Part shown: positions 1-64,000 of the stretch, piece by piece | Layout of the letters: every line of letters begins with the position of its first letter | Position numbering within the stretch: the stretch's first letter is position 1 | NCBI GenBank assembly: GCA_032622095.1 | Contig: CP136064.1 | Span: 274,745,614-274,809,613 of the forward strand | Length of the DNA: 64,000 bases | Direction: 5' to 3' | Origin: Siphonodentalium dalli | Lineage: Eukaryota; Mollusca; Scaphopoda; Gadilida; Siphonodentaliidae | Translations under genes and position numbers: made by a program | Notes under the pieces: model-generated | The model's input: the letters and a program-made list of their open reading frames with translations, nothing else | Told to the model about the DNA's origin: nothing | The model's database searches: none

Positions 1-1750
1 CCTAAATATATAAACCCATTTGGTCTTTAATATGTATCTGGAGAAGAAAACAATTGATGGACGGATAGAGACATAATGCCAGATGGATGGATGGGAGAAC
101 AGTCTGACATAGAGACTGACAAATTCAATCCAATATACCCCCCAATTTTTCTTTGCAAAATCAGGGTATAATGAGTTCAACTGGATACTGGTGGTTAAGA
201 ACATAATATTCGAACAGACAAGCCTGAACATAGTGTCTGACATTTGCAGAATGAGGTCCCCAAAGGGTGAATTTAATGACACAATCCTGCAATGCGGGCT
301 AGCATCACCAAATTCACCCTCAGGGGACCTCATTCTGTGTAGGCCTCAACTGTTATGGGAGACATAGCATTAGATTGAAGTTCTCCAGTTAAAGTTGGTG
401 ATGTGCACCCATTGGGCACCTCAATTATGCATTTTATATTCACAAATTAGGGGATATAGAAACTAAACAGAAGGGCTAAAGTAAGTAAAAATATCAATTT
501 AAGTGCCTATATACTTCCCAGAAGATGAGGCCTAAGCAGAATGAGGACCCTGGCTAGTGTATTTGGTGATGCTAGACTGCTGTGCAGGGTAGCATAACTA
601 AATTCACCATCTGGGGACCTCATTCTGCAAATGCCAGATAGAAGACAAATTTAATCCAATATATACCCCCCCCCCACTTTTCTTTGAATATTAGTCGTAT
701 GATTTCATCTGGATAAGTGGTGATTAAAACAATAATATGAAATGGCCAAACCTGAATTTAGTATGTCTGACATTTGCAGAATTAGGTCCCAAAAATGTGG
801 ATTTAATGACAATATTCTGTAAGGCAGGCTAGCATCACCAAATTCATCCTCAATCCGATTAGGCCTCAATGGCCAATAAAACCAAGGAACAGATTTACGT
901 CCTACAGTTGAAGTTGGTGATACACACCCATTGAGCACCTCAATTATGCATTTAACTTCTGCAAATTAGGGGGACGTTGAAACTGAACAGGTGGAAAAAG
1001 TGACTAAATCAAACTGTCAATTTGATACTTAGGATACTTCCCAGAAGATGAGGATTAAGCAGAATTAGGTCCCTGTTGGGTGTATTTGGTGATGCTAGCA
1101 TGCTGTATGGGGTAGCAACACTAAATTCACCATCTGGGGACCTCACTATGTAAATGTCAGACACACTATTTCCAGACTTGAAGAAATCAAAGCCATTCAC
1201 AGTATCATTGAATGTCAGACATCACCTAACAATGGAAGCACCAGTTTGTCGTTAAATTGCTACAGATATGTTTAGATTAGAATAATACATGTCATCTGGC
1301 CAGTTTATATAATTAATGACCTGTACCTTTACAGATATATATGCCTCTGTGGTGAGAAGAGGTATTAAATTGAGAGGTGATATGACTTGGAAGGGATGTT
1401 GGTTGATGGCAGGGTTGGGCCTGGGCCATGTGGGAGGGGGTGGGTGGGGGAGGGTGGAATGTTTCCATAATTTCATTAAAGAGTAAAGTTTCATAACTCT
1501 GCAGATGTTATAATGGTGTCACTTTTTTCAAATTTTAAAACATGTTTTTAAAAAAAATAGTCCCAGAAGATGAGGCCTAAGCAGAATAAGGTAATTGATG
1601 GTGTATTTGGTGATGCTAGCCTGCTGTATGGGGTAGCAACACTAAATTCACCATCTGGGGACTTCATTCTGCAAATGTCAGACACACTATGTCCAGGCTT
1701 GGAGAAATGAACAATGGACTATTCCTTGTAGACTCTGGTAGAATAGTTGT
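1..1750. repeat. Degenerate block of direct and inverted repeats
   Basis: Inverted modules AGAATGAGGTCCCC facing GGGGACCTCATTCT occur at about 248-336, 537-627, 775-870 (weaker), 1061-1145 and 1582-1671, each enclosing a GGTGAATTT / AAATTCACC inner pair. A longer segment near 105-255 recurs directly near 637-785, so the block is also tandem with a spacing of about 530 bp. No protein-coding signal is visible. It looks like repeated insertion or amplification of a short inverted-repeat element. Confidence 0.7.
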
Positions 1751-2154
1751 TTAGCTAATGTCATGTCTTGTAATGACAGATGGTAAACTGGTCTGAAGCA
1801 AGCAGTCTTCAGCAAGAATACCAGGTGACCACATTATGATAAATTGGCTTTTTCAATAAAATAGGCTTCAGTGTTCTCTTAAAAATTAATAGTGCATAGC
1901 AAAGAGGTGTGAATTATAAAAGGCCATAACTCTGTTAAAATATATGGGATCAAACCCATATTTTAACTTGATCTGTATATAAGTGTCAAAAATTCATATG
2001 CCAAATTTGGTGTTGATCAGATGAAAAATGTTTGAGTAATCCTGTCTTGGGTGAATTATATATCAAAACAAGAGTGGAAGGGGTTAAATAAACAATACCA
2101 AAATCCACACAGATGAAGAACATGCTAAGAAAAATCTAGGTAAGAAATATGAGG
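1751..2154. other. No gene seen; old interspersed repeat-like DNA
   Basis: This AT-rich stretch has no supported open frame. Part of it (about 1915-2060) reads like a common invertebrate dispersed repeat, but I cannot delimit or name it. Confidence 0.4.
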
Positions 2155-2614
2155 CTGTGGTGTGTCCTAAAAAAAAATTAAAGGTCAAAATGCAAAAAAA
2201 GATTTTTTTTATTTTTTAAGTTATGTCCCTGGCTCTGCCCCTATTTGACCCAGTGACCCCATTTGAACAAAGCTGAACCCCAGTCACCCAAGGACCCTCC
2301 ATACCAAATATTAGCTAAATCGGCTCAATGGTTCTGAACAAGCAGTCGTTGTAAGAATTACTATGGAGGAATAGAGTTATGGCCCTGGCTTCGCAACTAT
2401 TTGACCCAGTGACCTCATTTGAACAAATCTGAATGAGAGTCACATAGGGAACATCCGCACCAAATATGAACCAATTCGGTATGATGGTTTCAGAGGAGAA
2501 GATGTTTTTTAAAAAGTTGACGGACGGCTCGACAGACGGACGGACAGACGGACGCACGGACGGACGAGGAGTGATGACTATAGCTCCACCGGAGACTTCG
2601 TCTCAGGTGAGCTA
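2155..2614. repeat. Mollusc-type interspersed repeat with ACGG tract and terminal hairpin
   Basis: Two related copies of a 'GGCCCTGGCT...CTATTTGACCCAGTGACC' segment start near 2226 and 2380. They are followed by a CGGACGGACAGACGG-type tract at 2519-2567 and a short hairpin (TAGCTCCACC ... AGGTGAGCTA) at 2581-2614. Repeats of this build are common in mollusc genomes from general knowledge. The retrotransposon reading frame begins directly at its end. Confidence 0.6.
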
Positions 2615-3286
2615 AAAATCAAAGAAGAAAAAAATGAGTCCTGGAAAAAAATAACAACCAGTCTTAATGACCAAAACATGGATAGAAAATTCTGGCAAAC
2701 ATTCAAAACGCTTACGGGCCAAGGGAACCACGCAACATCAGATAACTCTAAATCACTAACTGACCAAAATGGAAAAAAATCTGAAAATGACCAAGAAAAA
2801 GCTCAAATCTTCGCAGAGAGTCTACGCAAAATCCACATCACCCATGAAGGCGATATATTTAACAAACGTTTTAAACGTTATGTCAACGATTACATCGATG
2901 ACAACTCAGAAATCTTCGCACCACTGCTAAAAGATAAAGTCGAACCGGGTGACGACGATCTCCTAATGACCAAAATCGATTTAGAAGAGGTGAGAAGGAA
3001 TCTGAACCGGGGAAAACCTAACAAAGCACCCGGCGACGACGATATCACGTACGGTGTAATTAGACAAGCGCCGAACGGGCTATTTATTCGTCTTACTAAC
3101 CTATATAACAAATGCCTGAGACTGAGTTACTTTCCCAAAACATGGAAGACTGCAATCGGGACAATGATTCCTAAACCCGGCAAGGACCATACAATTCCAA
3201 CCAACTATAGGCCCATCAGTTTATTGAAATGCACTGGTAAACTTTTTGAAAGGATCATTAGCACACGTATAAAGACTCACTTATAG
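2612..3286 (+). pseudogene. Non-LTR retrotransposon reverse transcriptase, N-terminal part (broken)
   Basis: This is the first half of a LINE-type reverse transcriptase that would copy its own RNA at the insertion site. The frame is open from the edge of the upstream repeat at 2612, with the first Met at 2678, so the element is 5'-truncated and no endonuclease domain is present. The C-terminal part shows the early fingers motif NYRPISLLKCTGKLFERI (about 3206-3260), preceded by a linker rich in charged residues and a conserved NKAPGDDDI stretch. The frame stops at 3286, exactly where the palindromic MITE at 3290-3504 begins. Roughly 25-30 residues expected between this part and the next are missing, so the insertion was accompanied by a deletion. 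The family looks jockey/CR1-like, but the clade cannot be fixed without a tree. Confidence 0.85.
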
Positions 3287-3289
3287 GTC

Positions 3290-3504
3290 ATAGGTCACCT
3301 CGCATATATAAGAGAATGCATTGGCCTAAAAAAATCTTTTTTTAACACTTTTGACCATTTTTTCTTACATTCTTTAACAATTTTATAATTTTTAATGTGT
3401 TAAGCCAATGCATTCTCTTATATATATGCGAGGCGACCTATGGTCGACTCGCATATATAAGAGAATGCATTGACACAGGGCCGTTCTGTTGGGTAAAGGG
3501 TTAA
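3290..3504. mobile_element. piggyBac-like nested-palindrome MITE, copy A (left end missing)
   Basis: This is the right-hand 215 bp of the element seen whole at 15248-15647 and 33292-33671. It contains the AAGAGAATGCATTGGC arm, the AT-rich spacer with ACATTCTTTAACAATTTT, the second palindrome (CTTATATATATGCGAGGCGA ... TCGACTCGCATATATAAG) and the right terminus TGTTGGGTAAAGGG followed by TTAA at 3501-3504. The left terminus and first half-palindrome are absent. The TTAA is read in frame as the Leu-Thr codons of the interrupted reverse transcriptase, which shows the original target. Confidence 0.85.
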
Positions 3505-4470
3505 CAGAAAATATTAGAACGGCAATAAGCAGGAAACTGGGGCCATATTCCTCGACGTAGAAAAAGCTTTCGATTCTGTATGGCACAATGGGCTCAGATA
3601 TATACAAACTCAGAACACGCACAGAACTACCACAAACAATAGCTAGACTTCTATCATCGTTCTTAACACACAGAAACATCGCAGTAAGGATAAATGATGA
3701 AATTTCAGAAACAGTCAATCTTAAAGCTGGTACCCCCAGGGGTCAGTCTTAAGTCCTCTCCTTTTTTTAATCTACGTAAACGATATACCAATAGATTCTA
3801 CACACAATGTACAAGCATCACAATTTGCAGACGACTTGGGCATATGGACACTAGCAAAAGGAAATAAATTAATTGAACTTAGACTGCAAAAACAACTCAC
3901 AGCACTTGAAAAATGGTGTTCGAAATGGAGAATAAAACTCAATGCAAATAAAACACAATTGGTAGTATTTGGAAACCTAACTCACAGCTCAAAGCCAAAA
4001 CTCACCCTATTTAACGAACCAATAAAACAAAACAAAGAAGCAACTTTACTAGGATTCACATTAGATGAACACTTCACACTCAACAAGCATATAAATAACA
4101 TTTCAACTAAAGCTTTACAAAGAACCGCACTCCTAACGAGACTTCGGGGCAAAGGGTGGGGGTCAACCCAACCACCCTAATCAAATTATATAAACAATTT
4201 ATTCGCCCAGTCATGGAATATGGGGCAATAATTACTTCAAAATGCAGTCAAACAAACCTTAGCAGAATGCAGCGGGCACAAAACGCAGCACTTAAGAAAG
4301 CCCTTTTCGAAATAGGCCCAACCCCCATTTCGGCCCTCCATTCGACTGCAGACATCCCATATATAAAACAAAGGCTACAAGAACTAGCGGACTTAACTGT
4401 AACTCGTATCAGTAACTCCAGTCTCATAACCGAACTAAATCTGAGGAAGCTACTCCTCTACAATGACTAA
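3501..4470 (+). pseudogene. Non-LTR retrotransposon reverse transcriptase, C-terminal part (frameshifted)
   Basis: This continues the reverse transcriptase of 2612-3286. The frame resumes at the MITE's right TTAA as LTENI. Catalytic motif A is readable as IFLDVEKAFDSVWH (about 3549-3590) after allowing a one-base loss, motif B as PQGSVLSPLLFLIYVND (about 3735-3788), motif C as QFADDLGIW (about 3822-3848) and the downstream motif as LNANKTQLVVFG (about 3937-3972). At least two frameshifts lie between A and B, and another near 4160 separates the thumb/C-terminal region, which ends at 4470. The catalytic aspartates are still present, but the frame is broken, so this copy cannot be active. Small insertions and deletions rather than many stops suggest moderate age. 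Confidence 0.85.
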
Positions 4471-5450
4471 CCACTTATCGTTATCGAAAATGTGTTTATT
4501 GGCTATATGCAGGTTATTACATTGACTAACACCAAAATCAAAACATAGGCTAGCGGGCGCACGCCCTAGATGGCTCCTTGGGCGCTGATGAATGTCCTCG
4601 GGCGGCGCCTATACGCTTGTCGTGCCGTAGTATAAGTCGTCGAATAATTATCTCCTCTAAAACTAACTAACACTCAAATGCATAACATGCATACTCGCCA
4701 AACATTGATATCATGTACACCATTACATTAACTAACACCAAAACTAAAACTCATGCAGGCTAGCGGGCTCACGCCCAAGATGGCTCCTTGGGCGCTGATG
4801 AATGTCCTCGGGCGGCGCCTATACGCTTGTCGTGCCGTAGTATAAGTCGTCGAATAATTATCTCCTCCAAAATCAACTAACATTGTCTAACTAATAATAC
4901 TTCCTTTACAGAAACTGAATATATATACATACTCCATTTTTACCCAAACAAAATTAAAAACAACCAAAAAAGCATAAAAACCAAAAATAGATCACTGTAT
5001 ATATTCACCCATATTGTCTACCATCGTTCATATTTTCAACCAATAAACTACAACATGCACATGAGTGTGATTTCACTTACGCCCGCGCCCTTGGGAACCC
5101 ATAACTATCGGGGAACAACGCATTCATTTCTATAACAGGCACAACTCGCCATCTGTTTAATATTACAAGTTCACTTTCAGAAGCTAGCGCTCATGTCTTA
5201 CACATTCCACTCACCTGACAACACCTACCGAGCGGGACCCGGCTTAAAAACCGACCCAGCACTATCTCGGGTGGGGTGCAGGAACTACAGACCCATAAGT
5301 GGTCACAGCTCTCACAGAGTTGGGAGGGGCATATACCGACATATACGGCCTTTCTTCGGGAGCAGGGACGGCTCACGGCTCAAGAACACACTGCCATGTA
5401 CTAAATGTATATTTCATTTTTATAAAAAATAAATAAATTACCAAAAATCC
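4471..5450 (+). repeat. 3' untranslated part of the retrotransposon with an internal duplication
   Basis: A segment of about 160 bp is present twice in direct orientation, at 4515-4676 and 4721-4880. Both copies carry the core GGCTCCTTGGGCGCTGATGA, then CGGGCGGCGCCTATACG, then a CGTCGAATAATTATCTCC end. A-rich sequence with AATAAA-like stretches follows to about 5450. I see no clean poly(A) tail or target-site duplication, so the 3' boundary is approximate. Confidence 0.6.
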
Positions 5451-6271
5451 AAAAAACAAATCTATTGAATGTAAATCATATGTATACATCTCTGTCTAAA
5501 CCATTCACATATATTGTCAACCATTAAAGACTATCTTGTACATTATCATTCAGATTTATTTTATTTCATATATTAAAACCCAAATAACACTGTATACAAT
5601 TCGTCAATATATGTTTTCATCTACGCCCGTGCCCAGGGGAGGTAGGGCGGGCCATACAAATGCAACAACCTGACATAGTTTAGACAAACTCTCACAGTGC
5701 GTTTGGTCTGTATTGGAATCTCTATAGGTTGGTACATTGAATCACACGCTTTGCCTTGCAATTGTTTAGCGGCTTGAAAAACTAACAAACTAACAATACA
5801 AACTAACGCCATTTTAACATCATAACACGGGCCCCGTTCCTTTTTTCAGCGCACCACACGACACGCTCAGCAACAACCAAAACATCAAAGGGACACACCG
5901 GGACTCCCCACATACCCCGTATTAAAGCTCGTGGGCCTTTCCCCTAACAACCAAATTCAAATCAATCCAATTCAAGATATAACATTTAATTCAATTATAT
6001 TCAACTTTTGCCGTGTTCAGACATGACGATTTTCTATGTGCTATATCTCCAACAACAACAAACCGTGGGTGAAGGAGAAGTTCACTCGATCTTTTCGACC
6101 ATCCCGGGCGCTTGGCGCACATCTACTCACTTATAAATTATATAAATAAAATATAATTCTAAATATCTTAAAATCATGCGACCACGTATTCGATTCACGC
6201 TTCCATCCATGGTGCTGTATCCGTGTTCCGTCTGATCTACTGAAGCTGAAGGTGAGTCAATATATTTTATA
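5451..6271. other. No gene seen
   Basis: AT-rich DNA with a GC-rich patch (5622-5655, 'GCCCGTGCCCAGGGGAGG') that resembles one at 5080-5100. No supported coding sequence or RNA gene. Confidence 0.5.
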
Positions 6272-7446
6272 TGGGGGGGGGGGGGGGGAATGGCCATATT
6301 ACATATTATATATTTTCTTTATTAGCTCCACATATGGGGAGTATGATGACCTCCATCACCTGGAATAATGTTTTCAGTCCTTGCCCAAAAGGTCGTGGGT
6401 TTGGTTGCAATACGGGGAGGTATTTTGACCAGGAAAATCCTATTATACATGTCCAGTTGACATCAGATGTCTTAAAAGGGCACTAATTATTAATAAAATA
6501 AAATCATTAATTATATAACCAAATTTTTTTGCAATCTGATCGGTGAGAATGTGGGTAAAATTAGCCCACAGCGTTATAGATGCTGTTAACTTCAGACGAC
6601 TTAAAGGGGCAAATGGCTGATTTTACAATAAACGCTCTTTATTGGTCATAATGTGATAATTTTCCAGGCAAGTATAAATTGGTGCGTTAGATTAGACTAG
6701 TCGGTCCTTAAATAGTGACTTTTCAATTTCTATAAGTGGAGATAGAGCTGCGAACAAATATATGTGATCTGATTTGGTTTGGGGGGGGGGGGGGTAACGT
6801 TTCCCCCCTGAATTTCGATATTAATAATATAGTTTCTCGTTTTTATGAATTATATTAGGCCTCATTGCATCGCAAGAGCTCATTTCTAAAACTGGAAGTG
6901 GAATTGCGAAAAACAAATCTGTGACCTGTGACCTGAATTGGTGGGGGTGGGGAATAACTTTATTATTAAAACTTGAAAGTCAGATGAGTTTCCTGGACAT
7001 GGACGCACCGTTTCGTTCAAAACTGTTATATTAGGTTGCCATTGGATAGCGAATAACATTATTCTTAAAACTCCGACGTCAGATAAGTTTGTTAGTTTGT
7101 GCACTAAACGACCCTTCAATCACAAATAGTCAATATCTAGAACTGGAAGTAGAATTGCGAAGACAAATCTGCGATCTGAATTGGTTGGGGTGGGTGGCGA
7201 ATTTGTGCATTACATTATGCGATCCATGAATGTTAACGTAATGTCCTGGATCTGGAAGCAAACTTTCTCTGAGAATCTCGGTGCACTGCCTTTCAGGTGG
7301 TGGCGGGGTGGCGGTGTGCCGGCGAATAACCATTTCCTTAGAATGCTCCATGAATTCCGTCCCGAAAATACAAGGATTCCCGGGTTGCCACCATGGTTCT
7401 GGCTACGCAGACGATTTAGTAACATAAAGTGCATTTTGACACCCTA
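6272..7446. repeat. No gene; degenerate repeats and two poly-G tracts
   Basis: Poly-G runs lie at 6273-6288 and 6781-6794. A segment reading 'ACTGGAAGTGGAATTGCGAA' then 'CAAATCTGTGACC' at 6890-6955 recurs at 7140-7200, with a weaker relative at 6725-6795, so this is an old direct repeat of about 170-250 bp. The open frames here are short and overlap on both strands; none is supported. Confidence 0.55.
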
Positions 7447-9012
7447 TGCACGACTTCAGTTCTTTTTGTTTATACGCTATTTTACCGTATTTTGAGGGGT
7501 TAATAACATCGGCCGTGGACGCGTCAACGAGTCAATATATGTAATTAACACTCAGGTGTATTGCACTACCGCGAATCACCAAAATAATCAGTCTGAAAAC
7601 ACACGAAGACACCCGTAATCACCCAGGCTCTTTTAGCCAATATCGGCAATTGTGGGGTTAATATGACCGTCCGGAGACGAGCAAGCGAGTAATTTTTTCT
7701 ATGTTTCCCTCGGGTGGCATGCCGCTACGTTATAACGTCGAGATATTGTGTCCACGGGCCCATGGGGCCACCCGGGCGGTCCCTGGCGGTCCCAATGTTA
7801 TTTTTGTTTATATACCATTTTATCGGTTTTTGAGGGGTTAATAACACCGGTCGGAGTCGAGCGAGCGAGTAATATTTTCTAGGTTGACCTCGTGGGTTCC
7901 GCGCTACGTTATAACGTCGATATATAGTGTCCACGTGCCCATGGGGCCTCCCGGGCGGTCCCGGGCGGTCCCAATGTTCTTTTTGTTTATATACCATTTT
8001 ATCGGATTTTGAGGGGTTAATAACACCAGCCGGAGTCGAGCGAGCGAGTGCCATTTTCTAGGTTGACCTCGTGGGGTATGTCGCTACGTTATACCGTGGA
8101 GATATAGTGTCCACGTGCCCATGGGGTCGCCCGGGCGGTCCCAGGCGGTCCCAAGGTTCTTTTTGTTTATACACTATTTTACCGTATTTTGAGGGGTTAA
8201 TAACATCGGCCGTGGACGCGTCAACGAGTAAATATATGGAATTAACACTCAGGTGTATTGCACTACCGCGAATCACCAAAACAATATGTCTGAAAACACA
8301 CGAAGACACCCGTAATCACCCAGGCTCTTTTAGTCAATATCGGCATTTGTGGGGTTAATATGACCGGCCGGAGATGAGCGAGCGAGTAAATTTGTCTATG
8401 TTGCCCTCGGTGGCATGTCGCTACGTTATAACATCGATATATTGTGTCCCCGGGCCCATGGGGCCACCCGGGCGGTCCCGGGCGGTCCCAATGTTATTTT
8501 TGTTTATATACCATTTTATCGGATTTTGAGGAGTTAATAACACCGGCCGGAGTCGAACGAGCGAGTAACATTTTCTAGGTTGTCCTCGTGTGGTATTTCG
8601 CTACGTTATAACATCGAGATATAGTGTCCACGGGCCCATGGGGTCGCCCGAGCGGCCCCGGGCGGTCCCAATGTTCTTTTGTTTATACACTATTTTACCG
8701 TATTTTGATGGGTTAATAACATCGGCCGTGGACGCGTCAACGAGTCAATATATAGAATTAACACTCAGGTGTATTGCACTACCGAGAATCACCAAAATAA
8801 TCTGTCTGAAAACACACGAAGACACCCGTAATCACCCAGGCTCTTTTAGCCAATATCGGCATTTGTGGGGTTAATATGACCGGCCGGAGATGAGCGAGCG
8901 AGTAAATTTGTCTATGTTGCCCTCAGGTGGCATGTCGCTACGTTATAACGTCGAGATATTGTGTCCACGGGCCCGTGGGGCCACCGGGCGGTCCCGGGCG
9001 ATCCCGGGCGGT
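7447..9012. repeat. Satellite array with two alternating unit types (about 180 and 338 bp)
   Basis: Successive 'TTTTTGTTTATA' landmarks lie at 7463, 7801, 7980, 8160, 8497 and 8677, giving spacings of 338, 179, 180, 337 and 180 bp, with a last long unit ending near 9012. Short (A) units read CCATTTTATCGG then CACCGGCCGGAGTCGAGCG. Long (B) units read CTATTTTACCGTATTTTG then CATCGGCCGTGGACGCGTC, and carry an extra block of about 158 bp containing CACCCGTAATCACCCAGG. All units end in a GC-rich CCCGGGCGGTCCC segment. The order is B-A-A-B-A-B. Open frames inside it are by-products of the repeat. Confidence 0.9.
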
Positions 9013-9595
9013 AATTAGTCACACCGCTTGATTTATTCACACCATTATTATGCATTTATATATTATTCGTATACAATGTATCGCCTGTCCATACAGTCAA
9101 AGGCACCCCCTCGTTATTGCATCTAAAATGATAATTTTGCAGCAACGTGTTCGTGATCAGGAATTTTTGGTTATTTCCATGGTCGTCGATTTTTCAATAT
9201 TCCGGCTTTCGATTTTTCCGTATATAACACGCGGTAATTACCGTCTTTGGACTCCGTGAGCAAATTCTTTTCACATCGATTCAATTTGTTGTCCAATAAA
9301 CGCTATTGTACAGCTTCTTATCCCATTGACTCTTTGGTTCACTTGACGGTAAAAACGGTCTGGTATGAAACTCTTAGTCATTGAGTTACAGATGGAAAAC
9401 TAACCCCAACATAGTCCGGATATTTTGGCTGACTATATATTCTAATTCAAGGAAACATTATTCGTGAAAGACTGTGGGGTTGATGTCTATAATGGTGGCT
9501 CAATGTCTAACGGTTTCCATGTGAGCTGATCGGAGTTGTGTATGACGTCACCTTGATGAGTTCATTTGACATAATGTTGCATATATATACACTGA
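9013..9595. other. No gene seen
   Basis: Unique-looking, moderately AT-rich DNA with no supported feature. Confidence 0.5.
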
Positions 9596-10140
9596 TGTTT
9601 ACTCTTTGTGTGATGCTGTGTGTTGTCGTGTGCATGGGTGAGGGTCTATAAATGAGGGTGTGTATGTATTTGTGCGTGTGAGGTTGCGTGTGTTCGTGCG
9701 CGACTGATTGCTAGGTGAGGGAGTGCGCGCGTGTCTGTTTCTATTGTAAAATCTTAGATTCCCATATATTTGATGAAACTTACTTGCATGTGTAGTACGT
9801 GTCGGTCAGCTGCATCTGCAGCTGCATCTGTTTCTTCCTGTCTGCACGTTTATCTGTCAGCATGTATGTCTGTCTAGATACTTTTGTGATTGTCTGCCTG
9901 TCTGTCTGTATGTCTATTCGCGTGTATGCTTGTCTATAAAGTTGTCTAGGCATATGTGTGTCTGGACGTGTTTACGTGTACGCTTGTGTGCGCGGCTGGG
10001 TGGTTGTATGTGTCTGAGACGCAGTGTGTGTGCGTGTAACTGTGTGCGTAATCGCTCTTTATATTGTGTTGTCATGTGTTTTAAATGTACATATATTCCA
10101 ATTTCATTTTGTATTAGATTTGTTTGTAACTATGTTACTT
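9596..10140. repeat. GT-rich and CTGT-rich low-complexity tract
   Basis: Long imperfect runs of TGTGTG, GCGTGT and CTGTCTGTCTGTATGTC dominate, strongest at 9610-9740 and 9830-10060. The apparent 70-residue open frame inside is a product of the biased composition. Confidence 0.7.
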
Positions 10141-12183
10141 AAATATAACTCTCCGATAGTGGAGACAATAAAGGATATATAATATATATATTATGCCTGC
10201 TGTGATGACAGATACTTTAAATTTGATAACTGTCTTAGCAACATTAAATGTAAGTTCTGGTGTCGCTTAGATATTTGTTGTTTCTTTGATATATATTATT
10301 AAAACTAGCTTGCTTCACTGGCTCATTTTACCTTTGTATGTGGTTAGGTTTTACATTATATAACAATAGAAAGATTAGAACTTTCTTCAATTTCCCGAAT
10401 TATACCCTCAAATAAATTTGGCAAATCATTTTGAAATTTGGCCAAAAATAATCTCATTTGGCAAAACATTTGGCAAGAGAAAATTTGGGTCCAACGCCAA
10501 CCCTGTTCGTGTAGCTTGACAAGTTTGTCAGTTGCTTTCCGAGGGTCCGTGATTTCTACGTGCAGTCGAGCGATTTCCCGCTGATATTAACCCTCTGTGC
10601 GGTCTTTCCTCCGCCCGTAAAATCGACAACACAGTGATATCGTACAGCGACTGAAACGACGATAAGTCTGACGATCAGATGTTTGTACGTGGTTTATATA
10701 TACACGCGTGTTATTCACAAACTTATGACCGCGTATTTAGCCAAGACGTGTATACGTGCCTGTCGTTGTGAGCTGCTGCCTGGGGTTATTATTTTGAAGG
10801 GTAATCATGTTCGACTGATGTTGTTAGATTTGCAATGGGATTAGCAGTTTATACATATCTTGTCGGGTCATCAGTGAAGCAACACCGCCTGCATTGGGTG
10901 CCAATTATCACAGACTCAACCTGTGGTGCCCCTCGCGTCTTTGTTTTTGCTTGCGCCATATTTTGTTTTCTATCCGATAAAACACTGCACCGACAGCTAT
11001 GCGTGGACCATACACTAAATGAAACCGCTCACATGTGCAGCACACGGGACACCGTCGTGCAGTCATATGATAAAGCGATAATTGTGTTATCAAAATTATA
11101 CCGACGACCGATCTTCAAAAAAGCGATATCAAAATTCAAGGTTTGGAAGGCTCTTTCCATACCTTTAAAACAAACTTGTACCATATAGACCCCACGCTCC
11201 CACACTCAGCCCACCATCTGCATATGTACGCTGGACGCAGCCCACACTCAGTCCACCCTCTGCATTTCTACTCTGGACGTAGAAAATACATTTTTCATTG
11301 TCGCATATACGTGAACTCAGATCTGATATGTTCAACAATTACTAGTATATCGCCGACAGCCCCGCACGTTCCTGCGAAGAGGCATGTCACTATTTCTTCG
11401 TGTACCCATTGTGTAGCAACGAAGGCGTTCAGTATTCTTTGAGAAACTAACCCGCGAAAATCTCAAAATAAGCAATATTTTTATCGCGTCCCCAAAAAAA
11501 TATGAAACTATTTACCATCATGCACACAGCAATATATTGCAACGACTAAGCGTCTCGACCCTAAATGATTATATTTATTTTATTTGCGAATCTATTATTA
11601 AAATATTGCTTCCGGAATTTCAACTTGCTGTGTGGCATTTACCTCACAAGTGGACAAACCTCCCATTAAAACATCTCATTCTGATCTATTATCTATATTG
11701 TCTTCCAGAGCACAACAAAAACCAAAATAGAACAAAAATCAATTGTACCATTATATTTTACCGCCAACATACACATACTAAGAAATATCATATATTAGCG
11801 CTTGTCAATCGCACCAAACATTCATAATGTCGTGACATTCTTTAAATACATATTTTCTCTCAGCCAAGAAACAACCTCAAGTCTGATCATATCAGGAAGG
11901 CACTACACATTATATCTCTCATAACTTATCACCATGTAAATACGTTTGTACCGTCATCTTGATTACGTGTGTTATTGTGTTAGGAGAGGGACTTCATAAG
12001 TTGCAAAAACTTGTGCCCCAATTCCTTTTGTATATTATGCAAATAAAATATGTTTCTAGTCAAGTCAAGGCCCCGCGAGATCCCTTTCAGTAGTAACCTA
12101 CAATAGATGGCCGGTATTCGTACGTCATATAAGGAACATATTTAAAGATTCACAGTCCGATTTGCCACAGATTTGCTACAAAA
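10141..12183. other. No gene supported; one 42-bp tandem duplication
   Basis: A 42-bp unit starting CCCACACTCAG is repeated at 11199-11240 and 11241-11282. A 117-codon open frame (10835-11188, plus) has no recognisable domain and an unremarkable composition, so I do not call it a gene. Nothing else is supported. Confidence 0.45.
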
Positions 12184-12392
12184 TAAAGGTTGTTCCACAC
12201 CGGGCGCGAGTGAGCGATTATAACGGCCGTTTCTAACGTCCGTAGCAGTTCAAAGCGCGCGATTTTTATGTTCACACCGAAAGCGACCGACTCGCAGACC
12301 ACGAGGCGATTATAGCAGTGATGTTATGCTTCGTCGAATTGTCGCTTTGTTGCAAACCAGCGAGATAATTGACCCTATCGCAATTAGCTATG
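12184..12392. mobile_element. PIF/Harbinger-like element, left terminal fragment
   Basis: After TAA at 12184-12186 the sequence AGGTTGTTCCACACCGGGCG begins. It matches the left terminal region of the complete element at 16750-18415 for about 200 bp, including GCGATTATAACGGCCGTTT, AGCAGTTCAAAGCGCGC and the GCGACCGACTCGC block. It then diverges at about 12392, where the other copy continues into internal sequence. No right terminus is found nearby, so this is a truncated copy. Short oligomers built on GCGAGCGA and CGACTCG motifs are typical of Harbinger termini. Confidence 0.65.
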
Positions 12393-12490
12393 TGAGCCAA
12401 TGAGATAATTGCATTATACAGCCTGGAGCAATGGTCGCTTCCGCGAACAGGCGGTTAGACAAAAAGACTCATTTTACCGACTTACTCTAT

Positions 12491-12528
12491 GCTGGGACTA
12501 ATATAACACATATTATATTAGTCCCAGC
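12491..12528. repeat. Perfect 15-bp hairpin with 8-nt loop
   Basis: GCTGGGACTAATATA (12491-12505) pairs exactly with TATATTAGTCCCAGC (12514-12528). No flanking target duplication is evident. Confidence 0.8.
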
Positions 12529-13860
12529 TCTATGTCGCTTTGATTTTGTTTTGTATAAAAGAGTATTGGTTTCATGTAAGTTGACACAATATAATAATAT
12601 AACAGTAACAGAATGCGAAAGCTTCGCCCTATGGGCTTTTTGGATTAGTAAATTATGAAGGTTGAGCCATGTACACATTTGAGATAATGGACCACATAGT
12701 GTTATAATCTCCAAGGGATGATTTGTTGGGGAAAGAGGGACACTAAAATGGCCAAAGTATATGACAGCACCTGTTAAATTCACCTGTTGTCGATTAATAC
12801 AGGCTGATTAGGGCACCTCTTCCTGATAGCTTTCGGATTTGTGATGGTTAGATTTGGTACATTATACAGCATTTATTGGTATATTTTGTGAATAAATGGT
12901 ATTCATGGCATTTATACGTGGACTTACATACACAAACATTATGACAGACCAATGGAATATTAGGGAACTGTGATATGAAAAATAATTTCTCAATATACTG
13001 AAACATGTTTCTTCTATACGCGTAATGTGCCAATTATGAATATTATTAATTGTTATTATAACATTTTTTTTTTTTTAATTTAAATGTCTTATTATTAATT
13101 CCTTAGATATATAAGTCACGTTTTTACATAGCCCATACACACCGACGTGGCAGGGATAAGGGCGTTCTTTTTGTCTGAAATAAAAGGATTATTATATATT
13201 GTACAGATGTTGTTCCATAACGCCCTTCTTGGTAATAGGGTGGTCTGCTCTACGTCATTGTGGGAAAATTATTACAAGTTACAACAGAGAGGCTCCATAC
13301 ACACGGCAAACAGTCCCTATATTATTCTAGGACATATATACACACTATAGAGCAATATATGCCGTATGTATTGGAACCTATGTCTATGGCATTGCCCCCA
13401 CTTTCTGTATAGGCGTGGTATTTTCAAATTCTAAATTAGTGACTAAGGAGTTAATAAAGAAAAAAACAAATATCAGATGCTTCGGTGTATCGGGAAGGAT
13501 GGTGGGCTGCTACGTACGTATAGATAGTTTAGTCAAAGAGGTTGAAGGCGGTCGATGACAAAACCATCTCCATATATGATCAATAGGTTCACGTTCATAA
13601 GTCCAGTATAGGATCCAATATTGCCCATCTATTAGAATATGTATCATTATCCAGAAAAAAACAATCAGTTATCCAGAAAAAAACAATCAATTATGACATG
13701 GAACACTTTTTGATACCAGTATGGTGCATCTTCGGAAAAGTACAAAAAACTGACTACAACGGATGAAAACATACAAGTCCTCGAATTTTTTATCGAAATA
13801 GGGAAATTGTATGGTACACTATCTATAAATTGATAGATCGTGTGTCTGTTGTGAAGAGAT
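12529..13860. other. No gene seen
   Basis: AT-rich DNA with short chance frames only. A 21-bp motif with 'ATCCAGAAAAAAACAATCA' is repeated in tandem near 13650-13692. Confidence 0.5.
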
Positions 13861-13884
13861 ATATTATAATAACATTGAATATTT

Positions 13885-14097
13885 ATTTTGTGTTACATAT
13901 CCAGCTTGACAAGAACAGTGAATATCCGAAATTATCGAACAATTAATCTCAAAATCGACGCCATGTGCAGGTTCATTTTTCATCATGCTTCGGTGGTAAT
14001 TTGCCCCAATAAAGAGCTTGTCGTCGCAAATAAACATTGAAACTGAATGTATGTAGCCTTCACTAAAGTACTTGTATTCTTGTTGTCGCGATTTCAA
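13885..14097 (-). pseudogene. SWIM-type zinc-finger fragment (probable exon remnant)
   Basis: The minus-strand frame of 77 codons reads YKYFSEGYIHSVSMFICDD, then FIGANYHRSMMKNEPAHG, then IHCSCQAG. This order resembles proteins with a SWIM zinc finger, often next to YqaJ-like nucleases in transposon-linked genes. In those, a 'Y..F..G.V' strand precedes a basic 'RSMKKN-P-H' segment and the CxC of the zinc ligand set. Only the first CxC is present; the expected second half (C-x-H) is missing, so either an exon boundary lies at the CQAG or the copy is broken. No partner exon was found nearby. The similarity is from memory and limited to about 60 residues. Confidence 0.45.
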
Positions 14098-14269
14098 TGA
14101 AGTACAAGTCTAATTGAAGAACAATCCAGCGAATTCTGGTGGTAAGTCCACCAAATTTGAAACACGTCGTTCCTTGTGGTCAGACATATCGACGCGTGGT
14201 GTCTAACCTGCTGTAATTCAGACTGGCAATTTATGACAGGCGTGGTTATCGCCGCTGGGCAGTAGCGTG

Positions 14270-14422
14270 AATTGGACGGCTCTCAAATAGGTGTTTATAC
14301 GACCGTTATTTTTCTATTTGATGACGGCACACTGATTTGTCGCCGCGATAATGGAGGACTTTAGCGAGAGGATAATAATCGAAGTACAACGGAAATTGTT
14401 TCTGAAACATTTACATTTGTAA
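14270..14422 (+). pseudogene. Harbinger internal fragment with start of a MADF-like ORF
   Basis: This 150-bp segment matches 16937-17053 inside the complete Harbinger-like element (shared GACCGTTATTTTTCTATTTG and GTCGCCGCGATAATGGAGGA). It contains an ATG at 14351 opening MEDFSERIIIEVQRKLF, stopped at 14422 after 23 residues. Many MADF/Myb-like proteins, including the accessory DNA-binding protein of Harbinger elements, begin in this way (Met, acidic, Phe, then E-R-[LI]-I-x-E-V). The reading is an inference from a short stretch. Confidence 0.4.
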
Positions 14423-15247
14423 TCATGTTGTCTATGTCAAAGGCCCTGTTTGCAATTCGTGTGAGTCCCGAACTTTCCAAATACTGAAAACTGGCTACAA
14501 CAAACACAGAAAACTTGAAGATAGACAGTAGCGACATGATTTAAACTGATCGCAACTTCGTAGAATAGCGAAGACCGCATCCGATACTTCCAAGAAATAT
14601 TACAAAGGCATAACGACAGAAAGAGGGGCGTGGTTTGCAAATGTTCCAGTGAAAGAGTTACGACTGATCACGTTTTAAATGGCGTAGTATTGGATGAAGC
14701 GCATCTGTCCATCAACCTTGGTCTTATTTGATCGAAAACAAATGACACGAAATCGCCCACATAAAACCGGAAGTCATTCTTCTAATCACAAGCGAATACA
14801 AAGGTAGACAATCGAATAGGTTCACTCTGTTTCTATTTGTTCCTACGAGGCGAAGTTGCAAGAAGCCGACCAGCCAAAATTTTCTAAGACGTTTCTGAAT
14901 CTAGACTGTCCTAAAGCTGAGTAAAACATGATCGATTCTCAAGCTTCCTATATCGGGTGTGTAGTTTTTAAATTAGCAATGGACACAAAACACACCGGAA
15001 CGTTGTCAGTTTTCAGCGGAAGTAAACGAGAATACATACACCCGACCACCGCGAACCAAAACCGGAATACACCGGACCACCGCGAACCAAACCGGAAGTG
15101 ATCAAGTCGTGTTGTAGATCAGTAGTTTGTTTATTTAGCTTTACGTTTGTCGTCTGTACACAGCGCTCGATGCTTAAATCGAATTTTATGTTCTAAGTTC
15201 TTGTTGAACTATATGCCCGTGACTATACACGAATTCGTGTCCCCATG
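14423..15247. other. No gene seen; short tandem and hairpin relatives
   Basis: At 14992-15110 the sequence CAGTTTTCAGCGGAAGT resembles one arm of the fold-back at 16445-16606. It is followed by a duplicated 'CCACCGCGAACCAAAACCGG' unit at about 15046-15065 and 15077-15095. No coding support. Confidence 0.5.
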
Positions 15248-15647
15248 TTAACCCTTTACCCAACAAACCGGCCAAACCCGGCCAAATAAAGCTTCAACAG
15301 CCTAAAATATCTTCGGTCTGTCTCAATAGAACCATACAAATATGATTATCATTCGAACCGGCTCCTTGACCACATTGTGATGGTTACAGTTATGCCCTGT
15401 GCCAATGCATTCTCTTATATATGCGAGTCGACCATAGGTCGCCTCGCATATATAAGAGAATGCATTGGCCTAAACAAAATCTTTTTTTAACACTTTTTAC
15501 CATTTTTTCTTACATTCTTTAACAATTTTATAATTTGTAATGTGTTAAGCCAATGCATTCTCTTATATATGCGAGGCGACCTATGGTCGACTCGCATATA
15601 TAAGAGAATGCATTGGCACATGGCCGTTCTGTTGGGTAAAGGGTTAA
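15248..15647. mobile_element. piggyBac-like nested-palindrome MITE, copy B (complete, TTAA flanks)
   Basis: The ends are CCCTTTACCCAACA (15252 on) and TGTTGGGTAAAGGG (to 15643), flanked by TTAA at 15248-15251 and 15644-15647. TTAA duplication with termini starting CCC is the signature of the piggyBac superfamily. The interior has no coding capacity. It carries four copies of a 27-mer related to GCCAATGCATTCTCTTATAT in alternating orientation, forming two long palindromes (about 15406-15471 and 15547-15617) separated by an AT-rich spacer. It is non-autonomous. Copies at 3290-3504 and 33292-33671 share the same structure. Confidence 0.85.
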
Positions 15648-16261
15648 GGAATGACCTTGGTTTCCCAATGTAATTATAAGGTTTAACCCTTTATAAACAA
15701 TAAAGTGTTATTGACGAGTAGATCTCAAGGAATTATTCCGATAATCTTAAAGACATATTATGGACTTGTTCGAATGCGTGAAATTGATGTTAGTACTCAT
15801 GCGCTATATGGCAACCTGGAGAATGTAGTAGTCTACAAACATCGCCGAAATTTTCAAAGAAATTGACCAAACCACTCCACAGAAAACATCGTCTTAAGTA
15901 CGTTCAATTGTAAATATTTACATCTCGATTCGGGACGAAACTATCGGCGATAAACTAACACAAATTATTTCGCCATCGAGAGTCGTTGCATTTAATTGAT
16001 ATGTAAGAATGACGATGTCTTTTGTCAATTTGGATTAATATTCGTTAAAAAAATAACTACTTTTATTCTCAATTTCTATTTGATCACCCTACCGGAGTGT
16101 TTCAGTTTCACATCACTTTAACACGAAACAATTTAAAACATCACACACTGCTTTCTCTTTGTTTTAATCGTGAAATTTATATGTACTATACCATAAACGT
16201 TTTATATCACATGGTCCACTTGTACTATACCATAAACGTTTTATATCACATGTCTCCCATA
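15648..16261. other. No gene; one 39-bp direct duplication
   Basis: TGTACTATACCATAAACG plus the following 14 bases occurs at 16182-16213 and 16221-16252. Otherwise AT-rich DNA without supported features. Confidence 0.5.
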
Positions 16262-16446
16262 GACAGCCTCGCATATAATAGAATGCATGCACTGCAATGG
16301 CTTACAAGGTCAAGATAAATATTGTTAGGCCAATATATTATCTTGTATATGCCAGGCTCCCCACGGGACACTCGCACATAAATAAAGAGAATGCATTGGC
16401 ACAATGTTTCCCAAACATTTCAGGAAGCTCCAGTCATGGAAGGGTT
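16262..16446. mobile_element. piggyBac-like nested-palindrome MITE, copy D (strongly diverged)
   Basis: GCCTCGCATATAATAGAATGC at the left, a CCAATATATTATCTTGTATA arm, and CTCGCACATAAATAAAGAGA then ATGCATTGGCACA keep the order of the alternating arms of copies A-C. The segment ends AGGGTTAA at 16439-16446, as in the other copies. The left terminus is not recognisable. This is an old relic of the family. Confidence 0.6.
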
Positions 16447-16606
16447 AATTAGTACTGAACGATGAAAGCACAGGAGCAATGTCAGCTTTCAGCGAAGTGA
16501 ACGAGGATTCACCGGAACGTCAGTTTGGCGACGTTCCGGTAAATTATCGCTCACTTCCGCTGAAAACTAACATTGCTCCGGTGCTTTCATCGTCCAGTAC
16601 TAATTA
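16445..16606. mobile_element. Near-perfect 162-bp fold-back MITE
   Basis: The segment folds on itself from TTAATTAGTACT at the left to AGTACTAATTA at the right. Paired stretches include GATGAAAGCAC with GTGCTTTCATC, GGAGCAATGT with ACATTGCTCC, and CACCGGAACGTC with GACGTTCCGGT around an apical loop near 16533. There are only scattered mismatches and one-base bulges. It abuts the right end of MITE copy D and shares its TTAA. No coding content. Confidence 0.8.
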
Positions 16607-16626
16607 AAAAATATGAACCCGATATA

Positions 16627-16746
16627 GAATACAAGAAAACCATAATCAGAAATGGTAACGCCCTCATATTATTAGCCATAAATATAAATTATAACTTAAA
16701 ATATTGGTTACATGAATTCACCGCCTCAGAATTCCGTTAAAACAAC
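16627..16746. repeat. Dispersed repeat arm (copy of 30290-30935 family)
   Basis: ACAAGAAAACCATAATCAGA, then AATGGTAACGCC, then ATATTATTAGCCATAAATAT and CAGAATTCCGTTAAAA are shared with 30797-30935 in the same orientation and with 30290-30372 in inverse orientation. It is a solo copy of the arm of that inverted-repeat element. Confidence 0.65.
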
Positions 16747-16749
16747 TAA

Positions 16750-18415
16750 AGGTTGTTCCACACCGGGCGCGAGCGAGCGATTATAACGGCCGTTTTCTAA
16801 CGTCCGTAGCAGTTCAAAGCGCGCAATTTTTATGTTCACATCGCAAGCGACCGACTCGCTGACCACGAGGCGATTATAGCAGTGATTTTAGGCTTCGTCG
16901 AATTGTCGCTTTGTTACAAACCAGCGAGATAATTGGACAGCTCTCAAATAGGTGTTTATACGACCGTTATTTTTCTATTTGATGACGGCACACTGATTTG
17001 TCGCCGCGATAATGGAGGACTTTAGCGAGAGGCTAATAATCGAAGTACAACGCATGTGTGTCTGTATGGCACATGTGTGTCTGTATGACTGTGTGTGTCT
17101 GTATGACTGTATGTATGCATGTATGCAATGTGTGTATGTATGACTGTATGTCTCTATGACCAAATAATTAAACCATTTATTTTTGTTATTTTTCGCGACT
17201 GAAATTCCACCTTAGATTACTATATTCAGTTTATTCCTTGTAAAGAACTAAAATGATGGACCGTATAATCTGCTCCATTGGCTGGTGAATTATATTTTGG
17301 TATAATCAGGGGAAATGATAAAGAATATAACGAGGCTAGTTCATTCCAAAAGACGTTGTGGTAAACATGAGACAATGCATTCATCAACTAATAATAATCG
17401 CGTATTACCGGGTGGGAGCACTATTATAACTAATGTGTAGAAACGATTACACATCAAATGTGTAAACCCGGTTAATACACATAGCAATGTGTAGTTTTAC
17501 ATACAAATACATTGACCAAGTGCCGTTCTACACATAATGTGTACATTTTATTACACATACTTGTGTAAGAATGTAGATCGTGCGCATTGCGTGCCTTCAG
17601 TTTCATAGTCTGCTACATGACGACGATATTGTTTGAGTATATGTTTTGGAATACAATTTACTACTGTCTCAATACCCATGTAATTTTGAGTGACGAGCAT
17701 AAACAAATTGTAGACAAGGAATGTAAGTTCAGAATTCCGACTTGTGAGTATTGTACTAATGATATATGAGGATATATTTGTTAAAACTTCCATGAAGAAT
17801 ACTGCTCTTACTCTTGTTTATATGATTGTTGTAATACGTTAATACTAATCACGTGCAACCACGCCACGACCATGGTTTGTTCATTTAAAACGAAAACTCA
17901 CACATGACAGAGCAAAATATTACGTACCATTGTACGCCATGAAAGTTTTAACATATAAATCTCCATTTGCCATGAATACTATATACCCACAGTTCGGAAT
18001 ACTGAACTTTACATTCTTGTCTACGATATATATTTGTAAGAATTTACACAACATGTGTAAGGCATAGGTGTTGATTGTATGCACACCAGTGTGTGTACAT
18101 GTGTATAAATTAACCCATTTATTGTGTAAAATATGCTTAAGATAAAAAATGAATAATGGTTGTGTAGCAGGGCTACACGTTGTTTGTAGAAACCCTACAC
18201 ATTAGTCATAAGTGTGTGGGGTGGGGGTATCCCCCATGCAGCCACCTGACTCCCCTGAAATTAGCGTACACACAGAATAATAACCTGACTATCGCGCGCG
18301 ACGAAGCGTTTCAGTCGCTTGCGGTGTGGACATAATAATCAGGCGCTTTGAACTGCTACGGACGTTAGAAAACGGCCGTTATAATCGCTCGCTCGCGCCC
18401 GGTGTGGAACAACCT
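16750..18415. mobile_element. PIF/Harbinger-like non-autonomous element with TAA target duplication
   Basis: Termini AGGTTGTTCCACACCGGGCG and CGCCCGGTGTGGAACAACCT pair as inverted repeats for about 75 bp with few mismatches, and are flanked by TAA at 16747-16749 and 18416-18418. A three-base TWA duplication and GCGAGCGA-rich ends fit the PIF/Harbinger superfamily. The interior keeps a short piece of a MADF-like ORF (ATG at 17012, MEDFSERLIIEVQR), then a TGTATGTCTG tract (17050-17160), then sequence with many ACACAT/ATGTGT pairs (17430-17580, 18040-18220). No transposase frame remains, so it depends on another copy for movement. Confidence 0.75.
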
Positions 18416-18418
18416 TAA

Positions 18419-19244
18419 GTCACAATTTCCATAGGTATTGTTCAGCTTATTACTAGGTAACAGTAAAAGGAAAACTAATTTCAATCACAACCATGTGTAT
18501 GGCAACAGTCCACACAAGCACCCATCAGTTTTACGTTGTAAAACAAGAACAACAGATAATAATTTAGAACGCCCGTTAATCTACTGATTTAGGAAACGGA
18601 AGCATGAACACTATTTATCAGAGACGATCATTTTAATTTTTTCTATAGTCTGAAAAGGATTCAAAGCGTAATATTTACATAGCCCGGCTGTATTACACTA
18701 ATCCTGCTACGTGATTGGTCAACCCGTTTCATACCCCAATAACACACAGACCGTAACACGAACACGACGTCACAAATTGTTGACCTAATCTGACCTAATC
18801 ACTAAACCCTGCCAGCAGAATAATTGGGCGTGCTTTTAAAAGTTTGTATAGATCACGTTATCGCTGCTAAGTGTTTTGGGAATATATATTGATCTGACAT
18901 AATGTGCTGCGTGAGTTAGTGTCCAATTCTCGGCAGATTTTGTGAAGATAAATAAGAATACATTAAGCTTTTTATGGGAATAAATAATCAAATAGCTATA
19001 TAAATATAAGAAATGAATGTAGTGAGTGTGTGTTATTGGGGGCACAATTTAGGCCAGTACGAGATTAACAGAAAGCCTCTACTTTTTGAGATACCCTACA
19101 CTTTCGATCCCTCGAGAAAATCATGTCCTATGCTGTAAGTCAACTTTTGGCACACACGACATGGTGAGTGATTTTTTATTCTGGATTGCGGGCTATGAAA
19201 CAAATCGTCATTTATAGATTCACACAATGTGCCCCAACGACCCA
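18419..19244. other. No gene seen
   Basis: AT-rich DNA; the open frames are short and lack recognisable motifs. Confidence 0.5.
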
Positions 19245-19293
19245 ACAACACACACACCCACTACATTAATTTACAACACACACACCCACTACA
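19245..19293. repeat. 28-bp minisatellite, left remnant
   Basis: The unit ACAACACACACACCCACTAC plus ATTAATTT occurs at 19245-19272, and again, less its final part, at 19273-19293. The same unit reappears at 24565-24592 and its end at 28630-28642. The two large fold-back elements therefore sit inside what was one small array. Confidence 0.75.
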
Positions 19294-21239
19294 TACACAG
19301 AACGTCACGACGTGTAAATGGGTTTGTCGATACGGCACGAGTGCTGTCGCGGAAGGATTAGTGTAGTGACTTAGCGACACAATTTTGTCATATCGGAACG
19401 GACTGGCCAAAAGTGCCATTTTTTTATATTATGTCAAGTTAGGTGTGCTCTTTCAGAAAGTGAACTAGAAACAGGTTTCTGGTCAATATTAACCCTTGTT
19501 TCCAGTATAAATCCAAGATGGCGGCCAAATTCAATCATTATTTCACCATGACGTTCCAACTGGTATACAATTTAAAGCACATGCATAATAAAGGCGTCAT
19601 TCTATCCGGCATTGTCATATTTTGAAGATATTAGCAATCCAGGCTGACCAAATTTGAAAATTATCACTGTTTGGACCAAAAGCATGAAATTTTGTCATAA
19701 AATCATTCTCGTTTCAATTATTTCGGAATAATAAACAGACAATTTCTCAAAACTGTTTCAGTGCAGATCAAAGGTTAAGATCTTAAAAATTTCAGAAAAG
19801 TATACTGCAAACAAAATATACAACATCTAGGACAAATTCGTAACCATATTTTAGACATTTTGGATTATGTTACCCCTCACCTCAAAAATCATGAAATTTT
19901 GTTTTTGTGATAAACATCCGATAGAACATGGATGAGAATCTGTAAAGGGCTCTATTCGATCACATTTCTTAATACTGTAATTGCAATTACACACACAATG
20001 ACCAAAGTTGAAATTTACAACTTTTTCGACTAAAATATGCAATTTTGTAAGAAAATCCTCATCATTTCAAATATTTTGGTCCAATAAATGGTCATTTACA
20101 CATAGGATATTTGCGATTGTTCAAAATGTTTGGTCTTAAATCTTTTGGACATATATACTGAAAGCAATGAATACATTCTCTGTGGTTCATATGTAACAAC
20201 GTTTCAGAAAATTTGTTTTATGTTACCCCTCACCCCAAAAAGCACGAAAATGTGACTTGGTTGTAAAGATTCAATAAATCTTTGGTTAAATCTTATAAAG
20301 TGAGTTTGTCGATGACAATTAGTCATATATTGTTATGTAACAATCTCATTGCCAGTATACTGTTTAAATTTACAATTGTATGCCTAATAACAGCTATATT
20401 TTATGGTAAAATAACCATCATTTCAAATATTTTCAACCAATATATGGGCAATTTCTCAAACATTTCCCAAGATTGTACACCACATGCGGCCTTGAAAGTT
20501 TCGAAAATGACTGTCGAATACAACACATTTAAAGGTGTATACATGTCATGTCTTGGTGAAATAGAATAAAATTCAAAAAATCTATTATACCATAAATAAT
20601 TTGAAGGTTTTGACTTATATAATCTACAAATGTAGCATACAAGAAGGGGTATATATAGACATGTAGTTCAGATCACAACTTTAATTTGTCTATCAATAAT
20701 ACACATAACATAAAGATGGTCTATCTTTGTTTATACTCTGTTCTTAAATTCACGTTTGTTATGTTGTACCTGTTTTACTATAATGTGCACAGTCTGATCA
20801 TACCAGCAGATATATAGCAACTCATAGATTGTCATGTTATAATCACCGGTGACCATGTTGATACATTGAACAAATATTTTAGGCATTCTTAATATCACAA
20901 TTACAACTGCATAATTATGAGCATGGTAAATCAGCTATTGCACATTTGCACCTGTTACAAGTTTGGGATTTGCAACAACACTTGATGAGTTCTGAACACG
21001 CAGCTGCAGCTTCGGTAATGTAGTCCACAATGGTTTACATCCATGATCTTCAACTGTCCATTCCCAGTCATGCGGGCCATGTATTGGAATTTTTATGTCA
21101 TGACAAGTGTACCACAATCCTGCCTGGTATATGGCTCATTTCATATGATGTATTAGGGCCCCTTTTGAGCGACAAGTTTTGGAGAATTCTCTTCATATGC
21201 CTCATTATCAGCAACTTTTGACAACCTTTATTATAATTA

Positions 21240-22098
21240 ATGGCAATGAAACGTTTGAGTTCTTTGAAAATATATGAGGACGAATCTAGTTGAATAAAAG
21301 GTTGATTCGCCTATAGAAGAAATGTACATGTATCTGTGATAACATGATATTATTTCCATGCTATCCAGAAACTTTTTCTGCCCTTTATATGGAAGAACAA
21401 AGTGGTATCAAAACCAGATATCGAATGAAAATTGGGTAGTGATAACAATTGTCATCGCCCAGAGCGGAAAATGTGCTGTTGTCATGGTACAATGTTTTAG
21501 TTTTGCCTGTTCCTAGAGAAACACATGTATCACCACCACTGTTAGCATCCGTAAACTTTGAAAACAGACCGATGACCATTACCAGGACATATGTGTCAAC
21601 AATCCGAGCACGGATGGTCGTCAGCCCACAAGAAAGCGCATGGATAATGTGCGGCACAATTCTAATATCAGCTTCCTCCTGACAACAGTTTCTCAAGATT
21701 TACTAGGAAGAATTTGCTATTTAGAGAGTTGACGAACATTCTGTCATGTTTAACACTTTATCATCATGTTCTGACGCATTACTTGTCAGGAATACAAAAA
21801 GTTCAAGCTTATTGTCAGAATGACGGAGGAAGTTGTTCCATTTTTTTGGAATCTTAGTTTGGCCACCAACTTTTCGTCAAAGAACTATACCACGATTCTC
21901 ATTAGTGCTGCCTTTTGTGCTGCCTTCTAAACAACTATCCCACATAACACACATGACATTAACACTTCTTAGTTTGTAGAGTATAAAGTTCATTGGTGAC
22001 TGTAATAATTAAAAGTACATGTAGATCTTATCGCAGGCACAATAATTATATGTACAAGAACGCCTCCATAAAATATCTTGCACGTACTTCCAATATTT
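21240..22098 (-). pseudogene. Transposon-linked 'EEADTR/GCDTTS' protein, central and C-terminal part (decayed)
   Basis: The minus strand carries, in order, CKIFYGGVLV (about 22080), FILYKLRSVNVM, KVGGQTKIPKKWNNFLRH and NKLELFVFL (about 21785-21850), EEADIRIVPHIIHAL (about 21660), IGLFSKFTDANSGGDTCVS, then after a frameshift SISGFDTTLFF and GRKSFWIAWK (about 21360-21430). This succession matches, from memory, a large family of uncharacterised invertebrate proteins tied to mobile elements. In intact members the final block reads TGCDTTS followed by GKGKK, reminiscent of the helical signature of FEN/PIN nucleases; that functional link is inference. Several frameshifts and stops make it a pseudogene. 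It lies in the left arm of the fold-back element and is the inverted counterpart of 22412-22530. Confidence 0.65.
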
Positions 22099-22545
22099 TA
22101 TTTCTTGTAATAGTGTGTTCGAACAACAATTGGGCAGTTCAAAAAACCCGAAATCGCTTCTCCGCCATTCCAAACGATCAAGTGCAGGAACAGGAGAACA
22201 TCAAATTGAAAGGAAATGGAGCGTTGATAGGTTTAACAGAGAGCTCATCAACAATAACGAGATGGCTACAACTCCCCGAACCAGACGTGTTTTTCTCTCA
22301 TGAGAGTCGGCTATTTCCCCACGCCTTATCAACGGGAGGTAAATGCAAGGGGACACAATCTGATTTCTGGGATGTATCCGGGAAGCAATTGGGGATATAT
22401 CGGACCCACCTAAAAATATTCAGTGCAAGATATTTGATGGAGGCGTTCTTGTGGATATGATTGTACCTGCGATATAGTATCTACTTTTAATGATTACGCC
22501 CAGTCACTAATGAAGTTTCTACTCTACAGACTAAGAAGTGTTATT
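22099..22545 (+). pseudogene. Same transposon-linked protein, N-terminal part (opposite orientation)
   Basis: The plus strand reads FSAIPNDQVQEQENIKLKG then GNGALIGLTESSS and ITRW (about 22150-22270). Intact relatives show DQAHEQN...KG.GG..GLTE...RW there, upstream of the EEADTR region. After a stretch that no longer matches, the frame continues at 22425 with CKIFDGGVLVDMIVPA and, one frame over, TFNDYAQSLMKFLLYRL (to about 22530). The first part lies in the fold-back spacer and the second in the right arm, where it duplicates 21950-22098 of the left arm. The downstream portion of the gene is deleted from this arm. Together the two pieces show one gene split by an inverted duplication. Confidence 0.6.
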
Positions 22546-24306
22546 GTCATATATATGTGGTGTGGGACATATGAAACGAGCTGCCTACCAGGTAGGATTG
22601 TGGTACACTTATGTCATGCCAAGCTGCAGTTGTGTGCTCAGAACTCATTAATTGTTGTTGCAAATCACAAACTTGTAACAGATGCAAATGTGCAAACGCT
22701 GATTTACCATACACAGAGTTATGTAGATGTAATTGTGTGCTTAAAATATTTGTTCAACGTATAAACACAGGCAGCCGTGATTATAACATGGCAATCTATG
22801 AGTTGCTAGGTATTATCAGTCTGTGAACATTATAGCTACATAACATAACAAATATGAATTTAAGAACACACTATAAACAAAGATAGGCCATTTTTATATG
22901 TATTATTGATTGAAAATTTAAAGTTGTGACCTGAAATGCATATCTGTATATACACCCCTCTTGAATGCTAGATTACATAAGTCAATGATATTTGGTCAAA
23001 TATATCAATTAATGGTATTATAGATTCTTTTATTTTTATTTTATTTCACCAAAACATTACATGTATATACCCTTATATGTGTTGTATATATATTGGATGT
23101 TCATTTTCGAAACTTTTAAGACCGCATATTGTATATTATTGCATATTGCCATTTTATTGGTTGAACATATTTGAAATGATCAAATAAATTGTTATTAGGC
23201 ATACAATTGTTAATTTCAACAGTATACTGACAATGAGATTGTTACATTATAATATATGACGAATTGCGATCGACAAACTCATTTTATAAGATTTAACCAA
23301 AGATTTATTGAATCCCTACAACAAGTCACATTTTCGTGATTTTTGGGGTGAGGGGTAACATAAACCAAATTTTCTGAAACGTTGTTACATATGAACCACA
23401 GACAATGTATTCATTGTTTTCAGTATATATGTCCAAAACATTTAAGACCAAACCTTTTGACCTATCGCAAATATCCTATGTGTAAATGACCATTTATTGG
23501 ACCAAAATATTTTAAATGACGAGGATTTTCTTACAAAATTACATATGTTTTGTCGAAAAAGAATTCAACTTTGGTCATTGTGTATGTAATTGCCATTGCA
23601 GTATTTAGAAATGTGATCAAATAGTGTCCTTTATAGATTATCATCCATGTTCTGTCGGATGCTTATCACAAAAACAATATTTCATGATTTTTGGGGTGAG
23701 GGGTAACATAATCCGAAATTTATAAAATACGGTTAAGAATGTGTCCTAGATATTGTATGTTTTGATTAGAGTATACATGTCCAAAAATGCTAAGACCTTA
23801 ACCTTTGATCTGCACTGAAACATTTTTGAGAAATTGTCTGTTTATTATTCCGAAATAATTGAAACGAGAATGATTATATGACAAAATTGCATGTTTTTGG
23901 TACAAAAAGTGATAAATTTCCAATTTGGTCAGCCTGGGTTGCTACTATCTTCCAAATATGACAATGTCAGGTTGAATGACGCCTTTATTATGCATGCGCC
24001 TCATTTTTTTATACCAGTTGGAACGTCAGTGTGAAATAATGATTGAATTTGACCGCCATCTTGGATTTATACTGGAAACAAGGGTTAATATTGATCAGAA
24101 ACCTGTTTCTAGTTCACTTTCTGAAAGAGCACACATAACTTGACAAAATATAAAAAAAATGGCACTTTTGGCCAGTCCGTTCCAAAAAAAAACGCTAAGT
24201 CACTACACTAGATTGAACGAGAGGCGCTTGCGCCTCGAGTTCTATCCTTCCGCGACAGCACGAGTGCCGTATCGACAAACCCATTTACACATCGTGTCGT
24301 TCTGTG

Positions 24307-24564
24307 TTTATTACACGCTTCGCGTCCTAGAGTCCGTGCATTAAAAATACCGGATTAGAAGGTGTCTTTAGGCTCATATATATACAGGGCGTGTTTGTCA
24401 TGCGTAATGATTCTTTAATTAAATAGTTACAGTTTCCTGGTTGAATCGAACGTCATATACGTCATTTTACGTCAACGAGATGCGTATGGAACGTACGTTC
24501 CATACGGATTTTTAAATATGGAACGGCAATAACACAGAACTTCTAGGAACAAGCGTGTAATAAA
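24307..24564. mobile_element. 258-bp MITE with TTTATTACACGCTT termini, copy 1
   Basis: TTTATTACACGCTT then TCCTAGA (24307-24331) is inverted at the other end as TTCTAGGA then AAGCGTGTAATAAA (to 24564). A perfect 24-bp palindrome, CGTATGGAACGT/ACGTTCCATACG, lies at 24483-24506. It abuts the right end of the 5-kb fold-back element; the same neighbours occur at 55045-55358, so the two may move or have been copied as a unit. Confidence 0.75.
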
Positions 24565-24592
24565 TTAATTTACAACACACACAGCCACTACA
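24565..24592. repeat. 28-bp minisatellite, middle remnant
   Basis: TTAATTTACAACACACACAG then CCACTACA is one unit of the array at 19245-19293. It is trapped between the 258-bp MITE and the next fold-back element. Confidence 0.7.
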
Positions 24593-25087
24593 CTCGAGTA
24601 GCTCATGGTGGTTTTGTATGCGCTTTTATGTCCAGAGCAAAACTCTTCACGAATCCACTAATTGAAGATACACGAACAATATTTGGTTGGTGACACATTT
24701 CCCATTGAGGGCGAAATGGGTCAAATGGCCACGCCCCTTTTTGCGTGAAGTACTACCACCCGCCGTGACTATATCTCCAGAACCGTTGGACATAGGGGGT
24801 CGTGTGACAACTCAACATGTGCGGAATGGCCACATTATTGGGGGTCGGTAATACATGTTCATATCCAAAAGTAAATGTTTTTTAAGATAATTGACAAAAA
24901 CCCCAAAAAAATCAATTTTTAGGGGCCTGAACCCCAATTTTGGAATTCAGCACTTTTATCTCAAAGTTGAGCCCCCAATTTTATTGAACTATATACATCG
25001 GTGCCAAATACAGGTATCATTTCTGATATTTTCTGTACCATTATCGGATGGGATTGACCTTCAATGAGCTTTTGACCCTGAAAATAA

Positions 25088-28000
25088 GGTTTTTGGATGG
25101 AATATATTGGTCGTAGAATGAAAAACAGACATTTTCCCAATAACAAAGATGTTGAGGAAATCATCAATTATAGGGTATTTGATCAGTAACCTAAAACTCC
25201 TACAAAACGGTTACCTGGTGATATAATTTGAATGTAGTTCATCTTTTGTTATCTAAATTTCATGGCCTTTGATGTGAGATGGCTGCCAAAATGGCTATAA
25301 ATGGAATTACATATATCACATTAGCAATATACTTGTAAATGAGTTCAATGTGTTATTTTCTTTAAACTTATGGAAGAACAGGGTGTTTTTATGGTATGCT
25401 AATGTTGAATTGAATTATACTCAGCCCACAAGTAGGTTTAGTAAATGTTGAGTTACTACAATTTGATCAATCAGTATGATTCGGTAGTCGAGCAGGTTGT
25501 GTCTTTATCAGTCCCACGTCAATTTTAATTGGCTGCATCACCATTCTGTATAAAGGTTCTACAATTTCCCTAACACATACATTATTTTAGAACAAATAAT
25601 GGCTAGCCTGGCATGATTGCCTATATTTATATCCTGATTTATGTATATGTACACGTCGATGTATATTTGCCATAAATTGTTTCTGGTTCAAATTTGGGAG
25701 TTTGTAAGAAAATAAGTCATAAGAGTTTGTAAGAAAATAAGTCATAAGAAAGATGCAGTTGCAGTAATATTAAAATATATTGTCCTGTTCAAAACTAACA
25801 AATACATGTCTATTGATTATTGGTGTGATATCCAGTAATAAAGACTAAAATAATCGTTCCGATTATTTTAGTCCAGTTATAATAAATCCACACATTAAAA
25901 ATATAGGGCTTCCATACATACAGAATATTTTCCAACTTCACAATCGTTCCTTGTGTTCAACTGAGTGAGTACATGTGAGGTTCATGGAAATTGATGCTAA
26001 AGTGTCTAGCTTTATGGGCTTGAAATTCCGAATGCAATCCTGTTGCGTTGAAAGCTCAGAGTGAGTTAGAAGAAATATACAAGCATCAGTTGATATGCAG
26101 ATATAAATACATACAAATCTACATTCTGCAGGTAGCCATGCTATGCAATCCTCCATCATGTTCAACTTATCAAGGAAAAATGATCACATTACCAATGACT
26201 ATGATAGTCAGATGTCTTTGTAGATTTTGTAGATTTGTGGATGTTGTAGATTTTGTAGATTTCTGGATGTTGTAATGCAATATAGATCTCCATTATAGTT
26301 GCACAAATTTATTTTTCATTTCGTCCCTTTAAATTGACTTTTAGTTTGTATGTATGTATATGTGCCACTCCAAAAATGTCAGTAAAAGTACTGTAAACCG
26401 TTTGGTTTGATGTTATAGGCACAGGAGATATATATATATACTTTACATGTCAAATATTGTGAACCCTGCAGGTACGTGTATGTGTGTCAGTCGCCTTATC
26501 TGTGTGATGTACATGCAGTAACTACATGTATATTCTAGTGAAATTTATGGTCTGCACTCAGCAATATTTCAAAAACATGCTATGGCCATGCCTACATATA
26601 CATATGTACACTGATTCTAACTCAATGATTGTCAGGTTATAATCTATGGTTGAGGAACGTTACTATGTATTTTTCATTTGTGTTGCATTTGTCAATATTA
26701 ATGGGTCACAGAAGACCAGATGTTACTAGTGCAGAGCCCATTTAATTTTCATGAGACTGGTGGACTTCATGTCTATACTCCTAAATAAACATGACTCTGT
26801 GTCTTATCAGACCAAGACGGTATTGTGTAGGTTTTACTAGAATTATATTTAGAAAAGACTCAACCATTATTTTTCCACTGCCCTATATATCACAATATAT
26901 TCATTTGGCAGTATTCATCCCAAGTTTAGTGGTGATGCTAATAAATTTGGCATGCTAGTCAGGTAGAGCAAAGCGATCTGAACAAATCGAGGATAAGCCA
27001 CTATGTGTAGAAAACATTAAAAACATGTATATTGTGAAATATTTTAATAATGGGTGCTGGTTTTTTACAAACTGGCCATAATTGAGATGACTATTCCTGT
27101 TGTTTACCAAACATCAGCGTACACGTTCAATATTTTGAAGTTATATGTTCTTGAATGTTTCATACAGACACTGACTTTTGCACAAATTGCTCGGATTAGC
27201 CAAACAATGCAAAAATAACCAACTTTAGGTAAAATGATGGTAATATTTCCTAACAAAATCGCTATGACCTACAAACATCATAGCAATCCAGCAGTACCCA
27301 TCAGCATAATATAAAATTAGCAGGACCACTTAACCTGAGGTGGTATTGAAAATGAAAAGATCTTTAAAATGGTAAGTTATGAGGGCTATTAGGTATTATG
27401 AAGAATTATGTTAGTGAAATTATAGACCCTCATCTTCTCCAACCTGCAAGTGCTGCAACTAATGTGGGACTGACAAAGGCTCATTATACTATTGATTGAA
27501 TAGTGATGATTCCATCATTTCCTGAAACTTTTGTGAGATGGGGTGCCCTCTTGGAAGAATTGTTTACTTCTGAAATATATACTGGTATATATGGTCATCT
27601 CTCATCTGATTACAACATGTTTTTACTATACCCAGATGCAATACCCATTTTAAGATCGCAACATATGGCTGCTGCATGAAGCAAACAGCTGGTCATTCCA
27701 TTTAGTAAAAGTGTTTAGCATGTTTCATAGCTTGGTCACTTAAATCAGATCAGCTGTTAAATGTTGATAACAAATTTTGAAAATCTGTTTTGTTCAATCT
27801 GTACATTTCTGTTGATTAGAACACAATTGTTACCTGGTTTTTGGTAAAGCACACCAGTTTCCAAGGCATGTTCAGTCGGGAAGAGCTCATGTTGTGTGTC
27901 CGGGTCAACACATCATCAGCAGCAATTTCCAGCTAATCCCATGGTGTGTGGTCAATTGTGCTCTTAAGTTGATCAGAGAATGCGGATAGTTCTGTAAAAA

Positions 28001-28132
28001 GTGTCATACATATGCTGTGGCCTTGGTGGTATTGCATAATTGTGGTGCGTAACATGCTTAAATCGGTTTTTGGCAATTATCTTAAAAAACATTGACTTTT
28101 GGATATGGAAATGTATTACTGACACCCCATAA
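25088..28132. other. Centre of the 4-kb fold-back: no gene seen
   Basis: AT-rich interior DNA with no frame above about 75 codons. It contains an AGATGGCTGCCAAAATGG motif at about 25278, a 22-bp duplication near 25700-25745 (GAGTTTGTAAGAAAATAAGT), a hairpin at 25843-25873, and a GTAGATTTTGTAGATTT tandem near 26220-26265. Confidence 0.5.
25843..25873. repeat. Perfect 14-bp hairpin with 3-nt loop
   Basis: GACTAAAATAATCG (25843-25856) pairs exactly with CGATTATTTTAGTC (25860-25873) around a TTC loop. The small loop makes it a good cruciform or RNA hairpin former. Confidence 0.8.
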
Positions 28133-28628
28133 TGTGGATTTTCAGGGGCAAGAGCTCCTTGAAGGTCAATCCCATCCGATAATGGTACAGAAATTATACC
28201 TATATGTGGCACCGATTGACATAGATCAATAAAATTCTAATTGGTGGCTCAGCTTTGAGATAAAAGTGCTGAACCCCAAAATTTTGGGGTTCAGGCCCTT
28301 AAAAATGGATTTTTTTTTGGTTTTTGGCAATTATCTTAAAAACTATTGACTTTTGGATATGCAAATGTGTTACTGACTCCCCATTAAGCGGCCATACCGC
28401 ACATATTGAGTGGTCACACGACCCCCTTTGTCCAACGGTTCTGGAGATATAGTCACGGCGGGTGGTAGTACTTCGCGCAAATAGGGGCGTGGCCATTTGA
28501 CCCATTTCGCCCTTAATGGGAAATGTGTCACCAACCAAATATTGTTCATGTACCTTCAATTAGTGGATTTGTGAAGAGTTTTGCTCTGGACATACAAGTG
28601 CATACAAAACCACCATGAGCTACTAGAG

Positions 28629-29205
28629 TACTACATTAATTTCTTTATGAAAACTTCCTCTTTTAAAAGTCGATTTCTCACTAGAACCTTCTATTATTGG
28701 TTCATTGACACGATCTAATTATTGTCAGGTACACAAAACGTACACAGTGGAAGTGTTATCGCGTCAAATTCGACAGTGAACCTGTAAAGGGTTTAAGTGT
28801 TATGGGTCGATGTTCCTGAACTATAAAGTGGATCTAAGCATTAATTTGCTATCACGCCTGTTTGGAACGACACGAGATGGCGGTCAGATAAGAGCTTTAT
28901 TGTTGATCTATTGTCTGTATAGCGACACGCCCTTAAATACATTCGATGTGGGTTCATACGAAATAACATAAAAGTCTGTAAAACAACCATCACCAGCAAG
29001 TACATGAACACATATATTCACTTTGTTTTACTTTCATTATTAATAACGAACCAAGGCCGCACGCGTTGGGTCGTATATAGACTATATCTAATTTTGTAAA
29101 GTCACCAATTATTACGCCACATGTGGTGTAAGTTGTTTCGGAGATTTTGATATTCTGTGGTCGACTGTGCGAATGCATTGTGGGATATTTTTTGTGTACC
29201 TTACT
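28629..29205. other. No gene seen
   Basis: It begins with the last remnant of the 28-bp minisatellite unit (TACTACATTAATTT, 28629-28642). The rest shows no supported feature. Confidence 0.5.
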
Positions 29206-29350
29206 CAGTCGTACCGATAGAATCACGTAGATGCTGAAATTGTAAAGTTAACGCCACCGGTGTATAATATGTTTTTTGAAAATATGACTCAATCGTATCG
29301 ATAGAGTCAGGACAGGCTGAAATTGTAAACTTAAAGTCACCGGTGTAATA
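29206..29350. repeat. Tandem duplication of about 75-80 bp
   Basis: A unit with CGTACCGATAGAATCA, GCTGAAATTGTAAAGTTAA and CACCGGTGTATAATATG at 29211-29275 is repeated at 29288-29355 as CGTATCGATAGAGTCA, GCTGAAATTGTAAACTTAA and CACCGGTGTAATAATATG. Confidence 0.75.
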
Positions 29351-29555
29351 ATATGTTGTTGAAATTATAAATAATCTGATAGCCTGAAAATAATGTATAA
29401 CCCATTGGGAGCCCCTGGTGTAGTGAAGTGGATTATGGGTAATTTTAATTGGAGTGCGCATGCCTGTTCTGTTGGAGTAACCGCTATCTTTTATTTTCTG
29501 GTCATCAAGTCAAAATTGTATCGTATACACAATGTGTTTGTACCGATGGATGTAT

Positions 29556-29629
29556 CGTGACTCGACTCGTTTTCGTGGTCATATAGGCCCTACATACAGC
29601 CTATGATCACGAAAACGAGCAGAGTCGCG
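29556..29629. repeat. 74-bp stem-loop
   Basis: GACTCGTTTTCGTGGTCATA then TAGGC in the left arm (29556-29588) pairs with GCCTA then TGATCACGAAAACGAG in the right arm (29599-29629), with few mismatches. No coding frame crosses it. It may be a small MITE or a hairpin RNA source. Confidence 0.75.
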
Positions 29630-30233
29630 ATATCTGATATAATTCCAGGAATCGTACATTCACTTTCAATAGTATAGATTCTCTGAATCTGCCGCGGAAT
29701 TCCCAAAATTGTAGGCTACTTTCATTTTCAATAGGATTTTCCGAATTTCCACTTTCACTTTTCACTTTTACCACGCAAAGCGACCTTAGTTGACACAGAT
29801 ATATGGCACACTAGCTGAGTCCATGGCAAATAGTTTATGTAGCATTGCTTTTTTCATTTAATTAAAGCTCACCTCGTTAAAACGCATGTCAATCGTATTT
29901 GTTTACAAATTGCATTGGGTGCGACGATTTGCAGTAGGGCCCTATTTGCGGAGCTCACTTTGCGGAAGTCCCCGAATTCGCGGAGGTCCCATAAAATGGG
30001 CGATATATGTAGATTTTAATGAGGGAACGGGTGCGAATGTGTCAATTGATACCTATTGTAAACAAATAACGACACGATCATCATAATAGAGGTCTGTTCT
30101 ATCAATTATATATGCGCCGATTTCACTTGGTGCAAGTCAAACGGCGATAAATATTCTCGTGTGCCAGAAGGACTCCTTAAAGTTGTAAATAAGATGAATA
30201 TTTATTAGATGTTATTTAACAAGTCAATCATAT
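29630..30233. other. No gene seen
   Basis: AT-rich DNA with short repeats of TTTTCACTTTC near 29730-29775. No coding support. Confidence 0.5.
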
Positions 30234-30285
30234 AATATTATTCATTAGTTAGCGCCTATATTAGCGCTAACTAATGAATAATATT
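30234..30285. repeat. Perfect 22-bp inverted repeat with 8-nt loop
   Basis: AATATTATTCATTAGTTAGC then GC (30234-30255) is exactly complementary to 30264-30285. It lies at the left edge of the inverted-repeat element 30290-30935. Confidence 0.85.
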
Positions 30286-30289
30286 TTAT

Positions 30290-30935
30290 ATTATAATTAT
30301 ATTATAATTTATATTTATGGCTAATAATATGATCTTGGTGGCGTTACCATTTCTGACTATGGTTTTCTTGTTATCTAATGCGACGCTGCTGTTTTGAATT
30401 TGTGTGAGCACTTTTGTCGCGCGCAGTAGATTGCTGGGCTTAAAGCATTAATGTCGTAATCGGAAAATCTTGTTACTGTGTCTTTCTATTACTGGTATTG
30501 AAAATGGGAATTATGAATATTGAATTACAATTACATAAAATGGTTAAAGCATCCGATATGACAATCAAGTATGTTATATACCTTACTCCGACGGTGCACG
30601 AATTTAAAACAGCGAAAAAAGTAAGAATTACTTGTAAGTTTTGTGACCAAGTGAGAATGTTCAAGGAGTTTGTGTATTTAAGAAATGACGTGCTGATCGA
30701 TTTTGGGTCACTGGATTTTGACCGACAGAATAATTAAACAAAGTGTGTGAATCCAGAACTGATTCACACGAACTTGGTTTAATGACTCTGCCGGTCAATA
30801 CCAACAAGAAAACCAATGTCAGAAATAGTAACGCGCTCAATATCATATATTATATACCCATGATTGTAATTATAGAATGTAAAATATATTTGTTTCGCGA
30901 TTGACCAACTCAGAATTCCGTTAAAATAACAATAA
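30290..30935. mobile_element. Inverted-repeat element of about 645 bp, unclassified
   Basis: The left arm (30290-30372) carries ATATTTATGGCTAATAATAT, GGTGGCGTTACCATTTCTGA and ATGGTTTTCTTGTTAT. The right arm (30797-30935) carries the inverse AACAAGAAAACCA, AGAAATAGTAACGC and further sequence ending CAGAATTCCGTTAAAA. A solo arm is found at 16627-16746. The 79-codon frame between the arms (30498-30737) has no recognised domain. Confidence 0.55.
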
Positions 30936-31391
30936 CAACCAGCACCTAATTAACGAACCGGCGGCCGATTCGGCCGTCTCCGACCCAACCATCCGTGGGC
31001 TGCAGAACGAAACATGTCTATAAAGTTACCTTTTTCATTTCTTTTATTAGCTTGTCACAAAGCAAAAATCGACATTATTGACATAATAATGTAAAGGACA
31101 ATAAACGAAATTGAAATTCCCAACTACACCTTTTACTGGACTCGACCTCCGGGTTGCAGTTCGACTTTTAAATCCGTCCCAAAAATCCCCATTTCTATAA
31201 CTAAAACCCCAGCGCCCAGGCGAAACAAGAATATCTACATTAGTATACAGGCGGAGCGCGAAATAACTCGAATTCCAACACAGTCTCCCAATAACAACAC
31301 GCAGCGAGCGCGTGCAACTGATCGGATTGAAGTGACGTAGATGTTCATAGCTTTTTATGAAGTGTCAACTTTAGTTATTGGTTTATGGATA
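30936..31391. other. No gene seen
   Basis: Slightly more GC-rich DNA (30950-31010) followed by AT-rich sequence. No supported frame. Confidence 0.5.
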
Positions 31392-32064
31392 TCGGAGACG
31401 TTCATGTAACCCGTATGGCGATTTACTAAGGGCGCTATGGCAACGTTCATGTAACCGGTATAGCGATTTACTACGGGCGCTATGGCAACGTTCATGTAAC
31501 CCGTATGGCTATTTACTACGGGCGCTATGACAACGTTCATGTAACCCGTATGGCGATTTATTACAGGCGCTATGGCAGCGTTCATGTAACCCGTATGGCC
31601 ATTTACTACGGGCGCTATGGCAACGTTCATGTAACCCGTATGGCGATTTACTACGGGCGCTATGGCAACGTTCATGTAACCCGTATGGCGATTTACTACG
31701 GGCGCTATGGCAACGTTCATGTAACCCGTATGGCGATTTACTAAGGGCGCTATGGCAACGTTCATGTAACCCGTATGGCGATTTACTACGGGCGCTATGG
31801 CAACGTTCATGTAACCCATATGGCGATTTACTACGGGCGCTATGGCAACGTTCATGTAACCCGTATGGCCATTTACTACGGGCGCTATGGCAACGTTCAT
31901 GTAACCCGTATGGCCATTTACTACGGGCGCTATGGCAACGTTCATGGAACCCGTATGGCGATTTACTACGGGCGCTATGGCAACGCCCATGTAACCCGTA
32001 TAGCGCTATGGCAACGTTCATGTAACCCGTATGGCGATATACTATGGGCGCTATGTGTGTGAAT
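31392..32064. repeat. 45-bp minisatellite, about 15 copies
   Basis: The unit starts CGTTCATGTAACCCGTATGG, continues CGATTTACTACGGGCGC and ends TATGGCAA. It repeats with very few changes, and one unit near 31996 is internally shortened. Because 45 is a multiple of three and the unit lacks stops in several frames, long repetitive frames (211, 206, 95 and 79 codons) appear on both strands. They share the DNA repeat and show no other coding evidence. Confidence 0.92.
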
Positions 32065-32780
32065 GTAGAGGATATGATTATGAATCGATATACATGTAAA
32101 CTGCTAAGTGACATTTTTGAAGTCAGCAAACTAACTATCGATGGGCGATTATGTCACTTAACTTAGTTGAATTCATGTCAGTGATGCTATAACTATTGAA
32201 ATATGGACCAGCGCAAGTGTAGTCTCTAATTATGCCCATCCTCACAACTAAATAAACAATATGAAGCCGAATCTTAATACACCGAGCATTGGTCCTTTAA
32301 ACCATCATATTATTTATAGAAATCTTGAAAGAAGCTCCGTTAATATAGATAAATTTTACTTATTTTACGGCAAATATTATTTACATTTTTGACGGGCATT
32401 TCGTATTTGTATAGCCTATGTGATTGAAGGCAGCAAAATTACCATCACATTGTGACGTAAAATTACGGATAGTTTTTAACAGTGTAGTGATTAAGTAAGC
32501 CCGATTTAACCAATAGCAGGGGTCACGCTGTCAGTGGCCAAATTAACAATTCGGAGATTGTGTCAACGACAATTACAAAGCAAAAAGTGTCAAGCCTATT
32601 GTATATATATCTTTATTCCTCCATACAATGAAGAGCATATATATAAACAAAACAAAGAAAAAAAAATCATTACAAATAAGTTGAGAACAAAAATACATCA
32701 AAATTTGGCTATACAATATACATGGTTATATAATTTGACTGCCAAACAGAGTCATATACGAACATAGTTTATTATATATA
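32065..32780. other. No gene seen
   Basis: AT-rich DNA. The 77-codon frame at 32534-32767 is lysine- and tyrosine-rich without domain similarity. Confidence 0.5.
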
Positions 32781-32903
32781 AGCATGTATGTATACACGAG
32801 TACACGCTCGATCACGCACTTGCATATGCACATCATGCATATACACATACATCCACTTATACATATATAGACACTTTCTCACACACACACACAACCCCAC
32901 CCT

Positions 32904-32935
<32 letters not shown>

Positions 32936-33020
32936 CCACACACATACAAACATATCATCACATACATATAAACACACATACATACATATACATACTCATA
33001 CATATACATATATATACGTA
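32781..33020. repeat. CA/TA microsatellite
   Basis: Runs of CACACA and TATATA with CATACATA interruptions fill this interval. It lies directly beyond the inferred donor site of the lectin exon, in intron position. Confidence 0.85.
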
Positions 33021-33021
33021 C

Positions 33022-33222
33022 GAGCAGCTCCAGCTAGCCATGTATTCTCTGCAACGGTTTCGATGAAGAGAACGTGAGTGGATGTTGACCCACATATATC
33101 TTTGGCTTGCAGGTAAGTTGGATTAGGCCCCGCATGAAAGAAATAGTAGCAGTTTGAATTCCACTCCTGCCATTCATCGGGAGTGTCGCCTACAAACGTG
33201 TGTGTACCGCACAACGAGCCGT
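33022..33222 (-). CDS. C-type lectin domain exon (partial host gene)
   Basis: This minus-strand exon of about 67 residues encodes the first half of a C-type lectin-like domain, the fold that binds sugars or other ligands in secreted or surface proteins. It reads DGSLCGTHTFVGDTPDEW, then EWNSNCYYFF (the first conserved Cys of the domain after W), YLQAKDICGS (the helix with the second Cys) and HVLFIETVAENTWL (the strand-helix that includes the conserved E). The 3' splice site is convincing: a pyrimidine run ending TTTTTTTTGCAG before ACGGC at 33222. The inferred 5' splice site is GTACGT at 33016-33021. No further exon with the WIGL/WND half was found downstream, where microsatellite DNA follows. 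A MITE (33292-33671) sits about 70 bp upstream in the presumed intron. A homologous fragment lies at 37262-37384. Whether the gene is complete outside the visible pieces is unknown. Confidence 0.6.
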
Positions 33223-33291
33223 CTGCAAAAAAAACACGGTCGTGTTTATATCCCTTGAAGTTCACTGTCAAACTAGGGAACAAAACAAACA

Positions 33292-33671
33292 TTATCCCTT
33301 TACCCAACAAACCGGCCAAATAAAGCTTCAACAGCCTAAAATATCTTCGGTCTGTCTCAATAGAACCATACAAATATGGATATCATTGGAATCAATCTCC
33401 TTGACCACATTGTGATAGTTACAGTTATGCCCTGTGCCAATGCATTCTCTCATATATGCGAGTCGAGCATAGGTCGCCTCGCATATATAAGAGAATGCAT
33501 TGGCCTTTTTTTAACACTTTTTACCATTTTTTCTTACATTCTTTAACAATTTTATAATTTTTAATGTGTTAAGCCAATGCATTCTCTTATATATGCGAGG
33601 CGACCTATGGTCGACTCGCATATATAAGAGAATGTATTGGCACAGGGCCCTTCTGTTGGATAAAGGGTTAT
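33292..33671. mobile_element. piggyBac-like nested-palindrome MITE, copy C (complete, TTAT flanks)
   Basis: Termini CCCTTTACCCAACA (33296 on) and TGTTGGATAAAGGG (to 33667) match copy B, with one change on the right. Both flanks read TTAT (33292-33295 and 33668-33671), where copy B has TTAA. The two palindromes are at about 33437-33504 and 33572-33643. The interior spacer is about 14 bp shorter than in copy B. It lies in the presumed intron upstream of the lectin exon. Confidence 0.85.
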
Positions 33672-33955
33672 AAGAAAGACTAGACCGTTATAAAATACTG
33701 TCGGTTTGACAGTTTCGGACCGTCATAATCCGACGGTCCCATACCGTTTCATGAGTTTGACGGTTTGTTACCGTTAGTTTATGTGCCCATGAAAAGTGTC
33801 TAAATTAAATATTTTCGAGATTCAAAGTCATGCCGTCAAAATTCAATAGTATATTTATCGGCGACCATATTATATACTGCAATGACTCCATACAGTATGA
33901 CTGAATGTGACTATGCTTATATTTAATATGTATTATTAATCCGGCATTCCCCTTA
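33672..33955. other. No gene; short GACGGTTT-type repeats
   Basis: Variants of GACGGT and ACCGTT recur in both orientations between 33690 and 33775. Otherwise featureless. Confidence 0.45.
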
Positions 33956-34515
33956 TAAAAAGTACCATGGTAATACCATAGTAAAAATTACCACAGTATG
34001 TTATGTACGATATGTACCGTAGTAAAAGTACTATAGTAGTACTACGGTACATGTACTAGAGTACTGCCATATCATAGTAGTACTACAGTACATATACTAG
34101 AGTACTGCCATACTAGTACTGTGGTACAAGTACTAGGGTTCTACCATGGTAGTACAACGGTACGGATACTATAGTACTACCATAGTAGTACCGTGGTACA
34201 TGTACGAGGGTACTACGTATACCATGGTAGTACCACGGCACAGGTACTATAGTACTACCACATATAGTAGTACCGTTGTACAGGTTCTAGGGTACTACCA
34301 TGATATGGGTACTATGGTAGTACCACATTACGGGTACCATGGTACTACGATAGCAGTACCGTGGTGCAGGTACTATGGTACTATCATAGTATGTATACCA
34401 TAGTATTACTGTGGTACATGTACTAGGGTACTAACTACCACAGTGTATATGTACTGTGGTAGTACTCTAGTACAATTAACCATACTTCTAATGTGGTATA
34501 CATACTTCAGTAATA
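33956..34515. repeat. GTAC/TACCATGGTA palindrome-rich low-complexity tract
   Basis: The tract is made almost entirely of short self-complementary words (GTACTAC, CCATGGTA, CTATAGTA, GTACATGTAC) in variants of TAGTACTACCATGGTAGTAC. There is a loose period of about 28-34 bp. Any piece can pair with many others, so it can form cruciforms. Open frames within it, such as 34146-34403, are composition artefacts. Confidence 0.8.
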
Positions 34516-34960
34516 CAATAGCTCCATGTACCCCATGGTATACCAGTGTATTCTTTGGTTCGATCATTCTGTGTTATGTGGGTCAGAATTATCATGAGTA
34601 CTTTATTCTCAAATCCGGGTTTAAATTTCCGCATTAGCACTCATCTATTTTATTCGCCATTTTATATCGCTGGCAAATTACAAACTATTGTGTTTTGGGA
34701 AAATGTTACCTTTTCAATTATTGTGGACAGTTGTTAAGACGGTCTGATTTCGGTTCCTTTGATAACCGGACAAGTTTCAATTCTGTGAAAACCGGCTTAA
34801 TCATTGACACTTTCCACTATATTCGAGAGTAGATATTCATGCCAATCAATCATTGCATGATCTGCCATCTGGGGTCGGCTGTAACCTGACTTTCATTCGA
34901 CTCAGTTCTGATGTTGACATTTACAGTGCTGTGACTATCAAAAACACTGGCATATTTACT
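34516..34960. other. No gene seen
   Basis: AT-rich DNA with no supported feature. Confidence 0.5.
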
Positions 34961-35215
34961 GACACACGAGGATACATGTACAATTAACACGAGCTTCGAT
35001 GTCAACCAATAGTGACAATAATAACAACAACAACGAGCAGCTATTAGTATTAGTACTATGTTGACAATGCCATGATGCTCAATCTAGTTGACAGTGAGTG
35101 TTCTGAATCTGATTGCTTCAAAGCACATGCAAGTACATATACAAGAGAGGATATACATGTACTGTACGCACCAGTGTAATTCACAAGAGCTTCAATGTCA
35201 ACAACAACAACAGCA
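34961..35215. repeat. Direct duplication about 180 bp apart
   Basis: GAGGATACATGTACA..., ACGAGCTTCGATGTCAAC and ACAACAACAACGAGCAGC near 34968-35040 recur as GAGGATATACATGTACTG, AAGAGCTTCAATGTCAAC and ACAACAACAACAGCACC near 35147-35217. Confidence 0.65.
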
Positions 35216-35629
35216 CCGTAAACAATGAACTGACGCCGCGCAGTGACGGATGATCACATCTACAATTCCAACTTACAAGTACAACTTTACAATTTCACGG
35301 ACCAAGGCAATTCATCCTGTTTTCATCAATTTTCATTGAAACATGTGGATATGAGACATTGTCATTTTTCGCCATGTTATCGTCAAGTTATTACGACAAT
35401 GCACTATTGGTTGGATGTTCTTATCAAACTATCTTTGGCTGACTCACTGATATTATACTAAGTGGCATACTACCAGTATACAGTTTGATGCATCATGCTT
35501 TAAAATTTCATCGAAAAATGTGCGACTACAGGAAAACATTGTCGCCAAGTCATCGCAAACAGTTATTATGGGATTTGCTGTTGTCTTGAAGGTTTCAATC
35601 CCAACTACCGGGTAGCTGTTATTGATAAA
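35216..35629. other. No gene seen
   Basis: AT-rich DNA with a 72-codon chance frame (35243-35461) lacking recognisable motifs. Confidence 0.45.
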
Positions 35630-36126
35630 CAGTACCAGTCAAATGAAGTGGTATATTAACCGCGCTATTTTCGCGCCCAATATCGCAATAATAATGCAAG
35701 TGGAAACGCTTATATTAGCGTGTCGCTTGTGATATTATTGCAATATTTTGCGCTTAATATCTCAATATTTTGCGCTTAATATTGCGCTCAACATTGTGTT
35801 ATTTAAATAAAAGTATTGCTTCTTTTATATTGTTTATTGTATAAATAGAGACAACGTTTTAGATTTGTATATAATGATAGTTGTAAATGCTATATGTAGA
35901 CTATGTTATATTATATGCATATTATTTATCTAATATAAATATAACACTATCGGGTCTGTATGAAATTTAGCGTGCTTAGTATCGCAATATTTTGCGTTCA
36001 ATGTCGCAATAATAAGCGAGACAGATTTTTGGTATTGTGCTATAATCACGAATTTTTCGAAATTAAGCTCGCTCAATATCGCAATAATGGTGCGTCTAAA
36101 AATACCACTTCTTCTAACTGGTACTG
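35630..36126. mobile_element. 497-bp TIR element (MITE)
   Basis: The left end CAGTACCAGTCAAATGAAGT then GGTAT (35630-35654) is inverted at the right as ATACCACTTCTTCTAACTGG then TACTG (36102-36126). The interior contains several copies of AATATTGCGCT / AATATCGCAATAATA in both orientations (35675-35790 and 35975-36090), forming sub-terminal inverted repeats. No clear target duplication and no coding frame are seen, so the superfamily is undecided. Confidence 0.6.
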
Positions 36127-37261
36127 TATTATCATGATGTACGGATTCACCTGTTAAAACAAAAACTGTGTTTACAAGTGACTGGACAATTTCACGCCTT
36201 ACCAAAAGGTATGCCATTAAGATGTTTTACATAGACATGTACATAAATTTGAGTTTTAACTGTGAAACATGTAGCTTTGTTCTTGTTATGTTTTAAATGG
36301 GCATGCCGATTCATGTTTCAGCATGGTCGAAATTAGTATTACTTATTAGTATTGGCTTATCAGCTATTACTAGTATCGTTTTTTATTTACAGCCATATTT
36401 AAACAGTATATACTAGTTAATGAAAGGGGGACACATTACGCGTGCACAGCCTTTTTCCGGATTAAATTCTACGAGGCAGATAAAAAGATTGATCCTCTGC
36501 AAGGTGTCATAAGTATTGTCTATCACTTTATGCATTGAGGATTTACATTTCATCCAAACTATGAATAGAAGAACTAAGATGTAATTTTCAGTTACGAATA
36601 ATACTAGTTTCGACCATTCAAAAACATATGAATCGTAATGATTTGAACATATTTATTGTGACCCACTATATACAATATATATTACACATATTAAATATAA
36701 CAATAATGGTATGAGTGTGGGCACAGAGGATCGGAGCACAAGTTGCCGAACTTATCGGAGATCCTCTCCCCTGGCATTCAATTGCTAATAAATTCAAATA
36801 TCGGAGATGGTTTTAATACAGGTGTATTGTAGAAGTTAATGTTTAAGTGTGGCTGTTGGAGTGGCTGTGGTCTCGCAGAATTGGGGGTAAGGGAAACTAT
36901 AACGAGAAAATTCTGATAATTATAAGATTAAGAGAAACGGTCTGTAGATGAGATAAATTATTACAGCCATATTTATACAGTATATACTAGTTAATGAAAG
37001 GGGGACACATTATGAATCGTAATGCTTCCTCGCACGATATACACGCAAAAATTATATGTATGACGCCATAAAGATGAGACGTTTTACAATTATGTAGTCC
37101 GTAGTTGACTTGTAGATTGCCGAAGCGAACTCGGTTATATACCAGTCGACCCTTCATACTAGTATTTCCCTTCTAGTCCGGGGCTGGTGTTGTGCCTGTG
37201 CATCCAGGTTTAAGTTACAAAGCTGACATCCCCTTCGTCTTGTCTGGCAAAACCATATAGC
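36127..37261. other. No gene; one 52-bp direct repeat pair
   Basis: TTACAGCCATATTTAAACAG followed by TATATACTAGTTAATGAAAG and GGGGACACATTA occurs at about 36388-36440 and again at 36960-37013. The pair bounds a 570-bp segment. Nothing else is supported. Confidence 0.55.
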
Positions 37262-37384
37262 ATATAAATAGTAGCAGTTTGAGTTCCAATCAGCCCATGA
37301 ATCGGGACTGTCGCCGGTAAACGTGTGTCCACCGCATGAAGCGGGACTGTCGCCGGTAAACGTGTGTCCACCGCATAATGAACC
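37262..37384 (-). pseudogene. C-type lectin exon fragment with 39-bp internal duplication
   Basis: On the minus strand GSLCGGHTFTGDSP continues into a second CGGHTFTGDSP, then DSWADWNSNCYYLY. It is clearly related to the exon at 33022-33222 (GSLCGTHTFVGDTP ... EWNSNCYYFF), but the 13-residue CGGHTFTGDSP-x-S unit is present twice (39-bp repeat, 37303-37341 and 37342-37380). A possible splice acceptor (GCAAAAG) precedes it. After the CYY motif the sequence no longer matches the domain and the YLQAKD...C part is missing, so this copy appears truncated. It suggests a tandem duplication of a lectin gene in this region with later decay. Confidence 0.6.
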
Positions 37385-37765
37385 TTTTGCGAGACCCTAT
37401 TAAAGCTCAACTGGGCGATTTTGAAAAAATAGTATAAAAACCCAGAAAGCGGTTTTAGAGTAAACTCCAAAATTAAACGATAATTTGGACGCAAACTGAT
37501 TGGTTATTACTTTTGGATAACTAATATATAGATTTCTTCGCGAATATCACGAAAACTTGCCTTCAGAATACTTTCGGAGCAAATATTGCAGACCGAAGCA
37601 TCGATGGATGACCCATGTAAATGTTCGTTAATTTTCATTCAGTTTTCGCTAATTTTTGGCTAATTTCTCATTTTATACATCAACAAAATGGTGTTTACAT
37701 GTTCTAACACAACAGGTGACCATTTTTAAATATACTTAGTAAAGGGTTTTTCGAAGTATATCTTT
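37385..37765. other. No gene seen
   Basis: AT-rich DNA between the lectin fragment and the minisatellite, with no supported frame. Confidence 0.5.
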
Positions 37766-38705
37766 GGTTGCCGATACTGCTATAAAAGATACATATGTTG
37801 GTTAAAACTGGTAAAAAAAACCAGACAAAAATTGTCTCTGAAACTGGTAAAAAAAAAACACCCATGGTCGCCGAATCTGGTATAAAAGACACCCATGTTC
37901 GTTTGGGGCTGATCAAAAAAAGACACTCATCCTCGGTGAAACTGGTAAAAAAGAAAAACCACGTTGTCAACCTTAAACTGGTAAAAATAAAGACACACAT
38001 TGTCGCCGAAACTGATAAAAAAAAGACACCCATGTTGGTTGAAACTGGTAAAGAAAAAAAGAAAGACAACAACAACGGTCGTTGAAACTGGTAAAAAGAC
38101 ACACATGCTCGCCAATACTGGTAAAAAGACAACAATGGTCGCTGAACTGGTAAAAAGACACACATTATCACCGATACTGGCATAAAAGACACCCATGTTG
38201 GTTGAAACTGGTAACAAAGAGAAAGACAACAATGGTCGCTAAAACTGGTAAAAAGACACCCATGGTCACCGATACTTGTATAAAAGACACCCATGTTGGT
38301 TGAAACTTGTAAAAAAAAAGACTAACATGCTCGATGAAACTGGTAAAAAAAAGACAACAATGGTCTCTGAAACCGGAAAAAATACACATTCTCGCTGAAA
38401 CTGGGTAATAAAAGACACCATTTTGGTTGAAACTGGTAAACAAAAATAGGACAAAAATGGTCGCCGATACTGGTATAAAAGACACCCATGTTGGTTGAAA
38501 CGGGCACAAAAAGGCAACAATGGTCGCTGACACTGGTGAAAATATATCCATGGTCGCCGATACTGGTATAAGAGACAACCATGTTCGCCGATACTGGTAA
38601 AACAGACAACATGATCGCTGAAACTGGCAAAAAGACACATGCTCGCCGAAACTGGTAATGTGACACATATGATCACTGAAACTGATAAAAAGACACACAG
38701 GTTTA
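37766..38705. repeat. Degenerate minisatellite of about 30-37 bp units
   Basis: Repeats of GAAACTGGTAAAAAGACAC then CCATGGTCGCCGATACTGG fill the interval, with length variation in the A-runs and alternating GTTGGTT / GTCGCCG variants. Several overlapping minus-strand frames rich in F, L, P, V and S (up to 196 codons) arise from it and are not considered genes. Confidence 0.88.
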
Positions 38706-41578
38706 ATCAAGTCTCGTTCATAGAAGACGTGACATCACAAAATATAGTCCAGTGCATTTCTGAGAAACAATTCCAAACCCGGAACTAATTGCAACATAAC
38801 TTTTCTTTGCATGAATAAATACATAAACACATTATAAATAAAATACCAAACATAAACAGAAGGAAAATTGTTGAATTTTGTTAAATAAATTTGGAAACAT
38901 TTAGCAAAATCATCAATTTATGGATATTCAGTGGTGTGTATATAAAAAATCAAATCCACATGTCCTTGCAATTTCATGTTCATTTTGTAGAGTTTACGTT
39001 CCTAATTACAGAGCAGAACACTTTTCCCCAGATTCGTTAAGTATTACTTTCTCGAGTTGTGTGCTTTCAAAAGCGAGAGTTTATCTGATTTCGGAGCCTC
39101 AATTTCTTGAAATGATCCAAATTCCATGTTTCATGGTCAACTATTTAAAAAAAAAACTAGAGAAAATGTAGGGGTTTTTCACGTTTTTAATAATTTTCTC
39201 ACTATGTTATGCACAACATGATTACTTTATTCATCTATTCATGTTTAAGAAGACAAAATTATTCTCAGACAAAATGTCCGTTCCATTGTTAAGATTCATA
39301 GGGCTATATGTTAATTTTCTTCACCAATGTTTTTTTAAATTCCTTCATAATTTGCTTAATCTAGTATACTTAAAAGGTTATGAGAAAAGCAGGATATATG
39401 GACATTAATTTATTGAGTTACATGACGTCAAATATGGCATTTCATCACGCGAATTATGTTTCACAGCAAATATGGCAAAGTCCATACAAAAACACCGCGA
39501 ACCGAAACCGTGTTACCTCCCGAACTCTCGATACGGCATCCGCGCATGTCCTCTTATATATCAGGTAGACTTTTTGCTTGACTTGGCTTTCTCAACTCAA
39601 ATAAAATAAAAAAAATTTAATCACGAGGAAATTGAATTTATGGGTGCTACATCTGAGAGAGTATCATATATCAAATATACTATAACATGAATTTTTAAGA
39701 AGATATTAGAAAAATATCAATGATCTATACTAAACTCTTTTCAATAAATTGACGTCGGAAAAGAGTTGCGTTGGCTGTGCGTATTGGATAACACGTTGGT
39801 CATCCTATAATACCCACTGAGGGCAAATCTTGAGTAAACCCAGTTGAGGTCATGAACGAAGAGTACAGGTAGGTTTGTTTTGAGGGATATTTTGTTATTA
39901 ATAGTTTTTCTTCGGACACAACTCCGGATCCACGAGGTGTGTGATGAACCCAACTCGAACCAAATGTTAACAGTTCGACGAATAAACTCAATAAAGTGAT
40001 GGAATGCGCGATGAAGTGTGAGAATAAGCTTCCGTATTTTAATTTTGTGTGTTTTCAGCTTCAAGATTAGTGCGTGGTGATAAATTTGGACAACGTTGTC
40101 AGCGTTCCATTGATATAGATATTATAGTTTAGGAAACTAAATCTACAATCACAGTTATTTGTGCTGCATTTAAGTAGGAAAATATTGACAATTGCATGTG
40201 ACACTCCGCGGTGTCGGAGTAAAATCCGAAGCAGGCAAGATTTTTGCCCGCGTCGGAGTTTACTCCTGCACGCATTACGTTTTACTTTATCGATCTACTG
40301 TATATTTGGAAAGATGTTTTCGTTCGAGTTACTGGGAAGGGATTTGGGGTTTTTATATCAAAACACGTCACGGGTTGAGTGTCCCATATAGACTGATCTA
40401 TGTTTGAATTGTTTTTTTCGAGAAGTGTCTGCACTGAATGTTTTGCTGAATGAAACTTAAATTTATCCCGAAATTCCGAATGTGCTCGACTAAGATTGTG
40501 TCTTTCTCGAGAACTGATATCCGAATTTTCTCTGAACTCCTGCCACAGCATGAACAGGCATTGTCTATCATATACGTCTTCCATTCGTTGGTATAACATC
40601 TAAATTGACTACTTGTAACTAATTAGACTAGCCCTGGTGTGGAAAACTCTAACTGTTATAGCCCGATGTGCGGTTTACTGATGCCCGCAGCGGGGTTTAC
40701 TGCCCGTGTCCGATAGTACAGAAGATAGTACATTTATTGTTATAAACTTCCTTTTTCCCCAGTGATTGTAATTTCTAGGGTTAAGTATATATATAGATAA
40801 GCACAGTACATAGAAGACAAATTATATAGTGAAGAAACACACACGCATAATTAACAAGATCACATTATTGAGTGGTTATGACTGGTAGCAACCGTTGTAT
40901 AAGTTAGGGAGAAGGGAACGAGTATCATTCTATAATAAACGATAGAATGATACACGTCATAGCCAAGGGTATCATGGTATATCAGACCTTATTTGGACGC
41001 ATGATACATCAGGCGTTGGAATAACTACCCGTGCTCTGAAGCGGGAGCTTCACTTACCCGACAACCTTGCTACTACCATCACCTCTGTTCTTCCGCCTAT
41101 GTACTGTGCTTATCGAGAAAGACTTATACATATATAAAGTTATGAAGATCTATGAACTAGTTATTTTTAATGTTTCCGAACACGGCCAATCAACCATTCA
41201 ACTCTAGACGTATCGGGACGCCCGCAGCGGTGATTATAGGATGACCAGCATTGATAAAGGATTAAACTAACCTGTCGTCCCAAACACTGAACACATAACG
41301 GCAAAGAATTGTAGAGCATATCCCTGGAACCGCGCCATCGTAACTCTTCTGTGTGTGACGTCGAGAAACAAAATTGACCGAACCAGAGCTGAACCAGAGC
41401 TCGAATGCGTCGCTATACACAGCACGTGAGGGTTTCGATTTTATGACAAGCAATACCCCATTGTTCTGGTCAATGATAGCTGTCAGAACTTCCGTATTGA
41501 GGATGGGCACTGTGACTTGATGGATTAAAGCACAGGCCCCTGGATGAATACCAGATATACCATTATATACTATACATA
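38706..41578. other. No gene supported in 2.9 kb
   Basis: AT-rich DNA with chance frames up to 107 codons on both strands, none with recognisable motifs. A hairpin lies at 40922-40953. At 40203-40270 GTCGGAGTAAAATCCG and CGTCGGAGTTTACTCC form an imperfect repeat pair. Confidence 0.45.
40922..40953. repeat. Perfect 12-bp hairpin with 8-nt loop
   Basis: GTATCATTCTAT (40922-40933) pairs exactly with ATAGAATGATAC (40942-40953). Confidence 0.75.
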
Positions 41579-43229
41579 TCTCATATATATTTTGAAGACC
41601 TCTGTGTGTTTGTCTGTCTGTATGTTTGTCTGTCTGTCATTAATACAAATCTACGATTCTCGACCGATCGAGACGAAACTAGGTACGTGTGTGTAGTTTG
41701 ACCAGCCGGTGGACGTTGTCGTATCGTGCGACGCCCGTTTCGCGCATGAGCAGACGAGATCTCGGAAACGGGTGGAGCTATCGACTTGAAATTTGCTATG
41801 TGAATGTATCTTGCCCCGGATGCGAATTTTATCGGGTCGCCGAGCCCGTGCGACGCCAGCTTCGCGCATGCGCAGACGAGATCTCGGAAACGGGTGGAGC
41901 TATCGACTTGAAATTTGGTATGTGAATGTATCTTGCCCCGGATTCGAATTTTATCGGGTCGCCGAGCCCGTGCGACGCCAGCTTCGCGCATGCGCAGACG
42001 AGATCTCGGAAACGGGTGGAGCTATCGACTTGAAATTTGGTATGTGAATGTATCTTGCCCCGGATACGAATTATATCGGTCGCCAAGCCCGTGCGACGCC
42101 AGCTTCGCGCATGCGCAGACGAGATCTCGGAAACGGGTGGAGCTATCGACTTGAAATTTGGTATGTGAATGTATCTTGCCCCGGATTCGAATTTTATCGG
42201 GTCGCCGAGCCCGTGCGACGCCAGCTTCGCGCATGCGCAGACGAGATCTCAGAAACGGGTGGAGCTATCGACTTGAAATTTGGTATGTGAATGTATCTTG
42301 CCCCGGATACGAATTATATCGGGTCGCCGAGCCCGTGCGACGCCAGCTTCGCGCATGCGCAGACGAGATCTCGGAAACGTGTGGAGATATCGACTTGAAA
42401 TTTGGTATGTGAATGTATCTTGCCCCGGATTCGAATTTTATCGGGTCGTCGAGCCCGTGCGACGCCAGCTTCGCGCATGCGCAGACGAGATCTCAGAAAC
42501 GGGTGGAGCTATCGACTTGAAATTTGGTATGTGAATGTATCTTGCCCCGGATTCGAATTTTATCGGGTCGCCGAGCCCGTGCGACGCCAGCTTCGCGCAT
42601 GCGCAGACGAGATCTCGGAAACGGGTGGAGCTATCGACCTGAAATTTGGTATGTGAATGTATCTTGTCCCGGATACGAATTTTATCGGGTCGCCGAGCCC
42701 GTGCGACGCCAGATTCGCGCAAGTGCAGACCAGATCTCGGAAACCTCTGTCTGTCTGTCTGTCTGTATGTTTGTCTGTCATTTATACAAATCTACGATTC
42801 TCGATCGATCGGGACGAAACTTGGTACGTGTGTGTAGTTTGACCAGCCGGTCGTCGTTGTCGTATTGGCGAGCCCGTGCGGCGCCCGCTTCGCGCATGCG
42901 CAGACGATATCTCGGAAACGGGTGGAGCTATCGACTTGAATTTGCTATGTGAATGTATCTGGCCCCGGATACGAATTTTATCGGGTCGCCGAGCTCGTGC
43001 GACGCCAGCTTCGCACATGCGCAGACCAGATCTCGGAAACGGGTGGATCTATCGACTTGAAATTTGGTATGTGAATGTATCTTGCCCCGGATACGAATTT
43101 TATCGGGTCGCCGAGCCCGTGCGACGCCAGCTTCGCGCATGCGCAGACCAGATCTCGGAAACGGGTAGAGCTATCGACTTGAAATTTTGTTTTTGAATAG
43201 CCCGGACAACGTCGGGCTCATCGGCTAGT
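41579..43229. mobile_element. Helitron-like non-autonomous element with 122-bp internal satellite, copy 1
   Basis: The left end is TCTCATATATATTTTGAAGA (41579). The right end is a hairpin AGCCCGGACAACGTCGGGCT (43199-43218), six bases, and CTAGT at 43225-43229. A 5' TC, a 3' CTRRT preceded by a short hairpin, and no target duplication are the hallmarks of Helitrons. Inside are a leader with CTGTCTGTATGTTTGTCTG and CGGGACGAAACTTGGTACG-type sequence (41600-41724), about eight copies of a 122-bp unit (41725-42745), a second leader (42746-42867) and about 2.7 more units. The unit holds CGCGCATGCGCAGACGAGAT, GGGTGGAGCTATCGACTTGA and TATCTTGCCCCGGATTCG. Frames of about 84 codons on both strands are repeat artefacts. 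Bivalve elements with internal microsatellite-like arrays are known from Helitron relatives. Confidence 0.7.
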
Positions 43230-43594
43230 CTCATATATATTTTGAAGACCTATGTTTGCCTGTATGTTTGTCTGTATGTCTGTCATTGATACAAATCTAC
43301 GATTCTCGACCAATCGGGACGAAACTTGGTACGTGTGTGTAGTTGTCGTATTGGCGAGCCCGTGCGGCGCCCGATTCGCGCATGCGCAGACGAGATCTCG
43401 GAAACGGGTGGAGCTATCGACTTGAAATTTGCTATGTGAATGTATCTTGCCCCGGATACGAATTTTATCGGGTCGCCGAGCCCGTGCGATGCCAGCTGCG
43501 CGCATGCGCAGACCAGATCTCGGAAACGGGTGGAGCTATCGACTTGAAATTTGGTTGTTGAATAGCCCGGACAACGTCGGGCTCATCGGCTAGT
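43229..43594. mobile_element. Helitron-like element, copy 2 (head-to-tail with copy 1)
   Basis: It starts with the same TCTCATATATATTTTGAAGA, sharing or abutting the final T of copy 1, and ends with the same hairpin (43564-43583) and CTAGT (43590-43594). It contains one leader (43258-43355) and about 1.6 satellite units. The direct abutment with no filler is what rolling-circle replication past the terminator would produce. Confidence 0.7.
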
Positions 43595-43639
43595 AGTATA
43601 TAAAGTGTTAAATAAACGAAATTTTGAAACGAATTGTAT

Positions 43640-44180
43640 TTGTTTCACACGACTGGTCATGGTGCAGATCATTATGTAGAATGTACGTCCATCTAAAGCT
43701 ATTTTGTTTTACACGACTGGCCATGGCGCAGATCACTATGTAGAATGCGTATCCATCTAAAGCTATTTTGTTTTACACGACTGGTCATGGCGAAGACCAT
43801 TATGTAGAATGTACGTCCATCTAAAGCTATTTTGTTTTACACGACTGGCCATGGCGCAGATCACTATGTAGAATGCATATCCATCTAAAGCTATTTTGTT
43901 TTACACGACTGGTCATGGCGAAGACCATTATGTAGAATGTACGTCCATCTAAAGCTATTTTGTATTACACGACTGGCCATGGTGCAGATCATTATGTAGA
44001 ATGCTATTCCATCTAAATCCATGCATCTAAAGCTATTTTGTTTACACGACTGGTCATGGCGCAGACCATTATGTAGAATGTACGTCCATCTAAAGCTATT
44101 TTGTTTTACACGACTGGTCACGGCGCAGACCATTGTGTAGAATGTACGTCCATCTAAAGCTATTTTGTTTCACACGACTT
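43640..44180. repeat. 64-65-bp minisatellite, about 8 copies
   Basis: The unit begins ACACGACTGGTCATGGCGCA, continues GATCATTATGTAGAATG and ends CCATCTAAAGCTATTTTG. Two subtypes alternate (GTACGTCC and GCATATCC after AATG). The array lies only 45 bp from the end of the Helitron-like pair. Confidence 0.9.
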
Positions 44181-44317
44181 TTCTTGGAAAAAAAGTGATG
44201 TTTACAATGATGCTGCTATTGTCCATGCTGTTGTCAGAGATCGCTAGTATAAGATTAACCCAGAGCTAGATCGCTAGCACACATGGTGCAATGGGCCGAG
44301 AGAGGGGTAATAGTTAG

Positions 44318-44463
44318 AGGATATTACTTGGTTTATTTGATAATAGGCCCTACATCAGACCGAGATAACCTCATATCAGCCTGAGAACAAATGTCGAATG
44401 CTGATATGCGGTTACCAAGGGCTGATGTCAGGACTAATATCAAACCAAGTAAGTAATATCCTA
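44318..44463. mobile_element. 146-bp fold-back (MITE-like)
   Basis: AGGATATTACTTGGTTTATT then TGATA at the left pairs with ATATCAAACCAAGTAAGTAA then TATCCT at the right. A second inner pair is AACCTCATATCAGC with GCTGATATGCGGTT. No coding frame. Flanks show no clear duplication. Confidence 0.7.
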
Positions 44464-44689
44464 TTTTTTATTTATCGCCTCTTGGTAACTGACAACTCTT
44501 TCAGATGAGTGACATCACAAAAATCGATATCTACACATTATTTAGCAGTGAAGTAAATTTATGGCATGTCGTAAAACCATATTACTCGGATTTGTGGTCA
44601 TTTGTCATTTTCGCGGTCATTAAAAGTTTGAACTTTCTGTATAAAAATAAATTGAAATGGCGCAAAATAAGGTTGTTGGTATTTTGCGG

Positions 44690-45930
44690 CGATTCTTGGT
44701 GGTTCGCGGCGATTCTTGGTGGTTCGCGGCGATTCTTGGTGGTTCGCGTTGATTCTTAGTGGTTCGCGGCGATTCTCGGTGGTTGTCGGTGATTCTTGGT
44801 GATTCTCGGTGATTCTTGGTGGTTCGCGTTGATTCTTAGAGGTTCGCGGTGATTCTCGGTGGTTCGCGGCGATTCTTGGTGATTGTCGGTGATTCTTGGT
44901 GGTTCTCGGTGATTCTTGGTGGTTCGCGGCGATTCTCGGTGGTTCGTCGCGATTCTTGGTGGTTCGCGGTGATTCTCGGTGGTTCGCGGCGATCCTTGGT
45001 GGTTCGTCACGATTCTTGGTGGTTCGCGGCGATTCTTGGTGGTTCGCGTTGATTCTTTATGGTTGGCAAAGATTATTGGTGGTTCGCGGCGATTCCTGGT
45101 GGTTCGCGGCGATTCTTGGTGGTCCGCGGCGATTCTTGGTGGTTCGCGTTTATTCTTAGTGGTTCGCGGTGATTCCTGGTGGTTCGCCGCGATTCTTGGT
45201 GGTTCGTCGCGATTCGTGGTGGTTCGCGTTGATTCTTAGTGGTTCGCGGTGATTATTGGTGGTTCGCGGTGATTCTTGTGGTTGTCGGTAATTCTTGGTG
45301 GTTCTCGGTGATTCTTGGTGGTTCGCGGCGATTCTTGGTCGTTCGCGTTGGTTCTTAGTGGTTCGCTGTGGTTCTTGGTAGTTCGCGGTGATTCTTAGTG
45401 GTTCGCGGCGATTCTTAGTGGTTCGCGGCGATTCTTGGTGGTTGTCAGTGATTCGCAGTGATTCTTGGTGGTTCGCGGCAATTCTTGGTTGTTCGCGTTG
45501 ATTCTTAGTGGTTCGCGGTGATTCTTGGTGGTTCGCGGTGATTCTTAGTGGTTCGCGGCGATTCTTGGTGGTTCGCGGCGATTCTTAGGGTTGTCGGTGA
45601 TTTTTGGTGATTCTTGGTCGTTCGCGGCTATTTTTGGTGATTCGCGTTGATTCTTAGTGGTTCGCGGTGATTCTTAGTGGTTCGCGGTGATTCTTGGTTG
45701 TTCGCGGCGATTCTTAGTGGTTCGCTGTGATTCTTGGTGGTTCTCGGTGATTCTTGGTGGTTTGCGGCGATTCTTAGTGGTTCACGGTGATTCTTAGTGG
45801 TTCGCGGTGATTCTTGGCGGTGGTTAATCGCGATTCTTTGTGGTTCGCGTTGATTCTTGGTGGTTCGCGGTGATTCTTGATGGTTCGCGGCGATTCTTGG
45901 TGGTTCTCGGTGATTCTTGGTTATCGGACA
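44690..45930. repeat. 20-bp minisatellite, about 60 copies
   Basis: The unit GATTCTTGGTGGTTCGCGGC repeats with substitutions (GTCGGT, CGCGTT, TTAGTGG) and few length changes over 1.24 kb. Long frames with repeating WWF/GGSRRFLVV or SPRTTENHRE patterns on the two strands (up to 145 codons) come from the repeat. It is one of the longest arrays here. Confidence 0.92.
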
Positions 45931-46409
45931 CTCTGTACATACTGTGTGGTACCTTGATGGATTCACACAAGAGCAAAATTGACACAACAATCGGGTCTCT
46001 TTTTGATGAATCTCAAAATGATAATGAAGAACGCAACAAATACAACGTACACAAGGCAATTGCATTTTATAAACCAGGAAGTGGATGTAATGGATTGGCT
46101 TAAAGCAAACACATTATACTGTTGGACATCAAACATAATATCGGATTGTATTCAATTTCATGCAGTTGACAATTTATATATAGTGCCAGTATATTAATAA
46201 GGACAAGGCAAAGGGACTGAAGTATATCACAACGTATTTCTATTGTGATATCAAGAGAATTAAAATCAGAGATTTAAACAGTGAAAACTTTAGAACGAAA
46301 AGGAACAAACTTGGTTGGAAATAAACTGGGTCTCTCAGCTCTCAGAATAAGTCACTCTATAATGCGTTGTGCAATTACGGCGTCGCATTACATGTATAAC
46401 ACACATCAT
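45931..46409. other. No gene seen
   Basis: The frames here (for example 45979-46197 plus) have no recognised domain. The interval lies downstream of the Penelope element's endonuclease remnant. Confidence 0.5.
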
Positions 46410-47351
46410 GGCGTAGATCTACTAAAGTTCAGACTGATGCTGTGGCGGTCTGTATTAAAGTGTAGTACAACTGTTGTGTCTTCATCTAAGTAAATATCAG
46501 AGAGATGCCTATGGAGTATCTTCTTCACTATTTTGTATTTCTCCAACATATTGTATATTTGATCTCTTTCATTTAATCAAATAAGATTTTCCGAGTCTCA
46601 ATCCAAATTGTTGCACATTTGGTATACATTTTTGGTATGATGACTGAAAAAAAGATGAGTCCGTGTTGATGTATAGCTCATTTATTCAGACCACAGATCG
46701 TTTTTGGATGAATTTAGAAACCCCCAAAGCCAACACGGGACGACGAATGCGTATTTTCTGGGCTAAATGTATGTGTTCATTCTCGTTAGATATTGTTGGG
46801 TTTTCAATTTGGAAAATAGTTTGCCACTGTATACTGCGGAGGAATCTCCTAGAGTATCCCCACGAGCGCAAGGCCTGGAACAGTATATCATATGCTTGAT
46901 TGTAAGATGTCAGCAATATTTGTGGAACCTAATTACATGTGATGATCCTCTTAAAAGTATGAGGTGGATGGAAGGAATGTTTGTCTAAGAATTGGTGTGA
47001 ATCAATCGGTTTCAAATATACCTTGGTGTCGATAATTTGAGTATTTTTGAGTTGTCCCCCTTTCAAAATATTGATGTCCACGATAACGATAAATGTTTCT
47101 GGCTGCGAGCGTGTGAGCTTGATTTGGGGAGAGTGATCGTTCATAATATTGAAAAATTAATCAAAATCTGCCTTGGAATGAGGCCATACTAAGAAAAGGT
47201 CATGGAGGTTTCGTAGATATGTCAAAGTCTGTTTTGCGCATTTTGCTATAGACCTCATCCTCCCACCGGGCCATTAAAATTGAACTAAAGTTGGCGGCCC
47301 AGCGTTTGCCCATATATAATAACCCTTTATTTGTTGGTAAATGTCTCCATT
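46410..47351 (-). pseudogene. Penelope-like element, RT C-terminal part and GIY-YIG remnant
   Basis: Reading the minus strand downward from 47351: MGKRWAANFSSILMARWED (about 47256-47313) is the palm motif with the G-K-R-[FW]-A-P-like signature. NLHDLFLVW (about 47180-47210) stands where the catalytic Y-x-DD should be, with one Asp replaced by His. KVYLKPIDSHQFL and SFHPPHT (about 46965-47030) form the thumb signature of Penelope elements, which reads KPTDTHQYL...S.HP.HT. SWGYSRRFL (about 46850) follows. YLIK*KRSNIQYVGE (46531-46586) and HLSDIYLDEDTTVV with HFNTDRHSI (about 46440-46520) are the GIY-YIG endonuclease. Stops and frameshifts are frequent, and the lost catalytic Asp confirms a dead copy. 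The upstream part continues at 53612, beyond a 6.3-kb insertion. Confidence 0.8.
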
Positions 47352-48208
47352 TAGTCTGGTCGATAAACTAAAATTTTAGGGTCAACCTAGAAACAATTCG
47401 CACTAAGTTGGTTTTTATACCATTTTGAAGAGGAAGCTCTCCTCTATAACATATCCAAAATCCGCTAAAATCCGCTTTGAGTATTTTTTGTAATTCAAGA
47501 TGGCGTCCAATATGGCTGCCATTTTCCTATAAGTCAGCTTGATGCAATTATAGTGATAACATCTTGTCATAATGTATACACATGTATACATTTTTGTGAA
47601 GCTATGACATAATGCCATCTTTACGTTACAAAATTGGAACTCCCAGTTCAAAATGGCCGCCAAAATGGCGACCGGAAATGGATTTTTTACGTTTTTTACT
47701 AATACTCTTACGACAAGTTTCTGTGGTTTGGAACTGGTTGAGAATTATGACTTTATTTTGTATACAGCATATTAAATGACAATTGCAGCAATGATATATG
47801 CTGTTTATGGGGTCCACACCCCTTCCGATCACTCAAAAATTCGAGTTTACAAAACGCGGTATAACATTTCACAAAAGATCCCCTTTGGGATTCTGGTCAT
47901 ATTTCACCAAGAAGTGGGAAGAACTTTGCAATGTAAGTGATGCATTCTATATCTTATTGATATTCGAACTCAATGGTACCAAAATTGTCACTTTGGCTTA
48001 AAATGGCTGTCAAAATTGCCGCCAAAATATGGAAAATGGTAATTATTATCCCATGCCATGCAACCGCTTACAAGTTGTGATGATGTACACAAATGACTAT
48101 TCTGTCTTATATACATTGAATACCAACATTTATCATGCACCTTGATTAATTTTTACTATTTACTATTATGTAATTACCAGAATTATGGAATTTTTCTATC
48201 ACAAACAA

Positions 48209-48839
48209 CATCAAACTCGGCAAATAAAATAACTTTTCATGTTTGGACCATTTTTGTCAAGTAAGATGGAACTATCTTTAGTATCATAGGTTCTTTTTAT
48301 TTTGATATGCCTTAAATGTGGCATAGTGTGGTGCTTTAGACAATATTACTCAAGATGACTTGCAAAATGGCAACCAAATTTGGTAAAAAGTTTATATTCC
48401 GAACACTGTTCTCTGCTGTTCCGAAATGGTAACAAATTGTGACTCACTTGGTTATTAAACATGCTACTTAATCAACTGACAACTTAATCTTATATATTAT
48501 GGTTGTTCCAGAAAACCTTATGAGGTACGACAAATTCATTTTAAGGGATGCAGTATGGATTTTGCCGAACACCTCTTTTGGGATTCTGTCCATGTTTTTT
48601 AACGAAAACGGACATGACGTTGAAACTGAACTGAAATGTATCATATTATGTGGCTACTCTGGCCTATTAGCATCAAAATTGATTAACTTATAAACTATTG
48701 TCAGGAAAACCGTTTTCTTCACATTGCATATAAAACGCAATTAATGTGGAGAACACTCTGACATTACCCCTATCGATTAACATATCCTTGAGTTATTGTG
48801 GAAAGCGATAGTCACACAAAGGTGCACCAGTACAAATCA
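48209..48839. other. Inside the fold-back: no gene seen
   Basis: AT-rich sequence between the left arm and the minisatellite. A 64-codon frame at 48499-48693 has no recognised motif. The motif AAAATGGCAACCAAATTTGG lies at about 48365. Confidence 0.45.
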
Positions 48840-49626
48840 CACATGAGCAAGCAGTCGCTCCATATATACATGAACACCACGTAAATGAACATGTGCCACT
48901 CGCTGTATAGACATACACCCCACCCATTACCACACAGCCACAATTGGGTTTACCCATACACCAACGCGTGGCCCTATAGCCATGAATAACCAGACACACC
49001 AGGAATACTCATACACCTCACATGACCTGTATACATATTCACTACATATATGAACACAAAGTAACCTCTTGTATACATATTCGCCTAACCATAGGCCATA
49101 CAGTCACTCCATGTATATTTATTTGCCACATGCATAGCTATACAACCACTAAAGATATACGTATACACCTCACCGATGACCATACAATCACACAATACAC
49201 GTTCGCTACTTCATTGATCATACATCACTTCTTGTATACCTATCTTCCTCACCAGTGTTCATACAGTCTCACTCCCTGTATATATACATATTTCGACACC
49301 CGTGGCCATATAGCCACTCAAGATATACATACACACCCAACCCAAAACTATAGTGTCCTCCAGGTATATACATATAGACCTCACAAAAGTGGCCTTACAG
49401 TACCTCTAGATATAGCAATGTCTCGTACCGCACATAGGGCCATTCATACCCTTCAGACTTGCATATAGACCTGACCCATGACAATTCAGCCCCTCTCTGT
49501 ATACGCATAAACCACATTTGTGATCATAGTCACTTCTTGTATAGCAATTCACCCCACCATTAATTTTGCCATACCTATGTACATATTGTACAATTTGACC
49601 GTGCCATGGCCATGTAGTCACTCGTG
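48840..49626. repeat. Degenerate minisatellite of about 42 bp, left part
   Basis: Variants of CCATACAGTCACTCCATGTA then TACATATACACCTCACCCATG recur throughout with strong divergence. The array resumes at 51688 after the inserted retrotransposon. Confidence 0.75.
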
Positions 49627-49629
49627 ATA

Positions 49630-51687
49630 GGATAGGATAGGATAATTTTATTTACAATACACATACATGGAAAGTACAATTACAAATAAATATAATATTA
49701 ATAGACTATACATGTATATTGCTAGGGGTGATATAGTCATGACTGACTGTCTTCCTATCACCCCTGGATGTAGTGACAGATTATATGATGAAGATGGCCG
49801 AATTAACTTGATTGTTTTCAGGTTACGTTTATCGTGTGCAGACTGGGTTTTTAATATATAGGCGTTGTTAGGGCGATGGTACGAAAAGTGGTTCATATGT
49901 ATGTATGGGTACCTACTTGGTCGATATAATGAATGATTACTATGAATATACATGTGTGAGTGGAACCGAGTAGGAATAATGTGAGTGAGGTTTTGGGAAT
50001 TGTTTTTTGTTTTTGTTTGTTTTTTTTCAATTAACTTGCATACTAGAGTGAATTTTGTTTTGTATTGTTTGTTTGTTTTATTTATTTTGTTATCAGAAAA
50101 ATTATGTATCGTTTGTGCAATCAGGGCATCTTCGGTTTTTGCATCGCACGCTCGCTGAGTAGGTATTAATTATACCCGTTTTCAAACGTTTTCGGAAAAC
50201 ATGTCTTGATTGTTTAGAGGTATATTTACTTTCTAGGGAATTCCACATAAAGGGGAATGAATGGTATGGTAGAACTTTAGAAAAAGAGATGGTCCTGAAT
50301 TTTTTTTGTACTATAGGATTAGGTTGTCGTCTATTTGGTTCTGCTCTCTTGTCATACATACCAGAAAAAGACACCGGTGAGCGATCGTAGTACCAATCAT
50401 GCATGCAAATGGATGCATGTAATTTATGTAAATCATCTATTTTTAAAATGTTTTCTTGTTTGAAAAGAGGATCGGTGTGACTTCTATATTTTTTGTTACA
50501 TATAATTCTGATGGCTCGTTTTTGTAATAAATATAGTTTCTTCACTGCCGATACATGTCCCCATATTTGGATGCCATAAACTAAGTGGCTTTGAATTAGG
50601 GCGAAGTATAATGTTTTGAGAGCCTTGCTCGGGAGAAAATGTTTAACTTTATTAATGCAATAAATTGCATGTGCCATTTTTGAGCATACAATAGAAATAT
50701 GTTTATTAAAGGTCAGGTTTTCATCTATATGGATACCTAAAAATTTGGCAGACGATTCGTTCCGCATGTTCCCTATCCGTCGAAGTTCGGCTCCATTGAG
50801 ATATATTTTAATTGTATTCCATTTTTTGTCATTGTTTTGTGGATGCAAGAGCATATAATTGCTTTTGTTAGCATTGATGGCAAGTTTGTTGCAGCAACAC
50901 CAGTCAGATAGATTTCTTAATTCGTTATTGACATAACTTTGGATTAACGCTTCATTTTGTCCACTGGCCATAAGGGTTGTATCGTCGGCATATGATAAGA
51001 GATCCATAGTAGTTGAATTTGACATATCGTTCACGTAGAGGAGAAAAATTATGGGCCCGAGTAAGGACCCCTGAGGAACACCACATGATGTTTTAATGAG
51101 ATTTGACTTGCTTCCATTGAATTCTACGTATTGTCGTCTCTCATTGAGATAGCTTCGAAACCAGTTGTTTGCCATGCCTCTAATTCCATAATGTTCAAAT
51201 TTTGTAAGTAAGATTTCGTGGTTTATTGTGTCAAAAGCTTTGGACAGATCAAGAAAAAGGGCTACGGTGGAATCTTTCGTGGGCTTGTCGTTATTTTTCA
51301 CAACATGATCCAGTAGATGAATGATGGGATGAAAAGTTGAATGGTTTGGGCGAAATCCGTACTGATGTTTAAATAAGATGTCCGATTCATTAAGAAAATC
51401 AACTAAACGTTTTTGCATGAGTTTTTCGAGTAGTTTAGAAAATGCGGGAAGAATGCTTATTGGACGATAATTGTTTATATCCCCCTTGTCACTATTTTTC
51501 GGTATTGGTACAACTTTAGCTATTTTCATTTTGTTGGGAACATGACCTTGTTTGAACGACATGTTGAATATATGCTTTAATGCTGGTGCTACAGAAAATA
51601 TGGTTTCCTTCATCAGTTTTGTAGATATTCCATTGAAGTCACTGCTGGTTTTTCCATTCATTGAGTAGCAAGTAGCAGTAGCAAGTA
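49630..51687 (-). mobile_element. 5'-truncated jockey/CR1-like non-LTR retrotransposon
   Basis: The element runs on the minus strand. Its 3' end (49630-49660 in window coordinates) carries a short tandem of the pentamer TATCC after AATAAAATTA-type sequence, a tail style found in several non-LTR clades in place of poly(A). Its 5' end stops inside the reverse transcriptase region near 51661-51687 in an odd AGTAGCAAGTAGCAGTAGCA stretch. GTGATA occurs on both sides (49624-49629 and 51688-51693), giving a candidate target-site duplication within the minisatellite. A 475-bp 3' untranslated region (49630-50101) follows the ORF. Confidence 0.8.
50102..51661 (-). CDS. Reverse transcriptase of the jockey/CR1-like element (intact frame, 5'-truncated)
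   Basis: About 519 residues belong to the element. It reads NNYRPISILPAFSKLLEK (fingers), FGFRPNHST-type sequence, LFLDLSKAFDTINH (motif A), GVPQGSLLGPIIFLLYVND (motif B), LLSYADDTTLMAS (motif C with both catalytic Asp) and LAINANKSNYMLL, then a thumb region and a Cys-containing tail, RCKNRRCPDC. All catalytic residues are present and the frame is uninterrupted, so this is a recent insertion compared with the copy at 2612-4470. The open frame extends upstream to 51802, but those 47 extra residues come from the flanking minisatellite and are not part of the protein. The endonuclease domain and any ORF1 are missing, so the copy cannot move by itself. Confidence 0.9.
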   Translation of the reverse strand: MNGKTSSDFNGISTKLMKETIFSVAPALKHIFNMSFKQGHVPNKMKIAKVVPIPKNSDKGDINNYRPISILPAFSKLLEKLMQKRLVDFLNESDILFKHQYGFRPNHSTFHPIIHLLDHVVKNNDKPTKDSTVALFLDLSKAFDTINHEILLTKFEHYGIRGMANNWFRSYLNERRQYVEFNGSKSNLIKTSCGVPQGSLLGPIIFLLYVNDMSNSTTMDLLSYADDTTLMASGQNEALIQSYVNNELRNLSDWCCCNKLAINANKSNYMLLHPQNNDKKWNTIKIYLNGAELRRIGNMRNESSAKFLGIHIDENLTFNKHISIVCSKMAHAIYCINKVKHFLPSKALKTLYFALIQSHLVYGIQIWGHVSAVKKLYLLQKRAIRIICNKKYRSHTDPLFKQENILKIDDLHKLHASICMHDWYYDRSPVSFSGMYDKRAEPNRRQPNPIVQKKFRTISFSKVLPYHSFPFMWNSLESKYTSKQSRHVFRKRLKTGIINTYSASVRCKNRRCPDCTNDT

Positions 51688-52490
51688 GTGATATACATAT
51701 ACACCTCACACAAGACCACAGCGTCACTCCATATGTATATATATACCTCATCAATGGCCGTACAGCCCTTCTAGATATACCAATACCCGCACACACAGCC
51801 ATTCGTACAATTCAGACAATACAGCTCAATCGTGAAAATTCAGCCACTCGCTGTATAGATATACACCCTCTCCATGAGCATTCAGATATTCACTGTATGC
51901 TTGTACGCACCACCAATGACAATACAATAGACCCTACATATAAACATATACATCTCGCCCATCACCATGAGGTCCCTCTCTATATACACTAGCCGCCAAT
52001 GGCCATCAAATTGTACTCTAGGTATGCATATACACTTCAACAATGACCGTGCAGTCATTTCATGTACATATACACATTGCCCATAACCATAAAACAACAC
52101 CCTATGTATACATACACCCATTCATTGCCATACATCCAACATATGTATATATATACACTCACCCATTACAATACAGCCACCCAATGTACATATGTACAGT
52201 CCACCCCTGACCACACAGTCACTCCATATATACATACAGGACAGTGTAGCTGCTCTCGTTATGACCATACACCACTTCAATGGCCAGACAGCCACTCACT
52301 GTAAACATGTCCACATCACACATCACCATACATCTACTCCTTATATACCTATACATCTCACTATGGACATCCCATCCATGACCATATAGTCACACATTGT
52401 ATAACTATTCACATCATTCATGAATACAACAACTCCATGTATACCTACTCACCTCGCCTATGACCATCCAGTCAACAGACATACACACTG
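51688..52490. repeat. Degenerate minisatellite of about 42 bp, right part
   Basis: Continuation of the array at 48840-49626 with the same TCACTCCATGTATACATATA and CACCTCACCCATGACCATAC words. Confidence 0.75.
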
Positions 52491-52786
52491 TATTAAGTTG
52501 ATCAATGTTGATGCTAATGGGCCAAAATAGCCACATAATATGATCCCACTCATTTCCGTTTCAACGTTCTGCCCATTTCCGTTCAAAAACAAGGAAGCTT
52601 TTGGCAAAATCCATATTGCTTTGATTGCGATTTTTTGCCGATTTTGATATCAGGTTTGTGGTCTTAAGATCTCAATGACCCGTCGACCGCCCCCTGGATC
52701 GTATTGTGGTGGAGCGAGCCAGAAAGCCGTGCGCGCACTAAACCGGGGTCGATCATTCCTCGCGATCTCATGGTAGCAAGACTCGT
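52491..52786. other. Inside the fold-back: no gene seen
   Basis: Short unique-looking stretch with a GC-rich patch at 52676-52760, between the minisatellite and the right arm. Confidence 0.4.
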
Positions 52787-53611
52787 GACAGAAAAATTCG
52801 AATAATTCTGGTAATTTCGGTGGTTAAAATAGTAACAAATACCTAAGGTGCATCATAAATGTTAGTACTCAAGCCATATGAGACAGAATAGTCAATTATG
52901 TGCATCATCACAACTTGTAAGCGGTTGCATGGCACGCTGGGATAATAATTACCATTTTCCATATTTTGGCGGCCATTTTGAGCCAAAGTGACAATTTTGG
53001 TACCATTGAGTTCGAATATCAATAAGATATAGAATGAATCACTTACATTGCACAGTTCTTCCCACTTCTTGATGAAATATGATTAGAATCTAGGGGATCT
53101 TTTGTGAAATATTATACCGCGTTTTGTAAAATCGAATTTTTGAGTGACCGGAAGGGATGTGGACCCCACGAACAGCCTATTTCATTGCTCCAATGGTCAG
53201 TTAACATGCTAAATACAAAATAAAGTCACAATTCTCAACCAGTTCCAAACCACAGAAACTTACCTTAAAGATACTAGTAACGTAAAAACTCCACTTCCGG
53301 TCGCCATTTTGGCGGCCATCTTGGATGGGGAGTTCCAATTTTGTCACATAAAGGTGGCGTAATGTCTTAGCTTCATTAAAGTGTGTACATGTGTATACAT
53401 ATGACAAGAGGTTCTCACTATAATTGCATCAAGCTGACTTATAGGAAAATGGCAGCCATCTTGGACGCCATCTTGAATTACAAAAAAAATTCTCAAAGCG
53501 GATTTTAGCGGATTTTGGATATGTTATAGAGGAGAGCTTCCTCTTTAAAATGGTATACAAACCAACTTAGTGCAAATTTGTTCTAGGTCAAACCTTTTAT
53601 CGACCAGACTA

Positions 53612-53757
53612 ATTGAACTCAAAGTCTTTGCCTTAATGCGAACTTCTTCCGTGCAAAATGAAATTAAAACCGCAGTGATGCCTTCTTCGATTGGAATGTT
53701 CGTATACATATTGTTGACACCGAACGAGACCAGAAGAGTATCATGCACTTGGGAGTT
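53612..53757 (-). pseudogene. Penelope-like element, RT motif A fragment
   Basis: The minus strand reads HDTLLVSFGV then NNMYTNIPIEEGI, the palm motif A region of Penelope-like reverse transcriptases (usually FDV-x-x-[LM]-[YF]-TNIP). The catalytic Asp of FDV is Gly here. The frame continues ...KAKTLSSI up to the insertion point of the fold-back element at 53611, and the rest of the palm resumes at 47351. Upstream, the element is cut off by the GAT repeat, so its N-terminal part is lost. Confidence 0.75.
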
Positions 53758-54522
53758 TGATGATGTTTTAGATGATGATGATGATGATGGTGATTATGGT
53801 GACGATTTAGATGGTGATGGTGATGATGATAATGCGGGTGATGACGATTTAGATGATAATGATGATGGTGATTATGATGATGGTGATGATGATCCAGATA
53901 ATGATTATGCTGATGGTGATGGTGATGTTGATGATGATGATTATGCTGATGGTGATGATGATGATGATGATGGTGGTGGTGACGATGATGATGATTTAGA
54001 TGATACTGATGATGATGATTATGGTGATGGTGATGATGGTTTAGATGATCATTATGCTGATGGTGATGATGATGATGATGATGGTGATAACGATGATGAT
54101 TTAGATGCTGATGATGATGATGATGATGAATATGATGATTTAGATGATGATGATGATGGTGATGATGGTGCTGATGATGGTGATGATGATGATTTAGATG
54201 CTGATGATGATGATGAAGATGATGATGATGATGATGATGGTGATGATGGTGATTATGGTGATGATGGTGATGATGATGACGATGATGACGAAGATGATGA
54301 TTTAGATGATAATGATGATGGCGATGATGGTGATGGTAATGATGATGGTGATGATGATGGTGATGATGATGATGATGATGATTTAGATGATGATGATGAT
54401 AACGATAATGATGATTTGGATGATTATGATGGTGATTGTGGTGATGATGATGCTGATGATTTATATGATAATGATGATGGTGATGAGGGTGATGATGATG
54501 GTGATGATGATGATGGAGATGG

Positions 54523-54571
<49 letters not shown>

Positions 54572-54800
54572 GATAATGATGATTTAGATGGTGATTGTGA
54601 TGGTGATGATGATTTAGATGATAATGATGATGGTGATACTGACGATTGTGATGATTTAGATGATGATGATGATGGTAATGATGACAATGATGATGTTTTA
54701 GATGATGATGGTGATGATGATGACGATGGTGGTGATGATGATAATGACTACGACGACGATGATGATGTTGTTGGTGATGGTAATGGTGGTGATGAAATTG
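53758..54800. repeat. 1-kb GAT trinucleotide repeat (poly-Asp frame)
   Basis: About 345 triplets of GAT with scattered GGT, TTA, AAT, TAT and GCT variants stay in one phase without a single length change that breaks the frame. The plus strand therefore shows a 431-codon frame (53570-54865) of Asp with Gly, Leu, Asn and Tyr. Its N-terminal 60 residues are antisense to the Penelope fragment and its end is unrelated, so a real protein is unlikely. TTA triplets recur as D-L-D at fairly regular spacing, hinting at a longer repeat unit. Confidence 0.85.
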
Positions 54801-55044
54801 ATAAAATAATGGATTGTTTATGGAACCAGTTTTGCTTTTTATTTAGATTCCAGAGTCTAAAATAATATGCGTTGACCTGAACGTGTCGCCCGAAAACAAT
54901 CCCTTATATATCAATTTATTTTATCAAAGTTTGGGGGACAGAAATAATTAACATATTAAATGTTCGATATCAAAATGGTATTGTTTTGTATCACTAAGTA
55001 TAGTTTATATGTTTTATGTAGTTTTTAACATCCGTGGCATATAT

Positions 55045-55105
55045 ACACAGAACGACACGATGTGCCGTATCGACAAACCCATTTACACATCGTGTCGTTC
55101 TGTGT
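55045..55105. mobile_element. 61-bp deletion derivative of the 5-kb fold-back element
   Basis: ACACAGAACGACACGATGTG (55045 on) faces CACATCGTGTCGTTCTGTGT (to 55105), with CCGTATCGACAAACCCATTT between. These are the outermost ends of the element at 19295-24307 with everything else removed. Confidence 0.75.
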
Positions 55106-55358
55106 TTATTACACGCTTCGCGTCCTAGAATCCATGCATTAAAAATACAGGATTAGAAGGTTTATTTAGGCTCGTACAGGGCGGTGTTTGTCATGTGTGA
55201 TGATTCGTTTATTTAAATAGTTCCAGTTTCATGGTTGAGGCGAACGTCAATTACGTCATTTTACGTCAACGAGATGCGTATGGAACGTACGTTCCATACG
55301 GATTTGTAAATATGGAACAGCAATAACACTGTACTTCTAGGAACAAGCGTGTAATAAA
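55105..55358. mobile_element. 254-bp MITE with TTTATTACACGCTT termini, copy 2
   Basis: It has the same inverted ends and the same 24-bp palindrome (55277-55300) as the copy at 24307-24564, with roughly 90 percent similarity by eye. It again directly adjoins the right end of the fold-back family. Confidence 0.75.
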
Positions 55359-57604
55359 TGCCAATAGTGATGTTAAATTATAAGATGTATGTGGTTGTAA
55401 ATTGAGGTTTGGAACCCTGAATACACCTTTAAACATTTCTATACTAAATACTCATTAATGAGTTGTTATCCCTTAGGAAATGTTCAGATACTAATATAAC
55501 GTACTATTCACCGGCTGGGTTTATAATATAGTCCAGGTAGTTTTACGAGGCGACGCTCAATGCGAAGCTATCGGTGGACATATCGATGGGAAGACATCGC
55601 CGCGCGGTATAGGATTATCCAATCAAGGTGATTGGCGTCAATCATAGATTGACCTCTGGTCACATAAACATGCTGCGTGTAACAGTACACGTTTGTACAC
55701 AATTTAACAATGAGCAACCGAGAGAAAGGACGTGGGGCAAAATATACCACCGACGACATGGGGGGGGGGGGTGTCTACAAATAAAATCCGTATATAGGGC
55801 CGGGGTGGGTGGGTGGTCCAGAGGCCGAAACAATCGTGCTTGTAATTTTTTTCCAAAATGGGTTTTTTTTCAAACAATTTACAAGTACTGACCATGTAAT
55901 GTTGTTTGTAAGCATGTTAGTATCATGTTTGTTGGCATATGGCTATATAGACAGCAATAGTGACTATTTAGCCTCAGATTTAACAACATTCTGGATTTCA
56001 CAGGATCCCGTCCCACTTCTCAGTGGAAAACCGTAATTTAGTAAAAAAAAATAATGTATTACCCAGTTGTATTACCCGAATAAAAGTAATAATAAAAAAA
56101 TGTATCACAAATACTACATGGTGAATACTCAATGATGACTAGTTATCATTGACCCGATTGTTGCATAACATGAAATTGAAAAGGGTATCTCATAAATTTA
56201 TAATGTCTGAAATACTCACGGTGTCTTGTTCTGGCATGCAATCAAATTCATTACTTCTGGTTATTTCTCATCTGGAATGATTGCAAGTAATGTTCATTTG
56301 CAGCACTTATCCAAATAAAACTGAATTGGTTATGATGAATGACCGTTACTGTTTATTGTTCAGACAATCCCAACTGAAGGTGACGCTATTCTCCTTGAAT
56401 TTACGAACTTCGTCTTGAAGCGTAAATACTGCTCAACAAGACTAAACTACAATACTAATTGTATACTGTTATCGCTTACAAATAGATGAACTGAAATAAT
56501 GTGATGCGTTCAGATGCTTTGAGAAATGACATTCTTCAATGTCTTCAAAGTTCAAACTAAAATCAAGAATACAATCTGACTGAGACTATACTGCAGACTC
56601 TAGTGCACAAATATACATACAAATGGTTGAGTTATAATAATGCAAAATGTGTTTACGGGTGGAACCAAGTTGGTAGCTCTGGTATGCATCGACAGGCAAA
56701 ACATGTGATATGCAGTAATATCTGCATAGTGCATACATCCTTCCCGTATCATTCAGGTCTATCACCATACCAAACCACTTCAAAATTCGACAACTCTTAT
56801 ATGGCAAAAACTTTGTACGGATTGAATTTCATAAACAGGGCCCATGGATACCTCTGGTAGGCATTGGTACTCACAATCCGTGATATTATGCATATTCGTT
56901 CCCCATTTCTGGTCCATCACATGTCATAGAGCATCAAAATATGACAACCGACTTTTGAGTTATGATGCAAAATGTTTGTACGGACGGACGCACGGACGAC
57001 TCGAGACGTCAACTTATTCCCGCCGACTAATATCGGGGGTATAATAACCATATATCTATGTGTATACCTAACCAAAACAATTCCCCTCCTCACCCACCCC
57101 GGTGGATAAGACTAAAGAGTTCTTTGATCATGCACAAATAATTGTAGAACCCCTGACCTGTTTACCACTATTTACACTGACTAAACACGCTCGATAGATT
57201 AAGGCTATAATGCGGTCTAGGGCAATTTGTGACATACAGTGTACCTATATACACAATACTTTATTATTGTTGTTAGATACTGGAAACGCCAGGAAACACC
57301 TGGAAATACAGTTTATTTTTCGTTTTTCTGACCTGTGCTTTATCGATTAAGGATGTTATTGCTTGAGTCTTAATTTTACACACATCGCACCAAAAAAGGA
57401 TAGTGGAATGGATTGAAAGACAGTTAACACAGTTATTGAGTTATTGAAGAACGGCTAAAAAACTCTGAAATTTTGATAAAAACATGAGATAGGGGGTGGG
57501 TCCCTAACATTTGGAGGAACAAATTTGCACAAATGGGTGGTGGGTCCCTCGGGGTCGGAAAAAACTTTTTTTTTTGGGCCCTATATGTGCAATTGTTTTC
57601 CATA
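55359..57604. other. No gene supported in 2.2 kb
   Basis: AT-rich DNA with a poly-G run (55760-55771) and several chance frames up to 87 codons, none recognisable. GACGGACGCACGGACGA near 56983-57000 is the end of another mollusc-type ACGG repeat. Confidence 0.45.
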
Positions 57605-57630
57605 CCCCCCCCCCCCCCCCCCCCCCCCCC
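57605..57630. repeat. Poly-C tract
   Basis: An uninterrupted run of 26 C precedes the Myb/SANT-like fragment. Its purity suggests recent expansion or an uncertain assembly length. Confidence 0.9.
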
Positions 57631-57790
57631 ACTGCCGACGAGCATAACACTTTTTTGGGCATTGTGGAGAGGAGAATCAAAATATTAAAGAACAAAGAAA
57701 CCGGCACCATTCACCAGCGCCGGAAAAATGATGCATGGAAAGAAATTTCTTTGGAAATAGCAGGGAAATATCAAAACATAAACAAAATTC
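57631..57790 (+). pseudogene. Myb/SANT-like DNA-binding domain fragment
   Basis: The plus frame after the poly-C run reads ADEHNTFLGIVERRIKIL, KNKETGTIHQRRKND and AWKEISLEIAGKY. This is the pattern of the trihelix/zeste-type Myb/SANT domain ([FY]-x-x-x-E-x-x-x-L-x-x-[IL]-[VI]-E-x-[RK], then N-K-x-T, then K-N-x-A-W-x-x-I). Such domains act in sequence-specific DNA binding and occur in host factors and in the accessory protein of Harbinger transposons. The poly-C run has replaced or disrupted the start, and no continuation was identified after about 57790, so it is probably an exon remnant. Confidence 0.5.
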
Positions 57791-57865
57791 TTCTGAGACG
57801 TTATCTTCTTGGCTCTCTTCATTTTCACACTGCTAATTAAAAAACCTCATTAATATCATTGAAAC

Positions 57866-58183
57866 TCATTCTGCAGATATATAAACGCAAGCATGAGTCT
57901 CCACAAAATTATACCCAAACATTATACCGCTATACATGCCGATTGTGGCCGGTGAGTGTTCATGAATTTGTCGTAAGACGGCGTCAATTGACAGGTGACA
58001 AATCTGATAGATTGGATCAATCACACCATCGACATCGTGTGTCGTTTGCGCTAAAGCAAAGATACCTTTGCGTTCAGCAGCTACCAAATAAACTACCTGG
58101 TTTATAAAATAGTCTCGCTTGGTGAATAGCACCACTGGTGTTCCAATTCCCAAACTACCCAACTGGTGTCTAAATATATCCAA
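57866..58183 (-). other. Unrecognised 105-codon open frame
   Basis: The frame has a balanced, protein-like composition (for example GTPVVLFTKRDYFINQVVYL and DGVIDPIYQICHLSIDAVL) but I recognise no family. No splice sites or neighbours support it. It could be part of a decayed gene or chance. Confidence 0.2.
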
Positions 58184-59307
58184 ATAGTATCACAAACCAC
58201 CAAAGTGTGTCCCATCCACCAACTAAGATCACTTATGTTCTAACTCGCTACGCTCGAACGAACATAAATGATTTAAAAAATAACAACGACTAATGAGATT
58301 ATATAATGTTTATTAGGTGTTTATCAGGTCTGCCGCAAACCGGCCCGAAATAACGGTTATGAAAAATAACAATAATAGTATACGAATTACCCTGCAACGG
58401 TCTCAATGTTCGCAATGATCAGATATTTGAAAGATTGAATGTTAGATGAGAAACGATACATCTCTGACCGAAAATAGCTGTCGCTTCATGGGTGGGAGGG
58501 GAGGGGCTTTAACCTGAGCGTAGAATGGCAAGACTGTGCTGTCTTGGCCATGCACATGGATTCGGGTGATTGATTAGATCCGTGAATCATGCGATGAATA
58601 GGTTCTGAGCTGATACTCGCTGTACACTGATTGATCTGGCCTGATCTAGCTGACCTACGGAGCGTACATCTATAAACCCATATCATGCCAAATCTCAATC
58701 GTAGTTGCACTTCATTAAATAAATATACCATCGAATGGTGTCCCAAAAATACAAACCAAGAGCCCGAACTCAACCAAATGAATGCCCCAAACAAACCAAG
58801 GGATGCCAAAGACACATTACAAATAATTTAAATCACCATGAATGTCTAAAACCATCTGATTAGAAACACAAACATTATACGTAGTGCTCCAAATCATCGA
58901 ATGAATGTCACAGTCAATCTACCAAATCAACCATCTAATAATTTACCAAACCACGTGACCCTACCTGTGTGTTTTGGGACACCCAAAGGGTGGCTTGTGC
59001 AATCATGGTATTGTTTGGGACCCCATTCAGGGTGGATTGGGCCACTCATTGGATAATTTGAAACATATGTTGGGTAGTTTTTGGACACCATTTGTATGTT
59101 TTAGGACACGGGTTGTGTGAATATGAACAGAATATGTGCAGATTGCCCCTCGTTGGATGTTTCGAAACACTACATGTGTGACCCCCAGAAAAGCTCCTGA
59201 AGTTGGGGTGTGACATCACACATGCTGAACACACTGCATGAATGACACAAATGACTGCACGAATGATACAATCGTGATAGGAGAATATACAGTTCTTCTC
59301 TGATATT
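58184..59307. repeat. No gene; degenerate short-unit repeats in both orientations
   Basis: CCAAACAAACCAAG, GTGTCCCAAAAATAC and similar words recur at 58690-58960. Their complements (TGTTTTGGGACACCCAAAGG, GGGTGGATTGGGCCACTCAT) occur at 58968-59130, so this is an old tandem repeat with an inversion. Confidence 0.5.
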
Positions 59308-60035
59308 ATGCTGAAACTGATGGTTACGGTATTTTCTGTACCAAAGGTGAATGTCAATAAGAAACAGCCAAAGAGTTGGGACATTGGTCAAATTAAGAAG
59401 CAGCTGTCGGTACCCATATGCGACAATATCTTATTTATCCACGCGGTGTCATGTTGCGACACAACATCGAGACTATTTGGATTTGGAAAAGGGGCTTCCT
59501 TGAAGAAATGTCTGCACAATTTTGATTTCCGCTAATATGCCGCTGTATTCAACAATATAAATGCCACTAGTGATGAAATCAAAGATGGAGACGAAAAGGC
59601 CCTGGTACCTCTCTACAACGATGATGCTGCCATTAATCTCATAGTTTTCAGCAAAATGAGTGGAACGGGATCTTCGCACATTGAGCCGCGACAACTTCCA
59701 CCGGCTTCTGTATCTGCAAAATACTACAGCCTCAGAATATATTGCCCGATCCAGCACTGGAAGGGTTTATCCAGTGATTTAGACATTCGGGATTGGGGTT
59801 GAACGATTGCAGATGATATTGTGTCACCAATTCTAATGGGCCTGCTCCTGAACATCTTTTGAATATCATTATCTGTAATTGTGTTAAGAATTGCACTACC
59901 AAGAGTTGTTCTTGTAAGAAGAATGGATTGAACAGTTATGGTGTATATTGTCACTGCAAAGGATCTGCATGTACAAATTATGCATCAAAATTAGACAGTG
60001 ATGATGAAGACTATTATAGTATACAGGTTAGCTGA
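59308..60035 (+). pseudogene. Transposon-linked 'GCDTTS / LPPTSAAAKYHSLRVY' protein, C-terminal half
   Basis: The plus strand reads WDIGQIKKQL, NILFIHAVSCCDTTSRLFG and GFGKGASLKKC (to 59530). After an in-frame stop it continues with NATSDEIKDGDEKALVPLY, LPPASVSAKYYSLRIY and QHWKG (about 59690-59765), and after a further stop and a frameshift with a Cys-rich end, CNCVKNCTTKSCSCKKNG and CHCKGSACTNY (59850-59985), an acidic tail and a stop at 60035. From memory, intact invertebrate proteins show exactly this order, with a CDTTS-GKG block like that of FEN/PIN nucleases and a C-terminal CxC cluster. They are related to, but distinct from, the pseudogene at 21240-22545. The N-terminal half is not present upstream. 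Confidence 0.65.
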
Positions 60036-61996
60036 GTGCTATAGACAACACGCACAACATGAGAACTATTTGTTTATGATTGTCATTCATTTTTCATAAG
60101 TTTAAGCCTCTCTTTTATTCAAAAATACCATGTGATGTGGTTAAAACCTTTATATAAACAATCTCAATAGTAGCCAACACAAAATGTGAGACATGACAGA
60201 TTTGTGTATGACAGATTTTATCAGACTTTAGCCCCCCCCCCCCCCTAAAATAGCTTAAATTGGCCAAGTGGTGAAATCACAAATTTCATAAACGTGAAAC
60301 GCTCTCTATATAAAAAAAAAACTAGGTCAAAACCCAGTTTGGCGACCTCAATTTTCTTGGGACTTTTTTTGTATAGTGATGTCTGGTTACTACTCTGTAG
60401 ACAAATGAACAGTAAAATTATATTGCAATTAGTGTCAGGTTGGCCTATTTGTTTTAGCCAGATTGACTGAACTATAGTTAGATCGTTCATAGATAATCCG
60501 TTTAGAGCATGCCGAATTTTGGGGAACTAAGTTGTGTGGAGGGCCGACCGGTCCGGTGAAAGAGGTGTTCTTCGGCTCTATATGAAAACAGGAGCTGATT
60601 TAAAAAAAAAATTCCCTCCGCCATCCCCAGCTTCCTTCCCTGGTCATAGTGTTCGTATTACTCTCCATTACAAGTAAACTTGGGGCGATAACAGCCGCCC
60701 ACCAAGGATTTTAGTAGGTATGTCTCCTGTATTTACACCTGTATTAAATTTGTCAACTGATTATCCAACTCATCAATTAAACAGGTGGTACAGTGAGACA
60801 TTTTCAAGCTCATCTGTGGTTTGTCTTTTTCCAAAAATTCCCTCCGGGCTGATAATAAAATATCTGTTGTGTTCTGTCTGTCGTTTGCTGTTACTACCCG
60901 TCCAAATGAATAAGACTGTTGCAATTTATAATTGTATAACTGAATGGGAGAATCCATTCAGTATAGAAAGGATAAATGCATAATGACATTTGAAGTGCTG
61001 TCTGGTACAGCATGTAACATCGATACAATGAACTCAATCGATTTTTATTGAATCCACGTGTACTGCATTCAGCGTCTGCTCTAAGACATATTGGCAGCTT
61101 CTTATTTCATAACAACTGTTTTCACGAATGACATGATGTGCAAATAACACGGATGTTGTCCTTGTTAATTTTCCGATGATACTAGTAGCGTGCAAATGAA
61201 AACATTTTAGCCGTATCCACTACCACTTCATTATTGCTAAGTTTATTAAAAAGGAGTGATGTATACTGATTACTGAACTGGGGGCCGCCCGTGGGTGTTG
61301 GCATGGACGTGTGTAGTTCAAACATATGTTATTGCCATATATACATTTATATATACATACAACAATTGGGATTGGGACACAAGTGGCGACACTTAGATTT
61401 GTCCCGTTCCAAGATAAACAAAGAAGGGTTAGAGAGGCACCGACCGAGCTGACAAGGTGAATATATAGTTGTGTGTATTTATATGTTTATACTCTTGGAG
61501 CGGATAGGACTGCGATGTCATTTAGTCCATCTTATAAAATATAAATGATTCAGTGAAATATTGATTACTGAGTGGGCGTGACAAGTACATACACACCCAC
61601 CCATATATATATGCGACTTACGCAACAATATCTTGAAAACATGTCAGGTCCGCATATTTTTGGCGGAGTTACAGCCCATAGTTAATTTTCGTGAATTTTA
61701 ATCACGAATGCTCGATAACATGAACAAATACTAACTGCGTTTGTTGACATTCGGCATATGAAACTTGCTAAAAAATGATCCAATTCGAAAACCGGGCAGG
61801 TCGGCGTTTTTATTGAAGTTACGGTCACAATAACATGAACATATGTCAACTGATGTTGTTACTATAATGAGCCCACATTTGTTAGAGAAATGTTTTTAAA
61901 ATATGAAGGCATGTTTAGGATCACGTCTAGATAGGAGCAATCCAATTTTAGCGATTTTCGATCGAAGACATGGCTGGCGCCGGCTACCATCTTGGC
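60036..61996. other. No gene supported in 2 kb
   Basis: AT-rich DNA with a poly-C run (60232-60245) and chance frames only. Confidence 0.45.
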
Positions 61997-62050
61997 CTTC
62001 GGCACACCCTACGACACGCCCTTCGGCACACCCTACGACACACCCTTCGG
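61997..62050. repeat. 24-bp tandem repeat, 2.3 copies
   Basis: CTTCGGCACACCCTACGACA then CGCC is repeated at 61997, 62021 and, partly, 62045. Confidence 0.85.
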
Positions 62051-62530
62051 CCAACAATTTTTCTTCAGATTGATCACATGCTTCATAAGAAATTATAAAT
62101 TTGAACGATTTTCGATATACAAAAACATTGCCATAGATTTCACACGACCTATACAGTCATCAGTTGTCACCAACTTCATCCCCATCTTCATATGCGTCTT
62201 TATGTAACATCTAGATGGGGCTATACATGTCGAAAAATATGGCCGTCATCGTCATCGCCATCATCCTGTTAACATTCTGTATTCTTTATTCTTCCACTAA
62301 CTGCAATGCATAATAGTTTCTTAAATATCCCCTCCAAGTTGAGCTACAGTGTAATTGACACTTTTATTAGCTGTACTCATTGGATGCGGTTTTTCGTCGA
62401 CTGACCACTATTTGCCGTTCCGAATACCCATCACTATATTTGGATTTTGTTTTGGAGGGGCGTAACACACACTGTATACATATGTAGTTGCAAAGCATGC
62501 ATGTTATATACCGGGATACGAGTTCCCTGG
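62051..62530. other. No gene seen
   Basis: AT-rich DNA without supported features. Confidence 0.45.
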
Positions 62531-62899
62531 TTATACACCCCAAGATATATACATGTACTCCGGTATAACCGTATAATTGTATACCATGTGTTTCCCAATA
62601 TACCCCGGTTCTCGTATCGGGGAACACTTCGAGGGTAATTTTAATATGGTATCTGGCACTTTATATATGATGGTGTTGGAGCTGCGCAATGTAAAATTTG
62701 TAGTGTTTTCATTCTGATTACCTGCCATTAAAATGAGAACGGTGTTAGAAGATTGTAAGTCTTCAGCGGTTCCTGATTCAATTAAAATTTTAGGAGAATG
62801 TGATTTCGATCCAGGAAGGTAAATTATTTTTAAGGGTTTGGTATAACCGGGTTTATTGTGGATAGTGTGAGCGTAGACGATTTTGTGGACTTCTAACAA
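62531..62899 (-). other. Unrecognised 122-codon open frame
   Basis: The first 85 residues look protein-like (KIIYLPGSKSHSPKILIESG then AEDLQSSNTVLILMAGNQ). The alternation of a G-x-K-S-H turn and a hydrophobic strand ending in A-G-N faintly recalls SGNH-type hydrolase folds seen in some retrotransposon proteins; this is speculation. The C-terminal part overlaps a repeat-like patch (62500-62630). No start context or exon signals decide its status. Confidence 0.25.
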
Positions 62900-63659
62900 G
62901 GTTGCTGATAAATCACAAGGGATCCCCTAACAATACCAATTGTTTAGTCGAAATCGGTCAAGGGTCGGTGTCGGCCATTATTGACCGGGAGTGTGTGCAT
63001 TGTATTGGAACTACCTACACAAATCCCAAAGCGGATGATGGTTGATGATTGAATTATTATAACAGCTTAACTAAACTGTTTAAACAGTTTAGTACCATAA
63101 CACAGGTTGGTCTAATATGCTGATGTTGTTAACAATAGATTAAGAACACGGTGGGCGTTGGCATTTTTAGTAAAGTCAAAATAATGTAACTTTATATGTT
63201 GGAATATGAGTTAGGCATGGCCAGCTCCCTAGCTGAGATGCTGTTGTTTGATAACCATTCGGTACGTGTGTAGGTCTCTACTGTGGTGCCCAATGTAGAA
63301 ATTCAAATTCACTGACCCTTCTTAAATTCGAAAAAAATCCATTGGCACCCATTACTTAAACATCATGGTTGGCAAATCAGTCAAAAATTTACCACTGCAT
63401 GAACTGATTCTTTTGTGGCAACAAAATTTTCCACGTTCCATATTATCATTTGCACCCCATTGGGTAGGATTTTTCTAAATGGTAGCTAAAACTATTGGAA
63501 ATTTCCATCGTAACACCCCTATGGTTGGCAATTCCCAACTGAATGTATTACAACTGCAGTTCAAAAATTGGAATATCGATAAAAAAAACAACAAATATCA
63601 CACTTAATACTGTTTGACAAACAAATTATCAGAACAAATCCCTGTTTTTTTTTCAAAAC
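62900..63659. other. No gene; one perfect palindrome
   Basis: CTAAACTGTTTAAACAGTTT then AG at 63071-63092 is a perfect 22-bp palindrome. Otherwise AT-rich DNA without coding support. Confidence 0.5.
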
Positions 63660-63800
63660 ATCCTTGGACCTTAATATTAACATATAATAGGTTCATATTG
63701 GACCTTAATATTAACTTATAATAGGTTCATATTGGACCTTAATATTAACATATAATAGGTTCATATTGGACCTTAATATTAACATAGGTTAATATTGGAC
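63660..63800. repeat. 34-bp minisatellite, about 4 copies
   Basis: TTGGACCTTAATATTAACAT then ATAATAGGTTCATA repeats nearly unchanged, with the last copy shortened. Confidence 0.92.
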
Positions 63801-64000
63801 TATAGGCTGACTTTTGATCGGACTGTTCAACTAATATTGTGTCAGGCATGAAATTCCAACTGCTGAATTTATTGGCGGAGCTACCCAGCAACTGCCACGC
63901 GTATATGGTACAGTATTGTCTTGGTTGAAATCAGATTAAGAAAATACTGGTGTATGTCCATATATATATTAAAAACAGCGTTATCTGGCATTGCCACGAT
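63801..64000. other. No feature seen
   Basis: Short stretch to the window edge with nothing supported. Confidence 0.5.

Follow-up and report, generated by a model that had tools for sequence, protein, structure and literature searches.

A palindrome carrying pieces of a transposon gene on both strands lies within the 64,000-nucleotide stretch of Siphonodentalium dalli DNA analysed here (the window), and it raises the question of how a gene-bearing element comes to be folded back on itself. The best explanation as a whole, to which we assign a probability of about 0.8, is that a gene-bearing transposon of the EEADTR/GCDTTS type became a palindrome, which then gave rise to a non-autonomous DNA transposon family. 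Fold-back or long-TIR elements are already known, and what is unusual here is the quality of the evidence on origin: the founding step of such elements is usually lost, whereas in this case gene parts are still legible in the arms.

Limits of the fold-back and the element around it

The initial annotation had read positions 19295-24307 as one large fold-back. Self-alignment of this span confirmed the inverted repeat (19295-21012 versus 22621-24307, 82.5% over 1771 columns) together with inner blocks. The palindrome itself stands, but its outer limits do not: the complete fold-back element occupies 19359..24210 (4852 bp, no strand), has the ends TAGTGTAGTGACTTAGCG...CGCTAAGTCACTACACTA and shares its exact start and stop with other genome copies. 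The element is flanked by target site duplications of the sequence GAT (left copy 19356..19358, right copy 24211..24213). Exact 3-bp duplications were found in 15 of the 17 fold-back copies for which the fetched stretch included both ends (8 of 25 fetched stretches, with an end missing, were set aside), and their sequence differs between sites. Copy L013 has no target duplication, and copy L026 has one of 2 bp as placed, or of 3 bp with the end shifted by one base; copies L012 and L015 have common flanks and represent one duplicated insertion. The element thus has the long inverted arms around a short loop, the mobility as one unit and the target duplication of fixed length that define a fold-back or long-TIR element.

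The span 19295-24307 is two nested elements, the fold-back lying inside an unrelated small element of Helentron type. The outer 64-bp arm at 19295..19358 (minus strand) is half of a HINE-like hairpin outside the fold-back and is missing in all 39 of the other fold-back matches scored. The remainder of this hairpin lies at 24211..24307 (minus strand), and both flanks once joined form a hairpin of 158 nt, folding to -134.5 kcal/mol (RNA energies). Next to it is the body of the HINE-like element (24308..24563, minus strand), bounded by the inverted repeats TTATTACACGCTT (24308-24320) and AAGCGTGTAATAA (24551-24563). It matches at 91% a second copy at 55056-55359, the hairpin of which has a z of -8.3 (DNA energies). 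The outer element has subterminal inverted repeats and a 3' hairpin; Helentron-derived HINEs likewise carry short subterminal inverted repeats, with a hairpin beyond the 3' one (PMC4067079, PMC7492417). It differs from them in the length of its hairpin, 158 nt as compared with the 5-10 bp palindromes given for the mite elements, and in a TT insertion that is not clear-cut. The window fold-back is inserted into the hairpin of this Helentron-type element, which adds 64 bp per side to the apparent palindrome. The outer 64-bp arms were rejected as part of the fold-back, as copies elsewhere in the genome run from 19359 to 24210. The idea that the fold-back generally prefers to insert into hairpins was also rejected: the window target scored 108, with 30 shuffles reaching 23 at most, the target sites of L011, L012/L015 and L013 modestly exceeded their own shuffles, and a strong hairpin is present at the window copy only.

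Gene remnants in arms and loop

The gene was read by tblastn with lenient settings, using an intact 1422-aa relative (L054) as query. The result agrees with the initial reading of a gene on the minus strand in the left arm and on the plus strand in the loop and right arm. By inverted-repeat alignment, the left arm (19359..22083, ~2.7 kb, minus strand) and the right arm (22423..24210, ~1.8 kb, plus strand), both with outward-reading gene remnants, flank a single-copy loop of 339 bp (22084..22422, plus strand). The loop carries an N-ward gene piece (FSAIPxDQ...EQEN...LTES) reading towards the right arm, in which aa 892-937 of the relative match 22131-22268 (plus strand, E 2e-5). On the minus strand of the left arm, the central part through EEADIR (21454..21987, aa 1172-1355) and a GFDTT...KGRK remnant representing the GCDTTS-GKGKK motif (21314..21442, aa 1359-1401) have a joint E of 2e-19. 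A remnant of the Cys-rich C-terminal tail is found at 20888..21019 on the minus strand of the left arm (E 6e-12) and again at 22620..22745 on the plus strand of the right arm (E 3e-10); the right arm's YQAG-L-YTC piece gave an E of 0.87 only. Judged by these translated matches, both arms run outward through the gene's 3' half up to the Cys-rich tail.

The arms are also matched at the DNA level next to the loop. The inner arm blocks at 21938..22083 (minus strand) and 22423..22567 (plus strand), both holding the KIFDGG part, are a 79% inverted match; they correspond to the duplicated block that had been placed at the palindrome junction (21950-22098 versus 22412-22530). A further inner inverted block, 21096-21147/22568-22621, matches at 83%. 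Between them, the left arm has a segment of ~790 bp (21148..21937, minus strand) in which tblastn recovered the EEADTR and GCDTTS parts at E 2e-19 and 7e-31; it has nearly no partner in the right arm, which is without ~790 bp of the left arm. Subterminal tandem repeats lie in the left arm at 19645..20458 (spacing ~353-356 bp, copies 66-75% alike) and in the right arm at ~23332-23931 (spacing 348). The proposal of an inverted duplication of a transposon gene is upheld in that the arms represent its 3' half and the N-ward piece lies in the loop.

Gene pieces could also be left on opposite strands by inversion of an internal segment in an ordinary long-TIR element, with no duplication. Recombination between the inner 145-bp inverted blocks on either side of the loop is conceivable, and a flip of the loop alters its strand; however, both arms hold, in opposite orientation, the KIFDGG block as a DNA match and the Cys-rich tail at E 6e-12 and 3e-10. 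Inversion alone does not account for coding parts present once per arm, since it duplicates nothing, and we regard it as improbable, although the loop may have been flipped later, after the duplication. For selection on the loop frame, pN/pS could be calculated for 13 of 20 rows, with values of 0.35 to 1.1; it was undefined in the other seven, which have no synonymous changes. Three of eight fetched gene pieces (L056, L057, L061) had no frame under the motif filter, with no masked bases, and alignment A1 comprises five of the six usable gene-piece rows, L059 being left out as near-identical to L054.

Copies in the genome and the founding event

The whole fold-back structure was found at 98-99% in 9 of 20 fetched loci, and fold-back copies are spread over several chromosomes. 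Ten full copies, including that of the window, have a mean pairwise identity of 99.1%, on which the amplification of the window family is judged to be recent. Among the matches listed, neighbouring N-term and EEAD gene pieces lie on opposite strands in 99 of 99 cases; 51 of the 150 listed N-term matches, with no listed EEAD match within 3.5 kb, were left out of this pair count. The window copy belongs to a propagated family with at least 99 copies in which the gene pieces are inverted, and the description of the locus as a rare single record is not borne out. The palindrome might instead have been a false join made in assembly from reads folded onto themselves, and long reads can indeed yield such fold-back artefacts. 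This explanation, of which the initial annotation had warned, is refuted by independent insertions with their own 3-bp duplications: the 4.8-kb palindrome occurs at many sites on several chromosomes, the duplications differ in sequence, and the arms inside one copy are ~83-85% alike whereas full copies are 99% alike to each other. We give it practically no weight.

The consensus arms of the window family are 84.6% alike over 1674 columns, and left and right arms differ by 5-14% (bins of 200 bp, each having 89 or more aligned columns). In a tree of arms with matches over 850 bp, 20 left and 18 right arms were fully separated across one 100/100 branch, indicating a single old palindrome that was amplified afterwards; arm divergence, the other point on which the initial reading was to be judged, fits one ancestral duplication. 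No ordinary member lacking the palindrome was found for the subfamily to which the window copy belongs.

A second subfamily seems to capture the transition between ordinary gene-bearing copies and palindromes. Its counts rest on 21 loop-piece and 29 arm matches. At 15 loci, called ordinary from the order of matches, both gene pieces lie on one strand in gene order, while at two the N-term piece lies between divergent arms and two further loci have divergent arm pairs without it. No convergent pairs were present among the matches listed; 4 of the 21 loop and 9 of the 29 arm matches have no partner piece, four of these nine making up both divergent pairs without the N-term piece. Aligned over 1533 columns, the two arms of the sequenced palindrome agree at 94%, with 35 mismatches and 57 gap positions, and its junction is fine enough to reveal the microhomology used, an inverted one of 6 bp (GATCAT/ATGATC) within a single gene. 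Of the 16 matches that lack the junction and reach 91% or more, 14 begin precisely at GATCAT, and microhomology of at least 6 bp has a chance of ~0.0013 if junctions ignored homology. One junction was sequenced and a second locus with the same junction (C1:217) is known from a spanning match alone; both may go back to a single event.

Ordinary loci beside palindromes, together with the microhomology junction, support fold-back priming. We infer that a resected broken 3' end folded back and primed synthesis at a short inverted repeat. The gene's 3' half would have been copied inverted together with the 3' terminal region, leaving the N-ward gene piece in a short single-copy loop between the arms, so that the new element would carry a copy of the same (3') end on either side. 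Fold-back copies would then have been mobilised in trans by the transposase of a putative related element. The junction evidence comes from the second subfamily, and some part of the window arms may already have been long TIR before the duplication. In yeast deficient in Mre11 or Sae2, inverted repeats of 5-9 bp are reported as sites of fold-back priming, with spacers of 3-12 bp in repair mutants and large loops also mentioned after long resection (PMC7999016); the loops here are 295 and 339 bp, as compared with those spacers.

Alternatively, two different copies could have been joined head to head or by ectopic recombination. The 5-14% arm divergence and the 790-bp segment could reflect two already diverged parents, and chimeric Galileo copies whose two TIRs are unlike have been described (PMC3573991). 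The arms of the second-subfamily palindrome (94%), however, are about as alike as separate copies of that subfamily (91-96% in the loop piece, 95-99% in the arm piece), and an inverted microhomology of 6 bp that lies within a single gene requires no second parent, though it is compatible with one. For the window family, single-parent and two-parent histories are hard to tell apart. Overall we consider such a chimera unlikely, if less so than inversion.

More tentatively, palindrome formation could be a recurrent habit of the transposon superfamily, several EEADTR/GCDTTS lineages having separately turned fold-back in one genome, which we hold possible but doubtful. The 3' gene half is present in both arms in the window family and in the C3:119.80/C1:217.25 Mb type, and divergent matches alone mark candidate further lineages at C3:206.89, C4:7.44 and C8:103.76 Mb. 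Recurrence might stem from the element's own cutting, if the ends that it leaves fold back on short inverted repeats and elements of 3'-3' type remain mobile. If so, conversion from gene to fold-back would be a normal route to non-autonomous families of this superfamily. With readable gene parts, and ordinary loci beside palindromic ones, the origin of fold-backs becomes testable by junction counts in one genome.

Superfamily and known fold-back elements

The fold-back resembles Galileo (P superfamily, Drosophila; PMC3573991) in its long TIRs with internal tandem repeats, in non-autonomous copies whose TIRs were extended by inverted duplication of an internal region and in the presence of several subfamilies within one genome. 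Galileo differs in having 7-bp target duplications and a P-type transposase, against 3 bp and the EEADTR/GCDTTS gene here, and the fold-back has coding 3' parts in both arms. Tetris, a fold-back of Drosophila virilis, likewise has long arms, of 1.7 kb at most, with ~220-bp tandem repeats inside the TIR, and lacks an intact gene; its target duplications are 8-10 bp and it has no apparent coding capacity, unlike the readable gene remnant here (PMC4079207).

The superfamily of the EEADTR/GCDTTS elements is possibly AcademX. The AcademX nuclease is of XPG type, and we take the EEAD...DTD...GCD of the EEADTR/GCDTTS protein to resemble FEN/XPG motifs. CACTA (EnSpm) was rejected: the 5' end is TAGTGTA in 17 of 17 fold-back copies with both ends, and not CACTA or CACTG, with which CACTA 5' termini start. 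AcademX elements have a nuclease in their protein and target duplications of 3-4 bp (PMC10045372), and fold-back copies have 3 bp; the defining nuclease and transposase are without Pfam or PDB match in the EEADTR/GCDTTS protein. In bivalves, Academ elements are reported to be common (PMC10294476). No fold-back Academ element appeared among the 15 papers listed of 925, a total that includes matches to 'academic', and a literature text search found no paper on the GCDTTS/EEADTR motifs.

Pfam and PDB searches gave no match backing a nuclease or transposase reading. Pfam returned no family and named no transposase domain for the intact 1422-aa relative, no family at E <=1 for the window gene remnants, and one chance-level match only (DUF4716, E 0.16) for pieces of five relatives at E <=10. 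PDB gave no match for the EEAD piece, no chain for a five-sequence profile and, for the intact protein, Midline-1 only (E 1.5). Searches of the viral and GTDB collections found no relatives. Among other window ORFs, Pfam matched a reverse transcriptase in two of four (one below the cut-off) and also gave matches in a minisatellite frame.

Limits, copies and age of the fold-back element

The initial annotation described a single fold-back at 19295-24307. Self-alignment confirmed a long inverted repeat at this location; the genome copies, in turn, placed the element at 19359-24210. We searched the 2.2 Gb genome (9 contigs, the window included) and scored the best 40 of 1960 candidates with the first 406 bases. 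The 39 matches outside the window start at query base 63-65, that is, at window positions 19357-19359, and the entire 4.8-kb structure was recovered as one alignment at 98-99% in 9 of 20 fetched loci (L009-L016 and L018). The remaining fetched loci carry the structure with insertions or deletions, or extend past the fetched stretch, and two (L019 and L024) are rearranged. Since genome copies carry the whole structure and the matches start at 19357-19359, we set the limits at 19359-24210; the ends read TAGTGTAGTGACTTAGCG...CGCTAAGTCACTACACTA, and GAT is the target duplication.

Both ends were visible in 17 of 25 stretches surveyed (24 loci and the window), and 15 of the 17 showed an exact 3-bp target duplication. 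The element is mobile, with 3-bp duplications. Two of these 15 copies, L012 and L015, have common flanks and represent a single insertion duplicated together with its surroundings, probably by segmental duplication; they lie on contig C2 near 5.65 and 3.56 Mb, 2 Mb apart, with identical flanking bases. On contig C6, three matches on one strand (145.798, 145.814 and 145.831 Mb) are spaced at 16.4 kb, possibly a tandem segmental array.

Ten full copies, the one in the window included, have a mean likeness of 99.1%, and the arms of their consensus are 84.6% alike. A tree of 38 arms (~1 kb each) divided 20 left from 18 right arms by one fully supported branch. As left and right arms separate on the tree, the palindrome predates the sampled copies: the arms of one old palindrome diverged before a recent amplification burst. 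The N-terminal gene piece of the loop and the EEAD piece of the left arm each gave at least 150 scored genome matches. Among the matches listed, 99 N-terminal pieces had an EEAD match within 3.5 kb, on opposite strands and in constant order in all 99, and neither the matches listed nor the 24 fetched loci included an ordinary copy of the subfamily.

Gene remnants in the arms and loop

A protein probe of the genome yielded relatives with long open frames, and one of 1422 amino acids (locus L054) was used as tblastn query against the fold-back at lenient settings. Amino acids 892-937 matched plus-strand sequence in the loop (E 2e-5). Amino acids 1172-1401 matched, in order, minus-strand sequence in the left arm (E 2e-19). 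A weak match of amino acids 1028-1155 at 22091-22468 (plus strand; E 1.2 alone) extends from the loop and reaches the right arm at KIFDGG. When open frames from a second relative served as queries, the Cys-rich C-terminal tail was detected in both arms, at 20888-21019 on the minus strand (left arm, E 6e-12) and at 22620-22745 on the plus strand (right arm, E 3e-10), and the left arm also matched the EEAD-GCD part (E 7e-31); the right arm lacks the ~790 bp that hold this part. The loop, left-arm and two-arm tail matches together demonstrate that both arms run outward along the gene's 3' half, as the earlier reading proposed. The 3' half is duplicated in inverted orientation, and the loop is single-copy, part of one side.

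Near the ends of three otherwise unlike elements (19512-19528, L063:271-287 and near the 3' end of L054) we noticed CCAAGATGGCGGCC or CCAAGATGGCCGCC, which we take to resemble a YY1 site.

The fold-back belongs to the EEADTR/GCDTTS gene family and possibly to AcademX. Its 3-bp duplications are compatible with the 3 or 4 bp given for AcademX in PMC10045372, and Academ elements are described as abundant in bivalves in PMC10294476. Pfam and PDB searches gave no domain in the intact 1422-aa relative, hence we limit the name to EEADTR/GCDTTS fold-back and keep AcademX tentative. Galileo (PMC3573991) and Tetris (PMC4079207) are the nearest described cases; because Galileo includes copies with an internal region duplicated in inverted orientation (PMC3573991), this kind of fold-back is already known.

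A second subfamily and a proposed origin

The protein-probe search also turned up divergent gene-part pairs a few kb apart. One of these, C3:119798800-119802750, is a palindrome whose arms agree at 94% across 1533 columns (35 mismatches, otherwise gaps) and whose 295-bp loop contains the RYSAIPIDQAHEQEN piece; between it and the window element, blastn found only one match of 57 bp (74%) plus 17 identical bases. Its C-terminal arm as query found 29 matches, among which neighbour pairs were divergent in 4 cases, direct in 3 and convergent in none. Its loop gave 21 matches: 2 cross the junction (C3:119.80 and C1:217.25 Mb), 16 are 91-96% alike and end near it, 14 of them exactly at GATCAT, and 3 are distant (68%). 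Comparing the loop and arm lists, in 15 loci the two gene parts share a strand and follow gene order, which we call ordinary from this match order; in 2 the N-terminal piece lies between arms that diverge, and 4 loop matches are without a nearby arm match. Two more divergent arm pairs are without the N-terminal piece.

At the junction, GATCAT (D-H codons) is joined to the complement of ATGATC, a 6-bp inverted microhomology; without preference, at least 6 bp would be expected by chance in about 1 of 750 junctions. The C3:119.80 and C1:217.25 loops are 96% alike with an identical junction, which makes them either a pair that transposed long ago or one site used twice. According to a review (PMC7999016), resected ends in repair-deficient yeast prime by fold-back at 5-9 bp inverted repeats, and templated inverted duplication through fold-back at microhomology is described in PMC11724301. 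In the origin we propose, the element would have been broken and then resected, and annealing within the strand, at a short inverted repeat, would have permitted outward copying past the 3' end. The product, with two 3' ends, would have retained recognition by the transposase and may have been moved in trans by a relative.

The HINE-like host element and other repeats

The 64 bp beyond each fold-back end (19295-19358 and 24244-24307) are mutual inverted copies, and the right one runs on into a second element (24259-24565 versus 55056-55359, 91%). This outer element has a hairpin with adjoining inverted repeats TTATTACACGCTT/AAGCGTGTAATAA at both body ends, a layout it shares with Helentron-derived HINE elements as described in PMC4067079 and PMC7492417. 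With the flanks joined and GAT counted once, the nested hairpin measures 158 nt and -134.5 kcal/mol (RNA energies). The fold-back inserted near the tip of this hairpin, which lengthened the apparent palindrome. A 32-bp minisatellite unit lies on both outer sides (19262-19293 and 24561-24592), which fits the outer element having inserted once into that array. The two HINE-like copies, 19295-19358 plus 24211-24563 (nested) and 55041-55359, differ strongly in hairpin length, since the nested copy has the 158-nt near-perfect hairpin and the other a 20-bp stem.

Elsewhere in the window, an open frame of 566 aa encoding a reverse transcriptase domain (RVT_1, E 4e-40) occupies 50102-51802 on the minus strand. 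Another small repeat, outside the fold-back, is an inverted match of 109 bp at 94.5% (24592-24700 versus 28521-28629). Minisatellite or satellite-like arrays were found at 31398-32005, 41725-42744, 44686-45921 and 53758-54795, with units of 45, 122 and 20 bp plus one GAT-rich array.
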